A stretch of DNA of 64,000 nucleotides. It comes from Candidatus Izemoplasmatales bacterium. GTDB taxonomy: Bacteria; Bacillota_I; Bacilli_A; Izemoplasmatales; Hujiaoplasmataceae. Below the pieces are notes generated by a model that saw only the letters and a list, made by a program, of their open reading frames with translations, searched no databases and was not told the origin of the DNA. Position 1 is the stretch's first letter; each line of letters opens with the position of its first letter. The stretch is taken from positions 62,001 through 126,000 of the forward strand of contig JAQVVR010000003.1 of the NCBI GenBank assembly GCA_028698875.1, written 5' to 3'. This document shows positions 1-64,000 of the stretch, in pieces. The position numbers and the translations under genes were made by a program.

Positions 1-126
1 GCAAACAGTTCTTTCGACTGTGACAGTAGTATGCTGGTCAATAAACTTTTGAACATCGATAGCAATCTGCTTTGCTAATCGCCGTGAATCTTGAATCATG
101 TTTTGATCCAAATTGAGTTTATTCAT
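1..126 (-). CDS. kamD: Lysine 5,6-aminomutase alpha subunit, N-terminus only (partial at window edge)
   Basis: Only the first ~42 codons lie in the window; the gene runs off the left edge. The start is an ATG at 126 on the minus strand, overlapping the kamB stop by 8 bases. The visible peptide contains a KQIAIDVQKFI segment followed by HTTVTVERTVC, which resembles the conserved N-terminal helix and VERT motif of KamD, the B12/PLP-binding subunit that converts beta-lysine to 3,5-diaminohexanoate. Position after kamA and kamB fits the usual kam operon. kamE would be expected next, outside the window. Identification rests on a short stretch plus context. Confidence 0.8.
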   Translation of the reverse strand, partial: MNKLNLDQNMIQDSRRLAKQIAIDVQKFIDQHTTVTVERTVC

Positions 127-1117
127 TTTCATTCTCACTTTCAGCACCCACATTAAACAAAGGTGCATGCATTTTTTTCATTAACAATGATCGAAATTGG
201 TTTTCATCAAAAGCATAACCCGTTGGCGAATATGGGTTATAGCAGATTGCAACTAAATTCATCGGTCGCAAAACCATAATACCCATTTTTATACTCAAAA
301 GTTGTTTTAGTAACAGCCCAGAGACAACCAAATGAGCTGGATCACGGATAATCAAATCAAAATGAATTTGATTACGATTGCGAATCAATGATTCCGCAAA
401 CATGGGGCCGATTGCACCGGGGACAAACAACTGGCGGATCTCATCAAATGACTGTTGAAACAGATTCTGTTTATTTTGATCATCAATATCAAGTTGATGT
501 CGTAACCCTTGAGCATCAATTCCAGTGATTTTACGACAATCCTCAAGAAATCGATATTTGGGTTCAACCGCTGGCAACCGGAATTTTTGGACGATGGTCT
601 CACCATGATCGACGACCTTAATCATCTCATGAGAATAACTAGCACCAATTACCAAGATTAATGCATCTCCTAAGCGGGAAGATGCCAGCCGAGAAAAAGC
701 CCCGTCGATGAATATTTTGCTCACACCCAGATTAGAAAACATCTGAATCAGTTCTTCCATTTCCTTGACAGTTGATGGACCGGCAACCAAACCATTTCCT
801 GCCTTGGTGACTTCTAAAATTACTATTTCCCCCAAAGCTGAAGCGATTCCAGTGTGAACAATGATTGTTGCTTGGGCTTCCCATGCCGAAAGACACTCCA
901 TCGCCGTTGCCACTAGCATTCCCTTTTGTAAAGTGATTCTCGGTTTGGGCATGAAGGTAATCTGATCGATTTTTTCACCATCAAGGCCGATGGAAGTTAT
1001 GGCAATCAAACGATCAGAAAACAACCGTATTAAGTGATTTAAAACGGTAGTCTTACCGGCGTTTTTAGCATTACCAACGATGCTAATGGTAAAATGGTTC
1101 TCAAGTAATGTTTTTAT
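119..1117 (-). CDS. kamB: Probable lysine 5,6-aminomutase reactivase subunit KamB (P-loop protein), apparent AUA start
   Basis: The first ATG/GTG/TTG in this frame is a TTG at 1024, but it lies downstream of an in-frame P-loop (GNAKNAGKTT). Reading back to the in-frame TAG upstream, there is no ATG, GTG or TTG at all. An ATA at 1117-1115 has a GGAG about 9 bases upstream and overlaps the kamA stop as ATAA, exactly where an ATGA coupling would normally sit. Starting there gives 332 residues with Walker A at about residues 15-24. Between kamA and kamD, an ATPase-like protein is expected to be one of the KamB/KamC reactivase proteins that keep the B12-dependent aminomutase active; KamB is the better guess, by position. 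The unusual start could also reflect a base error in the assembly. Confidence 0.7.
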   Translation of the reverse strand: MKTLLENHFTISIVGNAKNAGKTTVLNHLIRLFSDRLIAITSIGLDGEKIDQITFMPKPRITLQKGMLVATAMECLSAWEAQATIIVHTGIASALGEIVILEVTKAGNGLVAGPSTVKEMEELIQMFSNLGVSKIFIDGAFSRLASSRLGDALILVIGASYSHEMIKVVDHGETIVQKFRLPAVEPKYRFLEDCRKITGIDAQGLRHQLDIDDQNKQNLFQQSFDEIRQLFVPGAIGPMFAESLIRNRNQIHFDLIIRDPAHLVVSGLLLKQLLSIKMGIMVLRPMNLVAICYNPYSPTGYAFDENQFRSLLMKKMHAPLFNVGAESENENE

Positions 1118-2373
1118 AGTTTTGAACTCCGTTCTCTTCTAACAAGGTGCTTCGGTTCTATGGCTGTCTGTTCGCCATTTAAAAGGCCGGAAACGCCACC
1201 GAGCCTCTCATTTTTGCATTGGTCGCACTGACAGTTTTGATAATCAGTTGGTTCGCTATATGTAGTGATGACGCCTTCGTAATTACGCAATACCGTTTTG
1301 CCAGGAGCTTGAGATAAGATATAATTTGGCATGACAGGAATTTTCCCACCACCACCTAAAGCATCAACCACATACGTGGGAACGCAATATCCACTGACAT
1401 GTCCCCGTAAACCCTCAATGATTTCAATCCCCTTAGAAATTGGGGTTCTAAAATGACCAATACCCATTGATAAATCACATTGGTATAAGTAATATGGACG
1501 GACCCGCATTTGGGCAAGACCAGTCACTAGTTTTCGCATCGTATGGACACAATCATTTACCCCTTTTAGCAACACGCTTTGATTTCCGAGGGGAATCCCA
1601 GCATCAGCCATTAAATCCAACGCCTTTTTGCTTTCCTGAGTAAATTCATTCGGGTGATTAAAATGCGTGTTGACCCAAATTGGATGATATTTCTTAAGCA
1701 TATTTACTAAATTTTCCGTTATTCTCTGTGGCATGACAACCGGAACCCGAGTTCCCAAACGGATTATTTCCACGTGTTCGATTTCTCTAAGTCTTTTTAT
1801 AATCGATTCTAAGTTCTGATCATCTAGTAACAATGCGTCGCCTCCCGATAACAAAACGTCACGGATTTGCGGGGTTTTCCGTATGTATTCAATGCCTTTA
1901 TCAATCCGTTCTTTCGACGCCATTCGGTCAGTTTGACCAGCAAAGCGTCTTCTAGTACAATGACGGCAATACATGCTACACATATCAGTTATCAAAAAAA
2001 GCACCCGATCAGGATAACGGTGAGTCAATCCTGGGACTGGCGAATCTTTGTCTTCATCTAGGGGATCAAGATTGTCGTTTACACCAACTATCAATTCCGA
2101 AATCCCAGGAATCGCTTGCTTGCGAATTGGACAATTGGGATCAAGCGGATCAATCAACGTTAGATAGTATGGTGTTATCGCCATCCGAAACTTAGTCAAA
2201 ACGTTTTCGATATCCGTTTCTTCTTCTTTAGTGATTTGTAAATATTTTTTCAAATCTCTTACTGACATAATCCGGTTTTTAACCTGCCAATGCCAATCAT
2301 TCCATTCAGCATCGGTTACAGTCGGAAAATACTTGATTTTTCTTTCTAAATATAAATCGTTGGTTTTTATCAT
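1114..2373 (-). CDS. kamA: Lysine 2,3-aminomutase
   Basis: Radical-SAM, PLP-dependent enzyme that converts L-lysine to L-beta-lysine, the first step of lysine fermentation. The 419-residue product has the cluster motif CSMYCRHC (Cys132, 136, 139), the PLP lysine in GGGGKIPVMPN (about K344), aspartates near 300 and 337 that match the substrate-binding pair of the clostridial enzyme, and a C-terminal CQCDQC that with a Cys near 275 fits its structural zinc site. Length equals the family norm (~416). The ATG at 2373 is preferred over one 7 codons upstream because AAGGGGG, which overlaps the last codons of kdd, sits 6-7 bases before it. It is 4 bases downstream of kdd. Confidence 0.97.
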   Translation of the reverse strand: MIKTNDLYLERKIKYFPTVTDAEWNDWHWQVKNRIMSVRDLKKYLQITKEEETDIENVLTKFRMAITPYYLTLIDPLDPNCPIRKQAIPGISELIVGVNDNLDPLDEDKDSPVPGLTHRYPDRVLFLITDMCSMYCRHCTRRRFAGQTDRMASKERIDKGIEYIRKTPQIRDVLLSGGDALLLDDQNLESIIKRLREIEHVEIIRLGTRVPVVMPQRITENLVNMLKKYHPIWVNTHFNHPNEFTQESKKALDLMADAGIPLGNQSVLLKGVNDCVHTMRKLVTGLAQMRVRPYYLYQCDLSMGIGHFRTPISKGIEIIEGLRGHVSGYCVPTYVVDALGGGGKIPVMPNYILSQAPGKTVLRNYEGVITTYSEPTDYQNCQCDQCKNERLGGVSGLLNGEQTAIEPKHLVRRERSSKL

Positions 2374-2377
2374 GGTG

Positions 2378-3418
2378 TTACCCCCTTGGTCCATATCGTT
2401 TCATAAATATTTGATATAGTATTGGTGATTCACGTAATAGATTCAATGTTAACTCAGCGTGCCCACTAGTATACCCATTGCCAATCATCAAAGTTGCTTC
2501 ACTGGCAACACCTTCTGCTCCAAGTGCTGCTTTGGTAAATGATGTTGCCATACTAAAGAAATACACGATACCAGAATTTTTCGTTGGCAGAATAGATGTC
2601 ATCTCGGTATCAATAACATTTACGTTATTAAAAGTAACGTCGACCTGTTGTCCGTTGTTGACTTCAAGAACCTTATGATAGATTTCCAAAGGATTGCGAG
2701 CATCACCTATGATAATTTCATCACAAGATTGAATGGCTTTTAAGTCGTCATACTGCGAAATATCGTTAATGACGCCGATGACCTTTCCGTTTGGTCCTGC
2801 ATTCTTTTTGGCTTGATATGTACATAATAATCCACTCTTGCCACCGGCACCAAGAATCAAGACGCTATCGTTTGGCTTGACTAGTCTTTCCACCTGAGCT
2901 GGAGCTCCGCAAACATCTAAAGCCGACAAAACAAGGATTTTGTCCAGATCAGCAGGTATTTTTGCATAGATTCCCGTTGCAAACAAGATTGCCTGGCCGA
3001 TAATGTCAACTTGGTCAGTATCCATGTGGATTGCGATTATTTTTTCGATTTTCAGAGGTGTGAGTGATAACGAAACAAGCGTAGCTATTTCATCACCAAC
3101 TACCACTTTTGGATGTAAATCTTTACCGATTTGTTTGATTGTTCCTAGTAGCATTCCTCCACTACCGGTCACTGGGTTTTGCATTTTTCCACGGGAATTG
3201 ACGATTTCCAAAATTCGGGCTTCCATCTGCTTTAAATCGCCATTACAAGCTTGATATATTTGATGGAATGAAGCCGAGTCAATATTAAGCGTTTTAACAT
3301 CAATTAATATTTCGTTTGCCTCACAAACCATATCATTATTGATTATTTGAGCTGCTTGTGGCAAAACACCAATCGGTTTAATAACCCGATGTGTACCATA
3401 GGGACAGAGTATCTTCAT
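2378..3418 (-). CDS. kdd: L-erythro-3,5-diaminohexanoate dehydrogenase
   Basis: NAD(P)-dependent oxidative deamination of 3,5-diaminohexanoate to 5-amino-3-oxohexanoate, the third step of lysine fermentation. The 346-residue product has a Rossmann glycine motif VLILGAGGKSG around residue 185-195 and the family's usual length. It lies between kce (2 bases upstream) and kamA, the order seen in other lysine fermenters. The last codons double as the ribosome site of kamA, so the two are probably translationally coupled. Confidence 0.93.
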   Translation of the reverse strand: MKILCPYGTHRVIKPIGVLPQAAQIINNDMVCEANEILIDVKTLNIDSASFHQIYQACNGDLKQMEARILEIVNSRGKMQNPVTGSGGMLLGTIKQIGKDLHPKVVVGDEIATLVSLSLTPLKIEKIIAIHMDTDQVDIIGQAILFATGIYAKIPADLDKILVLSALDVCGAPAQVERLVKPNDSVLILGAGGKSGLLCTYQAKKNAGPNGKVIGVINDISQYDDLKAIQSCDEIIIGDARNPLEIYHKVLEVNNGQQVDVTFNNVNVIDTEMTSILPTKNSGIVYFFSMATSFTKAALGAEGVASEATLMIGNGYTSGHAELTLNLLRESPILYQIFMKRYGPRG

Positions 3419-3420
3419 GA

Positions 3421-4248
3421 TTATTTTATCTCCATTCGTAAAATCCGTCTTGCTTCCTCGGGAGTCGCGATTTCACGACCTAATCGGGAGGCAATTTCAA
3501 CTACTTTGTGAACCAATTCGGCATTTGACTTTGCCAAAACACCTTTTTCAAGGTACAAGTTGTCTTCAAGTCCGACGCGAACATGGCCACCACATAAAAT
3601 CGCTTGTTCGGCAAGGGAAAACTCATATCTACCCACGCCAGCGACACTGAAAGTGGCATTATCCGGAATACTCTCTTTAAGAAACGCCAAGTCCCTAGTT
3701 TCACCACTCATACCCCCATTTACTCCTAAAACAAAACTAAAACGCAATGGTTGGGTAATGATTCCTTTTTTGACAAGTCGTAAGACTGTATCAACGTGTC
3801 CTTTTTCAAAACATTCTAATTCATAGGCTACTTGTTTGGCTTGCATTACTTTTGCAAAGTATATAATGTCATTCTCGGTATTGACAAAAATGTCATCACC
3901 GCCAAAATTAAGGGTTCCACAATCTAAAGTCGCCATTTCCGGATTAAGTGTTAGTGGCCCAAGACGCTCATCACGACTCATTCCCACCGCTCCACCAGTA
4001 GATACTTGTAAAATTACCTTTGGGCATTCTTTTCGAATGGCCGAAAGAATTTCTGCGAATCGTTTTGCATCTTGAACAGGAGTTCCATCATCTCTTCGCG
4101 CATGAATATGCAATACACTCGCTCCCGCTTTGACTGCCTCACAAGCAGAAACAACCATTTCATTGACAGTGTATGGAACTGCTGGGTTACCTTCCTTAGT
4201 CACTTCTGCACCGGTCATGGCGCAGGTTATAATAAGTTTATCGGTCAT
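3421..4248 (-). CDS. kce: 3-keto-5-aminohexanoate cleavage enzyme
   Basis: Zinc enzyme that condenses 5-amino-3-oxohexanoate with acetyl-CoA and cleaves it to acetoacetate and 3-aminobutyryl-CoA. The product is 275 residues when started at the ATG at 4248, which overlaps the kal stop as ATGA; a longer in-frame start inside kal is unlikely. The HIHAR motif (the two zinc histidines, near residue 46-48 in the family) and a C-terminal GLEDN with the third metal ligand Glu are visible, as is the conserved TCAMTGAE start. Context between kal and kdd confirms the role. Confidence 0.95.
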
Positions 4249-4625
4249 TTGCGCTGCAACTTCTTGGGTACGACACAAGTTCCCATAGCTGTCGCAACCA
4301 AGATTTTTGTTTCCAAAACCATGGCAGCCGAAGGGGCAACTTCCGGCTCAGCAGCAATTACTTTGTAACATTCAAAAACCATTTTTCTGGAAGTGTTTCC
4401 TGTACTAATAATTTCCCCATATACTTCAAGAAAGTCTCCAGCATAAACCGGTGCTAAAAAATCAATTTGTTCATAGGCGCGAAATAATCCTTCATCGCCA
4501 TCATTTTGGATTAATAATTCGGTAGCGACATCACCAAAAAGTGCTAATATTTTGGCACCATCAACGAGATTACCGCCATAATGAGCATCTGCAGACGACA
4601 TTCTTAGTCTTAACATTGTTTTCAT
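4245..4625 (-). CDS. kal: 3-aminobutyryl-CoA ammonia-lyase
   Basis: Small hot-dog-fold lyase that eliminates ammonia from L-3-aminobutyryl-CoA to give crotonyl-CoA. The 126-residue length matches known Kal proteins, and the N-terminal segment [16 protein letters not shown] is typical of this family. Both ends overlap neighbours by an ATGA (atoA upstream, kce downstream), which implies coupled translation. Assignment relies on family resemblance plus its place in the operon. Confidence 0.92.
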
Positions 4626-5269
4626 GATTCGACTCCTTTCATCACGTTAACGTGATCAATTATCAAAGTGGCTTCAGTAGCTTTCACAACATCCTCAATT
4701 GAGTAAGCAGGATGAACTTCAACGAGGTGTAATCCATCACTTTTGACTTCAATAACGGCCATTTCCGTTACAATTAATCCTACTTTTCGATATCCTGTCA
4801 AAGGAAGACGACATTTATGCAAAATCTTTGGTTGGCCTTTATTGGTATGTGACATCGCAATGATTACTTTTTTAGATCCAGTAACAAGATCCATAGCGCC
4901 GCCCATTCCCGGAACACGTTTTCCAGGAACAATCCAACTAGCAAGACTTCCTTCTTCATCAACCTCGAGTGCTCCTAACACTGTCACATCGACATGACCA
5001 CCTCGAATCAATCCGAAAGACACAGCTGAATCGATGAACGATCCTCCTGGATGAATTGTGGAACTGATACCGCCGGCGTTAACCAAATCAGAAATGGTTT
5101 CTGATACTGGGCCCACACCAATAATACCGTTTTCACATTGTAAAGTAATCCGTTTTTCCGGATCAATATAATCAGCGACAATAGTAGGAATACCAATGCC
5201 TAAGTTGACCAAATCGCCATTTTTTAATTCCAAAGCAATCCGTTTTGCTATGGTGAATTTGTCTTCCAT
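4622..5269 (-). CDS. atoA: Butyrate-acetoacetate CoA-transferase, beta subunit
   Basis: With AtoD, moves CoA from butyryl-CoA (or another acyl-CoA) to the acetoacetate released by Kce, giving acetoacetyl-CoA. The 215-residue product carries the catalytic Glu in CENGIIGVG (about residue 46) and the GGAMDLVTG motif of the SCOT-beta family. The start overlaps the atoD stop (TAATG), so the two subunits should be made in equal amounts. Confidence 0.95.
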
Positions 5270-5916
5270 TAGTTTTCCACCTCCAAGATATAATCAATCA
5301 ATGGATATGAAGTGATGACCTGCTCTGGATCAATTGTGTCAACAATTTCCCGCGGATCGACAATGACGATATCGGCAGCGGTAGCCATAATTGGATTAAA
5401 ATTTCGCATCGATTTGATATATCGAAGGTTGCCATATTGATCAGCTACCGCCCCGCCAATCAAAGCCATATCGGCGTGAAGCGGTTCTTCCAACAAGTAG
5501 CGTATGCCTTTTACTTCAATGATTTGTTTTCCGGTTTCGACCATCGTAGAAAGTCCTGTTGGGGTTAAAACCCCTCCCAATCCCGCGCCATCAGCCCGGA
5601 TTTGTTCAACTAAAGTACCTTGAGGCACTAGTGTCACTTTCATCTTGCCTTCTTGCATTAACGTTCCAACCGTTGGGTTGGTACCAATATGAGATGCAAT
5701 CAGGTGTTTGACACGACCAGCTACGATTAGTTTTCCCGATCCTGATGTTTCAAAACCACCGTCATTACAAATGATGGTTAAGTCTTTAACATCAGTCTCT
5801 AAAATAGCATCAATCAAGCGTTCGGGCGCTCCATTACTTAAGAATCCCCCAATCATGATAGTAATGCCATCTTTCAAAAATTGTTTAAATTCTGCTTTTT
5901 TAATGAATGCTTTCAT
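5269..5916 (-). CDS. atoD: Butyrate-acetoacetate CoA-transferase, alpha subunit
   Basis: Alpha subunit of the CoA-transferase encoded with the downstream atoA. The 215-residue product has the family glycine-rich segment [13 protein letters not shown] near the N-terminus and a [11 protein letters not shown] segment near residue 93; length is normal (~217). It is the second gene of the lysine operon, 9 bases after the MaoC gene. The ATG at 5916 follows an AAGGAGG. Confidence 0.95.
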
Positions 5917-5925
5917 GAAACCTCC

Positions 5926-6342
5926 TTATTTGGGCGGAATAATTACCGCTTCGCCAATCAATACGACTTCTTGGTTCTGGTTGGTAGCTACACAATCAAA
6001 GACAACCCGACCGCGATCAAAAATCAACTCTTTGACTGTGACTGTGGCAGTGATTTCGTCATTCAAATACACTGGTTTAGTAAATTTAAGTGTTTGATTT
6101 ACATAGATGCTTCCTAGTCCAGGAAGCTCGGTTCCAAAAATAGCGGAAAATAACGACCCAACAAGCATGCCATGGACGATTCGGGTTTTAAACATCGTCG
6201 TTGCGGCATATGTCTCATCTAGATGAGCAGGGTTGATATCTCCTGTGACTTTCGCAAAACCCAAGACATCACTTTCTGTGAATTGTTTAGTCATGTGAGA
6301 ACTATCGCCAACATGCAAATCTGTAAAGGGAATCTTATTCAT
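5926..6342 (-). CDS. MaoC-like (R)-specific enoyl-CoA hydratase
   Basis: First gene of the lysine operon. The 138-residue single hot-dog protein has the hydratase motif GDINPAHLD (Asp and His catalytic pair at about residues 34 and 39) and GMLVGSLFS, as in PhaJ. It would reversibly hydrate crotonyl-CoA to (R)-3-hydroxybutyryl-CoA. The start is set at 6342 because AAAGGAG lies 5 bases upstream; an ATG 5 codons earlier overlaps that ribosome site. A hydratase is not part of the textbook lysine pathway, which reduces crotonyl-CoA to butyryl-CoA, so here it may open an oxidative branch. Confidence 0.85.
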   Translation of the reverse strand: MNKIPFTDLHVGDSSHMTKQFTESDVLGFAKVTGDINPAHLDETYAATTMFKTRIVHGMLVGSLFSAIFGTELPGLGSIYVNQTLKFTKPVYLNDEITATVTVKELIFDRGRVVFDCVATNQNQEVVLIGEAVIIPPK

Positions 6343-6355
6343 GGTTTCTCCTTTC

Positions 6356-6386
6356 AAAAAAAAAAGTTATATTTTGTCAATATAAC
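6356..6386 (-). terminator. Intrinsic terminator of the lysine riboswitch (expression platform)
   Basis: On the minus strand GTTATATT and AATATAAC form an 8-bp AT-rich stem with a short GACA-type loop, followed by ten T residues (6365-6356), directly before the Shine-Dalgarno of the first operon gene. Its 5' arm shares its first bases with the 3' strand of aptamer helix P1. Confidence 0.8.
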
Positions 6387-6546
6387 AGCTCTCCATATTA
6401 CATGGCAGTAGACCGGCACTCACCGGGATACCAAGCAGCACACTGTGAACGGTTGTGCTCTTTCGGCAACGGATCTCTTCTTGTTATCGCTTCTAAGGTT
6501 CACCTTATTAACATCAATAACAATACCGATTCGTTGCGCCTCTGTG
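6382..6546 (-). promoter_or_regulatory. Lysine riboswitch (L box) aptamer
   Basis: On the minus strand the leader contains the L-box hallmarks in order: AGAGGCGCAA at the P1/P2 junction (6541-6534), a GTTGCCGAA segment in the middle, and ACTGCC...ATGGAGAGCTGT at the 3' end, comparable to the TGTC...GGAGGGCTATC end of the B. subtilis lysC leader. ACAG (6545-6542) pairs with CTGT (6388-6385) as helix P1. Spacing (~165 nt) is normal. It lies between a consensus promoter and the lysine-fermentation operon, so it very probably senses lysine. Confidence 0.88.
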
Positions 6547-6576
6547 TTCATGAAATTGTGATTAAATCTATATTTA

Positions 6577-6605
6577 ATTATATATGAATATGAAAGCGTT
6601 GTCAA
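6577..6605 (-). promoter_or_regulatory. Consensus sigma-70 promoter of the lysine operon
   Basis: TTGACA (6605-6600), a 17-base spacer and TATAAT (6582-6577) on the minus strand, both hexamers perfect. Transcription would begin around 6570, about 25 bases before the lysine aptamer. A perfect promoter suggests that control lies mainly at the riboswitch. Confidence 0.9.
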
Positions 6606-6692
6606 CTCCCAACGGGCCTCAAAAGGTAAGATGAATCAATATTGTTTCTGAGGTCAACCAAATTATCTGATTGTTCATCCACTAAAGCCAGT

Positions 6693-6725
6693 AAAGAAGA
6701 AAAAAACCATCAAATTGATGGTTTT
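6693..6725 (-). terminator. Terminator of the DUF4956 operon
   Basis: AAAACCATCAA / TTGATGGTTTT stem (6703-6725) followed on the minus strand by a T-rich run. It lies 25 bases after the stop of the DUF4956 gene and before the lysine promoter, isolating the two operons. Confidence 0.8.
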
Positions 6726-6750
6726 GCCTATATAATGTCGTATAAACTGT

Positions 6751-7437
6751 TTATGCTTCGCTGACCCGATTGACATATCCAGAAGTCATCGAAATATTCA
6801 AATTCCCATTTTTGACCCGTAAATCATCAAGAAATTTCTTGTGATTTGTATCTTTTTTAATATTAATAAGATATGTCAACTCAAATGTTGTTCCAAAATC
6901 AGTTGTTTTTACCTTTGTTAGTTGATAATTACATAGATATTTGGCAAATACGACATCAAAAGCATGCGTGTAATTAAGGCTTTCGGGAATCACTATTTTT
7001 AGTCGCGCTATAGATTCCTTTTCCACATCGAATTTAAGCAAATGTATTATATATAGTATTGTCGCTATGAATACCGAAATTATAATTCCAAAACCAATAT
7101 AACCAAGTCCTGCTGAAAGCCCTAAAGCCACTGTTGCAAAAACAAACATAATATCTCTTGTATCCGCAATGTTGGTTCTAAATCTAACTAAAGCAAAAAC
7201 ACCAGCCAGTGAAAAAGCTCTGGCTAAATTATCAGACACCATAATGATAACTACTGATATAATAATTGGCATCACTAATATTGTTGTACAAAACGAGCGA
7301 TCATATCCGGTTTTTAAATGAGTCAAAATATAAACTCCGCAAAATACTACACCAAAAACCGTAGCAGTTGCCATAACAATAATCACATTCGCAAAAGTAA
7401 TTTCTTCCATTGTTAATGCATATAAAGATAAAAACAT
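6751..7437 (-). CDS. DUF4956 family membrane protein
   Basis: 228-residue protein with about four membrane helices in the first ~130 residues and a soluble C-terminal domain. The segment ARAFSLAGVFALVRFRTNIAD is typical of DUF4956. Members are almost always found next to a VTC-domain gene, as here (the VTC gene ends 1 base before this start), and often with a carbohydrate-binding or CotH-like surface protein. Biochemical function is not established; a role in an exported or membrane-linked polymer system is inferred from neighbours. Confidence 0.85.
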   Translation of the reverse strand: MFLSLYALTMEEITFANVIIVMATATVFGVVFCGVYILTHLKTGYDRSFCTTILVMPIIISVVIIMVSDNLARAFSLAGVFALVRFRTNIADTRDIMFVFATVALGLSAGLGYIGFGIIISVFIATILYIIHLLKFDVEKESIARLKIVIPESLNYTHAFDVVFAKYLCNYQLTKVKTTDFGTTFELTYLINIKKDTNHKKFLDDLRVKNGNLNISMTSGYVNRVSEA

Positions 7438-7438
7438 A

Positions 7439-8155
7439 TCATTTCACTCCTCTTAAACTTACACTGTATGCCGCCCCAACTTTAGAAAAACTTTGGGAGT
7501 ACACTCCATGTTGTGACAAAGTATTTACCAGCCATAATGGATAATTCTGATCAGTTTTGATTTCCATTAACACTTGCTCAGGTTTTAATAGTTTGATTCC
7601 CGAGTCGTCATCGAGATGCAAATTATAATTACGTTCGACAATATCGCTATCGAAAGTAATTCGAATATTATTATCGTTTTTAAAAGTCATTGCCATTCGT
7701 TCATATGTTATGAAATAGGATGGAATTACTCGATTGTTCTGTAGAAAGTAGTTTATTTCAGCAAGTACCTGTTGGCTTTCATAATCGTCAAAATGTGGCT
7801 GAGTCCCATCATCAATCAATTGAAATGCTTCTTGGCGAGACAATGAGATGCGACGTTTATTAATGCGACCGAATGCTTTTTTTTTGATTTCGATAAAAAC
7901 CATATCATCGGATAAAATAGGAAATTTATAACATCGCATTCGTAGTTTTTCTTTAAATTTTTTGCACGAGATTGACTGGCGAATGACATTGTTATCTTTT
8001 GTATCAAAGTATAGGTTATATATCCTGTAGCTGTTATTTTCTGAACAAAACGGATCAAAATCACAGCGGCATTTACAGGATTTAATTATTTGTTGCTTTT
8101 GAATTTCGGTCACAATATACTTTTCTTCATACCGATTAAATGTTTGTATATCCAT
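7439..8155 (-). CDS. VTC-domain protein (polyphosphate polymerase-like)
   Basis: 238-residue protein related to the catalytic tunnel domain of yeast VTC4. It shows the expected N-terminal RYEEKY motif, YRIYNLYFDT, a basic strand KLRMRCY, VFIEIKKK, and a late EIKTDQNYPLW, all consistent with the TTM/VTC fold that binds triphosphate and Mg2+. Family members in bacteria are annotated as polyphosphate polymerase-like, but activity is unproven for most. It sits between the lipoprotein gene (9 bases upstream) and the DUF4956 gene. Confidence 0.85.
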   Translation of the reverse strand: MDIQTFNRYEEKYIVTEIQKQQIIKSCKCRCDFDPFCSENNSYRIYNLYFDTKDNNVIRQSISCKKFKEKLRMRCYKFPILSDDMVFIEIKKKAFGRINKRRISLSRQEAFQLIDDGTQPHFDDYESQQVLAEINYFLQNNRVIPSYFITYERMAMTFKNDNNIRITFDSDIVERNYNLHLDDDSGIKLLKPEQVLMEIKTDQNYPLWLVNTLSQHGVYSQSFSKVGAAYSVSLRGVK

Positions 8156-8164
8156 ATTTTTCTC

Positions 8165-9913
8165 CTATCTTCTTATTCCACCGGAACCAACGGTTGTCGC
8201 AATCGTTTGAATTGTAAATGTTTTATACAAAGTTCCTAACGTATATGTTGCATTTGTATAATATCCACAATCAAGTGAATCATATGCTGAAACTGTACCG
8301 CCAGTGTAAACAGAATAATTTTGACTAGTTTTTAAGTCGGGAGAACAAACTAGTAAACATTGATATGCTTTTTCAGGTTTAAATGTGATAATTTCCACAC
8401 CAGAAGCATCAGATATTCGAATTAGATTCGTTGACGTGGTCGAAAAATAAATTAGCACTCCATACTGTGTCGATGTGGAACTAATATTTTGCGCCATCCC
8501 TGAAGAACCGGCAGCTGCGAACAATCCTCCTGTCATGGTAAATGTACTATCATAATCCAACGCTCCATTACCATTATCTGTTGGCCCAGATACAATGACA
8601 GTTCCACCACTCATTGAAACCGAACCGTTGGCATCAACGCCGTCTCCCTTTGCATTCACATATACATATCCACCTGTAAAAATGATTGTTGCATTTCCGG
8701 CTGAGGATCCCGGCCATCCGCCATAAGTACTCGACCCATCATTTCCTCCAGCCGCATTAAGCCCATCATCTGTAGCAACAATGTGAATAGTCCCACCATT
8801 GATGTAAATATTGACCGATTCCATTCCCTCATATGATTTAGTTATATTGATAGTCCCGCCATTGATTGTAAGTGTTGTATCGGCATGGATACCATCGTCT
8901 GAAGATGATAAACAAAAATCACCATTGTCAATTTGAATATTGTTATTCGCATGAATTGCATCGTCTTTTGAGACTATTGCAAACGCCCCTGAGGCAATCA
9001 ATACTGCAACCTTTCCTTTCAATCCTTTGGCACTGGTGGAAACAATATTGGTATTACCAACTCCGGAAGTGATATCAAATGTTCCTCCAGTTATCGTTAT
9101 TGTGTTTGAAGCATCCATTCCATCACCATATGCTACTATTGTAAAATCCCCGCTGCCAATATATATATTACCTTCTGTGGAATCATCGTCATTTTCGACA
9201 TGAATCCCATCATTTCCAGAATTTAGGTTTATTGTCGCTGTTGTAATCTGTACACTGTCATTGGCCTTAAGGCAATTGTTTTCTGCATTAATTGTGATAT
9301 TGCCGTTGGTGATTATTAAGTCGTCATTACTGTTTACTCCATTTCCATAATTTGCATGGATAGTCAAAGTGCCTGTCCCATTAATGGTGATATCGTCATT
9401 ACTAAAGATACACGATTTTAGATCCGAAGTTGATACTGTGCTATCGGAAAGAATATTTGTTGTGCCATCAGCTACATTGATGACTAACTTATCGCTTTGA
9501 TTAGCATTGATAACTGGACCATCAAGAGAAGTTAAATCGGCATTGCTTAATACTAAAGTTACTTTCTCTGTTGGAGAAACATCAATATATATTTGAACAT
9601 TGTCACTAGATCCCATCAATATATAAGTTCCACCCGTGGAAATAGTGATAGTTGAACCGCTGATTTTTACGTCGTTATCGCCTTCAATTGATACGGTGGT
9701 ATTTTCCGAACTAATTGTCGTCTCCCCATCGCCACCTGTTTCGGTAGTTCCAAATGAAATAATGCCATCACTAACTGTAATGTCATCAATCGTATCATCG
9801 GCTTCAAATGTCAACTCATGAGTATCAATTGCGTAAGTAGTCGCAAAAGTATTGCATGAAACAAGTATTAATGAAATCATAAATATCACCAAAACAATAA
9901 ACGCTTTTTTCAT
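8165..9913 (-). CDS. Secreted beta-helix lipoprotein with DUF4353-type carbohydrate-binding repeats
   Basis: 582-residue protein starting at the ATG at 9913 (GAAGG 7-8 bases upstream) with a lipoprotein signal peptide ending in LVSC (Cys about 20). The rest is a long run of repeats such as ITINGGTINI, DDGIHA and DDGLNA, the pattern of a right-handed parallel beta helix seen in DUF4353 proteins annotated as carbohydrate-binding. A C-terminal ~100 residues without repeats may be a separate beta-sandwich. It is the first gene of an operon with VTC and DUF4956 proteins; it is likely displayed on the cell surface. Confidence 0.82.
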   Translation of the reverse strand: MKKAFIVLVIFMISLILVSCNTFATTYAIDTHELTFEADDTIDDITVSDGIISFGTTETGGDGETTISSENTTVSIEGDNDVKISGSTITISTGGTYILMGSSDNVQIYIDVSPTEKVTLVLSNADLTSLDGPVINANQSDKLVINVADGTTNILSDSTVSTSDLKSCIFSNDDITINGTGTLTIHANYGNGVNSNDDLIITNGNITINAENNCLKANDSVQITTATINLNSGNDGIHVENDDDSTEGNIYIGSGDFTIVAYGDGMDASNTITITGGTFDITSGVGNTNIVSTSAKGLKGKVAVLIASGAFAIVSKDDAIHANNNIQIDNGDFCLSSSDDGIHADTTLTINGGTINITKSYEGMESVNIYINGGTIHIVATDDGLNAAGGNDGSSTYGGWPGSSAGNATIIFTGGYVYVNAKGDGVDANGSVSMSGGTVIVSGPTDNGNGALDYDSTFTMTGGLFAAAGSSGMAQNISSTSTQYGVLIYFSTTSTNLIRISDASGVEIITFKPEKAYQCLLVCSPDLKTSQNYSVYTGGTVSAYDSLDCGYYTNATYTLGTLYKTFTIQTIATTVGSGGIRR

Positions 9914-10089
9914 AATACTAACCTTCGTTTCTTTGATTATATTAAATGCTTTGTTGGGCATAATAATCGCTTTATTGTGGTTTAATTATATTTATCTATT
10001 GTGATGTGATTATGTCAATTATTGGATTTTAAAAAAAATCACAAAAACATCAAAAAAAGCATTCATGGATAGTAAAATATTATTGGCTA

Positions 10090-10130
10090 ATAAAAAAAAC
10101 CATCGGTTTAAGATAACGAAACCAGTGGTG
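10090..10130 (-). terminator. Terminator-like hairpin in the leader of the beta-helix lipoprotein operon
   Basis: On the minus strand an 11-bp imperfect stem (ACCACTGGTTT with AAACCGATGGT, two mismatches) is followed by eight T residues. No minus-strand gene ends nearby: the next gene to the right, guaD, is on the plus strand. It could be an attenuator about 180 bases upstream of the lipoprotein start, or a relic. No clear minus-strand promoter was identified in 10131-10267. Confidence 0.4.
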
Positions 10131-10187
10131 TTGATAATATACAATCCCCATTTCTTAAAAAGAAGCAATTTGATTTAAATATTACAA

Positions 10188-10216
10188 TATACAAAATGCT
10201 GTAGATTTGATATAAT
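10188..10216 (+). promoter_or_regulatory. Extended -10 promoter of guaD
   Basis: A TGATATAAT extended -10 box (TATAAT at 10211-10216) with a poor -35 region, about 50 bases before the guaD start. The surrounding intergenic stretch 9914-10267 otherwise holds only AT-rich sequence and the leftward hairpin. Confidence 0.6.
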
Positions 10217-10267
10217 AAAACGTTAAAAACAACATTTTAACCAAAATATCATAAAAGAGGAAATCAT

Positions 10268-10756
10268 ATGATAAAACCTACTTATTCAAGCCAAGAAATA
10301 ATGCAAAAAGCAATTGATAAAGCCCAGATGACCATGAATGAAAATATCGGTGGTCCATTTGGAGCCGTTATTGTCAATCAAACAGGAGCGATTTTAGCAA
10401 TCACCTCAAATTCTGTTTTAGCTGATCATGATCCAACCGCCCATGCGGAAATAAAAGCCATTCGTGAAGCCGCACAAGCAATAAAATCTCACGATTTATC
10501 TGGATGTACATTATATACGACCGCATACCCATGCCCGATGTGTCTTGGGGCAATCATGTGGGCCAATATCAAAAATGTCGTTTATGGCTGTCGTCCTAAA
10601 GATGCCGATGAAATCGGTTTCCGCGATGACTTCATGTACGACTTCATTCAATCGGGAATGAACGACACTACGCTTTTGACCATTTCCGAGGAACATCGTG
10701 ACGAATGTCGCAAACTTTTTAAAGAGTATCAAGCAAAACATAAAGAATTATATTAA
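10268..10756 (+). CDS. guaD: Guanine deaminase (cytidine-deaminase fold)
   Basis: Hydrolyses guanine to xanthine and ammonia, feeding the neighbouring purine-degradation genes. The 162-residue protein has the zinc motifs HAE (with the catalytic Glu) and PCPMC, plus GGPFGAVIV and a C-terminal EIGFRDDFMYD as in B. subtilis GuaD (156 aa). The AGAGG site 7 bases before the ATG supports the start. It is transcribed toward ygeW and shares a terminator with it. tRNA adenosine deaminase is less likely because the C-terminal region is GuaD-like. Confidence 0.9.
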   Translation: MIKPTYSSQEIMQKAIDKAQMTMNENIGGPFGAVIVNQTGAILAITSNSVLADHDPTAHAEIKAIREAAQAIKSHDLSGCTLYTTAYPCPMCLGAIMWANIKNVVYGCRPKDADEIGFRDDFMYDFIQSGMNDTTLLTISEEHRDECRKLFKEYQAKHKELY

Positions 10757-10760
10757 ATAG

Positions 10761-10789
10761 AAAGCATCGGCTGCCCGATGCTTTTTTTT
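10761..10789 (+). terminator. guaD terminator (convergent with ygeW)
   Basis: AAAGCATCGG, a three-base loop and CCCGATGCTTT followed by a run of T residues on the plus strand. It reaches into the ygeW stop codon. The minus-strand reading has a stem but a poorer T tract. Confidence 0.85.
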
Positions 10790-11771
10790 ATTTGTCGCCA
10801 ATTGTCATTGCCATGACTGCTTTGGCTGTATGAAGCCGATTTTCCGCTTCACGATAGATGATTGAATGCTTGCCGTCGATAACCGCGTCTTCAACTTCAT
10901 TACCGCGATCGGCAGGTAAGGCATGCATATAATAAACATTTGGACTAGCCAATGCCATCATTTTTTCTGTGCATTTCCAGCCTCGATTTTTCTCGAGTAA
11001 ATCATCAATTACATCTTTTGAAGTGTTAGTTACCCAACTACCCCAATTTTTAGGAATGACAACATCAGCACCTTGAAAAGCTTCCTCCATATTATGCGTG
11101 ATTCTAAATGATCCCCCATTTTCTTCGGCGTTTTGCTTGGCTTTGGTAATCGCCCAGTCAGGAAGTTCATAGCCATCAGGATATGCCAAGGTGACATCCA
11201 TCGCATATCTAGGGAACAACAGAATTTGACTCAAGGGAACACTAATTGGTTTTTTATGGCTGGTCGCATACGCCCAAATAATGGAAATCTTGAGATGTTT
11301 GGTGCTCGGTACGACTTCTTGAATTGTCATCAAATCAGCCAAAGCTTGCATAGGATGATATAAGTCATCTTGTAAATTAATAATTGGCACTGTTGAATGG
11401 GCTGCCATTTCACGAAGATACTTATTGCCAATTTGCCAAAAGCAATTACGACAAGCAATTCCATGTCCGTAACTCGATAAAATGGTAGCGGTGTCTTTGG
11501 GGCTTTCTCCATGAGCAAGTTGCATTGTCGATGTATCTAAATACGTTGCATGCCCACCTAATTCGGTCATTCCCGATTCCATGGAATTTCTCGTTCTCGT
11601 TGATTGTTCAAAAAACATTAGGAAAATCGATTTATCACGCAAATAAGGTGTCGGTTTGTTATTTCTGAATCGCTCTTTTAAATCACAAGACACTTCTAAA
11701 AGCTTATCAATTTCTGGCTTAGTCCACTCTTCTAATGTTATGAAATGCTTTCCTTTAAATAACGGCTTCAT
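10788..11771 (-). CDS. ygeW: Knotted carbamoyltransferase YgeW
   Basis: Member of the ATCase/OTCase superfamily found in anaerobic purine-degradation clusters. The 327-residue product carries the carbamoyl-phosphate loop FFEQSTRTRNS (about residues 53-63), HPMQALADL and the C-terminal YMHALPADRG motif, all as in YgeW. In reverse it would phosphorolyse a carbamoylated product of purine-ring opening to carbamoyl phosphate, which the carbamate kinase at the other end of the cluster can turn into ATP. The start overlaps the ygeY stop (TAATG). It is the last gene of the operon. Confidence 0.95.
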   Translation of the reverse strand: MKPLFKGKHFITLEEWTKPEIDKLLEVSCDLKERFRNNKPTPYLRDKSIFLMFFEQSTRTRNSMESGMTELGGHATYLDTSTMQLAHGESPKDTATILSSYGHGIACRNCFWQIGNKYLREMAAHSTVPIINLQDDLYHPMQALADLMTIQEVVPSTKHLKISIIWAYATSHKKPISVPLSQILLFPRYAMDVTLAYPDGYELPDWAITKAKQNAEENGGSFRITHNMEEAFQGADVVIPKNWGSWVTNTSKDVIDDLLEKNRGWKCTEKMMALASPNVYYMHALPADRGNEVEDAVIDGKHSIIYREAENRLHTAKAVMAMTIGDK

Positions 11772-12994
11772 TATTTTTCCTCCCGATGATTAATTTGGTT
11801 AAGATACATAATTGGCATTGCGGCATACATCGCAGCTGCCATCACTAAATCTGCTTTAAACGTTTTTTCATTTGGTGCATGTGCTTCTTCCTCGTTGCCT
11901 GGCCCAAAACCGATGCAGGGAATTCCAAAACGCCCCATAATCGATACTCCATTTGTCGAAAATGTCCACTTATCCACAATGGGTTCCCTTTTAAAAAGTT
12001 GCCGATAACTTTCTATCGCTGCTTGGCAAACGGGATGATCCTTCTCCAAAACCCAAGTGGGAAAATACGATTTTGTCGGATAAACTAATCCCGTATATGC
12101 TGGGCGGGCATACTCATACATATTCACAGTAGCGTTTGCTTTTGTAACTGAAGGCAATGCTAAAATCTCGGCAATCGCACTTTCAGCAGTTTCTCCCACC
12201 GTTAATCGCCGATCAATCGACACCGAGCAACCATCTGCGACGGCACATCGAGAAGGAGAGGAATAAAATATTTCCGAAACAGTTAAAGATCCTTTACCCA
12301 AAAACTTATCGTCAGCAAGATGCTTATGCAATTCCTCTAGTTCACTCAGGATAGGGGCCATTTTGAAAATAGCATTTTCTCCGCGTTCTGGGGCACTTCC
12401 GTGACAAGATACACCCATGGTAGAAACTTGAATTTCCATCCGACCTCGGTGACCACGATATATGCGACATGATGTTGGTTCAGTTATAACCACAAATTCT
12501 GGACGAATCTGATCTTTTTCAATGATGTATTGCCAACATAAGCCATCGCAGTCTTCTTCTTGGACTGTACCGGTGATAAGCAAAGTATAATCATCTTCTA
12601 GGCGTAAATCTTTGATAATCTTTCCAGCATAGACCATCGAAGCCATTCCACCTTCTTGATCAGAACCGCCTCGTCCACCAATCGTTTTATCATCTTCGTA
12701 CCCTTCATATGGATCAAAATTCCAAAGTTTTATTTCGCCAATACCAACTGTATCAATATGAGCGTCCATTGCAATTAGATGTTTGCCATGACCAATCCAA
12801 CCCATGACATTACCCATTGGATCGATTTCTACTCGATCGAAGCCAACTTTTTCCATTTCGGTTTTGATACATTGAACTACCGCTGCTTCATGACAACTTT
12901 CCGAAGGAATTTTGATCATGTTGCGCAAAAAGCGGGTCATATCATCTCGATATGCTTGAGCTTTTTGGAGTATTTCTATCATATTTAATTTCAT
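11771..12994 (-). CDS. ygeY: YgeY-type M20 metallohydrolase
   Basis: Peptidase-M20-family amidohydrolase linked to purine degradation and selenium-metabolism clusters. The 407-residue product has the metal ligands in [12 protein letters not shown] (about residues 73-84), the [10 protein letters not shown] motif, VQEEDCDG with the catalytic Glu pair, and TEPT. AAGGAG lies 8 bases before the ATG at 12994. It probably hydrolyses an amide or ureido intermediate just before or after the carbamoyl transfer by YgeW; the exact substrate cannot be read from sequence. Confidence 0.93.
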
Positions 12995-13006
12995 ATTTTA
13001 ATCTCC

Positions 13007-14362
13007 TTACCTAGATTTCTTAATCAACTCATCGTAATGATGAATTTTTTGGTATTCCAAATCCCAAAAGTCCATATTTTTCATTGAATCAAGATATTGT
13101 TTTGTATAGCCGAAAGGGAGCCAATCCTTTTCTTTTTGCGCGAATAATTTTGCTTTTTGATCATCCATTCGGTAATCAGCGATATCTTCAGTTCCGTTTT
13201 TACGGAAAATATCATTAAACCAACGATTTAAAACATATGGCTCTAATTCTAGGTATCGGGTTTTTAAGTTTTCAATGACGCTATCATAACGATCAAATCC
13301 ATCTGTGGCAATAGTTACGACATTTTCATTTGGTCCTAAATGAAGATATTTAGCCATTTTGATAGCACCAATGATGTTGCATATTGTCGATACGCCAAAT
13401 AAGTCTTTCATTGCTTCTGCAATCGTTCTATCTACCCCATTATTAACAAGGATATCCGTTCCATCGTGGATTATTTTTAAGCCTCTTACGGCATCATCGT
13501 CTTTGATTAACACGATAAAATCAGTAGTCAAAACGTTGTGAATCAGTGTACACATCTTATCACCAATGCCCTCAATTCGATGTTGACCACGGCCACCATT
13601 CATCAACGTTGAACATTCATATGGTTCCAAAGCCGCGATTTTCGCCTCTGGAAAAGATGATTTGATATTGTCCCCTGCCGCTAAAGTTCCAGCACTTCCA
13701 GGTGCTGAAGTAAAGCATGCTATCCGGCCGTTGCCAATTCCTTTAACCGCTTCAACAGCGCTTCCGCCTGTCACATGACGATGGAAACGGTAATTAGGCA
13801 TTAATTCAAACTGTGCCAAGGGTCGAAAATCAGGATTCTTTTTTAACTCATATGTTCTTTGTAAAGTCAAGATTACATCAGATTCAGTACCAGGAGTTAA
13901 ATCAAGTTTTGCCCCATACTTTTTGATGCGTTCATAGCGTTCTTTGGACATGTTATCAGGCATAATGACAATTGCATCATATTTCATTAAGTTACAGATG
14001 TACGATACCCCAATTCCAAAATTACCGGTTGATGGGCCTAAAATCGTATGTTTTCCTGGAATAATATTGCCATCGATGCAACCTTCGATTAAAGTCGAAT
14101 ATGCCGGCCCAACCTTATGCGATCCCGAGGGGAAATACTTACCAAGCAATACCACAATATTAGCTTCAACACCAGTAAGTGCTTTTGGTAAAACAATTTT
14201 GTTTACTTCGTTGAACTCATTTTTCCAGGTAATGTTGAACAGATTAATCGGATCAAGTTCGTTTTTTGCTTTTGCAGCCAATGCTTGCGTGCGAACCGAT
14301 TTTTCAATCTTATCAGGATGAAGCATTTCTTCGTAAGTTGGACCGAATGGAATTTTGTTCAT
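13007..14362 (-). CDS. Fold-type II PLP-dependent enzyme (cysteine synthase/tryptophan synthase-beta family)
   Basis: 451-residue PLP protein with the Schiff-base lysine in SGSHKVGPAYS (about K83), the phosphate-side Ser/Thr loop LGPSTGNFG, and a C-terminal ATDG motif. It takes the position where the diaminopropionate ammonia-lyase gene ygeX lies in E. coli, next to ygeY and ygeW, but it is longer (451 against 398) and lacks YgeX's KMLGGAYA-type lysine context. It overlaps the threonine-synthase-like gene by an ATGA. I infer a role in deaminating or cleaving an amino-acid product of purine-ring opening; the true substrate is unknown. Confidence 0.7.
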   Translation of the reverse strand: MNKIPFGPTYEEMLHPDKIEKSVRTQALAAKAKNELDPINLFNITWKNEFNEVNKIVLPKALTGVEANIVVLLGKYFPSGSHKVGPAYSTLIEGCIDGNIIPGKHTILGPSTGNFGIGVSYICNLMKYDAIVIMPDNMSKERYERIKKYGAKLDLTPGTESDVILTLQRTYELKKNPDFRPLAQFELMPNYRFHRHVTGGSAVEAVKGIGNGRIACFTSAPGSAGTLAAGDNIKSSFPEAKIAALEPYECSTLMNGGRGQHRIEGIGDKMCTLIHNVLTTDFIVLIKDDDAVRGLKIIHDGTDILVNNGVDRTIAEAMKDLFGVSTICNIIGAIKMAKYLHLGPNENVVTIATDGFDRYDSVIENLKTRYLELEPYVLNRWFNDIFRKNGTEDIADYRMDDQKAKLFAQKEKDWLPFGYTKQYLDSMKNMDFWDLEYQKIHHYDELIKKSR

Positions 14363-15612
14363 ATTGACACCTCTTTGTCTTTTTTTTCCATATATTGGAT
14401 AAATTCCTGTAAATTGGGTTTCATGATAATTGGCGATCCTGCCGCTTTTACAGCATTGGCTGGATCCTTAAGTCCATTTCCCGTCATGATGATGACTACG
14501 GTATCAGTCGATTTGATAATACCATCTTGGATAGCTTGTTTTACTCCGGCAACCGAAGCAGTCCCTGCCGGCTCACCAAAGATTCCTTCTGTTTTACCCA
14601 GTAACTTCATTGCCGCTAAAATTGCCTCATCAGATACTGCTATCCATGTTCCTTGTGATTTGCTTACGGCGTTAATGGCTTTTTGGGGATTACGAGGAAT
14701 TCCAACAGAGATACTATCGGCAATTGTATTTTCTGCCACCTCTTGAAGATATCGTTTTTGCTTAAACGCCTCCACAAACGGCGCACATCCTGTACTTTGA
14801 ATGCCTAATATTTTCGGGATTTTGTCAATCATTCCTAATTGATAAAAATCAAAAAATCCTTTATAAACTCCTGCAATCGTACAGCCATCGCCTACCGAAA
14901 CCGCCACCCAATCTGGAACTTGAAAATGCATTTGTTCGGCGATTTCGAGTGCAACAGTTTTTTTACCCTCGACTAAGTGAGGATTAATGGCGGCATTCCG
15001 ATTGTACCAATGGTAATGGTCAATTGCTGCTTTAGATAGATTGAAAGCATCTTTATAATCACCATCAACAGATATAACGGTAGCTCCAAAAACCATCAGT
15101 TGAGCTAATTTCCCCAGTGGTGCTCGTTTGGGAACAAAAATGACACTTTTAAGTCCCATTCGAGCTGCGTTTCCCGCTAAACTGGAAGCAGCATTTCCTG
15201 TGGATGCACAGGCAATCACTTTTTGACCAATTTCCATGGCCTTAATCACTGCCACACCCGAAGCCCGGTCCTTAAGCGATGCGGTTGGATTTAATCCTTC
15301 ATCTTTAACATACAAATTCTTTATGCCTAAGATATCTCCTAAATGAGGGGTATTATACAATGGTGTCCAACCAATTTTTAATGTTGGGAGTAGTTTTGTG
15401 TCTTCGACACTCATCATTGGCAAATACCGCCACATCGTATAATCAGAATTGTTTTGGAAATAAGTGGGAGACACAATTTTTTTCATCTTGTCATAATCAT
15501 AATTTATCTCCAAAACCCCTTTTTCTCCGCAAAGGGGGCAAGTCAATAAATCCGCGCGTGCTTCAAACACCTTGTGGCAAAGAGTGCATTGATAGTTCTT
15601 TACAAAATTCAT
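14359..15612 (-). CDS. Threonine-synthase-like PLP enzyme with N-terminal zinc ribbon
   Basis: 417-residue fold-type II PLP enzyme. The N-terminus has a CxxC...CxxC rubredoxin-like ribbon (about residues 9-32), followed by the Schiff-base lysine in NPTASLKDRAS and the ASTGNAASS loop, which are the threonine-synthase signatures. The ATG at 15612 overlaps the ade stop as TGATG, with GGAAGG upstream; a TTG one codon earlier is possible. True threonine biosynthesis genes (hom, thrB) are absent nearby, and its location inside a purine-degradation operon suggests it works on a catabolic intermediate instead. Confidence 0.75.
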   Translation of the reverse strand: MNFVKNYQCTLCHKVFEARADLLTCPLCGEKGVLEINYDYDKMKKIVSPTYFQNNSDYTMWRYLPMMSVEDTKLLPTLKIGWTPLYNTPHLGDILGIKNLYVKDEGLNPTASLKDRASGVAVIKAMEIGQKVIACASTGNAASSLAGNAARMGLKSVIFVPKRAPLGKLAQLMVFGATVISVDGDYKDAFNLSKAAIDHYHWYNRNAAINPHLVEGKKTVALEIAEQMHFQVPDWVAVSVGDGCTIAGVYKGFFDFYQLGMIDKIPKILGIQSTGCAPFVEAFKQKRYLQEVAENTIADSISVGIPRNPQKAINAVSKSQGTWIAVSDEAILAAMKLLGKTEGIFGEPAGTASVAGVKQAIQDGIIKSTDTVVIIMTGNGLKDPANAVKAAGSPIIMKPNLQEFIQYMEKKDKEVSI

Positions 15613-17333
15613 CAAATCAATCCTTCTTCCACTTCGAGAGGAATAAATGCAAATTTAGTCACATCAAACAGCCCTTTGTCGGAAAGTTTGATTTCGGGAA
15701 TTACCATCAGTGATAAAAACGCCAATGATAAAAACGGATCTTCATGAATGGTTTTTACTCCCATTTTCCGAGTAACAGAAACCATATCATTGAGTTTTCT
15801 AATTACGATTTCCGCTTTGGCATTTGTCATAATACCGCCCACTTCAAGAGACAAGTATTCGATCACCTCATGATGACGTACAATGACAATGCCACCATCA
15901 ATTTTTTTGATGGTTTCAATGGCAAGCTGCATATCAGAATCGTTATCACCCAAGACAATCAAATTATGGGAATCATGAGAAATAGTCATCGCTATCGCCC
16001 CATTTGTCAACCCATAACCGCGGACCAAACCTAATCCCACATTGCCAGAGTAATGGTGACGTTCGATAACAGCCAGTTTTAAAATATCGTCGTTTGGATT
16101 ATTTACATATAGTCCTTGTTCAACCTTAACTTTAGCAATACTCTTCTTGGTTGTCGCATTGTTGGGAATTAAATCAATCACATTGACCAAATTATGATTA
16201 AGTGAGATATTCAAGTTAATTATAGAATTTTTTATTTTGACTGTCTTGGTGACAAATCCATTCAACATTATTTTCGTATCAAACAAAGCTTTTCCATTAT
16301 TAGCGACAATCTGACCTTTTTTAAATACCATTTCCGGCTCAATTTGGTTGAGGTTATCAAACACAATCATATCAGCGAAATATCCTGGAGCGATCCCGCC
16401 ATATCCTTTAAGCTTATAACACTCAGCAGTATTAATCGTTGCCATGCGAATTGCCATAATTGGCGATATTCCGTTTTTAATTGCCAAATTTACATTGTAA
16501 TTAATATGTCCTTCTCGAACAATATCCTCTGGATGTTTGTCATCAGTGCAAAACACAAGTCGTCGATGGTTATCAAGTGTATAGCCTTGAAGAAGCGCTT
16601 TTTCGTTTCGTGTATGCGACCCTTCTCGTAACAATACATACATGCCCCTAGCAACCCGCTCTTCAAGTTCTTGATAAGTTGTGCACTCATGATCGGTCTT
16701 AATGCCAGAAAGAATATATGCATTCAAATCAGGGCCAGTTAAGCCCGGCGCGTGACCATCAACATTCCGATCTTGCATAATTGATATCTTTTCATGTATG
16801 GTTGGATCACCTGACAAAACATCGGGATAATTCATCACTTCACCTAGACCGGAAACATTGTCAAGAAGTTTCATTTTTCCGATATCATTTGCAGTAATGA
16901 CATCTCCTGAAGTCTCAAATATGGTTGCTGGAACACAAGAGGGAATCATCATAAAAACATCCAAAGGTGTTGCCTTAGCGGCATCCATTAAGAACCGAAT
17001 GCCCTCAACTCCATTTACATTGGCAATTTCATGTGGATCAGCGATTATGGAGGTTGTCCCCTTAGGCATAATTATTTTGGCAAATTCCGGTGGTGTAAGC
17101 ATGGAACTCTCAATATGAACATGACCATCAATAAAACCGGGAGCAACATACTTTCCCATTAAATCCATTTCTTCGTAGCCTTCATACTCTCCAATTCCCA
17201 CAACCAAACCGTCTTCAACAGCAATGTCTTTAGTCTCGATCAATCCCGAAAAAACGTTAACTATGCGCCCATTTTTCAGGACAAGAGCGGCTTTTTCGAT
17301 TTTTCTTGCGACTTTTATTAAATCAATGTTCAT
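15612..17333 (-). CDS. ade: Adenine deaminase
   Basis: Converts adenine to hypoxanthine and ammonia. The 573-residue protein has the amidohydrolase metal motif GFIDGHVHIESSMLTP near residue 74, TDHECTT, FCTDDKHPED and a C-terminal adenine-deaminase domain with LVRGYGLTNGAIAMT. Length is normal for the Ade/YerA family (~575). The ATG at 17333 follows GAGGGTGAG by 3-6 bases and is preferred to one 8 codons earlier. It supplies hypoxanthine to the xanthine dehydrogenase encoded just upstream. Confidence 0.95.
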   Translation of the reverse strand: MNIDLIKVARKIEKAALVLKNGRIVNVFSGLIETKDIAVEDGLVVGIGEYEGYEEMDLMGKYVAPGFIDGHVHIESSMLTPPEFAKIIMPKGTTSIIADPHEIANVNGVEGIRFLMDAAKATPLDVFMMIPSCVPATIFETSGDVITANDIGKMKLLDNVSGLGEVMNYPDVLSGDPTIHEKISIMQDRNVDGHAPGLTGPDLNAYILSGIKTDHECTTYQELEERVARGMYVLLREGSHTRNEKALLQGYTLDNHRRLVFCTDDKHPEDIVREGHINYNVNLAIKNGISPIMAIRMATINTAECYKLKGYGGIAPGYFADMIVFDNLNQIEPEMVFKKGQIVANNGKALFDTKIMLNGFVTKTVKIKNSIINLNISLNHNLVNVIDLIPNNATTKKSIAKVKVEQGLYVNNPNDDILKLAVIERHHYSGNVGLGLVRGYGLTNGAIAMTISHDSHNLIVLGDNDSDMQLAIETIKKIDGGIVIVRHHEVIEYLSLEVGGIMTNAKAEIVIRKLNDMVSVTRKMGVKTIHEDPFLSLAFLSLMVIPEIKLSDKGLFDVTKFAFIPLEVEEGLI

Positions 17334-17363
17334 TAGCTCACCCTCTCTGGTTTGCACATCGAG

Positions 17364-18203
17364 TTATAGTTGATCAACGAAATCCCTTAGCAAATTTATC
17401 GCGACTGTTTTCCGATAATGTTTGTTAGAACGTTGATCATCAATAGGCAAAATCAACGGATCATACATGTCAATTAAACGCCAAATTCCATTTTTCAATT
17501 CGGATATGGTCATGCCAATCCACGCACCTTCAACAGTCTCGTTACGGACGACTGTTTTTCCTACTGCGCCAAATGTTAATCGCAAATCAGCAATCTTGCC
17601 ATCTTCAATATCAACCGCCCCAGCAAAAGATACCTTTGAGATTGCATCAGCCTTACGACCACCGACTTTAACAAACCGCTCAAAATCAAAGCGATGTTTA
17701 GGAATCACGATTTTGACGATCATTTCTTCGGGATGCATAACTGTTTTTCGAGGCCCAATAATGAGATCTTTGAGAAGAATCATCCGAAATCCGGCCATGT
17801 TTCTCAGTTCAACCCAAGCATCATAAAGAATCAGCACCGGTAATGAATCACCGGCTGGTGAAGCATTACCAATATTGCCCGCCAGTGTGGCAATATGCCG
17901 GATGGCTGGTGAAGCCATTTCTCCAATGGCTTCTGATAATAATGAAGGAACATCCGGATGATTCATAATGGTTTCTAAAGGCGTCATAGCCCCAATTTCA
18001 ATCCGTCCATCGATGGCGGTAATCCCTTTTAGTTCTTGAAGATTGAAACAGTATAACATATTTTTGGTAAACTCAATTGATGTTTCGCTCCAAGATCGAT
18101 TTTGAACCATCAAATCGGTTCCTCCTGCGAAAACCTGGAAGTCCCCTTGATATAAATATTTTAAAGCCTCTGAAAGCGTATCGGGAATGATGTGTTTTAC
18201 CAT
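17364..18203 (-). CDS. xdhB: Xanthine dehydrogenase FAD-binding subunit (set 1)
   Basis: 279-residue CO-dehydrogenase/xanthine-dehydrogenase flavoprotein. FAD-binding motifs AGGTDLMVQ (about residue 22) and TLAGNIGNASPAGD (about residue 105) are visible; a CutM-like C-terminal domain follows. It passes electrons from the Fe-S subunit to NAD+ or another acceptor. It overlaps xdhC by 7 bases. The order molybdenum, Fe-S, FAD subunit is the reverse of the second set further upstream. Confidence 0.93.
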   Translation of the reverse strand: MVKHIIPDTLSEALKYLYQGDFQVFAGGTDLMVQNRSWSETSIEFTKNMLYCFNLQELKGITAIDGRIEIGAMTPLETIMNHPDVPSLLSEAIGEMASPAIRHIATLAGNIGNASPAGDSLPVLILYDAWVELRNMAGFRMILLKDLIIGPRKTVMHPEEMIVKIVIPKHRFDFERFVKVGGRKADAISKVSFAGAVDIEDGKIADLRLTFGAVGKTVVRNETVEGAWIGMTISELKNGIWRLIDMYDPLILPIDDQRSNKHYRKTVAINLLRDFVDQL

Positions 18204-18670
18204 AATCCTTCACCAGCTTTCGCGGCTTCTTGTATTGCCTCAACAATCATATTATATCCAGTACAACGACAAAGGTTTCCTGATAAAGCGACCTTTATTT
18301 CCATCTCCGTCGGATGCGGATTTTTATGTAAGAGACTCTCTGTCGCTATGACCATACCCGGAGTGCAAAATCCACACTGAACGGCCCCCATTTTGGCAAA
18401 AGCTTCTTTTATAACTGTGAAGCGCTTAGTTTTGGCAAATTCTTCAATCGTGATGACTTCTTTTCCTTCTACATTGGCTAAAACAAACAAGCAAGAATTA
18501 ACAATCTCATGATTGATTAAAACCGCACATGCCCCACATTCGCCTTCGCCACAACCTTCTTTTAACCCTTTTAAATTAAAGTCATTACGGATGACATCAA
18601 GCAACCGACGGTTCAAATCGCTTTGAACGGTGACCGGTTGGTGGTTTAAAGTAAATTTAACGATTGCCAT
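18197..18670 (-). CDS. xdhC: Xanthine dehydrogenase 2x[2Fe-2S] subunit (set 1)
   Basis: 157-residue ferredoxin-type subunit with both canonical clusters: CGEGECGAC...C (plant-type) in the first half and CGFC...CRCTG in the second. It relays electrons from the molybdenum centre to FAD. It overlaps the upstream molybdenum-subunit gene by 14 bases and the FAD-subunit gene by 7, indicating a three-subunit complex made from one message. Confidence 0.95.
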   Translation of the reverse strand: MAIVKFTLNHQPVTVQSDLNRRLLDVIRNDFNLKGLKEGCGEGECGACAVLINHEIVNSCLFVLANVEGKEVITIEEFAKTKRFTVIKEAFAKMGAVQCGFCTPGMVIATESLLHKNPHPTEMEIKVALSGNLCRCTGYNMIVEAIQEAAKAGEGLW

Positions 18671-20756
18671 ATTCGATCAACTCCATTATCGATTCTGGGG
18701 TTACAGGAATATTATGTACCCGTCTAAAAATCGCATTTTCAATTGCCATCGCCACGGCCGGCGCTCCCCCGATTAAAGTTAATTCCCCAGCGCCTTTAGC
18801 CCCATATGGTCCGCCAGCGTGTGGATTATCGATCAATTCAGTTGTTATTTTCGTCGTATCCAAGGCGGTAGGAATGATATAATCAGTCATATTTTTTTGT
18901 CTGACTTTACCATTTTTCACTTCCATATTCTCTAAATATCCATAGGCAAAACCCTGGGTGATTCCCCCTTCGGCTTGACCTTTAATGACTAAATCATCAA
19001 TTGCTTTCCCTAAATCATAGACACTCCATGCTTCTTCTAAAGTCACTTGATTTGTCACTTTATCAACAGAAACATCGACGATGTTTACACCCCAAGAATA
19101 GGCGGGGTAAGCATCTCCATGAAAGGTGGCTTCATCCCATACAATATAATCGGGTTGGACGTATTGTTCAATCACCGTATCCGCAACTCCATTTTGCCAT
19201 CGGTCATGCATTTTTTGCGCTGCTTTTGCAACTAAACCGCCAACAATCATTGTCGTACGTGAAGCTACCGTTGGTCCTGAATCAGGAACAAAATCTGTAT
19301 CCGGATATGGGAATCGCACTTTATCCATCGGTATACCGAGAGTATGGGCAACAATCTTACTCATCGTTGTCCTGACGCCTTGCCCCATATCGACAGCTGC
19401 AATTAAGATATCAACATTGTCTTGTTCATCTTTATGCAACTTAACTTGCGCTTTGATGATGGTTGCTTCGCCACTGCCAGTGAAGCCACAACCATGGAAA
19501 AAAAGGCTGATTCCCATTCCTCGAAGTTGATTTTCCAACTTATATTTTTGACTTTTCCGCCGGTAATCGGATATCTCAAGCGCTCGTTTAATCAAATCAT
19601 TCATTAAAATCGGATCTCGAAAAGTGCCTGATGTTGAAGTTAAATCGCCTTGTTTTGCAAGATGTTTCATTTTGAAGTCTAAGGGGTCAATCCCCAAATC
19701 TTTTGCAATATGATTTAAAAACATTTCTACAGCATAAAAAATCTGCGGAGCTCCAAACCCACGAAAGGCCCCATTTGGAACTGTATTAGTTAGATATACG
19801 ATTCCAGAACAATCAACATTGGGAATTGTATAGGCTCCAGTAGTCGCAATCATCGCTCGCGATAAAACCACATTTGATAAACCAAGATACGCTCCTCCAT
19901 CTAATCTAATATCAGATGAAATCGCGACAAGAGAATTATCACTATCGACAGCTGCTTTCATCCGTATAATTGCGGGATGACGTTTTGTGGTTACTTCGAT
20001 GTCTTCTTCGCGTTCATAAATCAAACGAATCGGTTTATGAATCTTGTTAATAGCGACAGCGAGTTGACATCCCATCAATGATGGAAATTCTTCTTTACCA
20101 CCAAAGGCTCCACCAACAGCTGGCTGAATAATTCTAACCTGTTCCGATGAACATCCCAGCGCTAACAAAACCGCATTTTTAACATAATATGGACATTGAA
20201 TCGATCCAATCAAAGTAATTTTATCGCCTTCGGAATATCCAATCATACCCTGTGGTTCGATATATGCTTGTTCCTGATATCCCGTTTGGTACGTATATTC
20301 AAAGATGCGATTTGCACTTGAAAATGCGTTTTGAGGATTACCTTTTTCATAATGGTAATTGATGGCGATATTGCTTTCATCATATATCGGTTCAATCAAC
20401 TTGGTTTCCAAAATAATCTTATTTATAAGCGACTGAACAACCGATTTTTGCGGACCTACAATAAGTAAAATCGGTTCTCCAAAGTAACGTAAAATCTTTT
20501 CGGCAAAAATCGGCATATCGTCTTTTATGATTTTAACCCCATTTTTGCCAGGAACATCACGATAATCCACTGCGAAATATCCATCCGGAAGTTTTGGCAC
20601 AGTGATGGATACAATTTCACCACTTATTATCGGTGATCGAAACGTTTTAGCATACAACGCTCCTTCAATCTGAACATCGTTGACGTATTTCGCACATCCA
20701 GATATTTTCTCATAATTATCAATTTTATTAACTGATATACTGATATCTTTTTGCAT
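18657..20756 (-). CDS. xdhA: Xanthine dehydrogenase molybdenum-binding subunit (set 1)
   Basis: 699-residue molybdopterin subunit. It has the N-terminal hammerhead domain, the GGAFGGKEE loop (about residue 217) near the molybdenum site, a GAFRGFGAPQ loop and the C-terminal GAKGAGE motif with the catalytic Glu. It hydroxylates hypoxanthine or xanthine. It is shorter than the second molybdenum subunit in this operon (773). No in-frame selenocysteine TGA was noticed. It starts 27 bases after the flavoprotein gene's neighbour region on the same strand, so it is probably co-transcribed with the upstream ssnA block. Confidence 0.9.
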   Translation of the reverse strand: MQKDISISVNKIDNYEKISGCAKYVNDVQIEGALYAKTFRSPIISGEIVSITVPKLPDGYFAVDYRDVPGKNGVKIIKDDMPIFAEKILRYFGEPILLIVGPQKSVVQSLINKIILETKLIEPIYDESNIAINYHYEKGNPQNAFSSANRIFEYTYQTGYQEQAYIEPQGMIGYSEGDKITLIGSIQCPYYVKNAVLLALGCSSEQVRIIQPAVGGAFGGKEEFPSLMGCQLAVAINKIHKPIRLIYEREEDIEVTTKRHPAIIRMKAAVDSDNSLVAISSDIRLDGGAYLGLSNVVLSRAMIATTGAYTIPNVDCSGIVYLTNTVPNGAFRGFGAPQIFYAVEMFLNHIAKDLGIDPLDFKMKHLAKQGDLTSTSGTFRDPILMNDLIKRALEISDYRRKSQKYKLENQLRGMGISLFFHGCGFTGSGEATIIKAQVKLHKDEQDNVDILIAAVDMGQGVRTTMSKIVAHTLGIPMDKVRFPYPDTDFVPDSGPTVASRTTMIVGGLVAKAAQKMHDRWQNGVADTVIEQYVQPDYIVWDEATFHGDAYPAYSWGVNIVDVSVDKVTNQVTLEEAWSVYDLGKAIDDLVIKGQAEGGITQGFAYGYLENMEVKNGKVRQKNMTDYIIPTALDTTKITTELIDNPHAGGPYGAKGAGELTLIGGAPAVAMAIENAIFRRVHNIPVTPESIMELIEYGNR

Positions 20757-20783
20757 GAAATCACCTCTATTCCTGTAATGTTT

Positions 20784-21854
20784 TTATTTTAAAGCTTGAG
20801 ATGGGCATTTCGAAATACACAATCCACAACTAAAACATTTGTCTTTATCAAATGTGATATGCTCTTTCAACTCAATAGCAAAATACGGACAGATTCGGAC
20901 GCATAACTGACATTTAGTACATTTTTCCGGATTTAAAATCGGGATATAAGGTTCATAGGATACAGCATTTTTTAAAGGAGTTTGTTTGACATCTTCAATA
21001 CTTGAAAAACCGTATTTTTCTAGCACAAGTGGTAAATCCTGTATAATTTTTGAAAATAGATTTTTGCCTTTTAAAAGTGCACCGGAAAGCATCTGAGTGG
21101 CTGATGCTCCCGCTAGCAAGAATTCAATGACATCTTCGGCTTTGGAAATTCCGCCAACACCGATAACCGTTAACGATGGCATCGCCTTTTTAATTTTGTA
21201 TACTGTGGCTAATGCTAGATTTTTTATCACCGGTCCACTCGTCCAAACAAATCCCGCGTCATTTCCATAAACGATATTTCGGTTGTTCAAATCAATTTTC
21301 ATTGTTGGTCCTAATGAATTGACTGCTACAACCCCATTTGCACCTGCATCAGATATCGCTTTTGCAAAACCTTCCGGATCTGGCAAATGAGGACTGATTT
21401 TCATATAAATTGGTTTGGTGGTGTGGCTTCGAATGGTTTTAACCGTATCAGCTATCACCTTCAAGTCCGTTCCCACATAATGTGTCGATACTTCAAATGC
21501 GTCAGCGAAGCGATCAAGAAGGGGAATTAAAATCTCCATATCCGCCTTGGTATAACCAACACTGATTATAAGCGGTCGATCTTTTGTCTGCCAAAAAGCT
21601 GGCAAAAAATCATTTACCCATTTTTGATATGGGTACTCACTCCACAATTCACTATTCATCACATACTCACGATCCCCATAAATACAAGGCTTCGGTATAT
21701 GCGGTAGTATCGTGGAAATTGTTTTGGTAACAATTGCCCCACAGCCTTCATTAACCATAAAAGCCAATTTGTCAGCGTCACCTACTAATGGTCCTGAAGC
21801 CGGCATGAGCGGATTTGCTAAGTATAATCCGTTGAAATTTGTTGTCAAATCCAT
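20784..21854 (-). CDS. PreA-like dihydropyrimidine/dihydroorotate dehydrogenase-family flavoprotein with two [4Fe-4S] clusters
   Basis: 356-residue protein. Residues ~1-290 form a DHOD/PreA-type FMN barrel (LANPLMPASGP, MKISPHLPD, GVGGISKAEDV). The last ~60 residues carry two CxxCxxCxxxCP ferredoxin motifs (CTKCQLCVRIC and CFSCGLCISKC). The ATG at 21854 suits the AAAGGA site better than one three codons earlier. PreA in E. coli reduces pyrimidines; in this purine operon it occupies the place of the much larger YgfK oxidoreductase and may reduce or oxidise a ring intermediate. That functional replacement is my inference. Confidence 0.75.
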   Translation of the reverse strand: MDLTTNFNGLYLANPLMPASGPLVGDADKLAFMVNEGCGAIVTKTISTILPHIPKPCIYGDREYVMNSELWSEYPYQKWVNDFLPAFWQTKDRPLIISVGYTKADMEILIPLLDRFADAFEVSTHYVGTDLKVIADTVKTIRSHTTKPIYMKISPHLPDPEGFAKAISDAGANGVVAVNSLGPTMKIDLNNRNIVYGNDAGFVWTSGPVIKNLALATVYKIKKAMPSLTVIGVGGISKAEDVIEFLLAGASATQMLSGALLKGKNLFSKIIQDLPLVLEKYGFSSIEDVKQTPLKNAVSYEPYIPILNPEKCTKCQLCVRICPYFAIELKEHITFDKDKCFSCGLCISKCPSQALK

Positions 21855-21859
21855 ATTAA

Positions 21860-23152
21860 TCATCCTTTCTTAAGATCGTTCCATAGGCGTGTGGCCGACA
21901 AAATTGCTTTTTGGTATTTAGAGGCCAGCTCCGGTTTTATTTGATAATTGGTAATTACTCTTTGCCCAGCGATGAAAACGTCACTTGGCTTAAAACTGTT
22001 GTATAAGCCAAAGAAAATATGGCCAAAAGCATTATCCACATTTATTGGGGTTGCCGGATGGTAAGGTATCGTTAATAAATCCGCTGCATAACCAACCTGG
22101 ATTTTACCAAGTAGCACGCCTAAGCGCTCGCTGGCAAATTCATAAGTGTCAATTATCATTTTTTGCAAATCCGCCAGACTAAAAGAAGTAATTCCTTTTT
22201 GCAGATGAGCGGCATAATAGATATTCAGATATTCGGTAGTGATTGATGAAGAAATACCATCATTACCGATGATGACTTTGACACCCGATTGACGAAGCAA
22301 TTCAAAATTCGGCAAACCTACGCCATTGTTCATATTTGATGACACATTTATAGCAACAGCACAATTGTGTTTTTTAAGGATTCTTAGTTCTGATGAATCA
22401 GCATATAATGCATGAGCAATAATGCTTCCAGAGTTAAGTAAGCCATGACGATCAAGACGATTGATAATTCGTTCTCCATAAAGATTTTGGCAATCGATTT
22501 CATCATCATTGCTTTCTGCGGCATGAATATGAATTGGTTGGTCTTTCAAACTGTTTTTCACGGCTTTCAATGTGGTTTCGGATAAAGTCATCGAAGCGTG
22601 TAGGCCAAACATTCCCGAAGAAAACGGAGTGGGCTTAATCGCAAGAAAATCCTCATTTTCTTTAAGACATGCTTGCACATCAAACCGATCGCTTGTTTCA
22701 AAACAGAATACTCCTCGCATCAATGCATCATCACAGACAGCACGTTTGAGCGCCAATAATGACCCCAAAATATCCTTACCACTGGCATGATGATCAATTA
22801 TGGTTGTAATGCCATTTTGTAAAAAATCAACGCTTGCGGCAATACCACTATAATAATTCATGTCGTTATCCAGTTTGGCATCAATTTTCCACCATAGTTG
22901 TTCCAAAATCGCTTTGAAATTTTGGGGCTTAAAAGGCAATGATAGCCCACGGGCAAAAGTTGAATAAATATGCGAATGTCCCACAACAAGCGATGGCATT
23001 ACTAATTTACCCTGACAATCAATAATCTCGTATCCCTTGTTAATGAAATCTGACATAGGTCCGACTTTTGTGATTATCTCATCAAAAATGATATACGCAT
23101 TGTCTTGGTATTGATGATAATCATATATTTGGGCGTTAATCAAAGCTTTCAT
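21860..23152 (-). CDS. ssnA: SsnA-type aminohydrolase
   Basis: 430-residue amidohydrolase of the chlorohydrolase/guanine-deaminase-like group. Metal-binding motifs are VGHSHIYSTFARG (about residues 66-78), HIHAAE, an HALYAD motif and IGNDGISS. The AGGAGG about 9 bases before the ATG at 23152 sets the start; in-frame TTG and GTG codons lie just before it. SsnA is a standard member of anaerobic purine/urate degradation clusters and is thought to remove an amino group hydrolytically from a ring intermediate. Confidence 0.9.
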   Translation of the reverse strand: MKALINAQIYDYHQYQDNAYIIFDEIITKVGPMSDFINKGYEIIDCQGKLVMPSLVVGHSHIYSTFARGLSLPFKPQNFKAILEQLWWKIDAKLDNDMNYYSGIAASVDFLQNGITTIIDHHASGKDILGSLLALKRAVCDDALMRGVFCFETSDRFDVQACLKENEDFLAIKPTPFSSGMFGLHASMTLSETTLKAVKNSLKDQPIHIHAAESNDDEIDCQNLYGERIINRLDRHGLLNSGSIIAHALYADSSELRILKKHNCAVAINVSSNMNNGVGLPNFELLRQSGVKVIIGNDGISSSITTEYLNIYYAAHLQKGITSFSLADLQKMIIDTYEFASERLGVLLGKIQVGYAADLLTIPYHPATPINVDNAFGHIFFGLYNSFKPSDVFIAGQRVITNYQIKPELASKYQKAILSATRLWNDLKKG

Positions 23153-23158
23153 CACCAA

Positions 23159-24460
23159 TTACCTCCTTTTAACTAGATGTCCTTTACCATTTTCGAATTG
23201 CTGATTACGAATCACGAACCGTCCGCGAACTATTGTTGAATCAACATATCCCGCAGAAGGAAAGTCTTGATACAAATCATAATCACACCGAGAATGATTT
23301 GTCTTGATGGAATAATTATTTTCGGGTTTATATATTACCAAATCCGCATCACTTCCAACGGCAATTTGGCCCTTTTGGGGATAAAGTCGATGAATAAGTG
23401 CTGAATTTTTCGTCATTTTATCAATAATTTGGTCGGAAAAGATTTGATACAATAAGTTAAAAGCATGCTCAACCCCACCTATGCCCAGGGAAATATCTTT
23501 CAGAAATATATGATTTTTTTCTGCTTTCATAAACGGGCAATGATCCGTTCCAATCGTAAAAACATCATCAATCATATTTTTCAAAATTAGCTGTTCATGC
23601 AAACTACGTATCGGAGGTGCCATGGTATATAAGAATCCGTCTGATTGTTGCAAGCAATCATTTGAAAGCACAAAATATTGCGGACAACTTTCAATAAAAA
23701 ATTGCTTATTAAGTAAATCAAGATATTCATCTTTAAGGCGTTTTAAGGTTTCGCCACTAGAAAGGTGAACCATATATAGCTTTCCGCCTGTTTCCTTTAC
23801 AAAACCTGCTAGTTTTAAAGCTTCGCTAGTCTCACATATCGATGGCCGTGAAAGTGATAAATCGCGAAAAGTATCAGTCGACTTGATCTTAATCATATCG
23901 TCGTTTTCGATATGTGCGGTAATTAAAACACCATATTGCCGCGATAACTGTAACAATTCCTTGATTTGTGGGTCGAATGTTCGGCGTCCTGAATCAGAGT
24001 ATGTCGTAAAAAGTTTAATGGATGTCATCCCAAGTTCAAGTACTTTTTTAACAAATGCTTCCAAATCACCTTTGGGATTTTTGATGGTGGCATGAAATTG
24101 GTAGTCCACAACACTCGCTTGAGCCTCTTTGAGTCGGCGTTGATAAGCCAGTTCTAAATCGTTTACATTATCAACTGGGTCTAGAAAATCAATAATTGTT
24201 GTAACCCCACCATAAGCAGCAGCAATACTACCAGTATAAAAGTCGTCAGCCGAATGATTTTTGCCACAATCAAGAGCAAAATGAACATGCGGATCAATAA
24301 ATCCGGGAAGCACTAATTTATGCGTGGCATCAACAATTTCGCTTGCTGGGTAAAGTTCGGAAGCCAGCCGACTAATGACCCCATCCTTCACATAAACATT
24401 AGTATATTCAAATTGCCCATTTATATATACTTTTGCGTTCTGAATTCGTAAATCGTCCAT
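23159..24460 (-). CDS. hyuA: Dihydropyrimidinase / hydantoinase-family ring-opening enzyme
   Basis: 433-residue cyclic-amidohydrolase. It shows the metal ligands GFIDPHVHFALD (about residue 52), the carbamylated-lysine segment TSIKLFTTY, ITAHIEN, YMVHLSS and IGTDHCPF, all as in dihydropyrimidinase. It should open a reduced purine or pyrimidine-type ring. The ATG at 24460 is placed 6 bases after AAGGA; an earlier in-frame ATG lies in that site. It corresponds to hyuA in the E. coli cluster and lies between ssnA and the NTPase gene. Confidence 0.92.
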   Translation of the reverse strand: MDDLRIQNAKVYINGQFEYTNVYVKDGVISRLASELYPASEIVDATHKLVLPGFIDPHVHFALDCGKNHSADDFYTGSIAAAYGGVTTIIDFLDPVDNVNDLELAYQRRLKEAQASVVDYQFHATIKNPKGDLEAFVKKVLELGMTSIKLFTTYSDSGRRTFDPQIKELLQLSRQYGVLITAHIENDDMIKIKSTDTFRDLSLSRPSICETSEALKLAGFVKETGGKLYMVHLSSGETLKRLKDEYLDLLNKQFFIESCPQYFVLSNDCLQQSDGFLYTMAPPIRSLHEQLILKNMIDDVFTIGTDHCPFMKAEKNHIFLKDISLGIGGVEHAFNLLYQIFSDQIIDKMTKNSALIHRLYPQKGQIAVGSDADLVIYKPENNYSIKTNHSRCDYDLYQDFPSAGYVDSTIVRGRFVIRNQQFENGKGHLVKRR

Positions 24461-24478
24461 GCATAGTCCTTCCTTCAC

Positions 24479-24946
24479 TTACATAAGTTGATATTCAGAT
24501 ATTGCATATTTTTTTAGAACCGCATCAATGAGTTCATTACGAATTGCCACATAAATCTCTAGTTTTGAAGCGACCATCTCTGAAAAAATCGCGTGGAATC
24601 CCTTGCCATCAAGTTCCAATAACCCGATTTCATCAAGATAAATAGGGGATATCTTTTTAGTAATCATCTCTCGAATTGTTTCTTCAATCCATGTCAAAGT
24701 GGCTGAGGAAACCATGTATGGTCCAACCTGGCAACAAGAATCAAAGTCATTTGGAACATAAGTGTTATGATAAATAAACGGTCGTTCCTCCATTGTGGTT
24801 AATCGGGTTGCCCAATAAGATTTTACTATTTTATTTTCGATCTGTTTCGTGGCGACGAACCCATCGCCAGTCTTATAAAATTGGTATAAAGCCATCATTT
24901 TACTGGTTTTGCCAGAATCAATACACCCAGAAATAATATTAATCAC
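24479..24946 (-). CDS. Small P-loop NTPase (THEP1-like)
   Basis: 155-residue protein starting with a GTG (GGGGG 8 bases upstream). Walker A is SGCIDSGKTSK (residues ~6-16) and Walker B is PIYLDEIGLLEL (~residue 100-111), the arrangement of the nucleoside-triphosphatase THEP1 family. In E. coli clusters an unrelated-length NTP-binding accessory gene, yqeC, lies in a comparable position, so a cofactor-maturation role for the molybdenum enzymes is possible but unproven. Confidence 0.65.
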   Translation of the reverse strand: MINIISGCIDSGKTSKMMALYQFYKTGDGFVATKQIENKIVKSYWATRLTTMEERPFIYHNTYVPNDFDSCCQVGPYMVSSATLTWIEETIREMITKKISPIYLDEIGLLELDGKGFHAIFSEMVASKLEIYVAIRNELIDAVLKKYAISEYQLM

Positions 24947-25005
24947 ATCGTTATCCCCCTGATCAAGACATTTACAAAATAGCCAGAAATTAACAAGACA
25001 TCATT

Positions 25006-25500
25006 TTACAAGAACACTGTCACAACGATTGCTAAAAGCAAAAAGGCGCCTGCGAAGATAAGTTTTATTGGTAAACCCGCCAGTGATTTCTTACCAAATA
25101 GTAATATTTGATATGATATACAACCGTCCCAATCGCTCCCTCAAGCAGTCCATTAAAAAAATGTCATTCCAGCTTCAATACTTTGGAGTTGACCCGATAC
25201 AGTATGAAATACCAAATCCTGAAAAACTAAAAATAAAACAAACATCATTCGCCAAGCAATACTCGCAGTCAGAAAGGAAATTAAATTTGTCACTACTATA
25301 TTGCCGCTCCAAGACCAATGAACAAAAGTGCTGTCCGCAAATTTGTTTTCAAAAAAGCATGGATGAGTATAAAACATGCAATTGGAAACATTACTGCACT
25401 AGCTACTAGCGATGGCAAAAGATGTAAAACATAACCCAATGTAGCTTCCTAAATTCCCCAACGGCTTCAAAAAAGCCAATTTGTGATATTAATGCCGCTC
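25006..25500 (-). pseudogene. Decayed small integral membrane protein gene inside the purine operon
   Basis: No intact gene is present, but three consecutive minus-strand fragments in different frames read as membrane segments: one with LLPSLVASAVMFPIACFIL, one with VVTNLISFLTASIAWRMMF and GLLEGAIGTVVY, and a last one with FAGAFLLLAIVVTVFL then a stop at 25006. At least two frame changes and several stops separate them. The direction and position match the operon, so it was probably a transporter-like or other polytopic membrane component. The family could not be recognised. Confidence 0.6.
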
Positions 25501-25502
25501 TT

Positions 25503-27824
25503 TTACTCTTGATTGTTCTGTCTTTCATTTATGGCATGCCATATTTTTTCAGGTGTTGCTGGCAACGAGTTTATTCGCACACCAATTGCATTATATATAG
25601 CGTTCATAATCGCAGCTGGTGGGGTATCAATACCAATTTCAGCAACTGATTTAGCCCCAAATGGGCCCGTCTCTTCATAACTTTCCGCAAATTCAGTAAC
25701 TAAGTTTTTGATTTCTAAACGAGTTGGAATTTTATACGACATTAAACTATTTGTGACTAGTTTTCCGTTTTTAGTGACAATTACGTTTTCGTATAAAGCC
25801 ATACCGATGCCTTGTACAATTCCACCCTCAACTTGCCCTTGAGCTAGTTTGGGATTAATTGTCGTTCCACAATCAACCACAGAGACATAATTTATAACGG
25901 AGGTTTCCCCAGTTTTAATATCAATTTCTACTTCAGCAAATCCAGCCATAAATGGCGGCGGAGATTTATGACCGACATAACTGCCAGTGGTTGCCACCTG
26001 TTTCTGATTTTGATTATAATATAAGCGATTCGATAAATCCTCTAAAGAAATTTTTTGCTTTTTTTGGGAGTCAAAGAAACTATTTCCATTGAAAACAATC
26101 TTATCAATTGTCGTTTGAAGCATAATTGCCGCTTCTTCTATTAAACGAGATTTCATAGCTTTGGCAGCATTTAAAACAGCATTACCCGAAATGTAAGTTG
26201 TACTTGAAGCATAAGCCCCAGTATCAAACGGGGTTAAATCCGTGTCCGAACTTGTGACAATAATTTTGTCAATTGTCGTTTCCAATTCTTCAGCGCAAAT
26301 CTGTGCTAAAACTGTGTCGCTTTTTTGACCAATATCGGTTGCTCCAACAAGTAAGTTATAGAACCCGCCATCATTGAGCTTGATGATTGCCGATCCCATA
26401 TCGATCAAAGGAATGCCACTTCCTTGCATAGCAATGGCCATGCCAACACCTCTAACCACATCTTTTGAGACGACTTGACGAGGATACTTAGTTTTCCAAC
26501 CGATTAAATCCATCCCTCGCTGAACACAATACTCTAGTTTACATGTGTCCATCGTCATTGGTGTTCCTTCAGTTCCTTCACCCATAATCGCAAAAATCGC
26601 CGACGATTCGCCTTCTTTTATCATGTTTTTTTGCCGAAATATAATTGGATCCATTTGTAGTTTGTGACAAAGCACATCAATCACCGATTCCAAGGCAAAA
26701 TTACCTTGAATTGCTCCATAGCCACGAAACGCACCTGCAGGAGTGTGATTTGTATAAACGACTTTCCCGCCAAAACGAACGGAATCGACTTTGTTGTATA
26801 AAGGTAGCACCTTTGATCCTGCCACCATAAAAACCGTCAATGCATGCTCACCATAAGCACCAGTGTCAGACAAAACCTGACAATCAATGGCTTTCAACGT
26901 GCCATCCTTCATAGCGCCAAGCCGCATATCAAAACGCATCGGATGCCGAGTGTATGTTGACTCAAATACTTCTTTTCGCGTATAGACCAATTTGGATGGT
27001 TTGCCAGTTCTCATTGTCACTGACGCGACAATAAGTTCGCCATGAACAGCTTGTTTGCCTCCAAATCCGCCACCGACTCGTGGCTTAATTACTCTAATTC
27101 TGGCAATTGGAATTTCCAATGCTTGAGAAATAATCCGCCGAATATGAAATGGTGTTTGCGTTGATGAATAGATGACAAGTCGATTTAAGTGATCGAATCT
27201 AGCATTGCAAGTGTGTGGTTCCATCATCGCATGAGCTTGAGCTTGAGTATAAAATGTCTCATTCACCACGACATCGCATTTATTTAGTGTGGCTTCGACA
27301 TCGCCAATCTCCATATGATATTGCGCTGCAATGTTCTTTTTCGGATCGAACCCAATGGGAAACATTTCATGAATTTCTGGCTCTGGATGTAATATCTGTT
27401 GATTGTTATATGCAGTTTCAAAATCTAAAATAGGTTCTAAAACTTTATATTCAACTTTTATCAATTTCACAGCCCGAATAGCAGTTTCTTCATCAACGGC
27501 AGCCACAATTGCCACTTCGTCGCCAATATAGCGAACATATTCATCAAGAACAAATTTATCGTGAGGCGATGGTTCGGGATATCCTTGACCTGCCCGAGTG
27601 AAAGGGATTCGTTTAAAGTCAACATATGTTAAGACAATTACAACTCCCGGAAGTTCTTGCGCTGCGGATATGTCAATAACCTCAATTTTAGCAAACGGAT
27701 GGGGACTTCGTAATACTTTTATGATTAAAGAGTCTGTATCAGCAAAATCGTTGGAATAAGCCTGACGCCCCATCATCAAACTTTTACCATCTATTGACGG
27801 TATCTCCTGATTGACTACCTTCAT
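25503..27824 (-). CDS. Xanthine dehydrogenase-type molybdenum subunit (set 2, XdhD-like)
   Basis: 773-residue molybdenum hydroxylase large subunit. Visible motifs are the hammerhead N-terminus (VLRSPHPFAKI), the GGGFGGKQ loop (about residue 255), GAFRGYGAIQ and the C-terminal GAKSVAEIG motif bearing the catalytic Glu. Its length and companions (separate Fe-S and FAD genes, mocA) resemble the selenium-dependent xanthine dehydrogenase group. Selenium here would be a labile ligand, so no UGA codon is needed. The start overlaps the upstream Fe-S gene stop (TAATG). Confidence 0.88.
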   Translation of the reverse strand: MKVVNQEIPSIDGKSLMMGRQAYSNDFADTDSLIIKVLRSPHPFAKIEVIDISAAQELPGVVIVLTYVDFKRIPFTRAGQGYPEPSPHDKFVLDEYVRYIGDEVAIVAAVDEETAIRAVKLIKVEYKVLEPILDFETAYNNQQILHPEPEIHEMFPIGFDPKKNIAAQYHMEIGDVEATLNKCDVVVNETFYTQAQAHAMMEPHTCNARFDHLNRLVIYSSTQTPFHIRRIISQALEIPIARIRVIKPRVGGGFGGKQAVHGELIVASVTMRTGKPSKLVYTRKEVFESTYTRHPMRFDMRLGAMKDGTLKAIDCQVLSDTGAYGEHALTVFMVAGSKVLPLYNKVDSVRFGGKVVYTNHTPAGAFRGYGAIQGNFALESVIDVLCHKLQMDPIIFRQKNMIKEGESSAIFAIMGEGTEGTPMTMDTCKLEYCVQRGMDLIGWKTKYPRQVVSKDVVRGVGMAIAMQGSGIPLIDMGSAIIKLNDGGFYNLLVGATDIGQKSDTVLAQICAEELETTIDKIIVTSSDTDLTPFDTGAYASSTTYISGNAVLNAAKAMKSRLIEEAAIMLQTTIDKIVFNGNSFFDSQKKQKISLEDLSNRLYYNQNQKQVATTGSYVGHKSPPPFMAGFAEVEIDIKTGETSVINYVSVVDCGTTINPKLAQGQVEGGIVQGIGMALYENVIVTKNGKLVTNSLMSYKIPTRLEIKNLVTEFAESYEETGPFGAKSVAEIGIDTPPAAIMNAIYNAIGVRINSLPATPEKIWHAINERQNNQE

Positions 27825-28291
27825 TATTGTTCCTCCTGATATGCTTCTTCTTCAAAATAAGCCGCAATCGCTTTGTTTTGATTTTTAAAACCAGAACAAC
27901 GACATAAATTGCCCACTAAATACTCATCAATTTCGGTACTGGTCGGATGAGAATTTTCTTTCCGCAAAGCAAAAACCGCGAGTGCTAATGCGGGGTTACA
28001 ATATCCACATTGGTCAGCACCTTCTTTGCCAAAATGAGCACTTAGTTTCTCCGTTTCATGAGCAATTCCTTCAACGGTAGTGATGCTATGATGATCTACC
28101 TGAGCACTCAATACCGAACAAGATGGGACTGGTTTGTCATCCAACAATACTGTACATACTCCACAGTTAGTTGTATCGCAACCACGACGAATTGAATGAA
28201 TATTGCATTTTTGTAGTGTTTCGATGAGATATTCTCCCGGCAAAATATGGGTGCTGATGGTTCTATTATTCAATGTGAACTCAATTTTCAT
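27824..28291 (-). CDS. 2x[2Fe-2S] subunit of molybdenum hydroxylase (set 2)
   Basis: 155-residue electron-transfer subunit with GCDTTNCGVC...C in the first half and CGYC...CRCSG in the second, i.e. both clusters complete. It overlaps the FAD-subunit gene by 11 bases and the molybdenum-subunit gene by one base. The N-terminal cluster differs from the usual CGEGxCGxC by CDTTNC, a variant that matches XdhD-linked partners less than XdhC. Confidence 0.9.
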   Translation of the reverse strand: MKIEFTLNNRTISTHILPGEYLIETLQKCNIHSIRRGCDTTNCGVCTVLLDDKPVPSCSVLSAQVDHHSITTVEGIAHETEKLSAHFGKEGADQCGYCNPALALAVFALRKENSHPTSTEIDEYLVGNLCRCSGFKNQNKAIAAYFEEEAYQEEQ

Positions 28292-29084
28292 AGTCTGTCA
28301 CCGCCTCTATTCCTCGTTTGGCATATACTTTTGCTAAGTTTAATCGATATTCAGCTGAACCCCGCTGATTTGTTCCAAATCGGCACTCTGAAGCTGCCAT
28401 ATCAACGGCTTTGTTTATGATGTCTTCAGATACGTTTTTAAGTTCCTTAAGGTATTGTTCGGCTGCGAAAGCACGAGAAGCTACTCCTGGACGAGAGCCA
28501 AAAACGATGCGATATTCGCTATTCTTTCTTGATACTGCTATATTTAAAACAGCAAAGTCCAAACTGGTTAAAGCTATTTTGTGAAAATAGCCGCGAGCCT
28601 CAGTTTTGGGAATGACGATTTTAATTAGAACATCCTGGAAGTTCGCTTTTGAATCCAAAAAAGCTTCAAGTGTCATTCTTTGATGCTGATGGAAGACTAA
28701 AATCGCATCCATAGCCATTAGCGGAGTAATAATATCAGAAAACCCGAATTTACCCATGATGCAGCCACCAATAGTGGCAATGTTTCTGATTGTTATCCCC
28801 ATTATTTTCATTGCCGCTTGTGCCAGAATACCATCATACATTTTTTGTATAATAGCACTTTTTTCTAGCGTATAAAGGGTTGTCATAGCTCCGATTTCAA
28901 TTTCATTATCTTGTTCAGAAATGCTATTTAAGCCTAACAAAGATAAGTCAATCGCGGTATTGATAACGGGATCTGTCAATTTCAACCATGCCCCACCAGC
29001 AATAATCTTATTATCTGGGCGTTCTTGAAGGATAGCGAAAGCATCGGCAATTGATGATGCCTTCATATAACGTTCGATTCTCAT
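28281..29084 (-). CDS. FAD-binding subunit of molybdenum hydroxylase (set 2)
   Basis: 267-residue flavoprotein subunit (YgfM/XdhB type). It has AGGAWLKL (about residue 30) and a second FAD loop NIATIGGCIMGKFGFSD (about residue 105). The start is set at 29084, with GAGGTG 9 bases upstream; an ATG 4 codons earlier is too close to that site. It lies between mocA and the Fe-S gene, giving the order FAD, Fe-S, molybdenum. Confidence 0.87.
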   Translation of the reverse strand: MRIERYMKASSIADAFAILQERPDNKIIAGGAWLKLTDPVINTAIDLSLLGLNSISEQDNEIEIGAMTTLYTLEKSAIIQKMYDGILAQAAMKIMGITIRNIATIGGCIMGKFGFSDIITPLMAMDAILVFHQHQRMTLEAFLDSKANFQDVLIKIVIPKTEARGYFHKIALTSLDFAVLNIAVSRKNSEYRIVFGSRPGVASRAFAAEQYLKELKNVSEDIINKAVDMAASECRFGTNQRGSAEYRLNLAKVYAKRGIEAVTDYEN

Positions 29085-29098
29085 AGTCTCATTCACCT

Positions 29099-29653
29099 CT
29101 ATCGTTTTTTCATTTTTTCGAGATCATCCAAAGTATCGACGTCAAAAAGAATGCCATCGTCGTCGACTTCAACATAATTTGGATGATGATTGTCTAAAAA
29201 GCGTTTCAAATTGGAGTCGCGCTCTTCTTTTCGTAATTCGCTTAAAAGCTCTTTAGCAATGAAAACCGGATGCCCAGCATGTCCATGATATACTGGAATC
29301 CGAACAACTCCGGTGGCAGATAGTAATTTTTTATAGGTTGATTTAGCCACAAACGGAATATCACCTGGTATGATGAAAAAGTCATTATCGATAAACCGGC
29401 ATCCGTATTGAACCGAGGAAAACATACCCCGCTCATAAAAGGGATTGCGAACAACCATGACTTTACTATAGTCAATGACTGCATCCCCAGTACTCTCATG
29501 ATAAAAACCGGTTACCACGAAAATATCGTCGACAAAATCCTGCATCGCTTCGACGGTATGACAAATTAACTCCATGCCTTTGATTCTCATTGTCATTTTG
29601 TTAGTATCGGTGCGGCTTGATAATCCTCCAGCTAAAATCAATCCTTGGACCAT
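29099..29653 (-). CDS. mocA: MobA/MocA-like molybdenum cofactor nucleotidyltransferase
   Basis: 184-residue nucleotidyltransferase with the N-terminal LILAGGLSSR signature and a PGDIPF metal motif near residue 98. MocA links CMP to molybdopterin for the xanthine dehydrogenase family, and such genes (ygfJ in E. coli) are routinely found with these enzymes. The usual RMG-x-x-K after the glycine loop is here RTDTNKM, a modest deviation. It is the first gene of the purine operon after the arcC-mocA terminator-like hairpin. Confidence 0.82.
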   Translation of the reverse strand: MVQGLILAGGLSSRTDTNKMTMRIKGMELICHTVEAMQDFVDDIFVVTGFYHESTGDAVIDYSKVMVVRNPFYERGMFSSVQYGCRFIDNDFFIIPGDIPFVAKSTYKKLLSATGVVRIPVYHGHAGHPVFIAKELLSELRKEERDSNLKRFLDNHHPNYVEVDDDGILFDVDTLDDLEKMKKR

Positions 29654-29755
29654 TTTAACTCACCTCATCAAATGAAATAATTTAACGGTGTTGCTTTTCA
29701 TTACATTTAGTCCTTAATGCTTTTAAAAAAATCTTTGGTTTCAACCTTCTCTTTT

Positions 29756-29814
29756 GAAGAAAAAATCCGAACTCTCCATCCTTCGCGATTCATGCGGCAG
29801 ACTTGCGTTCGGAT
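29756..29814 (-). terminator. Terminator or attenuator between arcC and mocA
   Basis: On the minus strand ATCCGAAC and GTTCGGAT form a perfect 8-bp stem around a 34-base loop and are followed by a run of T residues. It starts 8 bases after the arcC stop and lies about 100 bases before mocA. The unusually large loop leaves room for an alternative fold or a regulatory ligand. Confidence 0.65.
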
Positions 29815-29821
29815 CGTCTCA

Positions 29822-30754
29822 TCATAAAATTACTCGGGTTCCCGATTTGCCTTCCAATGCTAAAGTTGCTTTCTCTAACGCTCCAATCAAAGCGACACGT
29901 CCTAATTTCCCAGAAGCAAAATTCATGGCTGCTTCAACTTTTGGAAGCATACTACCCTTGGCAAAATGACCATCACGGATGTATGTTTTTGCATCATCAA
30001 CTGTTAGTTCGCGTAAGTCGACTTGATTTGGTTTTCCAAAATTAAGTGATACACATTCAACTGCGGTCAAGATAAATAAGTAGTCAGCATCAAGTAAGTC
30101 GGCTAATTTTTGACTTGCAAAATCCTTATCGATAACCGCTGGTACTCCTATATAGCCATTTCCGTCTTTGACAACAGGAATGCCTCCACCGCCCACAGTT
30201 ATTACAATAACGTTATTTTCAACTAAACATTTTATGGTGTCAATCTCAATTACGTCAATTGGTTTTGGACTAGCTATTACGCGCCGAAATCCCCGATTGG
30301 AGTCATCTTTCATAATGTAACCAGTTGCTTGTGCTATCGCTTCTGCTTCCGATTGAGTATAAAATGGTCCAATTGGTTTTGTTGGCGTTTGAAAAGCTAT
30401 ATCATTAGGGTCAACTTCAACTTGAGATATAATAGTAACACATTTTTGGCAAAGATTTTGGTTAACTAACTCTTTGGCTAAAGCGTTTTGGAGATGGTAT
30501 CCAATATAACCTTGACTCATCGCTCCACATTCAGGAAACGGCATTCCATGCTGCAAAACGCCGCTTTTTCGAGCCGCTTCAAAGGCGTTATTAATCATCC
30601 CGACTTGTGGCCCATTCCCATGAGAAATGATAACTTGATGCCCTTGTTTAATTAGTTCCACAATCGGTTTAACAGTTTCACCAACTAACCTAATTTGCTC
30701 AGATGGTTGGTTGCCTAAGGCGTTTCCACCGAGGGCGATGACAATTTTGCTCAT
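29822..30754 (-). CDS. arcC: Carbamate kinase
   Basis: Transfers phosphate from carbamoyl phosphate to ADP, giving ATP, ammonia and CO2. The 310-residue protein shows IALGGNALG (residues 5-13), SHGNGPQVG, RRVIASPKP and the late KGSMLPKVEAA segment; length is typical. GAAGGAG lies 7 bases before the ATG. In E. coli the equivalent yqeA accompanies ygeW, and here it completes an ATP-yielding end to purine breakdown. No arginine deiminase genes lie nearby, which supports this source of carbamoyl phosphate. Confidence 0.96.
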   Translation of the reverse strand: MSKIVIALGGNALGNQPSEQIRLVGETVKPIVELIKQGHQVIISHGNGPQVGMINNAFEAARKSGVLQHGMPFPECGAMSQGYIGYHLQNALAKELVNQNLCQKCVTIISQVEVDPNDIAFQTPTKPIGPFYTQSEAEAIAQATGYIMKDDSNRGFRRVIASPKPIDVIEIDTIKCLVENNVIVITVGGGGIPVVKDGNGYIGVPAVIDKDFASQKLADLLDADYLFILTAVECVSLNFGKPNQVDLRELTVDDAKTYIRDGHFAKGSMLPKVEAAMNFASGKLGRVALIGALEKATLALEGKSGTRVIL

Positions 30755-30813
30755 GAATGTACTCCTTCAAAGTAAATAGCATTATATAGTACTTATTTAT
30801 ATTATAACATTAC

Positions 30814-30842
30814 ATTATAGTATTTACCTTATAAAAGCACAA
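30814..30842 (-). promoter_or_regulatory. Promoter of arcC and probably the purine operon
   Basis: TTGTGC (30842-30837), 17-base spacer and a perfect TATAAT (30819-30814) on the minus strand. A second TATAAT occurs 15 bases downstream. The sequence lies right after the hydrogenase terminator. No purine aptamer was recognised between it and arcC. Confidence 0.65.
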
Positions 30843-30860
30843 GAAAATCTGTAAAAAGTA

Positions 30861-30896
30861 CAAAAAAAGTTGCCTTTTCAATGTCTAAAAGGCAAC
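30861..30896 (-). terminator. Terminator of the hydrogenase operon
   Basis: GTTGCCTTTT and AAAAGGCAAC form a perfect 10-bp stem followed by seven T residues on the minus strand, 30 bases after the hydA stop. Confidence 0.92.
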
Positions 30897-30926
30897 AATT
30901 TTCGTTATTGAGCACAAGTCATTTCG

Positions 30927-32663
30927 TTATTGATGACGATGTTTGGCCTTGTACTTGGTATGTAATAATTCATGTGATAGTTTAGCGAGAGGTGAACCGA
31001 GAAAATCGGCATATAATTTATTTATGTCCGGATTCTCATGCGATTTCCTTAGTGGCATCGCCGCATCAACAGTATATAGGGATGCGAGACGATCCTTTCG
31101 GGTCTTCGAAGTTGTTCCATATGATTGTCCACCTCCGCCAATACAACCACCAGGGCAACACATTACCTCAATAAATGCATAAGGAGATTCGTTATTCTTG
31201 ATTTGTTCAGCGATTTTCTTGGCATTGGCAAGTGTATGTGCTACAGCTACTTTAACGATTTTTCCGCCTAAGTTAACTGATGCTTCTTTAATCCCTTCCA
31301 TGCCCCGAACTTCCATAAAATCTAATGATTCTAATGGCTTTTTATTGACAATCTCATAGACCGTCCGTAAAGCCGCTTCCATAACGCCACCAGTTGTGCC
31401 AAAAATGGCTGCTGCTCCGGTTGTCTTTCCAAACGGTTCATCAAATTCAGTTTCGGGAAGATTTTCAAATTCAACACCCATCTGTCTTAGCATTTTCCCG
31501 ATTTCACGAGTTGTTAAAACAACATCGACATCAAGATTATTTTCCGTAGAGCCCATTTCCGGTCGTTTTGCCTCGTATTTTTTGGCTGTACAAGGCATAA
31601 TCGAAACTACAAATATTGTTGCGGGATCAATGTTTTCTTTTTGGGCGTAATATGTCTTTGCCAATGCACCAAACATTTGTTGGGGTGATTTGCAACTGGA
31701 TAGGTGGTCCAGAATTTCTGGATAATAGGTTTCGGCAAAATTAATCCATCCCGGGCAACATGAAGTAATCATCGGTAATACTCCGCCGGTGGTAATTCTT
31801 TTAATTAATTCGTTTCCTTCTTCGATAATGGTTAAATCTGCCGTAAAGTCTGTATCGAAAACCTTTGTGAATCCTAACAGTTTCAAAGCGGAGACTAATT
31901 TTCCCGTTACTATAGTCCCTGCTTTTTGACCTAGTTCTTCTCCTAATGAAACCCGAATTGCCGGAGCCACTTGAACAATAACATGTTTTTGCGGGTCATG
32001 TAGTACATTCCAAACAGCAGCGGTCTCATCTTTTTCAATGATTGCTCCAACCGGACAAACACTAGAGCACTGTCCGCAGAATGTACAAAACTCATCAGTA
32101 AGATATTTTCCAAATGGTGGAGATATTATAATTTCATGTCCACGGTTCAATGGTTCAAGAACATTCACTCCTTGAATATTGCGACAAACATCGATGCATC
32201 TTCCACACTTAATACAACGGTTAGGATTACGTAACAATGATGGATTATGATCATCAATGGGTCGAACTTCAAGAACTCGTTCAAACCGATTTTCATCAAT
32301 TCCTAGTACATTTGCCAGTTTTTGGAGTTCGCAGTTCATATTTTTTGCACAAGCAGTACAATCAGCATCATGATTAGCTAACAATAATTCAGTGATTGTT
32401 TTTCTCGCATTAATGACTCGTGGTGTATGGGTTTTTACCTGCATTCCCTCTTGAACAATTGTAGAGCATGAAGTGGAAAGCCCTTTTTTGCCAACTATTT
32501 CAACCGAACAAATCCGACAATCAGAATTAATCCGCAAATCGGGATAGTAACACAAAGTCGGAATTGAAATATTATATGCTTTTGCGGCGTCAAGAATGGT
32601 AGTATTCTCGGGGACAGTTACATCAATATTATTTATTTTTAAATTTACCATCATTTTCATCAT
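30927..32663 (-). CDS. hydA: [FeFe] hydrogenase catalytic subunit
   Basis: 578-residue group-A [FeFe] hydrogenase. Domains in order: N-terminal [2Fe-2S] (CYYP...C..C, residues ~35-65), a His/Cys [4Fe-4S] region with CTACAKNMNC (~residue 100), two ferredoxin clusters (CIKCGRCIDVC and CTFCGQCSSVC, ~150-205), then the H-cluster with TSCCPGW (~300), MPCTAKKYEA (~355) and CCPGGCIGGGGQ (~490). It reduces protons to H2. Together with the NuoF- and NuoE-like partners it fits the electron-bifurcating or NADH-linked HydABC type. Several in-frame ATGs lie at the start; I kept the one overlapping the hydB stop, but the fourth codon is also well spaced from GGAGG. Confidence 0.95.
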   Translation of the reverse strand: MMKMMVNLKINNIDVTVPENTTILDAAKAYNISIPTLCYYPDLRINSDCRICSVEIVGKKGLSTSCSTIVQEGMQVKTHTPRVINARKTITELLLANHDADCTACAKNMNCELQKLANVLGIDENRFERVLEVRPIDDHNPSLLRNPNRCIKCGRCIDVCRNIQGVNVLEPLNRGHEIIISPPFGKYLTDEFCTFCGQCSSVCPVGAIIEKDETAAVWNVLHDPQKHVIVQVAPAIRVSLGEELGQKAGTIVTGKLVSALKLLGFTKVFDTDFTADLTIIEEGNELIKRITTGGVLPMITSCCPGWINFAETYYPEILDHLSSCKSPQQMFGALAKTYYAQKENIDPATIFVVSIMPCTAKKYEAKRPEMGSTENNLDVDVVLTTREIGKMLRQMGVEFENLPETEFDEPFGKTTGAAAIFGTTGGVMEAALRTVYEIVNKKPLESLDFMEVRGMEGIKEASVNLGGKIVKVAVAHTLANAKKIAEQIKNNESPYAFIEVMCCPGGCIGGGGQSYGTTSKTRKDRLASLYTVDAAMPLRKSHENPDINKLYADFLGSPLAKLSHELLHTKYKAKHRHQ

Positions 32664-33916
32664 ACCTCCAACGATTCTAACCGGTCAATATAATCATCCC
32701 GGAAATAACGAAGCGTCGAAATAATCGATGTTGGCGAAGTTTGTCCTAATCCGCATAAAGAAGTTTGATGCATAACTCGTGCCAACGATTCAATCGAAAT
32801 AAGATCAGTGATAGTGGCCTTTCGATCGACAAATTTACGAAGAAGACGCTCTAATTGATTGTGACCTTCACGGCAAGGTGCACATTTTCCACATGACTCG
32901 TGCTTGAAAAAAGTAACATTGCGAAGGAGAATGTCAAAGATATCACAACGATCGTCCATAACAATGATTGCTCCTGAACCCGTTTTCGATTCAAATTCAT
33001 CAAAACGGTCGAAATCAATTATCATATCCAAAAGGTATCGAGGAATGATTGGACCGCAAGCGCCACCAAGCTGAACCATTTTTAAGGCGCGGCTGTCAGG
33101 AACACCGCCACCCAATTCATCGATTACCGTTTTAATTGGTACGCCAAACGGAATTTCATATACTCCCTTGTTATTAACATTGCCCGAAAGACTAAGTAAC
33201 TTGGTTCCCGTTGAAGACTTGGTTCCAATTTTGGCAAATTCATCGCCACCCATTCCAATAATAACGGGAATATTGGCAAATGTTTCGACATTGTTGATTT
33301 CAGTCGGTTTACCAAATAGTCCTACTGATGTTGGGAATGGTGGTTTTACTCTTGTTCGTCCTGTTTTTCCTTCAATTGATTCCAATAATGCAAATTCTTC
33401 ACCGCAAACATAAGAACCGGCTCCGAGCCGAATTTCAATATCGAAATCAAAATCAATTTTATCAATTTTTTGACCCAAAAAATGATTTTTCCGCGCTTCT
33501 TCAACAGCATGTCTCATTATTTCGATAGGTTTATCGTACTCACAACGGATATAAATATATCCTTTAGTAGCTCTAGTTGCATAAGCGGTAATAATCATAC
33601 CTTCCAAAATGGAATGAGGATCTTTTTCCATTATTGCTCGATCCTTGAAATTTCCCGGTTCGCCTTCATCTGCATTACATACTATATATTTTACTAAGGC
33701 TGCTTCTTTGGCAAGTGCCATCATTTTGATGGCAACGGGAAATCCCGCCCCGCCGCGACCGCGAAGCCTTGATTTTTCGACTTCACTTAAGATATTAATC
33801 CGTTGTCCAGCCATCGCCTTGGCTAATGATTTATAACCACCAGTGGCGATATAATCAGCTATTGAATACGGATCAATCTTATCAAACCGTTTTGATATTA
33901 TTTTCTTCTCGATCAT
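32660..33916 (-). CDS. hydB: NuoF-like NAD(H)-binding hydrogenase subunit (HydB), short form
   Basis: 418-residue flavoprotein. It has the NADH-binding loop RGRGGAGFPVAIK (about residue 50-62), an FMN region around YVCGEEFALLESIEG, and a C-terminal [4Fe-4S] motif CGKCAPCREG. It is close to NuoF in size. Bifurcating HydB proteins of Thermotoga and clostridia (~600 aa) have an added N-terminal [2Fe-2S] domain and C-terminal ferredoxin domain, and both are absent. The gene overlaps hydA and hydC by four bases each. Confidence 0.92.
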   Translation of the reverse strand: MIEKKIISKRFDKIDPYSIADYIATGGYKSLAKAMAGQRINILSEVEKSRLRGRGGAGFPVAIKMMALAKEAALVKYIVCNADEGEPGNFKDRAIMEKDPHSILEGMIITAYATRATKGYIYIRCEYDKPIEIMRHAVEEARKNHFLGQKIDKIDFDFDIEIRLGAGSYVCGEEFALLESIEGKTGRTRVKPPFPTSVGLFGKPTEINNVETFANIPVIIGMGGDEFAKIGTKSSTGTKLLSLSGNVNNKGVYEIPFGVPIKTVIDELGGGVPDSRALKMVQLGGACGPIIPRYLLDMIIDFDRFDEFESKTGSGAIIVMDDRCDIFDILLRNVTFFKHESCGKCAPCREGHNQLERLLRKFVDRKATITDLISIESLARVMHQTSLCGLGQTSPTSIISTLRYFRDDYIDRLESLEV

Positions 33917-34374
33917 GATTTTTCCTCCCGGTATTCTGACAGAATCGCTTTTACTTTGTCTGGAGTTAAATCGACATAAGTCATATCGTTGATTCGAAAA
34001 GCGGGAGCGTGATCACATTGGCCTAAACATCCCGTATATTCCAAAGTAAACAATCCGTCAGGTGTCGTTTCTCCTGGTTTTATTCCCAAACGTGTTTCCA
34101 ATGTTTTCAAAATTGATTCCGATTTATTCACAAAACAAGGGACATCTCTACAAATTCGGATAACATATCTCCCTTTTGGTTTTTCTGATAAAAATGAATA
34201 AAAAGAAACAACGCTGCAGACTTTACTCTCTGTAACGTTAAAGTATTTGGCTATCTTCACGATTTCCGATTCTGTAACGGAATGATCGTTTTTCGCCATC
34301 TGATAATCACGTAATGCTTCGACCAAGTACTCTGGTGAAGCTGGGTATTTTTGTATCATTGATTCTAGTGTCAT
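33913..34374 (-). CDS. hydC: NuoE-like [2Fe-2S] hydrogenase subunit (HydC)
   Basis: 153-residue thioredoxin-fold ferredoxin. Cluster cysteines are in CRDVPC (~residue 83-88) and GCLGQC (~residue 124-129), and VCSVVSFYSFL is the usual NuoE motif. It passes electrons between the NAD site of HydB and HydA. It is the first gene of the operon, with GGGAGG 6 bases before the ATG, right after a structured leader. Confidence 0.93.
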   Translation of the reverse strand: MTLESMIQKYPASPEYLVEALRDYQMAKNDHSVTESEIVKIAKYFNVTESKVCSVVSFYSFLSEKPKGRYVIRICRDVPCFVNKSESILKTLETRLGIKPGETTPDGLFTLEYTGCLGQCDHAPAFRINDMTYVDLTPDKVKAILSEYREEKS

Positions 34375-34650
34375 AATGTTCCTCCCTTATAATCGACAAA
34401 AAACCATCCGATTGGAAGATCCTATGAGGGGTGGCATCATGAAGTAATATTTGGGAGTGTTTGCCGGATCATCGGACTTTCCGTCTTGATGTATCCCAAG
34501 CAACGCATTCTAGTAAAATACTTGTATAACACTTATAAAGAATTCATCGGTCGGTTTAGACGAACCGGCGTGTCAAAGGAAAACCCATCGCCTAAATCCC
34601 CGTTCGTTTGGTACCTTATTTCCTCCCTTCTTAATCCCGTAATATCTATG
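34375..34650 (-). promoter_or_regulatory. Long structured 5' leader of the hydrogenase operon, candidate attenuator or riboswitch
   Basis: About 270 transcribed bases precede hydC. Near the 5' end (34561-34608) ACGAAC/GTTCGT and GGCG/CGCC arms build a nested stem. Near the 3' end CCGAT-GATCC (34475-34466) pairs with GGATC...ATCGG (34422-34408) and is followed by ATGG and six T residues (34406-34400), i.e. a terminator-like hairpin just before the ribosome site. No known riboswitch class was recognised. Confidence 0.55.
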
Positions 34651-34653
34651 TTC

Positions 34654-34682
34654 ATTATATAGTCAAGCGGCCCAGTTGTCAA
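34654..34682 (-). promoter_or_regulatory. Consensus promoter of the hydrogenase operon
   Basis: TTGACA (34682-34677), 17-base spacer and TATAAT (34659-34654), both perfect, on the minus strand. Confidence 0.88.
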
Positions 34683-34798
34683 GGTCAGAAAGACCACAGA
34701 TTTTCATTCTCAACCCAAATATTGTTAGATTTCGTATCAATATTTATTTCTTGCTGTCATTAGCTGTCTTTTTTGATACAATAAAGTTAGGTGATAAC

Positions 34799-35530
34799 AT
34801 GATCAACCCTCCATCTTTTGGTAATATTCATAACCCATCTTCTTTGGCATACCAAAGTATTGGTACGCAAAAAGAAAAAACACTTCATCGCGCTATTAAG
34901 TACTACTTTTCCAGCGATGAAGCTACTCATGAATTTAAAATTGGTCATTATATCGTCGACATTTTTTTCGATGGGGCAATAATCGAAATCCAAACCGGAT
35001 CATTTTTCCCTTTAAAAACCAAATTAGAAGCTCTACTTTTGAAATACCACATTACCATTGTTTATCCAATTGTCAATCATAAAACAATCTATATGATTGA
35101 CGAAATGGGAGTTCTTTCGCCAAAAAGAAATTCTCCTAGAAAGGGACAGCCATTAGCAATTGGTCAACAGCTTGCACAAATCCGCGATTTATTGTGCCAT
35201 CCCAACTTGGATTTTATCATCTTTTTAGTTGATGTCGACGAATATCGTACAAAAACAATTGTCACATCGAAACATAAATCATTTGACCGAATTGACCAAT
35301 ATCCAAAAGGAACTCCCATCCTCTATCATTTAAATAAACGGAAAGACTACATTTCTTTACTTCCAAGCCAATTAATAAGTCCCTTCACAATGAAATCAAT
35401 GCAGAAAATAACTCATTTAGGAAAAACAGCAGTCGAAGGCGTTTTGCTTGCATATCGTAAGTTAGGAATAATTGTTTTAACTGGTAAAATTGGCCGTGCT
35501 AATCTCTACAAAATCGTTGAGTCAGATTAA
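34799..35530 (+). CDS. Conserved hypothetical protein, nuclease-like core (DUF8091-like)
   Basis: 243-residue cytosolic protein. Residues ~35-85 contain EFKIGHYIVDIFF followed by AIIEIQTGSF and a KxKLEALL helix, then ITIVYPI. The order D...ExQ resembles a PD-(D/E)xK restriction-like fold, and similar EIQT proteins are widespread and uncharacterised in Bacillota. The C-terminal ~60 residues look like a winged-helix (HLGKTAVEGVLLAYRKLG). The start at 34799 is chosen for its AGGTGA site; an upstream in-frame ATG at 34676 would overlap the hydrogenase promoter and lacks a ribosome site. A TGATACAAT extended -10 box lies shortly upstream. No function is claimed. Confidence 0.65.
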   Translation: MINPPSFGNIHNPSSLAYQSIGTQKEKTLHRAIKYYFSSDEATHEFKIGHYIVDIFFDGAIIEIQTGSFFPLKTKLEALLLKYHITIVYPIVNHKTIYMIDEMGVLSPKRNSPRKGQPLAIGQQLAQIRDLLCHPNLDFIIFLVDVDEYRTKTIVTSKHKSFDRIDQYPKGTPILYHLNKRKDYISLLPSQLISPFTMKSMQKITHLGKTAVEGVLLAYRKLGIIVLTGKIGRANLYKIVESD

Positions 35531-35563
35531 AAAGGTTATCCCTGAGATAGCCTTTTATTTTTT
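35531..35563. terminator. Bidirectional terminator between the DUF8091-like gene and the GH32 gene
   Basis: AAAAGGTTATC and GATAGCCTTTT form a stem (one G-U pair) around a short loop, with T-rich sequence on both strands. It overlaps the GH32 stop region. Confidence 0.75.
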
Positions 35564-36976
35564 GGGATGAAAAAGTTCAGCTTGCATGTGTATCCCTTTT
35601 TTTGAATAAAAAACAATCGATTCTGATTCAGAGAAGGGATATATGGTAGAAGACAACACATACTTATCATTAATAAAAACTTCCACCGATGACATGTCGA
35701 CAAATATTTCCATTTTGACTGTTGTCAACTTGCCGATGAAACATGCTTTAATTGCACCATTATCATGACCATTTTTACCTTTAATTGCGTGTCCCGAATG
35801 AGATCTATCGACAAAAACAGTTCCATATTCATATCTAACAATCGTTTCACACTGGTTTCCTTTACGTATCTTAACACCAAAATCTGATTCCTCACTGATT
35901 GCGATTCGTAAAAGAAAACTACTACCTGAAAAGGTATCAAAACTGATTTCCTCTTTGATAAAACAATCGACTTTAGCTTTTTGTGAGTCAAAAGCGGCGT
36001 ATATTTCCTTCGCCGGTTTCTGATAAAGTGTCGCATCAATAATGGAAATCTCTCTAGGAATAGTCATCATCCCCGCCCACCCATGTCCAAGTTTTGCGGT
36101 TGGAATCGTTCTCCCCCATGACTGCATCCAAGCAATTAAAATAATTCTGCCATCGGGTGAAATAACGGTCTGAGGTGCATAAAAATCTGCCCCCGAATCG
36201 ATTTTAACTGTCATCGATGTCGCTGTGAATGTGCCTTGATTTAGGTTGGCATTGCCAATTTCAATAAAGCTAATATGCTCTTTGACGATGGAATTATTGG
36301 TTTTCTTTTCATCAATAACATTATATATTAACAAATCAGTTTTCTTCCCTATAATTAGGTCAGGGCATTCAAAAATCCCCATTGTCCGTAATCCCTCAGA
36401 ACGGATACTGCCTATAAAGTTAAATTCCCATTGGTTTTTGCTTTTATATAACGCAATTTGCCTTCCGCACTTATATCCGGCCCCAATGACGGCATAGATC
36501 TCATTGTCAACCACAAATATTTTCGGATCTCGAAATGACATTCTTCCAGAAAATGGAGGTCGATTGGTGGCATTGATTGCCGGTTTTGCCATCTTTTCAA
36601 AATGAATCCCATCACGACTAAAAGCGATAAGTTGTTGGCTTTTTGTATATGATACTCCAGTATACATCAACCACATCATTTCTTCTCTTACAATTGCAGA
36701 ACCAGAAAAGCAACCCAGAAAGCGTTCATATTTTGTGTTTGGCCGCAAAGCAATTGGTAAATTAGTCCAAGTCACAAGGTCTTTGCTTTGTGCATGGCCC
36801 CAACTCATTTTACCCCATCTTGCCGCTTTAGGATTATATTGATAAAATAAATGCCAAGTTCCATGAAAATAACAAAAACCATTGGGATCATTTAACCATC
36901 CGTAAGGAGCAGAAAAATGATATAGCGGTTTATACATGGGGTTAACATGTGAGATTTGGTTTATTTTAAGCATCAT
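35555..36976 (-). CDS. Glycoside hydrolase family 32 (beta-fructofuranosidase / sucrose-6-phosphate hydrolase)
   Basis: 473-residue GH32 enzyme with the three catalytic motifs: WLNDPNG (nucleophile Asp, ~residue 29), FRDPKIF (transition-state Asp, ~148) and ECPDL (acid/base Glu, ~199). A C-terminal beta-sandwich ends near residue 470. It has no signal peptide, so it acts inside the cell on sucrose, sucrose-6-phosphate or short fructans. AAGGA lies 6 bases before the ATG, which overlaps the stop of the upstream Cys-rich gene. No PTS or sugar transporter gene lies alongside it. Confidence 0.93.
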   Translation of the reverse strand: MMLKINQISHVNPMYKPLYHFSAPYGWLNDPNGFCYFHGTWHLFYQYNPKAARWGKMSWGHAQSKDLVTWTNLPIALRPNTKYERFLGCFSGSAIVREEMMWLMYTGVSYTKSQQLIAFSRDGIHFEKMAKPAINATNRPPFSGRMSFRDPKIFVVDNEIYAVIGAGYKCGRQIALYKSKNQWEFNFIGSIRSEGLRTMGIFECPDLIIGKKTDLLIYNVIDEKKTNNSIVKEHISFIEIGNANLNQGTFTATSMTVKIDSGADFYAPQTVISPDGRIILIAWMQSWGRTIPTAKLGHGWAGMMTIPREISIIDATLYQKPAKEIYAAFDSQKAKVDCFIKEEISFDTFSGSSFLLRIAISEESDFGVKIRKGNQCETIVRYEYGTVFVDRSHSGHAIKGKNGHDNGAIKACFIGKLTTVKMEIFVDMSSVEVFINDKYVLSSTIYPFSESESIVFYSKKGIHMQAELFHPKK

Positions 36977-38400
36977 AAATCGTCCTTATGATTCGTTTTC
37001 TTTTCTAATTTATACATATAAAATTGAATCTCATTTTTAAAAACATTTTTCCATGACTTTCCCGTTGGAACTGTTTTTGAACAAGGCATAAATGAAACAT
37101 AGCCAGGATGTTTTTCATCGCAAAATCCTGGGTCCTTTACACCAAAGTAATGAGGGTGTTCCAACGCGTTGTCATTAAAAAGACCGATTAATGGAAATTG
37201 CCAACATGATGCTGGTTTAAACTTCCATGGATGATAACCCTTATCAGTGGCAACTTTTTGTAATGAACATTCCCCATTGGTATATGCAAAAATACATTTT
37301 GTATGTAAAAAATGTGATGGAAAATCATTTGCAGTATACTCGTGGAAGACACGAATAGTTCGCTTACCATGGAACAGAAAACCCCATTCACCAGTTTCCG
37401 TGAAATTAGGTGGAATCTGTTGGAAATACTCTGGATAACGGATAATTATATCTTTAATTTGCACTTCCTCGGCCGCAGTAATATATACACCATCATAACA
37501 ACATCTGCCATCGCAATGAGCACAGTCCATCAAATTCATATATGGTTCATCGGGCAATTTAGCAAACAGTAGTGAGTCCTGTTGTATCTGATATTCTTGA
37601 ATGGGCTTCAAGTATTTATTCATCCATCCAATAAAGTCATTTCCGGTTGTTAAATCACCAATTTGATTGTGATGACGAGCAAAAAAATCACTAATAAGAA
37701 AAAACCCGGCTTTAACCCCTTCACATCTAAGAACTAGTTTTACAATTAAATCAATAATTAAGACTTGATAATTATCGTCGTAACATCCATTTAGTAAAGT
37801 CGCAATATATGCCAACGCTTTTAACCCAGTATATGAATTTTGATCTATATTATCAATTAACGGTTGTGCAAATTCAAAATCAAACGCTTGTTTTAAGTAG
37901 GTTTTTGCTATTAGAATATATGCCGAAGAAAGCGCAATTAAAAACGTATCTTTATTCCTTTTTGCGGATGTCAAACAGTTCAATAAGTGGTCGGGAGAAA
38001 ACCCTTCTCCGAAACGGGATAGCGCCAGTTCGCGACATATAGTACCATATGCATTTATTCTTGGACATTCAATAGTATCACTTGGACGCAACCCCGCCTC
38101 ATAATATTCAAACGCCTCCATAATTTTTCCGCTAGCAGTTAATAAATTTGCATGAGTAATATTAGCAAAATCGACAGCTTCTTGATCATCAATGATATAT
38201 TTGGTAAATGACATAGCTATTTTTGTAGCATATTCAAGATTGCCAATCCCGATGAGACCTTCAACCATCAAACTATGATACGATATCCCAGGACTCTTTT
38301 TCATTAATGAGATGGCTAGCTGAATTGCGTAATTGTTTTTATCCGCTCTCAGCGTTGTTATTAATTCTTCATATTCTTTTTTCCATCCATTTTGTTTCAT
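36973..38400 (-). CDS. Helical-repeat protein with C-terminal cysteine-rich YkgJ/DUF3109-like domain
   Basis: 475-residue protein of unknown role. Residues ~1-270 are alpha-helical and look like degenerate TPR-type repeats. Residues ~290-460 hold a Cys cluster: CAHCDGRCC (~residue 296-304), HTKCIFA with GECSLQ (~370-385), a PASCWQFPL (~405) and two later Cys (~436, 448). The spacing resembles the zinc/iron-chelating YkgJ and DUF3109 domains. It overlaps the GH32 gene by four bases, so the two are co-expressed. Such a combination suggests metal binding or a methyl/flagellin-lysine-type modification helper, but this is speculative. Confidence 0.5.
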   Translation of the reverse strand: MKQNGWKKEYEELITTLRADKNNYAIQLAISLMKKSPGISYHSLMVEGLIGIGNLEYATKIAMSFTKYIIDDQEAVDFANITHANLLTASGKIMEAFEYYEAGLRPSDTIECPRINAYGTICRELALSRFGEGFSPDHLLNCLTSAKRNKDTFLIALSSAYILIAKTYLKQAFDFEFAQPLIDNIDQNSYTGLKALAYIATLLNGCYDDNYQVLIIDLIVKLVLRCEGVKAGFFLISDFFARHHNQIGDLTTGNDFIGWMNKYLKPIQEYQIQQDSLLFAKLPDEPYMNLMDCAHCDGRCCYDGVYITAAEEVQIKDIIIRYPEYFQQIPPNFTETGEWGFLFHGKRTIRVFHEYTANDFPSHFLHTKCIFAYTNGECSLQKVATDKGYHPWKFKPASCWQFPLIGLFNDNALEHPHYFGVKDPGFCDEKHPGYVSFMPCSKTVPTGKSWKNVFKNEIQFYMYKLEKKTNHKDDL

Positions 38401-38471
38401 TAAAGCATCTCCTGACTATATAAAAGAATTATATCATTGAAAAACGCATATTTGGATTAGACGAATATCGA

Positions 38472-39887
38472 TTATTTAGCATTGTCCCATGCCGTTTCAA
38501 GAATTTTGATGGCCGTGTCTATTGACGTGTTACTTAAACCCGAGTATCCCATGACAAGCATAGCTTTGGGAATGGATGCGGATATACTTTGATAATAATC
38601 GGAAACGCCATAGACAATTACCCCAGATTTTAACGCTGTTCTTATTAGCTCGGTTTCGGTCATCCCGTTACTAATTCTCATGATAAAATGCAATCCCGCA
38701 TCGGAATTATTAATCTCAAGGTACTCATTTAAGGTACTGTTTGTCAAAGCTTTAATCAAATAATCCCGTCGATTTTTATATACTTTTCTCATTCTGTTTA
38801 GATGACGTTCAAAAAAACCATCGTCAAGGAAACGAGCAAGGATGGCTTGTTCAAAACTAGGAACACTACATGCATACGAACTAAATGATTCCCGGAAGTG
38901 AACAATCATGTTTCTTGGTAAAACCATATAACCAATCCGCAAAGATGGGGCTAGTGATTTTGAAAAGGAATTGAAATAGATGACTTTTCCCAAACGATCA
39001 AGTCCTTGCAAGGCGGGAATCGGCAATCCTGAAAATCGAAATTCACTATCATAGTCGTCTTCTAATATAAGCCTGTTTTTCCCTTTTTCAGCCCATTTAA
39101 GCAACTCTAGGCGTCTACCAACTGGCATAACAATTCCTAAAGGAAATTGATGCGAAGGCGTAATATGAATCACTGATGCTTGGCTTTTTTCTAATTCATC
39201 ACACCGTAAACCTTGCTCATCCAGAGAAATTGGGATGGTTTTAACCTCGTGACTTTTGAATGTACGGGCAATTTTCCCATATCCGGGATTTTCCAAACCA
39301 ACAATTTGGTTTTTGTCGATCATTTGAATAACTAAACCAAGTAAATATTCTGATCCGGCTCCAATAACTATCTGATCAGGTTCCGCTTGAATTCCCCGGT
39401 AAGAAGCCAAATATTTTGCAATCGCTTTTCGTAATCCTAAACAGCCTTGCAAATCGCTTTCATTGACTAAGGGGAAACTTGGTTGTGATAAGATCTCTTT
39501 GCTTAGTTTAATCCAAGTATCATAGGGAAAAAGATGCCAATCAATAATATTTGTCTTAAAATCATATAAAGACTTTGGACTTGATTGTTCTTCTTTATCG
39601 TCTGGGCCAAGATAAATATTTGCGTCATTTTTCTTTGCTGAAATCAAAAGCTTTTCTACATAAAATCCACTTTTAGGGATTGATCGTAAATATCCTTCTG
39701 CCACCAATTGCTGATAGGCGTTGTCTACAGTTATTGCACTCAAACTGAGATTAGTCGCTAGTTTTCGTTTTGAAGGCATCTTCGTATTGCTAATCAATTT
39801 TCCTTCTTCTATCATCCGACGGATTCTTAGATAAAGTTGTTCATATAATGGAGTTTTTGATTGTCGATCTAAAAACATAGTCAGCAT
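38472..39887 (-). CDS. pdxR: PdxR-type MocR/GntR regulator of vitamin B6 synthesis
   Basis: 471-residue MocR protein: N-terminal GntR winged helix (PLYEQLYLRIRRMIEEGKL, then a recognition helix near residue 50) and a C-terminal aminotransferase-like domain with the PLP lysine in YFNSFSKSLAPSLRIG (~residue 305). PdxR senses PLP and controls pdxST, which lies divergently 120 bases away. The first of two close ATGs is used; GGAG is about 10 bases upstream of it. Confidence 0.9.
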   Translation of the reverse strand: MLTMFLDRQSKTPLYEQLYLRIRRMIEEGKLISNTKMPSKRKLATNLSLSAITVDNAYQQLVAEGYLRSIPKSGFYVEKLLISAKKNDANIYLGPDDKEEQSSPKSLYDFKTNIIDWHLFPYDTWIKLSKEILSQPSFPLVNESDLQGCLGLRKAIAKYLASYRGIQAEPDQIVIGAGSEYLLGLVIQMIDKNQIVGLENPGYGKIARTFKSHEVKTIPISLDEQGLRCDELEKSQASVIHITPSHQFPLGIVMPVGRRLELLKWAEKGKNRLILEDDYDSEFRFSGLPIPALQGLDRLGKVIYFNSFSKSLAPSLRIGYMVLPRNMIVHFRESFSSYACSVPSFEQAILARFLDDGFFERHLNRMRKVYKNRRDYLIKALTNSTLNEYLEINNSDAGLHFIMRISNGMTETELIRTALKSGVIVYGVSDYYQSISASIPKAMLVMGYSGLSNTSIDTAIKILETAWDNAK

Positions 39888-39903
39888 TTCATCAGTTCTC
39901 CAA

Positions 39904-39963
39904 TCTGGTATTGTTATAATAAGCGTTTCTGGTACTTTATTTAATATCAGTTTGCACTATAAT
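39904..39963 (+). promoter_or_regulatory. pdxST promoter with direct repeats, candidate PdxR operator
   Basis: Two direct repeats TCTGGTA start at 39904 and 39928 (24 bp apart). The second abuts a weak -35 region (39935-39940), 17 bases before TATAAT (39958-39963). A poor -35 beside repeats is what an activator-dependent MocR promoter looks like. Confidence 0.6.
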
Positions 39964-40010
39964 GATATACGAAAGACGAAATAATGTCAATATTTACAGG
40001 AGGAATACGT

Positions 40011-40886
40011 ATGGAAACCAATCGTTATGTGCTTAACAAAGCCCTAGCTCAGATGTTAAAGGGGGGAGTCATAATGGATGTCACTACGCCCGAGCAAGCA
40101 AAAATCGCTGAAGCTGCAGGTGCTTGTGCAGTAATGGCTTTAGAACGAATCCCGGCGGATATTCGAGCCGCTGGCGGAGTATCACGGATGAGTGACCCAA
40201 AAATGATAAAGGCAATCCAAAATGCTGTTTCTATTCCCGTCATGGCAAAAGTACGAATCGGTCATTTTGTCGAAGCACAAATATTAGAAGCAATTGAAAT
40301 TGATTATATTGATGAAAGCGAAGTTTTGTCACCAGCTGATGACATATATCATATCGATAAAACCAAATTTCAAGTTCCGTTTGTTTGTGGTGCCCGCAAT
40401 CTTGGTGAAGCCTTGCGAAGGATATCTGAAGGCGCATCAATGATCAGAACCAAGGGTGAACCTGGAACTGGCGATATTATTCAAGCCGTCCGGCACATGC
40501 GTCTAATACAAAATGAAATTCGTAAGATAGGTTCACTATCAGAAGACGAACTATACGAAGCCGCAAAAGAATTATCTGTCTCATATGATTTGTTAAAATA
40601 TGTTCATGAAAATCATAAATTACCGGTTGTAAATTTCGCTGCTGGCGGAATTGCCACTCCTGCCGATGCCGCCTTAATGATGCAACTGGGGGCCGAAGGT
40701 GTTTTTGTTGGATCAGGTATTTTTAAATCCGGAAATCCAGCCGCAAGAGCACAAGCGATAGTCCAAGCTGTAACCAACTATAATGACCCTCAATTACTGG
40801 CTAAAATTTCGGAAAATCTTGGTGAAGCAATGGTTGGTATCAACGAACAAGAAATTAAATTGATTATGGAAGAACGGGGAAAATAA
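40011..40886 (+). CDS. pdxS: Pyridoxal 5'-phosphate synthase subunit PdxS
   Basis: 291-residue TIM-barrel subunit that makes PLP from ribose-5-phosphate, glyceraldehyde-3-phosphate and ammonia. Conserved segments include [38 protein letters not shown] (with the catalytic Lys ~80) and [16 protein letters not shown] lies 7 bases before the ATG at 40011. It feeds PLP to the several PLP enzymes in the window. Confidence 0.97.
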
Positions 40887-40889
40887 ATA

Positions 40890-41468
40890 ATGCCTATTGG
40901 TATTCTTGCTATCCAAGGCGCATTTCGTGAACACGAGATGACTTTGGATCGTCTTCATGTTAAGCATTTCCAAATTCGTCAAGCAAAAGATTTGGATCAG
41001 CCAATGGAAGGATTAATTCTTCCTGGTGGCGAAAGCACGACCATGGTCAAATTATTAACTGACTTAAAACTATTTGAACCGTTATTATCTTTGATTACTT
41101 CTGGACTTCCAGTATTTGGAACATGTGCGGGATTGTTACTGCTAGCAAAACAAATATCCGGAACTGACAAACTTGGATTTCAAACAATGTCAATTCGAGC
41201 TAAACGAAACGCTTATGGACGACAATTAGGCAGTTTTGCTTGTGAAGGTCACTTTGCTGATTTGGGAATCATTCCTATGGTATTTATCCGCGCCCCCTAT
41301 ATCGATAGTATTTTTGGAAAAACAGAAATTCTCGCTATCGTTAATGACCACATCGTCGCAGCACGAGAAAATCAGCAACTTGTCACTGCTTTTCATCCCG
41401 AGTTGACAAATGATGACTCGGTACATAAATATTTTATATCCATGTGTCAAAAAAATAAGAAGTCCTAA
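40890..41468 (+). CDS. pdxT: Pyridoxal 5'-phosphate synthase glutaminase subunit PdxT
   Basis: 192-residue class-I glutamine amidotransferase that supplies ammonia to PdxS. It shows GVLAIQGAFREHE-type start (GILAIQGAFREHE), LPGGESTTM, the nucleophile in GTCAGLLLL (Cys ~79) and the FHPELTND His/Glu pair (~170). The start is 3 bases after the pdxS stop. The stop lies in the loop of a bidirectional terminator. Confidence 0.97.
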   Translation: MPIGILAIQGAFREHEMTLDRLHVKHFQIRQAKDLDQPMEGLILPGGESTTMVKLLTDLKLFEPLLSLITSGLPVFGTCAGLLLLAKQISGTDKLGFQTMSIRAKRNAYGRQLGSFACEGHFADLGIIPMVFIRAPYIDSIFGKTEILAIVNDHIVAARENQQLVTAFHPELTNDDSVHKYFISMCQKNKKS

Positions 41469-41482
41469 TGGACTTCTTTTTG
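41455..41482. terminator. Bidirectional terminator shared by pdxT and the M32 carboxypeptidase gene
   Basis: AAGAAGTCC (41457-41465) and GGACTTCTT (41470-41478) form a 9-bp stem with a four-base TAAT loop and T/A tracts outside. The loop holds the stop codons of both convergent genes. Confidence 0.85.
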
Positions 41483-42973
41483 TAAATAGAGTGCTGTATA
41501 TTTTTCCTTAAGGTAGCGAAGGTAATACTCAGGATTGAAATCTTCGTTGGTGACTTCTTTAAGAATTTCTTTAGCAGTTTTACTTGACCCGTATTGATGA
41601 ATTTTCGTTTTTAACCAAGCATTAATTTTCCCCAAAGTTGGTTCGCTAAGAATCGCTTCAATATCTAGTTCTTTTTTCATAGTGTAGTATATTTGCGCCG
41701 CAAATGCTGAGCCAAGAGCATAGGTGGGAAAATACCCAAACATCCCTTCGCTCCAATGGACGTCTTGAAGAATTCCTTCTGTATCTGTCTGTGGTTCAAT
41801 TCCTAAATATTCGACCATTAATTCATTCCATATTTTTGGCAGATCATCAACGGAAATTTCTTCGGAAAAAATCCGTTTTTCCAGTTCATAGCGAACCATG
41901 ACATGGAGTGAATATGTCAATTCATCAGCTTCAGTTCGAATGAATGAACGCTGAACTTTATTGATTGCGATAATGACATCATCGACGGTAACCCCAGCAA
42001 GTTGCTCAGGAAATATCGCTTGCATATCCGCAAGATGAGTATTCCAAAACTCCTTCGACCGACCAATAATGTTTTCATAAAACCGTGATTGTGATTCGTG
42101 TATGCCACTAGATGTTCCACCAGATAACAAAGTGTTATCCCATTTTTCATCAATTTGCTGTTCATATGTTGCATGCCCAAGTTCATGAATGGTGGAAAAC
42201 ACCGACGAAAACACCGTATTTTCCAAAATGTGGGTCGTCAATCTGACATCCGACGGTGAAGTGTTCCATGTAAACGGATGAACGCTAGTTTTTAGCAATC
42301 CACGAGAACGATCAAATGCCATAATATTCATCAGTTTATCGCTGAATTGCATTTGTTTATCTTTGGGATAGAAAGCCGTTTCAAAAGGTTTTTCTTGAGA
42401 TTTTTGAGCAGCAATTACTTCTTTTACAAAGGGAACAAGTTCTGCCTTTAATAGATTAAATAATTGATCGTAATCCTTCATGGTCATATCTTCCTCAAAT
42501 TCATCGAGTAAGATGTTGTATGGAAGATCATCGATACCATAATACTTTATGAAGCGTTTGTTATATTGAATTATTTCCGCAAGATTCGTTTTGAATGAAT
42601 TATAATCATTATTTGCTTTTGCGTCTTCCCAAACCACTTGAGTTAGACTTATTAATTTTTGGTATCCGACATACTCATTTTCCGGAATCTTAACGATTTT
42701 ATCTAAAGCCTTTTTGGCTTTTTTTATTTCTCTTCGAGTTACATCGTCCAATTCGTCAATTCTGGCAAAAAGCATATTGACAATCTCTTGGTATTCTGGG
42801 CAAATAATTAAACGGAAAGCCTCTTGGGATATAATTCCTAGCATTTCTGCTCGTCGTGCAAACGAACCATGTGGTGCTTCGGTGGCTGAATCCCATCCAG
42901 TTAAATACAAAACATAATTATAGGCCTTCTGTTTAATGATTGCTTCGTGAAACTTTTGTATCATGACATCCAT
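41465..42973 (-). CDS. M32 family metallocarboxypeptidase (thermostable carboxypeptidase 1)
   Basis: 502-residue zinc carboxypeptidase releasing C-terminal amino acids from peptides. It has HELGHATYEQQ (the HExxH zinc motif, ~residue 254) and the M32 segments DVRLTTHIL and SGIHESQSRFYEN. Length is normal (~500). The ATG at 42973 follows GGGGGAG by 6 bases; an upstream in-frame TTG overlaps that site. It likely supplies amino acids for fermentation. Confidence 0.93.
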   Translation of the reverse strand: MDVMIQKFHEAIIKQKAYNYVLYLTGWDSATEAPHGSFARRAEMLGIISQEAFRLIICPEYQEIVNMLFARIDELDDVTRREIKKAKKALDKIVKIPENEYVGYQKLISLTQVVWEDAKANNDYNSFKTNLAEIIQYNKRFIKYYGIDDLPYNILLDEFEEDMTMKDYDQLFNLLKAELVPFVKEVIAAQKSQEKPFETAFYPKDKQMQFSDKLMNIMAFDRSRGLLKTSVHPFTWNTSPSDVRLTTHILENTVFSSVFSTIHELGHATYEQQIDEKWDNTLLSGGTSSGIHESQSRFYENIIGRSKEFWNTHLADMQAIFPEQLAGVTVDDVIIAINKVQRSFIRTEADELTYSLHVMVRYELEKRIFSEEISVDDLPKIWNELMVEYLGIEPQTDTEGILQDVHWSEGMFGYFPTYALGSAFAAQIYYTMKKELDIEAILSEPTLGKINAWLKTKIHQYGSSKTAKEILKEVTNEDFNPEYYLRYLKEKYTALYLQKEVH

Positions 42974-43000
42974 AGCTTTCTCCCCCAAATTGGTTTTTAA

Positions 43001-43981
43001 CTAATTTTTATTGCGTTGAATGTTATTAATTTGGATTGTACCACTTACGGAACTTTTTTTCAAGACTTTGATAATCTTGCTTTGATCTTGATTGCGGATA
43101 TCGACGTCCCCACTTACTGATGAAAATGTAATCTCACCAGGATAAAATTCGCTTCCCTGCATATCACCACTTACTGTTTTGAAAGCAGTTCTTTTTGTTT
43201 CAGTGTTGTTAATTTCAACATCGCCACTAACACTATCAATGCGCAACTCCTCATTGATTGCAAGATTATCAACATCCATATCACCACTAACCGTGTTGAT
43301 ACTTAGGGTTTCTACTATGCATCGGTTCATTACAATGTCACCACTTACAGATGAAATTTTCCCTGTTTTAGTTACAATGCCATTTACAGAAATGTCGCCG
43401 CTCGTAGTGGATACTCCTATAGTATCGCCAATTATTCCTTTGACGGTTATGTCACCGCTTACAGATGAATGTTTGAACTCATGAATTTCGATTTTTTTGG
43501 GAAATTTCACAAGGAATTGCATATCACTATTGTGTTTTTTGAAAAATATTCTGCCAAATTCTTGGCGTCTTTTGAAATTGAAAATACCATTTTCAAAAGA
43601 CACATCATATAAAGACATATCTTCATTTCCATCATAATAAATAGTGATCTCATCTTCATTGACAGTTTCATAGGTAATGTCTTCACTCAATAAACTGATA
43701 ATTGCACTTGAAATTATCGAGTCAACTTTTATTGTCTTCCATGCTGTTGCCATGCTGAATTTTTTATTTTCTTGAGTGTCTTTTACGTGATTTGAGTCAG
43801 CGATATCCTTAGCGACTCTTTCTGGTTCACCAAATTTATCGACAATTTCCGTTTCTGACAAGCCTTCTGCAAGTGCCTCATTAATCATCTCTTCGTGATC
43901 TCTAATGATCTCCTCAATTTCCTGTTTTTCGATTTTTTGTTTTTGCAGTTCGTTCTTCAAATTTTCTAAGTATTTCTTCAT
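43001..43981 (-). CDS. DUF1700 (HAAS) / DUF4097 beta-helix protein
   Basis: 326-residue protein. The first ~65 residues form a coiled, charged HAAS/DUF1700 domain (IEEIIRDHEEMINEAL, FGEPERVAKDI). The rest is DUF4097: eight copies of a (S/N)xVSGD(I/V/M) repeat (residues ~165-320) that build a small parallel beta helix. No signal peptide or membrane helix is seen, which is unusual as many relatives are membrane-anchored. AGGAGG lies 7 bases before the ATG. It overlaps the end of the PadR gene by 68 bases, so the two are coupled and it is probably part of an envelope-stress type unit. Confidence 0.82.
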   Translation of the reverse strand: MKKYLENLKNELQKQKIEKQEIEEIIRDHEEMINEALAEGLSETEIVDKFGEPERVAKDIADSNHVKDTQENKKFSMATAWKTIKVDSIISSAIISLLSEDITYETVNEDEITIYYDGNEDMSLYDVSFENGIFNFKRRQEFGRIFFKKHNSDMQFLVKFPKKIEIHEFKHSSVSGDITVKGIIGDTIGVSTTSGDISVNGIVTKTGKISSVSGDIVMNRCIVETLSINTVSGDMDVDNLAINEELRIDSVSGDVEINNTETKRTAFKTVSGDMQGSEFYPGEITFSSVSGDVDIRNQDQSKIIKVLKKSSVSGTIQINNIQRNKN

Positions 43982-44300
43982 TTTTCTTTCCTCCTTGGTT
44001 TAATATTTCATATACACCGCCGATGAAGCGGTCCCACTCATTCCGCAATTCCATGTAGTATTGAAACCCCGAATCAGTAATTCGATAGTATTTACGGGGT
44101 GCTCCTTGATTTGATTCTTCCAGATAAGTAGAAAAATAACCATCAATTGTCAAGCGACGCAAAATAGGATAAATAGTATTCTCATTAACGTCAAGGTGAC
44201 TTGAAATATTATTAATGACCATATATCCATACATATCATCGCCGACAAGCTCCGATAAAACACATAATTCGATGATTCCTCGTTTAAACTGTGAATTCAT
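43914..44300 (-). CDS. PadR-family transcriptional regulator
   Basis: 128-residue winged-helix regulator. The N-terminal domain has the PadR pattern MNSQFKRGIIELCVLSEL, YGYMVINNIS, NTIYPILRRL and a beta-wing ending GAPRKYYRIT. The C-terminal tail (~residue 105 onward) is long and lysine-rich because its coding overlaps the next gene. It likely represses its own promoter and the downstream DUF1700/DUF4097 gene. AGGAGG is 7 bases before the ATG. Confidence 0.92.
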   Translation of the reverse strand: MNSQFKRGIIELCVLSELVGDDMYGYMVINNISSHLDVNENTIYPILRRLTIDGYFSTYLEESNQGAPRKYYRITDSGFQYYMELRNEWDRFIGGVYEILNQGGKKNEEILRKFEERTAKTKNRKTGN

Positions 44301-44321
44301 CCTGACACCTCCTTGAAATCA

Positions 44322-44350
44322 ATTATAACACAGTACTGTGTGCAACACAA
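44322..44350 (-). promoter_or_regulatory. PadR operon promoter with palindromic operator
   Basis: TTGTGT (44350-44345), a 17-base spacer and perfect TATAAT (44327-44322) on the minus strand. The 14-bp perfect palindrome ACACAGTACTGTGT (44328-44341) fills most of the spacer right next to the -10 box, so a bound repressor would block polymerase. Confidence 0.8.
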
Positions 44351-44385
44351 TACTATAATGTGTTTTTTTTTAAGTTTTCCTAACG

Positions 44386-44415
44386 AAAAAAAAGATGGGT
44401 TTTAAACCATCTTTT
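44386..44415 (-). terminator. Terminator of the proline-oxidation operon
   Basis: AAAGATGG / CCATCTTT stem with a nine-base loop and eight T residues on the minus strand, just after the rocA stop. Confidence 0.85.
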
Positions 44416-44419
44416 TGTT

Positions 44420-45976
44420 TTAAAACGCTTCGCTAATTGATTTGCCTTGCATGTGTAAGACTAAATAATCTGGTCCACCAGCTTTGGAATCAGTTCCACT
44501 CATATTAAAACCTCCAAAAGGTTGATAACCAACAATTGCACCTGTACATTTCCGGTTTAAATATAGATTACCAACATGGAAATCTTCTCGGGCCCGATCA
44601 AGATGAGCACGATTAGTGGATATTAAAGCCCCAGTTAGACCAAATTCAGTATTATTAGCGATTGCTAATGCATCTTCAAAAGACGTTGCCTTACAAACCG
44701 ATAGGAATGGTCCGAAAACCTCTTCTTGCATGATTCGTGCTTTCGGATCAAGATCTACGAAAACCGTTGGTTCAATAAACCAGCCTTTATCACTTGAAGC
44801 TTTACCACCGACCAACAACTTTCCTTCTCTTTGGCCAATTTGAATATAATCGCTGATTTTGGCAAAGGCCTTTTTATCGATTACCGGACCAACTTGAGTA
44901 GCGTGGTCGATTGGATCTCCAAATTTCAATGCTTTTGTGTATTCGCCAATACGTTTAACAACAGCATCATATACATCTTGATGAATGATTGCCCGTGAAC
45001 AAGCGCTACATTTTTGCCCCGAGTATCCAAATGCGGCTTTTACAATCGCATCAGCTGCCATGTCAATATCGACACCACTATCAACTACTATGGCATCTTT
45101 TCCACCCATTTCCGCGATTACTCTTTTTAACCAAATTTGTCCTGGTTGAACTTTAGCTGCTTGTTCATAAATTCCCATTCCGACTTCTTTTGAGCCCGTG
45201 AAAGAGATAAAACGAGTTTTCGGGTGATTTACAATATAGTTGCCAATTTCTGACCCTGATCCTGGAATATAGTTTAAAACACCGGCAGGAAGACCGGCCT
45301 GTTCCATGGCTTCAACTAGCTTGTATGCAATACAAGGAGTGACTGAAGCCGGTTTAAGTAAAACCGTATTCCCAGCAACAATGGCCGCTGAAGTCATACC
45401 TGTTAGAATTGCCAACGGGAAATTCCAAGGTGTGATAATGGCTCCTACCCCAAGAGAAATATATTTATATTCATTTCGCTCCATATTTCGGCGGCTTAAT
45501 ACCACATCATCAATTCGTTCCAATGATAACATTTGACGACCGTAATACTCCAAAAAATCAATTGCTTCTGCTGTATCAGCATCGGCCTCAACCCAAGGTT
45601 TTCCACCCTCAATCGTCATTAAAGCACTGAACTCATGTTTGTTTTTCCGTAAAATCGCGGCAGTTTTAAACAATACATTAGCTCGGGAAGTAGCTGGGGT
45701 TTTTTTCCATGTTTCAAAAGCAGTAAGTGCTTCTTTCATCGCCATTTCAGCATCTTCAATGGTTGCTTGATGAACTTGACCAACCACTTCTTGATCAAAA
45801 GCAGGATTTCTGGATTCAATCAATTTACCAGTAAATAATCGCTTTCCACCAATAATAAGAGGATAAGTCTTGCCAAGATTTTTACGAACAGTTTGTAGCG
45901 CCTTGGTGTATAAATCACGTACTTCAGGAATTGAAAAATCGGAAAGCGGTTCAGTTTGATAAGGATACATTGCCAT
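44420..45976 (-). CDS. rocA: L-glutamate gamma-semialdehyde (P5C) dehydrogenase
   Basis: 518-residue aldehyde dehydrogenase of the RocA/PutA group. It has [17 protein letters not shown], the catalytic Glu in IAEMGGKD (~residue 288) and the nucleophile in SGQKCSACS (Cys ~322). It oxidises glutamate semialdehyde, the open form of pyrroline-5-carboxylate, to glutamate with NAD+. It is the last gene after a set of flavin and Fe-S subunits that would produce P5C from proline, with a gap of 17 bases. AAGGAG precedes the ATG. Confidence 0.95.
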
Positions 45977-45993
45977 TTTTTATTTCTCCTTCG

Positions 45994-47139
45994 TTATACC
46001 ACCGATTTTTCAACTTCGATGGTTTTCTGATTTTTGAAACGGTTCATACATAGTTCCGTCATATCAATACTAGTGGGCTGATTAAGGATGATTTCGGATA
46101 ATAATAACCCTGTTATTGGTGCAAACATAAATCCGTGCCCAGAAAAACCACAAGCTACGTAAAAGCCTTCACATTCATCAACAGTACCAAGAATTGGTTG
46201 TCGATCAGGGGACATATTATATGATCCTGCCCATTGTCGGATGACACGTAATTCGCCGACAACTGGGAGAAATGCAACAACCGTTTTTGCCATCTCGTCT
46301 AAAAATTCCCAACTTGATTCGATATCATGATTATGCAAAGCTCCTGGAGTTCCACGTCCCATAACAAAACTACCCTGTGGGACCTGTTGGCAATAAAGAT
46401 TCTTTCCAAATGACATTACCATTGGGCCTTGAATCTTTTCGATTGGCTCGGTTACCAAAATCTCATGTTTTTCTGGATACACGGGAATTGGAACACCCGC
46501 CATTAATCCTATTTCATGTGCGAAACCACCGGCAGCGTTAACCACTTTATTCGTTTCAAATGTATGCTTATCGGTTGTCACACTAACAACCTTGTGATTT
46601 ACTGTTTGAATTGATTGGACTGCTTCATGAAAGTAGAAGGATACACCCAATCTTTTTGCCGCTTGATAGAAGGCATCATTAGCCTTGAAAGGGTTGATGT
46701 GGCCATCAGTAGGACAAAAGGTCGCACTGATGAACATATCGGTATTAATGTGAGGAACAATTTCTTTGGCTTCTTCTTTAGTGATTTTGCGTGATTTGAT
46801 GCCTAATGAATTTTGCAGCTCTACGTTTTTACTGAATTGCGCATCTTCTTCAGGGGTTACAGCAACAATTAAATATCCTTCTTGTTTGAATTCAATATCA
46901 CCAGGATATTTAAGTGTTTGATTAGCCTTTTCATAAAACTCCACACTTTTTTTCGCCATGATGCAATTCATTTTAGTTGCCCATTGTTGTCTAATTCCAG
47001 CCCCGCATCGTCCCGTGGCTCCGTTTGTTAGATAGCCTTTATCGACAACAACGATATCCTTCATCCCTTTTGCTGCCAAATAATAAGCAATTGCCGTCCC
47101 ACTGATTCCTGCACCGATTATGACTATATTAGCGTTCAT
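45994..47139 (-). CDS. DAO-fold FAD oxidoreductase, catalytic (beta) subunit of a proline-dehydrogenase-type complex
   Basis: 381-residue flavoprotein of the glycine/sarcosine oxidase fold. It has IVIIGAGISGTAIAYYLA at the N-terminus, GATGRCGAGIRQQW (flavin-side loop) and the C-terminal GFSGHGFMFAP. The start at 47139 follows GGAGGGG by 7 bases. It lies in a five-gene set with BFD-like, 4Fe-4S, HcnB-like and HcnA-like genes, then rocA, an arrangement matching the heteromeric dye-linked L-proline dehydrogenase of Thermococcus. Sarcosine, hydroxyproline or opine oxidation are alternatives, but rocA favours proline. Confidence 0.78.
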   Translation of the reverse strand: MNANIVIIGAGISGTAIAYYLAAKGMKDIVVVDKGYLTNGATGRCGAGIRQQWATKMNCIMAKKSVEFYEKANQTLKYPGDIEFKQEGYLIVAVTPEEDAQFSKNVELQNSLGIKSRKITKEEAKEIVPHINTDMFISATFCPTDGHINPFKANDAFYQAAKRLGVSFYFHEAVQSIQTVNHKVVSVTTDKHTFETNKVVNAAGGFAHEIGLMAGVPIPVYPEKHEILVTEPIEKIQGPMVMSFGKNLYCQQVPQGSFVMGRGTPGALHNHDIESSWEFLDEMAKTVVAFLPVVGELRVIRQWAGSYNMSPDRQPILGTVDECEGFYVACGFSGHGFMFAPITGLLLSEIILNQPTSIDMTELCMNRFKNQKTIEVEKSVV

Positions 47140-47410
47140 CTTTTGTCCCCTCCACAATAGCCTTAAGTTTTACACCTGTGACTAAGGGACGAATCTTTGG
47201 AAGGGCTACTTCCTCAGTTTTACATTTTAGGTAACGAGCAATCTCTTGTTGTAATAATAATCCACAGGTTTTGCCCTGACATGGGCCCATGCCGATTCGT
47301 AATAACCGCTTAATATCTTCAATAGTGGTATATCCTTGATCCAGAAGATCATGGATTTGTTCGAGATTAATGTCTTCGCAACGACATATGATAATATCTT
47401 TTTTATTCAT
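47129..47410 (-). CDS. BFD-like [2Fe-2S] protein of the oxidoreductase complex
   Basis: 93-residue protein with CRCEDI at residues ~9-14 and GPCQGKTC at ~46-53, giving the C-x-C...C-x4-C pattern of the bacterioferritin-associated ferredoxin domain. In related heteromeric dehydrogenases this domain is either free or fused to the alpha subunit. It overlaps its neighbours by 11 and 8 bases. Confidence 0.85.
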   Translation of the reverse strand: MNKKDIIICRCEDINLEQIHDLLDQGYTTIEDIKRLLRIGMGPCQGKTCGLLLQQEIARYLKCKTEEVALPKIRPLVTGVKLKAIVEGTKDER

Positions 47411-47885
47411 TTTTGTTCCTCACCGTCACGAAGTCGTATAGATACTTCTTATCGACTGATACGGTCACAAGAACCGTTTTATCCTGTTTGTTCGTTAATA
47501 ATACTTTTACTATATTCGCATCACAAATTACTTTTCCATCCCGGTTCACACCATTCCAAATACTATTTGGTTCTGGATAGGGCAAAAATTCGTAAGGGAT
47601 TTTGAATATTGCTAGATTATTTCTTATCTCTGCCGTCATAATCGCCAACCCAGGGCAGCTAGTCACACAGATACCACAGCCAGTACATAAATCTACATTT
47701 AACTGAGGCTGATTATTGATATCATCACCGATTTCAATGGCATGGAAAGGACAACTAGTACTACAAGGATTACATGGTATGTCTTCATAACATTCAATAA
47801 TAGCTTTTGGTTTTAACAGTTGTTCCGGTTGGGGAAACCGGGATTTAACTTGTTCGGGTGTTGCCACTCCAGTTTTATCAAGCAT
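47403..47885 (-). CDS. Ferredoxin-like protein with two [4Fe-4S] motifs
   Basis: 160-residue electron-transfer protein. Residues ~34-48 carry CNPCSTSCPF and residues ~66-82 carry CTGCGICVTSCP; a first Cys near residue 32 may complete the former cluster. The C-terminal ~75 residues form a domain without cysteines, beyond a conserved one at ~123. It overlaps the HcnB-like gene by 8 bases. Its role is to connect the flavin sites to a cellular electron carrier. Confidence 0.82.
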   Translation of the reverse strand: MLDKTGVATPEQVKSRFPQPEQLLKPKAIIECYEDIPCNPCSTSCPFHAIEIGDDINNQPQLNVDLCTGCGICVTSCPGLAIMTAEIRNNLAIFKIPYEFLPYPEPNSIWNGVNRDGKVICDANIVKVLLTNKQDKTVLVTVSVDKKYLYDFVTVRNKNE

Positions 47886-48969
47886 TGGTTTTTGCCTCGA
47901 CTTTCTTTAATCCAGCCCTGATTTTGGCTCCGAAAGGACCGCTACGCAGATTCTTTAATTGTTGTTGGTAATCAGCAATGCTTTTTTGGTAGTCAGGTTG
48001 TTGGTATCCAATTTTAGCAGCTGCTGCAAGACCAGAAAGATATCCTTCGACAATGGCGCTTGAAGCCTCTTCTACTCCGGCAACATCACCAGCAACAAAT
48101 ATATTATTAATCGTGGTTTGATGTAAGCCATCAACAATTGGAACCATACCTCCAAGTTCTGGAACATATTTTAATTCAGCACCGCCCATTGCTAATAATT
48201 GATATAATGGCGATAATCCAACAGCGATACAAACAGCATCAACGTCGATGAGTTTTTCTGTTCCTTTAATTGGCTTCCAAGAATCATCAAGTTCAATAGT
48301 CTCAATTTGGTTAACACACCCATTACCGATTGCCCTTTGAATTGTGGTCTGAGTTAGAATATCGACACCTAAGCGGCGCAGCTTAGAAGCGTGAACTTTA
48401 TATCCTCCGATTTTTGGCGCGGCTTCTAGCAAAGCCTTCACGTGAACTCCGGCTTGGATCAATTGATAACTAACGATTAATCCAATATTTCCGCTACCAA
48501 CCATGACAATATTTTGTCCTGGCAATACACCGTACAAATTCATTAAAGTTTGGACAGCTCCAGCCCCATAGATTCCTGGTAAGTCATTGTTCTCAAAAGC
48601 CAACATTTTTTCGCCCGCGCCCGTGGCAATAATCAAGGCATCAAAATGATATTTATAATATTTCTCATTGTGTAAAACGTTCACCACTTGGTCAGCATAT
48701 AAGCCAACAACAGTGGCATCACATATAATTTCAATACGGTCTGAACATGTTTCCACATCAGAAATAAGTTTTTTTGCGATGTTTAATCCCCGAGTTTTAG
48801 CAAATTGTTTTTCGGATCCAAAAAATTTATGCGTCTGTTTGATTAACTGACCACCCATTTGTGGATTTCGGTCAATTAAAAGAACGTGACATCCTGTTTG
48901 AGCAGCTGTATAGGCGGCAGCCAAACCTGCAGGTCCTCCCCCGACAATAATCAATTCTTTGTTTGTCAT
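47878..48969 (-). CDS. HcnB-like pyridine-nucleotide/FAD oxidoreductase (alpha subunit)
   Basis: 363-residue two-dinucleotide-binding flavoprotein. N-terminal FAD motif IVGGGPAGLAAAYTA (residues 7-21) and a central NAD-type motif VGSGNIGLIVSYQL (~residue 155). The C-terminal VAGDVAGVEEASSAIVEG is the expected second FAD segment. It is the partner of the small (2Fe-2S) protein encoded just upstream, as in opine oxidase, hydrogen cyanide synthase and dye-linked proline dehydrogenase complexes. Confidence 0.85.
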   Translation of the reverse strand: MTNKELIIVGGGPAGLAAAYTAAQTGCHVLLIDRNPQMGGQLIKQTHKFFGSEKQFAKTRGLNIAKKLISDVETCSDRIEIICDATVVGLYADQVVNVLHNEKYYKYHFDALIIATGAGEKMLAFENNDLPGIYGAGAVQTLMNLYGVLPGQNIVMVGSGNIGLIVSYQLIQAGVHVKALLEAAPKIGGYKVHASKLRRLGVDILTQTTIQRAIGNGCVNQIETIELDDSWKPIKGTEKLIDVDAVCIAVGLSPLYQLLAMGGAELKYVPELGGMVPIVDGLHQTTINNIFVAGDVAGVEEASSAIVEGYLSGLAAAAKIGYQQPDYQKSIADYQQQLKNLRSGPFGAKIRAGLKKVEAKTNA

Positions 48970-49271
48970 CGGATGACTCCTTTCCCGATTTGACTTTCAA
49001 CAATCATCCCTTCGGAAAGCGGGGTGACACATGTCTTTATATTTGGAATATGATCAACCGTCATGTAACAAGAAGAACAATTGCCGATGGCACAATATAA
49101 TCCTCGTGCCCGATGCCGTTCAACACTTTCGCTTAATTTTTTTATACCATTAGCATATAACGCTGATGCGATTGTGTCGCCTTCTACTCCAGAGAATTCA
49201 ACACCGTCAAATTGAAAATGAATTACTTTTTTTTTCGGAAAATCTAAAATCGGATGCTTGAAGATTCGCAA
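48966..49271 (-). CDS. HcnA-like small [2Fe-2S] protein, probable TTG start
   Basis: 101-residue ferredoxin domain of the type found in the HcnA or SoxA N-terminus. The fold segments IHFQFDGVEFSGVEGDTIASALYA are followed by CAIGNCSSC and a late Cys that ligate the cluster. The longer frame begins in poorly conserved sequence; a TTG at 49271 with AAGGGG 7 bases upstream gives the expected RIFKHPIL start. It is the first gene of the operon. Its stop overlaps the HcnB-like start by ATGA. Confidence 0.8.
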   Translation of the reverse strand: MRIFKHPILDFPKKKVIHFQFDGVEFSGVEGDTIASALYANGIKKLSESVERHRARGLYCAIGNCSSCYMTVDHIPNIKTCVTPLSEGMIVESQIGKGVIR

Positions 49272-49398
49272 ATTATTCACCCCTTCTACTAGTATTAATG
49301 ATATCATAAAACGCTTTCATTGTGAATTATTTTTTGCTTGTTTTGACTGTTTGAATCTCTCTTTCACTTGAATATAAAAGACTGTAAAAACTTTCCGT

Positions 49399-49432
49399 GA
49401 AAAAACGACCCCCGGAAGAGCCGATGGTCGTT
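49399..49432 (-). terminator. Terminator of the SDR-thiolase operon
   Basis: AACGACC (49404-49410) and GGTCGTT (49426-49432) with an inner CGG/CCG pair form a hairpin followed by T residues on the minus strand, 35 bases after the SDR stop. Confidence 0.85.
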
Positions 49433-49466
49433 TATGCCTAAAAAACGGAAATTTAGAACCGTATTT

Positions 49467-50186
49467 TTACAGGCGCATGCCACCATTGACATTTATTGTT
49501 TGACCCGTAATATACGATGAGTCATCCGATGCTAAGAACAAAGCCACTTGAGCGATTTCTTCGGGTTGTCCCAATCGGCCAAGCATCGTCATTTTTGCAA
49601 AACTTTGAAGCAATTCTTCTGGAACGGTTTTTAAAATATCGGTGAGAACATAACCCGGGGCAATAGCATTCACTCTAATAGCGGCACCTTTACGAGCAAA
49701 TTCCTTTGCCCATGTCATTGTCAAACCAATAATTCCCGCTTTAGAAGCAGCATAATTTGCTTGCCCAATATTTCCAAAAACACCAACAACAGAGGAAATA
49801 TTGATGATAGAACCTTTTCCAATTTGCTCCATTTGGGGACCAACATACCTAGTTAAATTAAAAACCCCTTTTAAGTTAACGTTTATAACCGCATCCCACT
49901 GTTCATCAGTCATTTTCCGTGTCATTGAATCTTTTACAATCCCTGCATTATTTACTAAAATATCAATTTTTCCATATTTTTCACAAACGTAATCGTAAAA
50001 TGCTTTGCATCCTTCAACATCAGTTACATTTAGATGATAGTATTCGACATTATCGGCTTGATATTGCATTGTTCCCATATCGGCTGCAATGACAGTTGCG
50101 CCTTCGGCCGCAAACGCCTTGGCAATTTCCATGCCGATTCCCTTAGCACCACCGGTTACAATAGCAACTTTATCAGTTAATTTCAT
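49467..50186 (-). CDS. SDR-family 3-oxoacyl/acetoacetyl-CoA reductase (FabG/PhaB-like)
   Basis: 239-residue classical short-chain dehydrogenase. It has TGGAKGIG (residues 11-18), NNAG, the catalytic Ser and YxxxK in ISSVVG...YAASK (Tyr ~144, Lys ~148), and the FabG-type IAPGYV. It follows a thiolase on the same message, an arrangement used for acetoacetyl-CoA/3-hydroxybutyryl-CoA interconversion. No acyl-carrier protein or fatty-acid genes are nearby, so a CoA substrate is likelier than ACP. Direction in vivo cannot be told. Confidence 0.88.
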   Translation of the reverse strand: MKLTDKVAIVTGGAKGIGMEIAKAFAAEGATVIAADMGTMQYQADNVEYYHLNVTDVEGCKAFYDYVCEKYGKIDILVNNAGIVKDSMTRKMTDEQWDAVINVNLKGVFNLTRYVGPQMEQIGKGSIINISSVVGVFGNIGQANYAASKAGIIGLTMTWAKEFARKGAAIRVNAIAPGYVLTDILKTVPEELLQSFAKMTMLGRLGQPEEIAQVALFLASDDSSYITGQTINVNGGMRL

Positions 50187-50206
50187 CCTTTTCTCCTTCT
50201 TTCGAT

Positions 50207-51415
50207 TTAAACGCGTTTAATGATCACTGCGGTTCCCATTCCGCCGCCGATACAAAGACTTGCTAATCCATAAGTAACATTTCGATGTATCATTTCATAA
50301 AGCAATGTGACGATTATGCGGTTTCCAGACATTCCAACCGGATGGCCAAGAGCAATGGCTCCTCCGTTAACATTGGTAATTGCTAACAAATCATCGCGGC
50401 ATATTTTATGTTCTTCAATTAATTCATGAATAACGCCAAGGCTTTGGGAAGCAAAAGCTTCATTTAACTCAATCAACTGCATATCTGATAATTTCATATC
50501 AGCATTATTAAGAACATTTCGGATTGCCGGCACAGGACCAAGGCCCATATAGTTGGGGTCAACGCCTCCTTGCCCCACAGCAATGATTTCCGCGATGACT
50601 GGCAGTTGATATTGTATGACTGCCGCTTCGCTTGCAATGATGGTAAAAGAAGCCCCATCGTTGATGCCAGAAGCGTTTCCGGCAGTGACTGATCCATCGT
50701 TTTTGAAAGCCGGTCTTAATTTAGCCATTTTCTCTGATGATGTTGTTCGATTCGGATATTCATCATGAGATACGATAATTGTTTCTTTTCGGTTTTTTAC
50801 AGTGATAGGCACAATTTCATCAGCAAATCTGCCTGAGTCAACAGCCGCAATGGCTTTGGCTTGAGAGCTCAAAGCAAACTCGTCTTGTTCAGCACGGGTA
50901 ATGCTATATTTTTCAGCGATGTTCTCTGCGGTAATTCCCATATGAGTTTTGCTAAAGGCATCGACTAATGAATCTACTAAGATATCATCAATAACATTCA
51001 TATCGCCCATTTTAAAGCCATCGCGAACTTTTCCCGGAACCAAAAATGGGGCTTGGCTCATCGACTCTACCCCTCCGGCAACGATGATGTTGGCCATTTT
51101 CGCATTGATAGCAGCCACAGCATTCATCACTGCTTTCATACCCGAGCCGCAAACCATGTTAACTGAATAGGCTGGGACTTCAATGGGCACACCGGATTTG
51201 ATGGCAATTTGCCGTCCGATTCCTTGACCAACCCCAGCGGAAAGAACATTACCAATGATTACCTCATCAATTTTATCAACCGGGACATGGGTTTCAGTTA
51301 ATAATTGTTGTAAGACTTGAACTCCCAAATCGACCGGTGTTAAATCCTTAAAAGAGCCAAGAAAAGAGCCGATTGGTGAACGTTTTGCTCCGACAATAAA
51401 AATTTTCTGATTCAT
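50207..51415 (-). CDS. Acetyl-CoA acetyltransferase (thiolase)
   Basis: 402-residue thiolase with the acyl-binding Cys in VNMVCGSGMKAV (~residue 90), NVNGGAIALGHPVGMSG (catalytic His) and the final CIGGGMG Cys. It cleaves acetoacetyl-CoA to two acetyl-CoA, or the reverse, and so links directly to the acetoacetyl-CoA made by AtoDA. AGGAGG lies 5 bases before the ATG at 51415; the longer in-frame upstream extension is unlike any thiolase and contains the promoter-proximal leader. Confidence 0.95.
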   Translation of the reverse strand: MNQKIFIVGAKRSPIGSFLGSFKDLTPVDLGVQVLQQLLTETHVPVDKIDEVIIGNVLSAGVGQGIGRQIAIKSGVPIEVPAYSVNMVCGSGMKAVMNAVAAINAKMANIIVAGGVESMSQAPFLVPGKVRDGFKMGDMNVIDDILVDSLVDAFSKTHMGITAENIAEKYSITRAEQDEFALSSQAKAIAAVDSGRFADEIVPITVKNRKETIIVSHDEYPNRTTSSEKMAKLRPAFKNDGSVTAGNASGINDGASFTIIASEAAVIQYQLPVIAEIIAVGQGGVDPNYMGLGPVPAIRNVLNNADMKLSDMQLIELNEAFASQSLGVIHELIEEHKICRDDLLAITNVNGGAIALGHPVGMSGNRIIVTLLYEMIHRNVTYGLASLCIGGGMGTAVIIKRV

Positions 51416-51437
51416 AAATTCCTCCTGTATGTATTTT

Positions 51438-51459
51438 ATCGCTACCCTGTTGTAGCGAT
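51438..51459 (-). promoter_or_regulatory. Perfect inverted repeat in the thiolase leader
   Basis: ATCGCTAC (51438-51445) and its exact complement GTAGCGAT (51452-51459) around a six-base loop, 22 bases before the thiolase start codon and ~75 bases after the -10 box. It may be an operator or an RNA hairpin; no T tract follows. Confidence 0.5.
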
Positions 51460-51531
51460 TTAAACCAAATTCGATGCATCTTCGGTATATAGTGCAAAAA
51501 GGCAAGAAAAATAGCCACTATTTCCTGATTC

Positions 51532-51560
51532 ATTCTATCCAAGATGGTCGGTTTTGTCAA
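51532..51560 (-). promoter_or_regulatory. Promoter of the thiolase-SDR operon
   Basis: TTGACA (51560-51555), a 17-base spacer and TAGAAT (51537-51532) on the minus strand, ~115 bases upstream of the start. Confidence 0.85.
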
Positions 51561-51576
51561 GCGCTTTCAGCAACCG

Positions 51577-51597
51577 AAAAATGCCTTACAAGGCAAA
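51577..51597 (-). terminator. Weak terminator after the RidA gene
   Basis: ATTTGCCTT / AAGGCA stem with a two-base loop then TTTTTC on the minus strand, between the RidA stop and the thiolase promoter. Confidence 0.5.
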
Positions 51598-51628
51598 TGC
51601 TATGCTTCATATCAGTAAGTAAGTATAA

Positions 51629-52009
51629 TTAGCACTTTACACAGATGGCATCAATTTCGACTAAAACATCTTTAGGAAGTCTAGATACTTCGACAGCTGC
51701 GCGAGCTGGTTTATGGTCTGCAAAAAAAGCTTGATACTCACTATTCATTGTGGAAAAATCATTCATATTTCGCATGAAAACGGTACACCGAACGATATCT
51801 GTAATTTCAAATCCTGCTTGTTCGATGATGGCTTTAATGTTTTTTAATGATTGTTGAGTCTGCGACGAAATGTCTGGGCCAGCAACCGTCATGGTTTCGG
51901 CCACAAACGGGATCTGTCCAGAAACATAAAGGGTATTTCCTGCTAAGACGGCTTGAGAATAAGGCCCTACTGCAGCTGGTGCATTTTGCGTGTTGATGAA
52001 TTTTAGCAT
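51629..52009 (-). CDS. RidA/YjgF-family enamine/imine deaminase
   Basis: 126-residue trimeric deaminase that hydrolyses reactive enamines released by PLP enzymes. It has AVGPYSQAV, VSGQIPF, RCTVF (the conserved Arg ~101) and a C-terminal EIDAICV. Length and motifs are typical. It probably protects PLP enzymes in this amino-acid-degrading cell. It follows the MFS gene by 12 bases. Confidence 0.93.
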   Translation of the reverse strand: MLKFINTQNAPAAVGPYSQAVLAGNTLYVSGQIPFVAETMTVAGPDISSQTQQSLKNIKAIIEQAGFEITDIVRCTVFMRNMNDFSTMNSEYQAFFADHKPARAAVEVSRLPKDVLVEIDAICVKC

Positions 52010-52021
52010 AATTTTCTCCTT

Positions 52022-53251
52022 TTATATTTTTGCATTATAAATCTTTTTAAATTCACGGTGCATTCTAATAGGAATTACGACAATTGCCATAATCGAGATT
52101 GTAGTTCCGATTAACATGATAATACGATAATCGTAGTTTGTATATTGAGCAATGAAGCCAATGACTAATGCTCCAGTTATTGTCCCGATATTCCAAAGCA
52201 GATTATGAGTTGAATTAATTCGTCCCCGCATATATGAAGGAATATATGCTTGAGTAGCACTAATTCTAATTGTGTATGAAGTGACACTTAAAAAACCGAT
52301 AATAAAACTTAAGATAATCATAAATACAAATGGTAAAAATAAATAAGAAGCGTTGATTGCTTCAACGATGAAGTAAACAAAAATAGCAATAACAAATCGT
52401 TTTTCCGGCGGATAACTAAATGAGTAATGAATTAAAGCTCCAATTACACGTCCGATTGAACTTGCAGTAATGATAAAGGAATAGTCTTGAATGGTAAATA
52501 CATTACTAGTCATAAAAAATGGCAAAGTCAAAAGGTCATGAGCCGCATATCCAAATGAAAAACAAGCGAACAAAATACCAATTCCTAAAATGCCTTTCTC
52601 ATACCTAAAATATTTAAACCCCTCACGGAGATCTTCGATAAATTGAAGGCGCTTACCGGGCGAATTATTTAAAACCTCTTTAATATTTACTTTAATCTCA
52701 ACAATTGCCGCAATTAAATACATTAAGGAGTTAAAAGCCATTAAAAGGGCAATTCCATGGTCAAAGTTCTCAATCATATATGCTGCTATCGGCGAAATGA
52801 TAGCCGCAGATATCGGCCAAATAATACTGGCAATTGAATAGGCTTTTGAATGTTGACCGGGGGGGATAGCTTCTGGAAATAAACTCATAAAAGCAATTTG
52901 GTATATGGTGTCAATAACCCCAAAAAAAGCTGCTAAAACAGTAAAGATAATTACATTAAAAAAACCTGAAAATAAAATTGCAGAGACAACCATAAAAGAG
53001 AAAGCAGTTACAAAATCAAGCATATATATAATCTTTATCCGCGAATGACGATCGATAAATGGACCAGCTAAAAACCCAGTTATCATCCTTGGAATAATGT
53101 TAGCAACCGTGAATAATGCCAGGGTTAAGGGGGATCCTGTTTCGCGATATATTAAGATGCCAAAACTAATGCCAGAACTAAAGCTGCCTAAAGCAGAAAC
53201 AAATGACCCAATAGTTAGAATGGTAAAATTACGATTCCAAAGTTTCTGCAT
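52022..53251 (-). CDS. MFS transporter (MFS_3 / macrolide-efflux-like)
   Basis: 409-residue protein with about 12 membrane helices. The N-terminal RNFTILTIGSFVSALG and the loop GPFIDRHSRIKI (motif A between helices 2 and 3) are typical of the MefA-like group. Substrate unknown; an exporter or surfactant/drug efflux pump is the usual annotation. AAAGGCG precedes the ATG. It forms a two-gene unit with RidA. Confidence 0.85.
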   Translation of the reverse strand: MQKLWNRNFTILTIGSFVSALGSFSSGISFGILIYRETGSPLTLALFTVANIIPRMITGFLAGPFIDRHSRIKIIYMLDFVTAFSFMVVSAILFSGFFNVIIFTVLAAFFGVIDTIYQIAFMSLFPEAIPPGQHSKAYSIASIIWPISAAIISPIAAYMIENFDHGIALLMAFNSLMYLIAAIVEIKVNIKEVLNNSPGKRLQFIEDLREGFKYFRYEKGILGIGILFACFSFGYAAHDLLTLPFFMTSNVFTIQDYSFIITASSIGRVIGALIHYSFSYPPEKRFVIAIFVYFIVEAINASYLFLPFVFMIILSFIIGFLSVTSYTIRISATQAYIPSYMRGRINSTHNLLWNIGTITGALVIGFIAQYTNYDYRIIMLIGTTISIMAIVVIPIRMHREFKKIYNAKI

Positions 53252-53369
53252 AGCCTTTCGCCTTTCGCGTAATACTAATCACATCATATTAACAAAATAA
53301 TACTTTTGTTTGCTGATTATTATTATACCTTATTTTGTGCTTAATTCCAACATATAAAGAACGACAATC

Positions 53370-53405
53370 AATAAATAAAGCCGTCAATTTACAGACGGCT
53401 TTATT
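53370..53405 (-). terminator. Terminator of the large lipoprotein gene
   Basis: AAAGCCGTC and GACGGCTTT form a 9-bp stem with an eight-base loop, T-rich on the minus-strand side. Confidence 0.82.
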
Positions 53406-53444
53406 ACTGCATATTAAAACATTTTAATTGAAAGATAAATCTAT

Positions 53445-55757
53445 TTATTCAACTTGATTGTTTGAGAATAACTCCATGAGCATTAAAATATCATCTATTT
53501 CATCTGCTGTCAAAGTATCTACATCATATGTCTTAACAGTGCCTGCAAGACTTAGTACCTGAGTAATCATAGTATTGACATTAGTTTCCATAGCGTTTAT
53601 TTGGTCAATCGTCATACCGGAAACTGCCATAGCATTAGTTGTCTTCATAAAGGTAAAGGCAGAAGTAATCATCGTTTGAACCATAGTTAAGTTTGTTTGA
53701 TTCATAAAATCGTATAGTAAACCTGAAAAGAAAATAACTTGTGAATACTCTCCATATGGATCATCTAAAAATTCATAGATACTATAATAATCGGCTCCAT
53801 ATTCTGAAGTGTAATAAGTCCTAACCTCGGTTTGCATAATTGCATAATTATCAAACACATCTTCAGATACCAAGAAATCCAAGAACGAGTTAAGTAACAT
53901 CATTCCGCCTTGATCCTGAGCTTTTAAAACTGTAACAAGGCTGGCAAGAAAATCTTGCATTTGTAAAAGAGTAATGTCAAGTTCACCAGAGGAGATAATT
54001 AAATCCAGTGGAATCAATGATGCAATAAAATCAATCATATCTCCCGTTTCGGTATCAGTCAAAGTGGCAATTGTGCTGTCCAATAATAACATCATTTCTT
54101 CAACAAGAGCGATCTGCACATCGTCCTTAGCTTCATAATATTCAGTGGTATTTGGATATTCAGTTTCACTATACGAGTTAATATATCCAAACTCATAATC
54201 ATGTTCGAATCCGTTACTAATACCGATCAGGCGGAGAAGTTCACCATCGGTTGCGACCAAATAGTCAAAGAATTTTTCTGCTTGGCTTTCTATAACCGCA
54301 GTCGCTCCGCTGAATGAATCATATTGTAGACCACTTAGAATGGACATCATCACCATTGCAGCAATTGAGTCAGAGTTCATTCCACTATCAAAATCATTGC
54401 CAGAGAGTGCGAATTCCATAACCAGATTCATAATGGCGGAAAACTCATCAAAAATAATAGCTTGTTGGGCAGTGCTGTACACAGCATCAATGCTATCAAT
54501 TAAAGTTTGATTTGCTGTCATGAATGCAGCAATGTGATTCATAAAGTGAATTGAAACTTCAACTGATGTCTTGTCTTCAGACCATCCCGACTCAACGATG
54601 GTGATGGTATCAGTTACAAATGCAACATCGAATGATCTCAAAAGTTGAAGAGTAAATTCCATACTCAAAACACAAGAATACCCAAATTCATTTGATAACT
54701 CAAGCATCGGTGCCGGTGATTTGTCCATCACTGCTGCTTCAAGAAGTATGACTACTTGATATAGCAATCCAATATCAGCAGCCTCAGGAAGATTGAGTAA
54801 TAAAAAGTCAACGATGTCATTTTTCAAAGTAACGATTTCGGCTGGTGTTGGTTCAGCACCATCACTGGTCATATCAACAATATTATTAAATAACGTGACA
54901 TTTATCGCTGCCTCAAAATCAAACAGATAAGTTACAACGTTGGTCAAAGCAACAACGATTTGATCCGAATTGGTTTCAATCGCTGTTTGTAGATTTACAA
55001 TCATGTCAAGTTGCTGATTCATAGTAGCAAGTTGTTGATCATATTCACCAAGAGTATTATCATCTTCCATCATAGCGATTACATCTTCTAGTGAAGAAAT
55101 CATATCATCCATAAGTGATGGTAGAACCGTAATTAATGCACTGATGTAAGCTTCATAGTTTGTCAGTGAAGCAATCATAGCTTCTAAAGCCGTTTTAATT
55201 GCTGCCGGCTCGCCTTCGGAAGCTTGTAAAGCAGCAACGAATGTCATGATAGTTGACAAATCGGTTTCTAAATCATCAGCCGTAACACCCTTTCTAACTA
55301 ATTCGGTAACGGCAGCCGGTGGAACTGGAAAATCCGGTAAGTTAGCCGAAAGATAAGCAGTTATATCCGTTACTTCTTCAGCTGGATTGGCTATATAGGC
55401 AACGCTAGCGCTTTGGTGAGAATTTTCAAAACCTTGAGCACCGACGCTGGCCACTGTGAAGATTAACCCATCTCCAGTTAATGCGGTAAAGTCATAAGTG
55501 TTTGTAGTAACAGTAGCTTGTTCAACTCCGTCAACATAGACAATGTATCCGGTGGCGTTTGCAGCAGTTGTCCAGGTTAAGACTTTTCCGGTTATGACCA
55601 AATTGGTCGGAATTCCTGCTACATCAGGGATTTCGAGTTCGGTTGGAGTTGTGGTAGTAATATCAGTTGGTGTGGTTGTTTCTTCTGAAGGAGTACAAGC
55701 AATGACTCCTACTGCCGCAAAAAGCATTAAAAGCAATATCAATAAACGTTTTTTCAT
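53445..55757 (-). CDS. Large surface lipoprotein with an N-terminal fibronectin-III-like domain
   Basis: 770-residue protein. Start at the ATG at 55757 with GGAGG 5 bases upstream. It has a lipoprotein signal peptide ending at VIACTPSE (Cys ~21), then a Thr-rich linker. Residues ~45-125 fit one fibronectin-III-like domain (LVITGKVLTW, YIVYVDG). The remaining ~640 residues are alpha-helical, acidic and Ala/Leu/Met-rich with no recognised domain. It has almost no cysteine after the lipid anchor. It resembles large cell-surface lipoproteins of Mollicutes-related bacteria. Function unknown. Confidence 0.75.
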   Translation of the reverse strand: MKKRLLILLLMLFAAVGVIACTPSEETTTPTDITTTTPTELEIPDVAGIPTNLVITGKVLTWTTAANATGYIVYVDGVEQATVTTNTYDFTALTGDGLIFTVASVGAQGFENSHQSASVAYIANPAEEVTDITAYLSANLPDFPVPPAAVTELVRKGVTADDLETDLSTIMTFVAALQASEGEPAAIKTALEAMIASLTNYEAYISALITVLPSLMDDMISSLEDVIAMMEDDNTLGEYDQQLATMNQQLDMIVNLQTAIETNSDQIVVALTNVVTYLFDFEAAINVTLFNNIVDMTSDGAEPTPAEIVTLKNDIVDFLLLNLPEAADIGLLYQVVILLEAAVMDKSPAPMLELSNEFGYSCVLSMEFTLQLLRSFDVAFVTDTITIVESGWSEDKTSVEVSIHFMNHIAAFMTANQTLIDSIDAVYSTAQQAIIFDEFSAIMNLVMEFALSGNDFDSGMNSDSIAAMVMMSILSGLQYDSFSGATAVIESQAEKFFDYLVATDGELLRLIGISNGFEHDYEFGYINSYSETEYPNTTEYYEAKDDVQIALVEEMMLLLDSTIATLTDTETGDMIDFIASLIPLDLIISSGELDITLLQMQDFLASLVTVLKAQDQGGMMLLNSFLDFLVSEDVFDNYAIMQTEVRTYYTSEYGADYYSIYEFLDDPYGEYSQVIFFSGLLYDFMNQTNLTMVQTMITSAFTFMKTTNAMAVSGMTIDQINAMETNVNTMITQVLSLAGTVKTYDVDTLTADEIDDILMLMELFSNNQVE

Positions 55758-55990
55758 ATAAACCTCCATATAGAATTATTTTTTGCAAAGAATCTATCTT
55801 TGCGTTAATCCAAGAATTCATTCTCGTCGATTAGAATTACGAGATTAAAACAAAAAAATCGTGATTTTAAAAACCCGAATTCCAGAATGATCTAATTCTG
55901 CGAATTCACATCCTTTCTGTATGCAATTTGTAAGTAAGCTCAGGCATTTATCAAAAATGCAAATTGGACTATATTTGATAAATACCTAGT
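55758..55990 (-). promoter_or_regulatory. Structured 5' leader of the large lipoprotein gene
   Basis: Three inverted repeats lie in order: TTTGATAAAT/ATTTATCAAA (55983-55946) at the transcript start, a 12-bp stem GAATTC-CAGAAT with ATTCTG-C-GAATTC (55907-55877) followed by GGGTTTTT on the minus strand, and TCTCGT/ACGAGA (55844-55822). The second could act as an attenuator. No known aptamer was recognised. Confidence 0.5.
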
Positions 55991-55994
55991 ATAT

Positions 55995-56024
55995 ATAATA
56001 ATATATAAATCACAAAAGTGCAAG
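55995..56024 (-). promoter_or_regulatory. Probable promoter of the large lipoprotein gene
   Basis: TTGCAC (56024-56019), 18-base spacer and TATTAT (56000-55995) on the minus strand, just before the first inverted repeat of the leader. Confidence 0.6.
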
Positions 56025-56203
56025 ATGGGTTAGCGTTATTCTAGTCAAATCCACTAATTTTGGTGATATTTTCAAATGACACTCCCTAAATAAATTTTCT
56101 ATAAATATCTTTGTCTAGCGATTATTTATATAATGATAAGGATTATGATATAATAAATAATAGTGCTTAAGCACACATATAAAAAGCAACGGAGTTGAAT
56201 ATT

Positions 56204-56770
56204 ATGTTTTGGAATGAACTATGGGAAATTTTGACCATCACCACCGTTTGGGAACTACTAGTAATTTTCTTTGCTAAGATTATTGAGGTGACGATTGGTA
56301 CTTTGAGAAGTATTTTAATCATCAAAGGGTATCGTCTCATTGCCTTCTTTTTAGCATTAATTGAAATCACAATTTGGATATTTGTTGCTTCAACTGTAAT
56401 AACGGGGTTGTCAGAATCACCAATGAAAGGCATCGCTTATGGTATTGGTTTTGCTTCGGGAGTATATCTTGGCTCTATTGTTGAGCAAAAACTTGCTTTT
56501 GGTAAGTTGTTGATACAAACAATTACTTCCGATCATATGAGTATAATTATTTCTGAAAAGTTGAGAGAACTTGGCTGTGGCGTTACTTCTGTGGCCGCCT
56601 GTGGAAAGGACGAAGCTCGAACAATATTGATGATATATACCAATCGTAAAGCAAGTCAGAAAATTATGAATCAAATATTACTTATTGACCCATCCGCAAT
56701 GATTGTTGTAAATGATGTATCGACTATGGTTGGAGGATATTTTTCTTCAGCCAAGTCAATTCACAAATAA
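56204..56770 (+). CDS. UPF0316 / DUF5698-DUF2179 membrane protein (YebE-like)
   Basis: 188-residue protein. About three membrane helices fill residues ~10-85 (TLRSILIIKGYRLIAFFLA, GIAYGIGFASGVYLG), followed by a soluble DUF2179 domain (ITSDHMSIIISEKLRELG). Length and segment order match B. subtilis YebE (184 aa). DUF2179 has been linked to nucleotide binding, but the function is unknown. The ATG at 56204 is used with GGAG 9 bases upstream; a TTG three codons earlier is too close to that site. An extended -10 box (TGATATAAT) lies at 56146-56154. Confidence 0.88.
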   Translation: MFWNELWEILTITTVWELLVIFFAKIIEVTIGTLRSILIIKGYRLIAFFLALIEITIWIFVASTVITGLSESPMKGIAYGIGFASGVYLGSIVEQKLAFGKLLIQTITSDHMSIIISEKLRELGCGVTSVAACGKDEARTILMIYTNRKASQKIMNQILLIDPSAMIVVNDVSTMVGGYFSSAKSIHK

Positions 56771-56854
56771 GTTTTTTTCTTGTCAGCGCGAAATTTCACT
56801 GTATTTTCTTAAATTTCGTTTGATATTTTTCATATGATATACTAAAATACAGAT

Positions 56855-56888
56855 AAACTAGTCTAAATTCATCAGACTAGTTTTTTTG
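56855..56888 (+). terminator. Terminator of the UPF0316 gene
   Basis: ACTAGTCT and AGACTAGT form a perfect 8-bp stem with a nine-base loop, followed by seven T residues on the plus strand. Confidence 0.88.
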
Positions 56889-56923
56889 TCAAAAAAAAGA
56901 ACTTTTTAAAAGTTCGTTTTTTT
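56889..56923 (-). terminator. Terminator of the tRNA-Ala gene
   Basis: GAACTTTT/AAAAGTTC stem with a one-base loop and eight T residues on the minus strand, immediately downstream of the encoded CCA. It is symmetrical enough to act on the plus strand too. Confidence 0.8.
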
Positions 56924-56999
56924 TGGTGGAGTTGACGAGGATCGAACTCGCGACCTCTAACATGCCATGCTAGCGCTCTCCCAGCTGAGCTACAACCCC
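56924..56999 (-). tRNA. tRNA-Ala (anticodon GGC)
   Basis: A complete cloverleaf on the minus strand: acceptor GGGGTTG/CAACTCC with one G-U pair, D stem GCTC/GAGC, anticodon stem CTAGC/GTTAG with loop ATGGCAT (anticodon GGC, reads GCC and GCU codons), T arm with GTTCGATC, discriminator A and an encoded CCA. Single gene with its own terminator. Confidence 0.96.
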
Positions 57000-57164
57000 A
57001 AATGTTCTATGAATCATTTTACACGATTGCTTAGCATATTTCAAGAAAAATATCTCATTACAGTGTGATGAGCAAAATGCTTTCTTCTTCTTTGTATGAC
57101 TATAATGTAAAACAATCCTTTCAAACATTGTTAAGAAAGATGATCGCCAAATAAACTGTATTGA

Positions 57165-57890
57165 CTAATTATCCAATCGTTCCATCAAAACAACTAATTG
57201 AGTTGCGGAATCGAAGCCATTTTTCGTGATGTATTCTTTAATGACTTCTCCTTCACTTTTAAGCTGATTTACTTTGCCTTCATCTTTAATACGGCCAAGT
57301 TGACGGTCAACAACTTGGCAAAGAGATGCTATTTCTTCAGGAGTGTTGGTGGGATTGTGTTCATATTCCAAATCCCAAGCATCATGAATAACAAGGCCAG
57401 AATGCTCTGAAAGTAAGGCTATAATTGCTGCCCGTTCCATAGTGTCTTGATGAACTTCGCCTAGTTCTCTGTCGATTTTTGCAGCAAAATGATGTAAAAG
57501 GCGATGGCTGATTTGCCTAATGTCTAAATTATCACATATCATTTCGTTAAACAACAACATTCCATGGGGTTTGAGTAGTTTACTCATAGCTTCGATAGCT
57601 GGATCAACATTAGTAATATGATGTAATGAATTCGACAGACAAACAATATCAAATGATGCCTCTGGAAAAGTCATAGCAAAAGCATCCATCTTTTCGAAGT
57701 GGATCCTCGGATTACCACTAAAATGTTTCTTGCCAATCTCGAGGCCCCGATCCGAAAGATCAATCCCGATAATTTCCTCATATCCATCATTCAAATCAGT
57801 AATCAATTCAATGAATTGACCACTGCCAGTTGCGATATCTAGAATTCTAGCTTGTGGATAAGATTGAAGAAATTTTTGTAATTTTTCCAT
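57165..57890 (-). CDS. Class I SAM-dependent methyltransferase
   Basis: 241-residue methyltransferase_11/25-type protein. Motif I is ILDIATGSGQF (residues ~18-28), followed by an acidic loop GIDLSDRG and a VCLSNSLHHI post-motif. Substrate cannot be told; small-molecule methylation is usual in this group. The ATG lies after AGAGGG. A TGATATAAT extended -10 box lies about 60 bases upstream. It stands alone between the tRNA and the membrane-protein gene. Confidence 0.85.
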   Translation of the reverse strand: MEKLQKFLQSYPQARILDIATGSGQFIELITDLNDGYEEIIGIDLSDRGLEIGKKHFSGNPRIHFEKMDAFAMTFPEASFDIVCLSNSLHHITNVDPAIEAMSKLLKPHGMLLFNEMICDNLDIRQISHRLLHHFAAKIDRELGEVHQDTMERAAIIALLSEHSGLVIHDAWDLEYEHNPTNTPEEIASLCQVVDRQLGRIKDEGKVNQLKSEGEVIKEYITKNGFDSATQLVVLMERLDN

Positions 57891-58115
57891 ATTATAACCC
57901 TCTTTCTCCGCATAGTCATGAATGATATTTGTGTTTACTTCTAAATCATTGTTATTATTATATCATATTCATTTCAATAATATGTTTAGCAAAAAAATAA
58001 AACATTATTATTATGATATGATGGGAATGATATTTGTCCAATATACATAAAACCAAGGTGAATATCACATTCGAGGTTAATTCATACAGAAATAAACTGA
58101 ATCATATATTATTAC

Positions 58116-59696
58116 TTATGTCGATAGATTGACAAAAGGCAAAACTGCTTTTAGAAAAGCCATTACAGAATCCTCTATCACCATCAAGTTGCCATTTGTG
58201 ATTAGCGCAATTTGCACACTAGTGATGCTAGATGCCAAAAAGAAGATAGCAAGAAGGCAACCAAAGCAATAACTGACCCATCTATGTTTACCTTCGAGTA
58301 TTCGTTCGAATATTAACAACAGGCCAATCGTTGCTGCTAAAGCGCCAACCAAACACAAATCAAGTGTATATCGAAAAATCAAACCACCCATTGAAAAATT
58401 GAGCCAAGCTACAAAAATGATACCAATGATAATCAAAAGAAAAATGATACGTCTTGAAAGCGGATGTTTTCCGTTAAAAATGATAGCTGGTGTTAACAAT
58501 AATCCCAACAATAAAGGCGTTGCAAATATACTCATACTCGCATCAAGATAAACAAAATGGCCATAATTTACCAAAGTGTTATAGGTAAATCCTATGTATG
58601 AATATTGATTGCTTATCTCCAGATTTTGAATGATATAATGGTAAATTGCTGGTCCTAAATCCGTGATTCGTAATGTGTTTTGAGAAACATCGCTGACAGT
58701 CAACTGGTAGTTTGTGCCAAAATCCCACGGCGAACTGAATCTGGCCGCATTAAACCAGCAGGTAAAAACCAAAGTAGCAACCACCGGAATCACCAAAACA
58801 ATCAAATCGCCAACAATGAATTTGTATTGGCTTTTCTCTTTAATTCGCTTGATAACGAAAAATATAAGACTCGGTAAAATAATGAAACCAGCTAAAATAG
58901 CCATATTAATGCGTGAAAGAAACAACAATCCATAAGCTACTCCGGCACCAAACAGGTAAATTAATCTCGTTTTTGTCACCGTAAATAGTCCTTTTATAAA
59001 TAAAAACAAAAAAATTGCTAGAAAAGCCATTCCTGCCAAAATAGCAATATAGTAATATGGCTGAACCCCTCTTGCTGCCAAAAAAACATTTGTGCCCAGA
59101 GTTGTTGCTATACTAGCTACACACAGAAGCGAAAAAGGTGTTTTTTTTGCTCGTTTCTTTGCCCATTCAAAAATAATTAATGGAACAAATACCGTTGTCA
59201 ACAACAAAAATATTAAACCAACTAAAGCATCAGAAGGCAATTCTCCAGTTAATATATAATATGGATAATATACGAAAATAATCGGGGCAATTCCGAAATA
59301 AGAATAGTAATGACCATCATAAAGCGCTCGGTCCCATAAAAAATAGATTCCTTCTCTCTGAATGGGATCATACGGATTTTCTAGTGTTAATAAATCTTCG
59401 TCAACCGCATAATCAATGTACAGTTGACCTTTTTGAAAAGCATCAAACTGTTGGATGTAAGGGTTATAATGATTAACTCCTTCGGTCAAAGGATATGCTA
59501 CCGAGTTATATATGGGACTAGAAATAAAAACATAAAATAGTAGTGATAAAACCAAACATGGCAAAATAACAATCGCAGATATGACTTTATGCGACCACTT
59601 TGATGGATCATATGGTTTCCGGAGAATTCCCCACTTGATTTCCCCGATAATCAACCCCACCACAATTACTGCAAATAGTGCAATAAATACTTCCAT
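58116..59696 (-). CDS. Polytopic membrane protein, GT-C glycosyltransferase-like
   Basis: 526-residue protein with roughly 11-12 membrane helices. After the first two helices there is a ~100-residue outer loop (FDAFQKGQLYIDY, ENPYDPIQREG, WDRALYDGHYYSYFG) with clustered acidic residues, and the layout resembles dolichyl-phosphate-mannose-type GT-C transferases. It may add sugars to surface lipids or proteins. The ATG at 59696 has AGGA 6 bases upstream and gives a proper first helix; a longer upstream frame is discarded. Confidence 0.6.
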   Translation of the reverse strand: MEVFIALFAVIVVGLIIGEIKWGILRKPYDPSKWSHKVISAIVILPCLVLSLLFYVFISSPIYNSVAYPLTEGVNHYNPYIQQFDAFQKGQLYIDYAVDEDLLTLENPYDPIQREGIYFLWDRALYDGHYYSYFGIAPIIFVYYPYYILTGELPSDALVGLIFLLLTTVFVPLIIFEWAKKRAKKTPFSLLCVASIATTLGTNVFLAARGVQPYYYIAILAGMAFLAIFLFLFIKGLFTVTKTRLIYLFGAGVAYGLLFLSRINMAILAGFIILPSLIFFVIKRIKEKSQYKFIVGDLIVLVIPVVATLVFTCWFNAARFSSPWDFGTNYQLTVSDVSQNTLRITDLGPAIYHYIIQNLEISNQYSYIGFTYNTLVNYGHFVYLDASMSIFATPLLLGLLLTPAIIFNGKHPLSRRIIFLLIIIGIIFVAWLNFSMGGLIFRYTLDLCLVGALAATIGLLLIFERILEGKHRWVSYCFGCLLAIFFLASSITSVQIALITNGNLMVIEDSVMAFLKAVLPFVNLST

Positions 59697-59767
59697 TGGA
59701 TATCCTCGCAAGCCATCGTTAAACGGCCTTCTTAATTGTATAATAACAAGAATTAGCAAAAAAATAT

Positions 59768-60895
59768 CTAATAACTTGTTCCAATTGTATTGATAATCGC
59801 ATTAGCAATCAATTGATGACCAAGTCTTGTTGGATGAATTCCATCATATAAGATCGTTTCATATGCCATTGTTTTCGCTTGCTCAGCCAAAACAGTCGCC
59901 ATGGGAATATAAAAATCAGCATATTTATCTGCTAAAAGTCGTGTTATTATTTGGATTTTGGTTAAATCCGGTTGCCAATTTGGTTTAAATTCGCCAGATG
60001 GAAAAGCAAAAGGTTCAATGATCAGGATCTTGGCAGCCGGCAAAGCTGTTTTTATGCTTACTAATACTTTTCTGTATTCCGCCGCAAATGTATTTGGAGT
60101 AAATGATATTCCATCACGATAATGATGCAAAATATCATTGATGCCAACTAAGATTGAAACTAAATCCGGCTGAAGAGCAATTGTTTCCGTTTCCAATATC
60201 GCTGCCATATCGAAAATAGTATTGCCACTATTTCCCCGATTAATTACAATACTCCCGGGAAAACGACTTTGAACCATATGAACATAACCATTTCCTAGTC
60301 CATATACGTAATTTTTATCTCTTTCTGAATCGGTAATTGAATCACCTTGAAATAAAAATATCGGTGGGGTTTTCTTAATATCTTCTGGGTTCTTATACAA
60401 CCAATATTCAATCAAATTTAAGCGATTACCAGAAGCACCGTATTTGACATATTCACGACGAATCACCCCACCATTTTTCTCAGCTATTCGCCAAGATGGA
60501 TAGTTATCTTTGTCAACATCATAAACAAGATGATGAAAGTTATAATGCTCATATGCATATTTAATTAAGGCGCTCATGCCTTCAATTCCATAGCCATGGC
60601 CATGAGCACTTTTTTTAATCCACAGACCTAAAACCGGATTTAAAGTGTTGAGAGAATGGACCCCCATACATCCTAAAAACTCGGAAGTGTTTTTATTTAT
60701 CACAACCACAACATTTTCGATTCCATCGGCGTTGTTTTTCATACTGGAAGTCACAAATTCTTCAGTCTCGCTCCGGTTTGCTGCTTGTTTTGGGTACATA
60801 TATTTTGTAATCTCACTAGTAAAATTAACAAATATATCATCAATAAATTCGGAACTAATCGAAACTAATCGCAATCGTTTTGTAATTATTTCCAT
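59768..60895 (-). CDS. GNAT acetyltransferase fused to SGNH/GDSL hydrolase
   Basis: 375-residue two-domain protein. Residues ~1-175 are a GNAT of the RimJ type (LRLVSISSEFIDD start, GHGYGIEGMSALIKYAYE acetyl-CoA loop, DNYPSWRIAEKNG). Residues ~180-375 are an SGNH hydrolase: GDSITDSE with the nucleophile Ser (~188), a Gly/Asn block (NRGNSGNT), VGINDILHH and DGIHPTRLGHQ with the catalytic Asp/His (~355). The ATG at 60895 follows GGAGG by 6 bases. Such a fusion suggests linked addition and removal of acetyl groups, on an unknown substrate. Confidence 0.85.
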   Translation of the reverse strand: MEIITKRLRLVSISSEFIDDIFVNFTSEITKYMYPKQAANRSETEEFVTSSMKNNADGIENVVVVINKNTSEFLGCMGVHSLNTLNPVLGLWIKKSAHGHGYGIEGMSALIKYAYEHYNFHHLVYDVDKDNYPSWRIAEKNGGVIRREYVKYGASGNRLNLIEYWLYKNPEDIKKTPPIFLFQGDSITDSERDKNYVYGLGNGYVHMVQSRFPGSIVINRGNSGNTIFDMAAILETETIALQPDLVSILVGINDILHHYRDGISFTPNTFAAEYRKVLVSIKTALPAAKILIIEPFAFPSGEFKPNWQPDLTKIQIITRLLADKYADFYIPMATVLAEQAKTMAYETILYDGIHPTRLGHQLIANAIINTIGTSY

Positions 60896-60980
60896 TTTAG
60901 TCCTCCAGTCCAAACAAACAATGTATAAAGATTTACTGATTTGTTTATAGTCTACTACATATCGTCGGTTTGGTAAATAC

Positions 60981-61076
60981 ATGATGACATATTTCCCTTG
61001 GCTAGCATTGCTTGTCCTTGGTTCATGGCTAAGTTACTTCACCTCAGATATTTTGAATCTTATGACTTTCATTTAG
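60981..61076 (+). CDS. Possible 31-residue hydrophobic peptide
   Basis: A short open frame (ATG ATG ... TAG) encodes a peptide with one membrane-spanning stretch (LALLVLGSWL). No clear Shine-Dalgarno sequence precedes it. It lies between the divergent GNAT-SGNH and zinc-ribbon genes. It could be chance; size and hydrophobicity are similar to type-I toxin peptides, but no antitoxin RNA was identified. Confidence 0.2.
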   Translation: MMTYFPWLALLVLGSWLSYFTSDILNLMTFI

Positions 61077-61148
61077 AATAGCACATTGTAACTAATAGTC
61101 ATATTTGGTAAAATGAATTTATATATACAAAATATCGGGAGAAAACAC

Positions 61149-61466
61149 ATGACATATTGTCAAATTTGTGGTCGAAAAATTGGAAATGATGATCACTTTT
61201 GTCTTTTTTGCGGTGAGCGAGTCGAACCGATTTTTTCCAATTCGACTCTCAAATTGCAAGAAAACTTTTCTGATAGACCAAAAAACAAACTTATCGCAAT
61301 CCTTTTATTAATTTTTTTATATCCGATTGGACTGCCATATATGTGGATGACAAAACCCTTCACGCCAAAAACAAGCCGTGCTATTACATTTTGGTTTCTT
61401 GGTGCTATCATTTTTGGCTTCATAGGAATAATAATTTGGACATCACTTCCAGGATACCAAGGATGA
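61149..61466 (+). CDS. Zinc-ribbon membrane protein
   Basis: 105-residue protein. The N-terminus has a CxxC...CxxC zinc ribbon (CQICGRK, CLFCGER, residues ~5-26), then two membrane helices (~residues 50-65 and 80-100), and ends near IIIWTSLPG. Members of this zinc_ribbon_2/DUF-like group are common in Bacillota with no known function. The ATG at 61149 is placed 7 bases after GGGAG. Confidence 0.65.
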   Translation: MTYCQICGRKIGNDDHFCLFCGERVEPIFSNSTLKLQENFSDRPKNKLIAILLLIFLYPIGLPYMWMTKPFTPKTSRAITFWFLGAIIFGFIGIIIWTSLPGYQG

Positions 61467-61503
61467 TTTTTAAAAACTGAATTTCCCAAGGGGGGGGTGA
61501 ACT

Positions 61504-62214
61504 ATCACGACCATTAAGATTATAAAATGGATAGCAATTATTGCGATGACGTTTGACCATATCGCATATCATTTATTACCTGAAGGAATTATATATGATA
61601 TCTTTCGAGATATCGGTAGAGTTGCTTATCCATTATTTGCTTTTATGATTGCCGAAGGCTTTCGTCACACGCATAACGTGTGGCGCTACCTTGGAAGACT
61701 ATTCTTTGCCGCCCTGATATCAGAAGCTGTAATCTTTATTGTATTCCTTACAACCGGTGATGCTTCCAACTTTCTCAGTACAAATGTATTTATCCCACTG
61801 GTCATGGGGCTTGTTACAATAATATTTATTTTTCACAAGAAATGGTTCGTTAAAATGTTAATTCTTCCCGTTCTCGTTTTGTCATACATTCTCCCGCTTC
61901 AATATGGATTGTATGGCGTATTGATGATACTTATTTTTGGAGTATTACCAAATCGGTGGTTACAACTAACTGCTTTTGTTATCATGAGTTTATTTTTTAT
62001 CGAGTGGCCGATGCTAAGTCTACTAGATTGGGATGCTCGATATTTGGGAATAAGTCAATGGTTTTCGCTATTAGCGTTTATCCCAATATTTTTATACAAT
62101 GGAAGACTCGGCAAATATAATAAATGGTTTTTCTATATCTATTATCCGTTCCATATTGCCATAATTTTTATAATTAAAACAAACATCTTATCACAATTCA
62201 TATCATTAAAATAG
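61504..62214 (+). CDS. TraX-like membrane protein, apparent non-AUG start
   Basis: A protein of ~236 residues with about seven membrane helices and the TraX motif MTFDHIAYHLL...GRVAYPLFAFMIAEGF. TraX acetylates F-pilin in E. coli; chromosomal relatives in Bacillota are uncharacterised membrane acyltransferases. The first in-frame ATG is at 61546, but sequence homologous to the TraX N-terminus (IKIIKWIAIIA) lies upstream. Between the in-frame stop at 61498 and that ATG there is no ATG, GTG or TTG. A run of eight G then TGAACT precedes ATC at 61504, so an ATC (or ACG/ATT) start is inferred. Confidence 0.7.
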   Translation: MTTIKIIKWIAIIAMTFDHIAYHLLPEGIIYDIFRDIGRVAYPLFAFMIAEGFRHTHNVWRYLGRLFFAALISEAVIFIVFLTTGDASNFLSTNVFIPLVMGLVTIIFIFHKKWFVKMLILPVLVLSYILPLQYGLYGVLMILIFGVLPNRWLQLTAFVIMSLFFIEWPMLSLLDWDARYLGISQWFSLLAFIPIFLYNGRLGKYNKWFFYIYYPFHIAIIFIIKTNILSQFISLK

Positions 62215-62241
62215 ATGGCCCAACTGAGCCATCTATTTTAA
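62209..62241. terminator. Terminator between the TraX-like gene and fbp
   Basis: ATAGATGGC (62211-62219) and GCCATCTAT (62228-62236) form a perfect 9-bp stem, T-rich on the plus strand and moderately so on the minus strand. The TraX stop codon overlaps the stem. Confidence 0.85.
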
Positions 62242-62275
62242 ATGTTTGCATATAAAAACTAAAAAATCACATCAA

Positions 62276-64000
62276 TCAATGAGTTTTTTCTTTGATCGAG
62301 CCATCCGAATAACATTCAAGTAACCGACGCAGATCATTAATGCGATCCTTCAATTCTTTGCCTTTATCGGTATCATAAATATATGTTCTTCTCGTATTGA
62401 TGTCTTCATTATGGGTGACAGCAATAATATCCCGTTCGGAAGCGATCAACTCTTCGGATGAATCAAATCGTTCATGACTGACAAGTGAAATCGAATGTGA
62501 GTCGCTTATCAATGTATAACCGCCAATGGATGTTTCTTTGGAATATTGCCTACTCATTCCGCCATCAATACTATAAATTCGGTTATCAGCCAAAACAACT
62601 TCATGAGTGGCAGTGACATCATGAGGAACATGACCATTAATAATGTTAGAATGATCCCAATCTAAATCAAATTCCTTATAGATTTTCTTTAATACGGTTT
62701 TATTGAGTCTCACTTTGAAATATGGATCAGTTGTTTCTTGGTGCGTTTGCTTATCAGCGATAAAATACCGTTCAAACGTTTTCATTGCGTTTTTCCCGAA
62801 TAATGGACTTGCTGGTCCTTGCCATAAAAATAAAAAGTAGTCACTATCAGGATTTTTTGTAGCATACCGATTTTGGTAAGCGTGGCGTATTTTTTGTTCT
62901 AAAACCTCAAATAAAGCTTTTCCCGAATAAATGGTTCCATCAATAACTTGACCACGGAAATCACCTTCTTCAGTGAATGGGATTGCCGCATGAAATAACA
63001 AGTTATTATTATATTTCTTGAACATTTCACCCTTCTGAAACATAAACAAAATATGTTCTTGGAGCATGTCATTATACAAGAACAACTGAACTAAGTGATC
63101 CATAATCACTTTTTCTTCTTTTGTCAGTCGATATGGATCGTGATCAAAATCGATAGTCGGAAACGATGAATCAAGAAGCGGGTATGTGGTATTATCAATC
63201 GTTATTGTTTTATTTAGTATATCAATCTTGTCAAGCAATAAGCGATCATCTAAATGGAAATCGGGATTGCGTTTGATAACTGTCTGTTCAAGTTTAAATT
63301 GAATTATAGCAATGCATTTATGAATTTTGGCTACAAATTGCCGGTCATCTTCGTTAATATCATTATCAACACTTTTAGGCATGAATTCCTTACAAGGATC
63401 GTTATTATAAATTTTATGAGCAAGTCGCGCTAATGGAACAAGATTGAACCCATACCCATCTTCTAAGCAATCGAGGTTGTTATACCGGGCAGCGATACGA
63501 ATAACATTGGCAATCATCAATTCTGATCCGCAAGCCGCTCCCATCCAGATGATATCATGGTTTCCCCATTGAATATCAACCTCTTTTTTTGGTAGCAGTT
63601 TCTGTAATACCCGGTGTGGTTGACTACCGCGGTCAAAAATATCACCCACAATATGAAGACGATCAATTGCTAGATTTCGAATCAATTTACTGACTTGGAC
63701 AATAAATTCGTTTTGACGATTAGTCGAAAAAATCGCTTCAATAATTGCTTTATAATATCGAATTTTATCATCATTTTCGTGCGACTCGTACAACAATTCC
63801 TGAATAACATAAGCAAACTCGGTAGGAAGACACTTTTGAACTTTACTTTTAGTATATTTACTGGCAACATTTAAACAGATAGCCATCATATGCGATAAGA
63901 TATCTTTAAGCATGATTTTCATCTTGGTCTGTGAAAGCTGATTTTGATACTTTCGGAGCATCTCTTTGGGATAATATATGAAAAAAGCTAAACGGCATTT
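62276..64000 (-). CDS. fbp: Fructose-1,6-bisphosphatase class III, C-terminal part (partial)
   Basis: The frame stays open upstream to the right edge of the window, so the start is outside. The visible ~575 residues contain the metallophosphatase motifs VGDIFDRGSQP, QWGNHDIIWMGAA, a GHVPHD and a YSIDGGMS segment as in Bacillus Fbp (class III, ~670 residues); roughly the first 85 residues are missing, including the first metal motif. It hydrolyses fructose-1,6-bisphosphate in gluconeogenesis, needed by a cell living on amino acids and purines. Confidence 0.93.
   Translation of the reverse strand, partial: KCRLAFFIYYPKEMLRKYQNQLSQTKMKIMLKDILSHMMAICLNVASKYTKSKVQKCLPTEFAYVIQELLYESHENDDKIRYYKAIIEAIFSTNRQNEFIVQVSKLIRNLAIDRLHIVGDIFDRGSQPHRVLQKLLPKKEVDIQWGNHDIIWMGAACGSELMIANVIRIAARYNNLDCLEDGYGFNLVPLARLAHKIYNNDPCKEFMPKSVDNDINEDDRQFVAKIHKCIAIIQFKLEQTVIKRNPDFHLDDRLLLDKIDILNKTITIDNTTYPLLDSSFPTIDFDHDPYRLTKEEKVIMDHLVQLFLYNDMLQEHILFMFQKGEMFKKYNNNLLFHAAIPFTEEGDFRGQVIDGTIYSGKALFEVLEQKIRHAYQNRYATKNPDSDYFLFLWQGPASPLFGKNAMKTFERYFIADKQTHQETTDPYFKVRLNKTVLKKIYKEFDLDWDHSNIINGHVPHDVTATHEVVLADNRIYSIDGGMSRQYSKETSIGGYTLISDSHSISLVSHERFDSSEELIASERDIIAVTHNEDINTRRTYIYDTDKGKELKDRINDLRRLLECYSDGSIKEKTH

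What the first reader, a model, noticed from the sequence alone, without database searches (positions are those of the whole stretch)
6356..6605. Lysine riboswitch wired as a likely ON switch for a lysine-degradation operon
The sequence shows a perfect promoter, an L-box-like aptamer and a terminator hairpin before a complete lysine-fermentation operon. Characterised L boxes mostly shut off biosynthesis or uptake. Here the 3' strand of P1 (CTGT at 6388-6385) overlaps the 5' arm of the terminator stem, so lysine-stabilised P1 should block terminator formation and turn the operon on. That is the logic a catabolic operon needs. L boxes upstream of lysine-degradation genes may already have been described in comparative studies; the ON mechanism in this host is inferred. 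The P1 helix is short (four clear pairs), which fits tuning for high lysine.
Basis: partly seen in the sequence, partly recalled or inferred. Interest (0 to 1): 0.8.

Follow-up and report, generated by a model that had tools for sequence, protein, structure and literature searches.

The report
Lysine ON-switch before lysine-fermentation operon
A lysine-sensing RNA sits in front of a complete set of genes for eating lysine and is built so that lysine should turn those genes on; this is a solid new example of a kind of switch already predicted by others, here shown to be shared by a whole order of bacteria and combined with a likely sugar-responsive brake.

Summary
Rfam places a lysine riboswitch (RF00168, 67 bits, E 2.4e-15) at 6552-6378 minus, behind a 12/12 sigma-70 promoter. 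It precedes a complete lysine-fermentation operon: MaoC hydratase, CoA-transferase A/B, kal, kce, kdd, kamA, kamB, then kamD/kamE beyond the window. The ON reading is well supported. In the window's order (apparently Izemoplasmatales), 46/46 riboswitches before this operon have a terminator whose 5' arm contains P1's 3' strand. 0/52 before transporter, lysA or M20 genes do.

Two details need correction. The window's terminator is the weakest of the 46: it lacks the 3' clamp, and only G6386-U6385 of P1 lie in the stem. A 4-bp P1 is usual here, for ON and OFF copies alike, so it does not argue for tuning to high lysine.

The wiring is not new in kind. ON lysine riboswitches, and lysine riboswitches before kal/kce genes, are in the 2003-2017 literature.

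New here: a consensus cre (CcpA site) lies on the -35 box (44/44 fermentation promoters), whereas transporter-type leaders carry cre-like sites upstream of -35 at ~10.5-bp steps. This suggests lysine and carbon status act with opposite signs on lysine use and uptake. No experiment was possible.

The parts
6577..6605 (-). sigma-70 promoter, -35 TTGACA 6605-6600, 17-nt spacer, -10 TATAAT 6582-6577
   Evidence: 12/12 match; same promoter at 44/44 readable fermentation leaders, 11-12 of 12
6590..6605 (-). cre-like site TTGACAACGCTTTCAT overlapping the -35 box (candidate CcpA operator, repressing position)
   Evidence: 0 mismatches to the published consensus WTGNNARCGNWWWCAW (PMC3463425); 2 matches in the window, 0.35 expected by chance; motif directly after TTGACA in 44/44 fermentation promoters. 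CcpA binding is inferred.
6378..6552 (-). lysine riboswitch aptamer, RF00168
   Evidence: 67.1 bits, E 2.4e-15, full model
6542..6545 (-). P1 5' strand ACAG
   Evidence: CM alignment, outer two consensus pairs not formed; P1 length 4
6385..6388 (-). P1 3' strand CUGU; its G6386-U6385 are also the base of the terminator 5' arm
   Evidence: sequence
6356..6386 (-). terminator hairpin GUUAUAUU/AAUAUAAC plus ten-U run
   Evidence: core -4.6 kcal/mol, weakest of 46 homologous terminators (median -15.1) but longest U-run
6348..6354 (-). ribosome-binding site AAAGGAG, outside the hairpin
   Evidence: sequence
5926..6342 (-). MaoC-like hydratase, first gene of the operon
   Evidence: PF01575, 1.7e-21
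5269..5916 (-). CoA-transferase subunit A
   Evidence: TIGR02429/PF01144
4622..5269 (-). CoA-transferase subunit B
   Evidence: TIGR02428
4245..4625 (-). kal, 3-aminobutyryl-CoA ammonia lyase
   Evidence: NF052388 above cut-off
3421..4278 (-). kce, 3-keto-5-aminohexanoate cleavage enzyme
   Evidence: NF052387 above cut-off
2378..3418 (-). kdd, L-erythro-3,5-diaminohexanoate dehydrogenase
   Evidence: NF052381 above cut-off
1114..2394 (-). kamA, lysine 2,3-aminomutase
   Evidence: TIGR03820 above cut-off
119..1024 (-). kamB, lysine 5,6-aminomutase reactivase; kamD/kamE follow outside the window (L032:5571-7169, 4841-5596)
   Evidence: NF052386 above cut-off; NF052384, NF052385

Best explanation
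A transcriptional lysine riboswitch of the direct ON type. Without lysine, the short P1 gives way, its 3' strand joins the downstream stem, and transcription stops at the U-run. With lysine bound, P1 is held, the base of the terminator cannot form, and RNA polymerase reads on into the lysine-fermentation operon. Above this, a cre-like operator on the -35 box probably lets CcpA/HPr-Ser-P shut the promoter when a preferred carbon source is present, so the operon would need lysine present and catabolite repression off. Shown here: aptamer, promoter, operon, stem geometry, conservation, motif. Inferred: lysine binding, direction of response, CcpA binding.
For: RF00168 match. Complete operon. Terminator 5' arm contains P1 3' strand nucleotides in 46/46 fermentation leaders against 0/52 others (Fisher p 5e-29 ignoring phylogeny). 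Six further leaders show the same design (two of these aptamers seen by eye only). Pairing of P1's 3' strand with the terminator 3' arm is kept through one-sided wobble changes, and the upper stem shows two-sided changes A-U/U-A/G-C. With P1 forced, the leftover hairpin is a median -1.9 kcal/mol, -1.8 in the window. ABC-transporter leaders of the same order have a detached terminator whose 5' arm can pair with P1's 3' strand, the classical OFF layout (31 of 52 leaders). No dapA or lysA in the window's genome, so biosynthesis is not the target. The same overlap occurs in Vallitalea, Clostridium and Flavonifractor kal/kce/kdd leaders.
Against: No biochemical data. The window's copy lacks the 3-nt clamp that relatives carry before the U-run, and has the weakest terminator of 46 with only a 2-nt overlap. 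The relatives share ancestry, so 46/46 is not 46 independent events. The CcpA-like protein in the genome scores 242 bits, below the CcpA cut-off of 442, although HPr kinase is above its cut-off. The MFE of the window leader places P1's 5' strand elsewhere, which may be a limit of the model.
Confidence: 0.82

Rival explanations
1. The window's copy has decayed: the shortened hairpin terminates poorly, so the operon is read nearly constitutively, or under cre control only, and lysine has little effect.
For: Hairpin core -4.6 kcal/mol, lowest of 46 (next -10.1), 3-nt clamp missing; generic terminator scan does not pick it up.
Against: It has the longest U-run of the set (10), the conserved aptamer core and a 12/12 promoter. 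The 8-bp stem is still present and still mutually exclusive with P1.
Confidence: 0.14
2. Ordinary OFF lysine riboswitch that shuts the operon when lysine is high.
For: Most described L boxes work so; 54 other lysine riboswitches were found in the same order, and those with a detectable terminator have it detached from P1.
Against: No room for an antiterminator: the only hairpin before the gene uses P1's own 3' strand, in 46/46 fermentation leaders. OFF logic on a fermentation operon makes no metabolic sense.
Confidence: 0.02
3. Control acts on translation or mRNA stability rather than termination.
For: The ribosome-binding site lies directly after the hairpin (6354-6348).
Against: The site is outside the hairpin; a U-run follows the stem in the relatives, as in terminators.
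Confidence: 0.04

Closest known systems
Lysine riboswitches upstream of lysine catabolic genes (C. sticklandii kal-kce, F. nucleatum kal, T. tengcongensis/T. wiegelii pspF3-kal-kce; Mukherjee, Barash and Sengupta 2017, PMC5584792)
   Same: Same aptamer class, same pathway, same stated positive regulation
   Different: Here a MaoC gene leads the operon, the order is a different one, and the terminator/P1 geometry is compared systematically with OFF copies
ON lysine riboswitches noted by Barrick and Breaker 2007 (PMC2258182), citing Rodionov et al. 2003
   Same: Ligand binding buries part of the terminator stem, no separate antiterminator
   Different: The 2003 paper itself is not held here, so its loci and details could not be compared
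Adenine (pbuE) and glycine (gcvT) ON riboswitches
   Same: P1 and terminator share a strand, so ligand gives readthrough (own knowledge; the class is named)
   Different: Other aptamers; gcvT is a two-aptamer switch
B. subtilis lysC L box (OFF)
   Same: Aptamer class
   Different: Separate antiterminator, opposite sign (own knowledge); that layout is what the ABC-transporter copies in this order resemble

Membership tests
Lysine riboswitch (RF00168) | Covariance-model match above the gathering score | tested here: met
   67.1 bits against 30
Lysine riboswitch (RF00168) | Five-helix junction with conserved core (AGAGG.GC, GCCGAA, UGG, CUG.CA, UGGAG.GCU) | tested here: met
   CM alignment, all 182 positions; only the two outer P1 pairs and a few stem pairs not standard
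Lysine riboswitch (RF00168) | Selective lysine binding | not testable with these tools
   needs in-line probing or ITC
Transcriptional ON riboswitch | Terminator stem shares a strand with the ligand-stabilised helix, no separate antiterminator | tested here: met
   2 nt in the window, all of P1 in 40 of 46 loci
Transcriptional ON riboswitch | Functional terminator in the ligand-free state | tested here: inconclusive
   hairpin plus ten U present, but core -4.6 kcal/mol and weakest of its set
Transcriptional ON riboswitch | Ligand raises readthrough | not testable with these tools
   needs single-round transcription
Lysine fermentation operon (kamADE-kdd-kce-kal) | All pathway enzymes present by curated models | tested here: met
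   the MaoC role is inferred
CcpA cre site | Match to WTGNNARCGNWWWCAW at a promoter | tested here: met
   0 mismatches at 6605-6590
CcpA cre site | CcpA and HPr-Ser-P system in the genome | tested here: inconclusive
   HPr kinase above cut-off; LacI-type protein 242 bits, below CcpA cut-off 442

The most novel reading that the evidence does not exclude
Within one bacterial order the same two signals act with opposite signs on lysine use and lysine uptake. The fermentation operon has an ON lysine riboswitch and a cre site on the -35 box (repression). The transporter-type leaders have OFF-type lysine riboswitches and cre-like sites centred about 19, 30 or 40 bp upstream of the -35 box, in ~10.5-bp steps, as expected for helix-face-dependent CcpA activation. 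Flipping the expression platform and moving the operator would switch the sign of both inputs.
Probability: 0.5. Interest if true: 0.55.

Novelty: new member of a known kind. Interest (0 to 1): 0.4.

Why it matters
ON lysine riboswitches are stated in the literature mainly from comparison; no experimental proof was found in the papers searched here. The order surveyed here offers a natural matched set: about 50 ON and about 50 OFF-type copies of one aptamer class, sorted by target gene and often in the same genome. That makes the rule for reversing riboswitch sign directly testable. The cre finding adds a carbon-status input of opposite sign. The window's lineage appears to lack lysine synthesis and to live partly on lysine and glutamate fermentation.

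Tried and rejected
Short P1 as tuning for high lysine: rejected, since 3-5 bp P1 is common in ON and OFF copies of the order. Generic terminator scan: does not list the hairpin because it asks for 3 G-C pairs. A first terminator search allowing long structures gave spurious overlap in five OFF copies and missed two ON copies; restricting it to compact hairpins removed both errors. A two-state energy calculation that forbade P1 pairs returned zeros and was discarded; it was replaced by forced-P1 versus free folding. The apparent lack of the switch in some kdd-bearing genomes was mostly a filter effect: of six checked, 4 were recovered with permissive settings and the other two show aptamer and terminator by eye. 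Archaeal or Bacteroidetes spread: no RF00168 match within about 6.5 kb upstream of kdd in the Lokiarchaeota, Butyricimonas, Cetobacterium, Marinitoga, Brevinema and Romboutsia loci tested. Rodionov 2003 is not held.

Full report
What is there. A full-model Rfam match to the lysine riboswitch lies at 6552-6378 on the minus strand, 67.1 bits, E 2.4e-15. It follows a 12/12 promoter, 6605-6577, and an upstream terminator-like hairpin at 6725-6703 separates it from the previous gene. After the aptamer come a hairpin with ten U, an AAAGGAG ribosome site and the ATG at 6342. The genes that follow are a MaoC-type hydratase, CoA-transferase A and B, kal, kce, kdd, kamA and kamB. Outside the window come kamD and kamE and then a glutamate mutase/methylaspartate ammonia-lyase set. 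It is the only lysine riboswitch found in the 88%-complete assembly, and neither lysA nor dapA was found. Supply of lysine from outside is therefore likely, though missing sequence cannot be excluded.

Which organism. The order is therefore most likely Izemoplasmatales. This rests on matching contig lengths and the close kdd relatives, not on a formal classification.

Test of the ON logic. 71 of the 90 genomes carry RF00168 matches. I fetched 99 of these relatives' matches, oriented them, added the window and sorted all 100 by the downstream gene: 46 lie before the fermentation operon (window included), 54 before other genes. Those examined are ABC substrate-binding proteins, lysA and M20 amidohydrolases. 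In all 46 fermentation leaders the terminator 5' arm includes nucleotides of P1's 3' strand, in 40 the whole of P1. In none of the 52 others with a detectable terminator does it; there the terminator starts 15-42 nt downstream. In 31 of those 52, mostly the transporter leaders, P1's 3' strand can pair with the terminator 5' arm better than with most shuffled arms, which is the usual antiterminator of an OFF switch. The lysA and M20 leaders do not show that simple pairing, so their mechanism is left open. The sequence record supports selection on the shared strand: the pairs between P1's 3' strand and the terminator 3' arm are kept with wobble changes, and the upper stem varies on both sides.

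Out-of-sample check. kdd occurs in 57 of the 90 genomes. 43 of these have the switch by the strict search. The three genomes with the switch but no kdd hit have short contigs that end within about 3 kb downstream. I fetched six kdd loci that seemed to lack the switch. Four have RF00168 with permissive filters, and all six leaders show a terminator overlapping the CUGU strand (one has CUGG, and the aptamer of the last two is seen by eye only). G020, same genus, lacks both kdd and riboswitch.

The window's own copy. Most relatives read ..AAUAUAAC-(A/G)GC(U/C)-UUUU; the window reads AAUAUAAC-UUUUUUUUUU. Its 3' clamp is gone, the overlap shrinks to G6386-U6385, and the core hairpin is -4.6 kcal/mol against a family median of -15.1. 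The U-run is the longest of the set. With P1 held, only a 6-bp A-U stem (-1.8 kcal/mol with flanks) remains, so the two states still exclude each other, but termination without lysine may be leaky. A decayed switch is the main rival.

P1 length. Four pairs is the commonest value in ON copies (39 of 46), and 3-5 is the commonest range in OFF copies. The suggestion that it fits tuning to high lysine has no support.

Carbon input. TTGACAACGCTTTCAT at 6605-6590 matches the B. subtilis cre consensus WTGNNARCGNWWWCAW (PMC3463425) without mismatch; 0.35 such sites are expected by chance in the 64 kb. The motif follows TTGACA in 44 of 44 readable fermentation promoters, 31 of them without mismatch. 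In the other leaders no best cre match overlaps TTGACA. Instead, cre-like sites of lower stringency are centred 18.5-19.5, 29.5-30.5 or 40.5-41.5 bp upstream of the first base of the -35 box (35 of 40 sites at score 11 or more). The same paper states that cre sites upstream of -35 activate, promoter-overlapping ones repress, and that the effect depends on the face of the helix. HPr kinase is present and a CcpA-like LacI protein is present below the CcpA cut-off. The motif score threshold was chosen by me, and 11% of shuffled leaders reach it somewhere; it is the clustering of positions that is unlikely.

What is known. Barrick and Breaker 2007 state that certain lysine riboswitches with ON logic bury pieces of terminator stems, citing Rodionov 2003. 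Mukherjee et al. 2017 report lysine riboswitches before kal/kce in C. sticklandii, F. nucleatum and Thermoanaerobacter and call the regulation positive. The 2003 paper was not available. No experimental demonstration of an ON lysine riboswitch turned up in the searches made, which is not proof that none exists. The finding is therefore a well-supported new member of a known kind; its order-wide ON/OFF split and the cre arrangement are what go beyond it.

Noticed in passing
window 6590-6605 (-) and upstream regions of relatives: cre-like site on the -35 box of the fermentation promoter (44/44), versus cre-like sites phased at ~10.5-bp steps upstream of the -35 box in transporter-type leaders.
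   Followed up: partly
L157 3609 onward; L161, L151, L166 downstream of the aptamer: In Vallitalea the hairpin using P1's 3' strand contains TGAAAATAAGATTTCA, an exact inverted repeat of the following terminator (TGAAATCTTATTTTCA); similar but less exact in Clostridium. Suggests a second layer of antitermination.
   Followed up: partly
L184, L193, L208 downstream of the aptamer: In Flavonifractor the aptamer's 3' end GAAGCGCTAT is repeated after the first terminator and begins a second terminator arm; P1's 5' strand could pair with either copy.
   Followed up: no
L032:173-4734 (G000:C2, just outside the window): The kam genes run directly into methylaspartate mutase S-GlmL-E and methylaspartate ammonia-lyase, i.e. 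lysine and glutamate fermentation genes in one same-strand run.
   Followed up: partly
window 10788-17357 (-): Cluster with a carbamoyltransferase, YgeY-family hydrolase (TIGR03526, 686 bits), two PLP enzymes and an adenine-deaminase-like protein (from its sequence, not searched), resembling anaerobic purine/amino acid degradation clusters.
   Followed up: no
L145 544-712, L203 1705-1878: Cobalamin riboswitches about 3 kb upstream of the lysine riboswitch in two Acholeplasmataceae MAGs, next to a B12-dependent pathway.
   Followed up: no
L214 and L218 leaders: Aptamer and overlapping terminator are visible by eye but RF00168 does not report them at E 0.01, so divergent copies are missed by the family model.
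   Followed up: no
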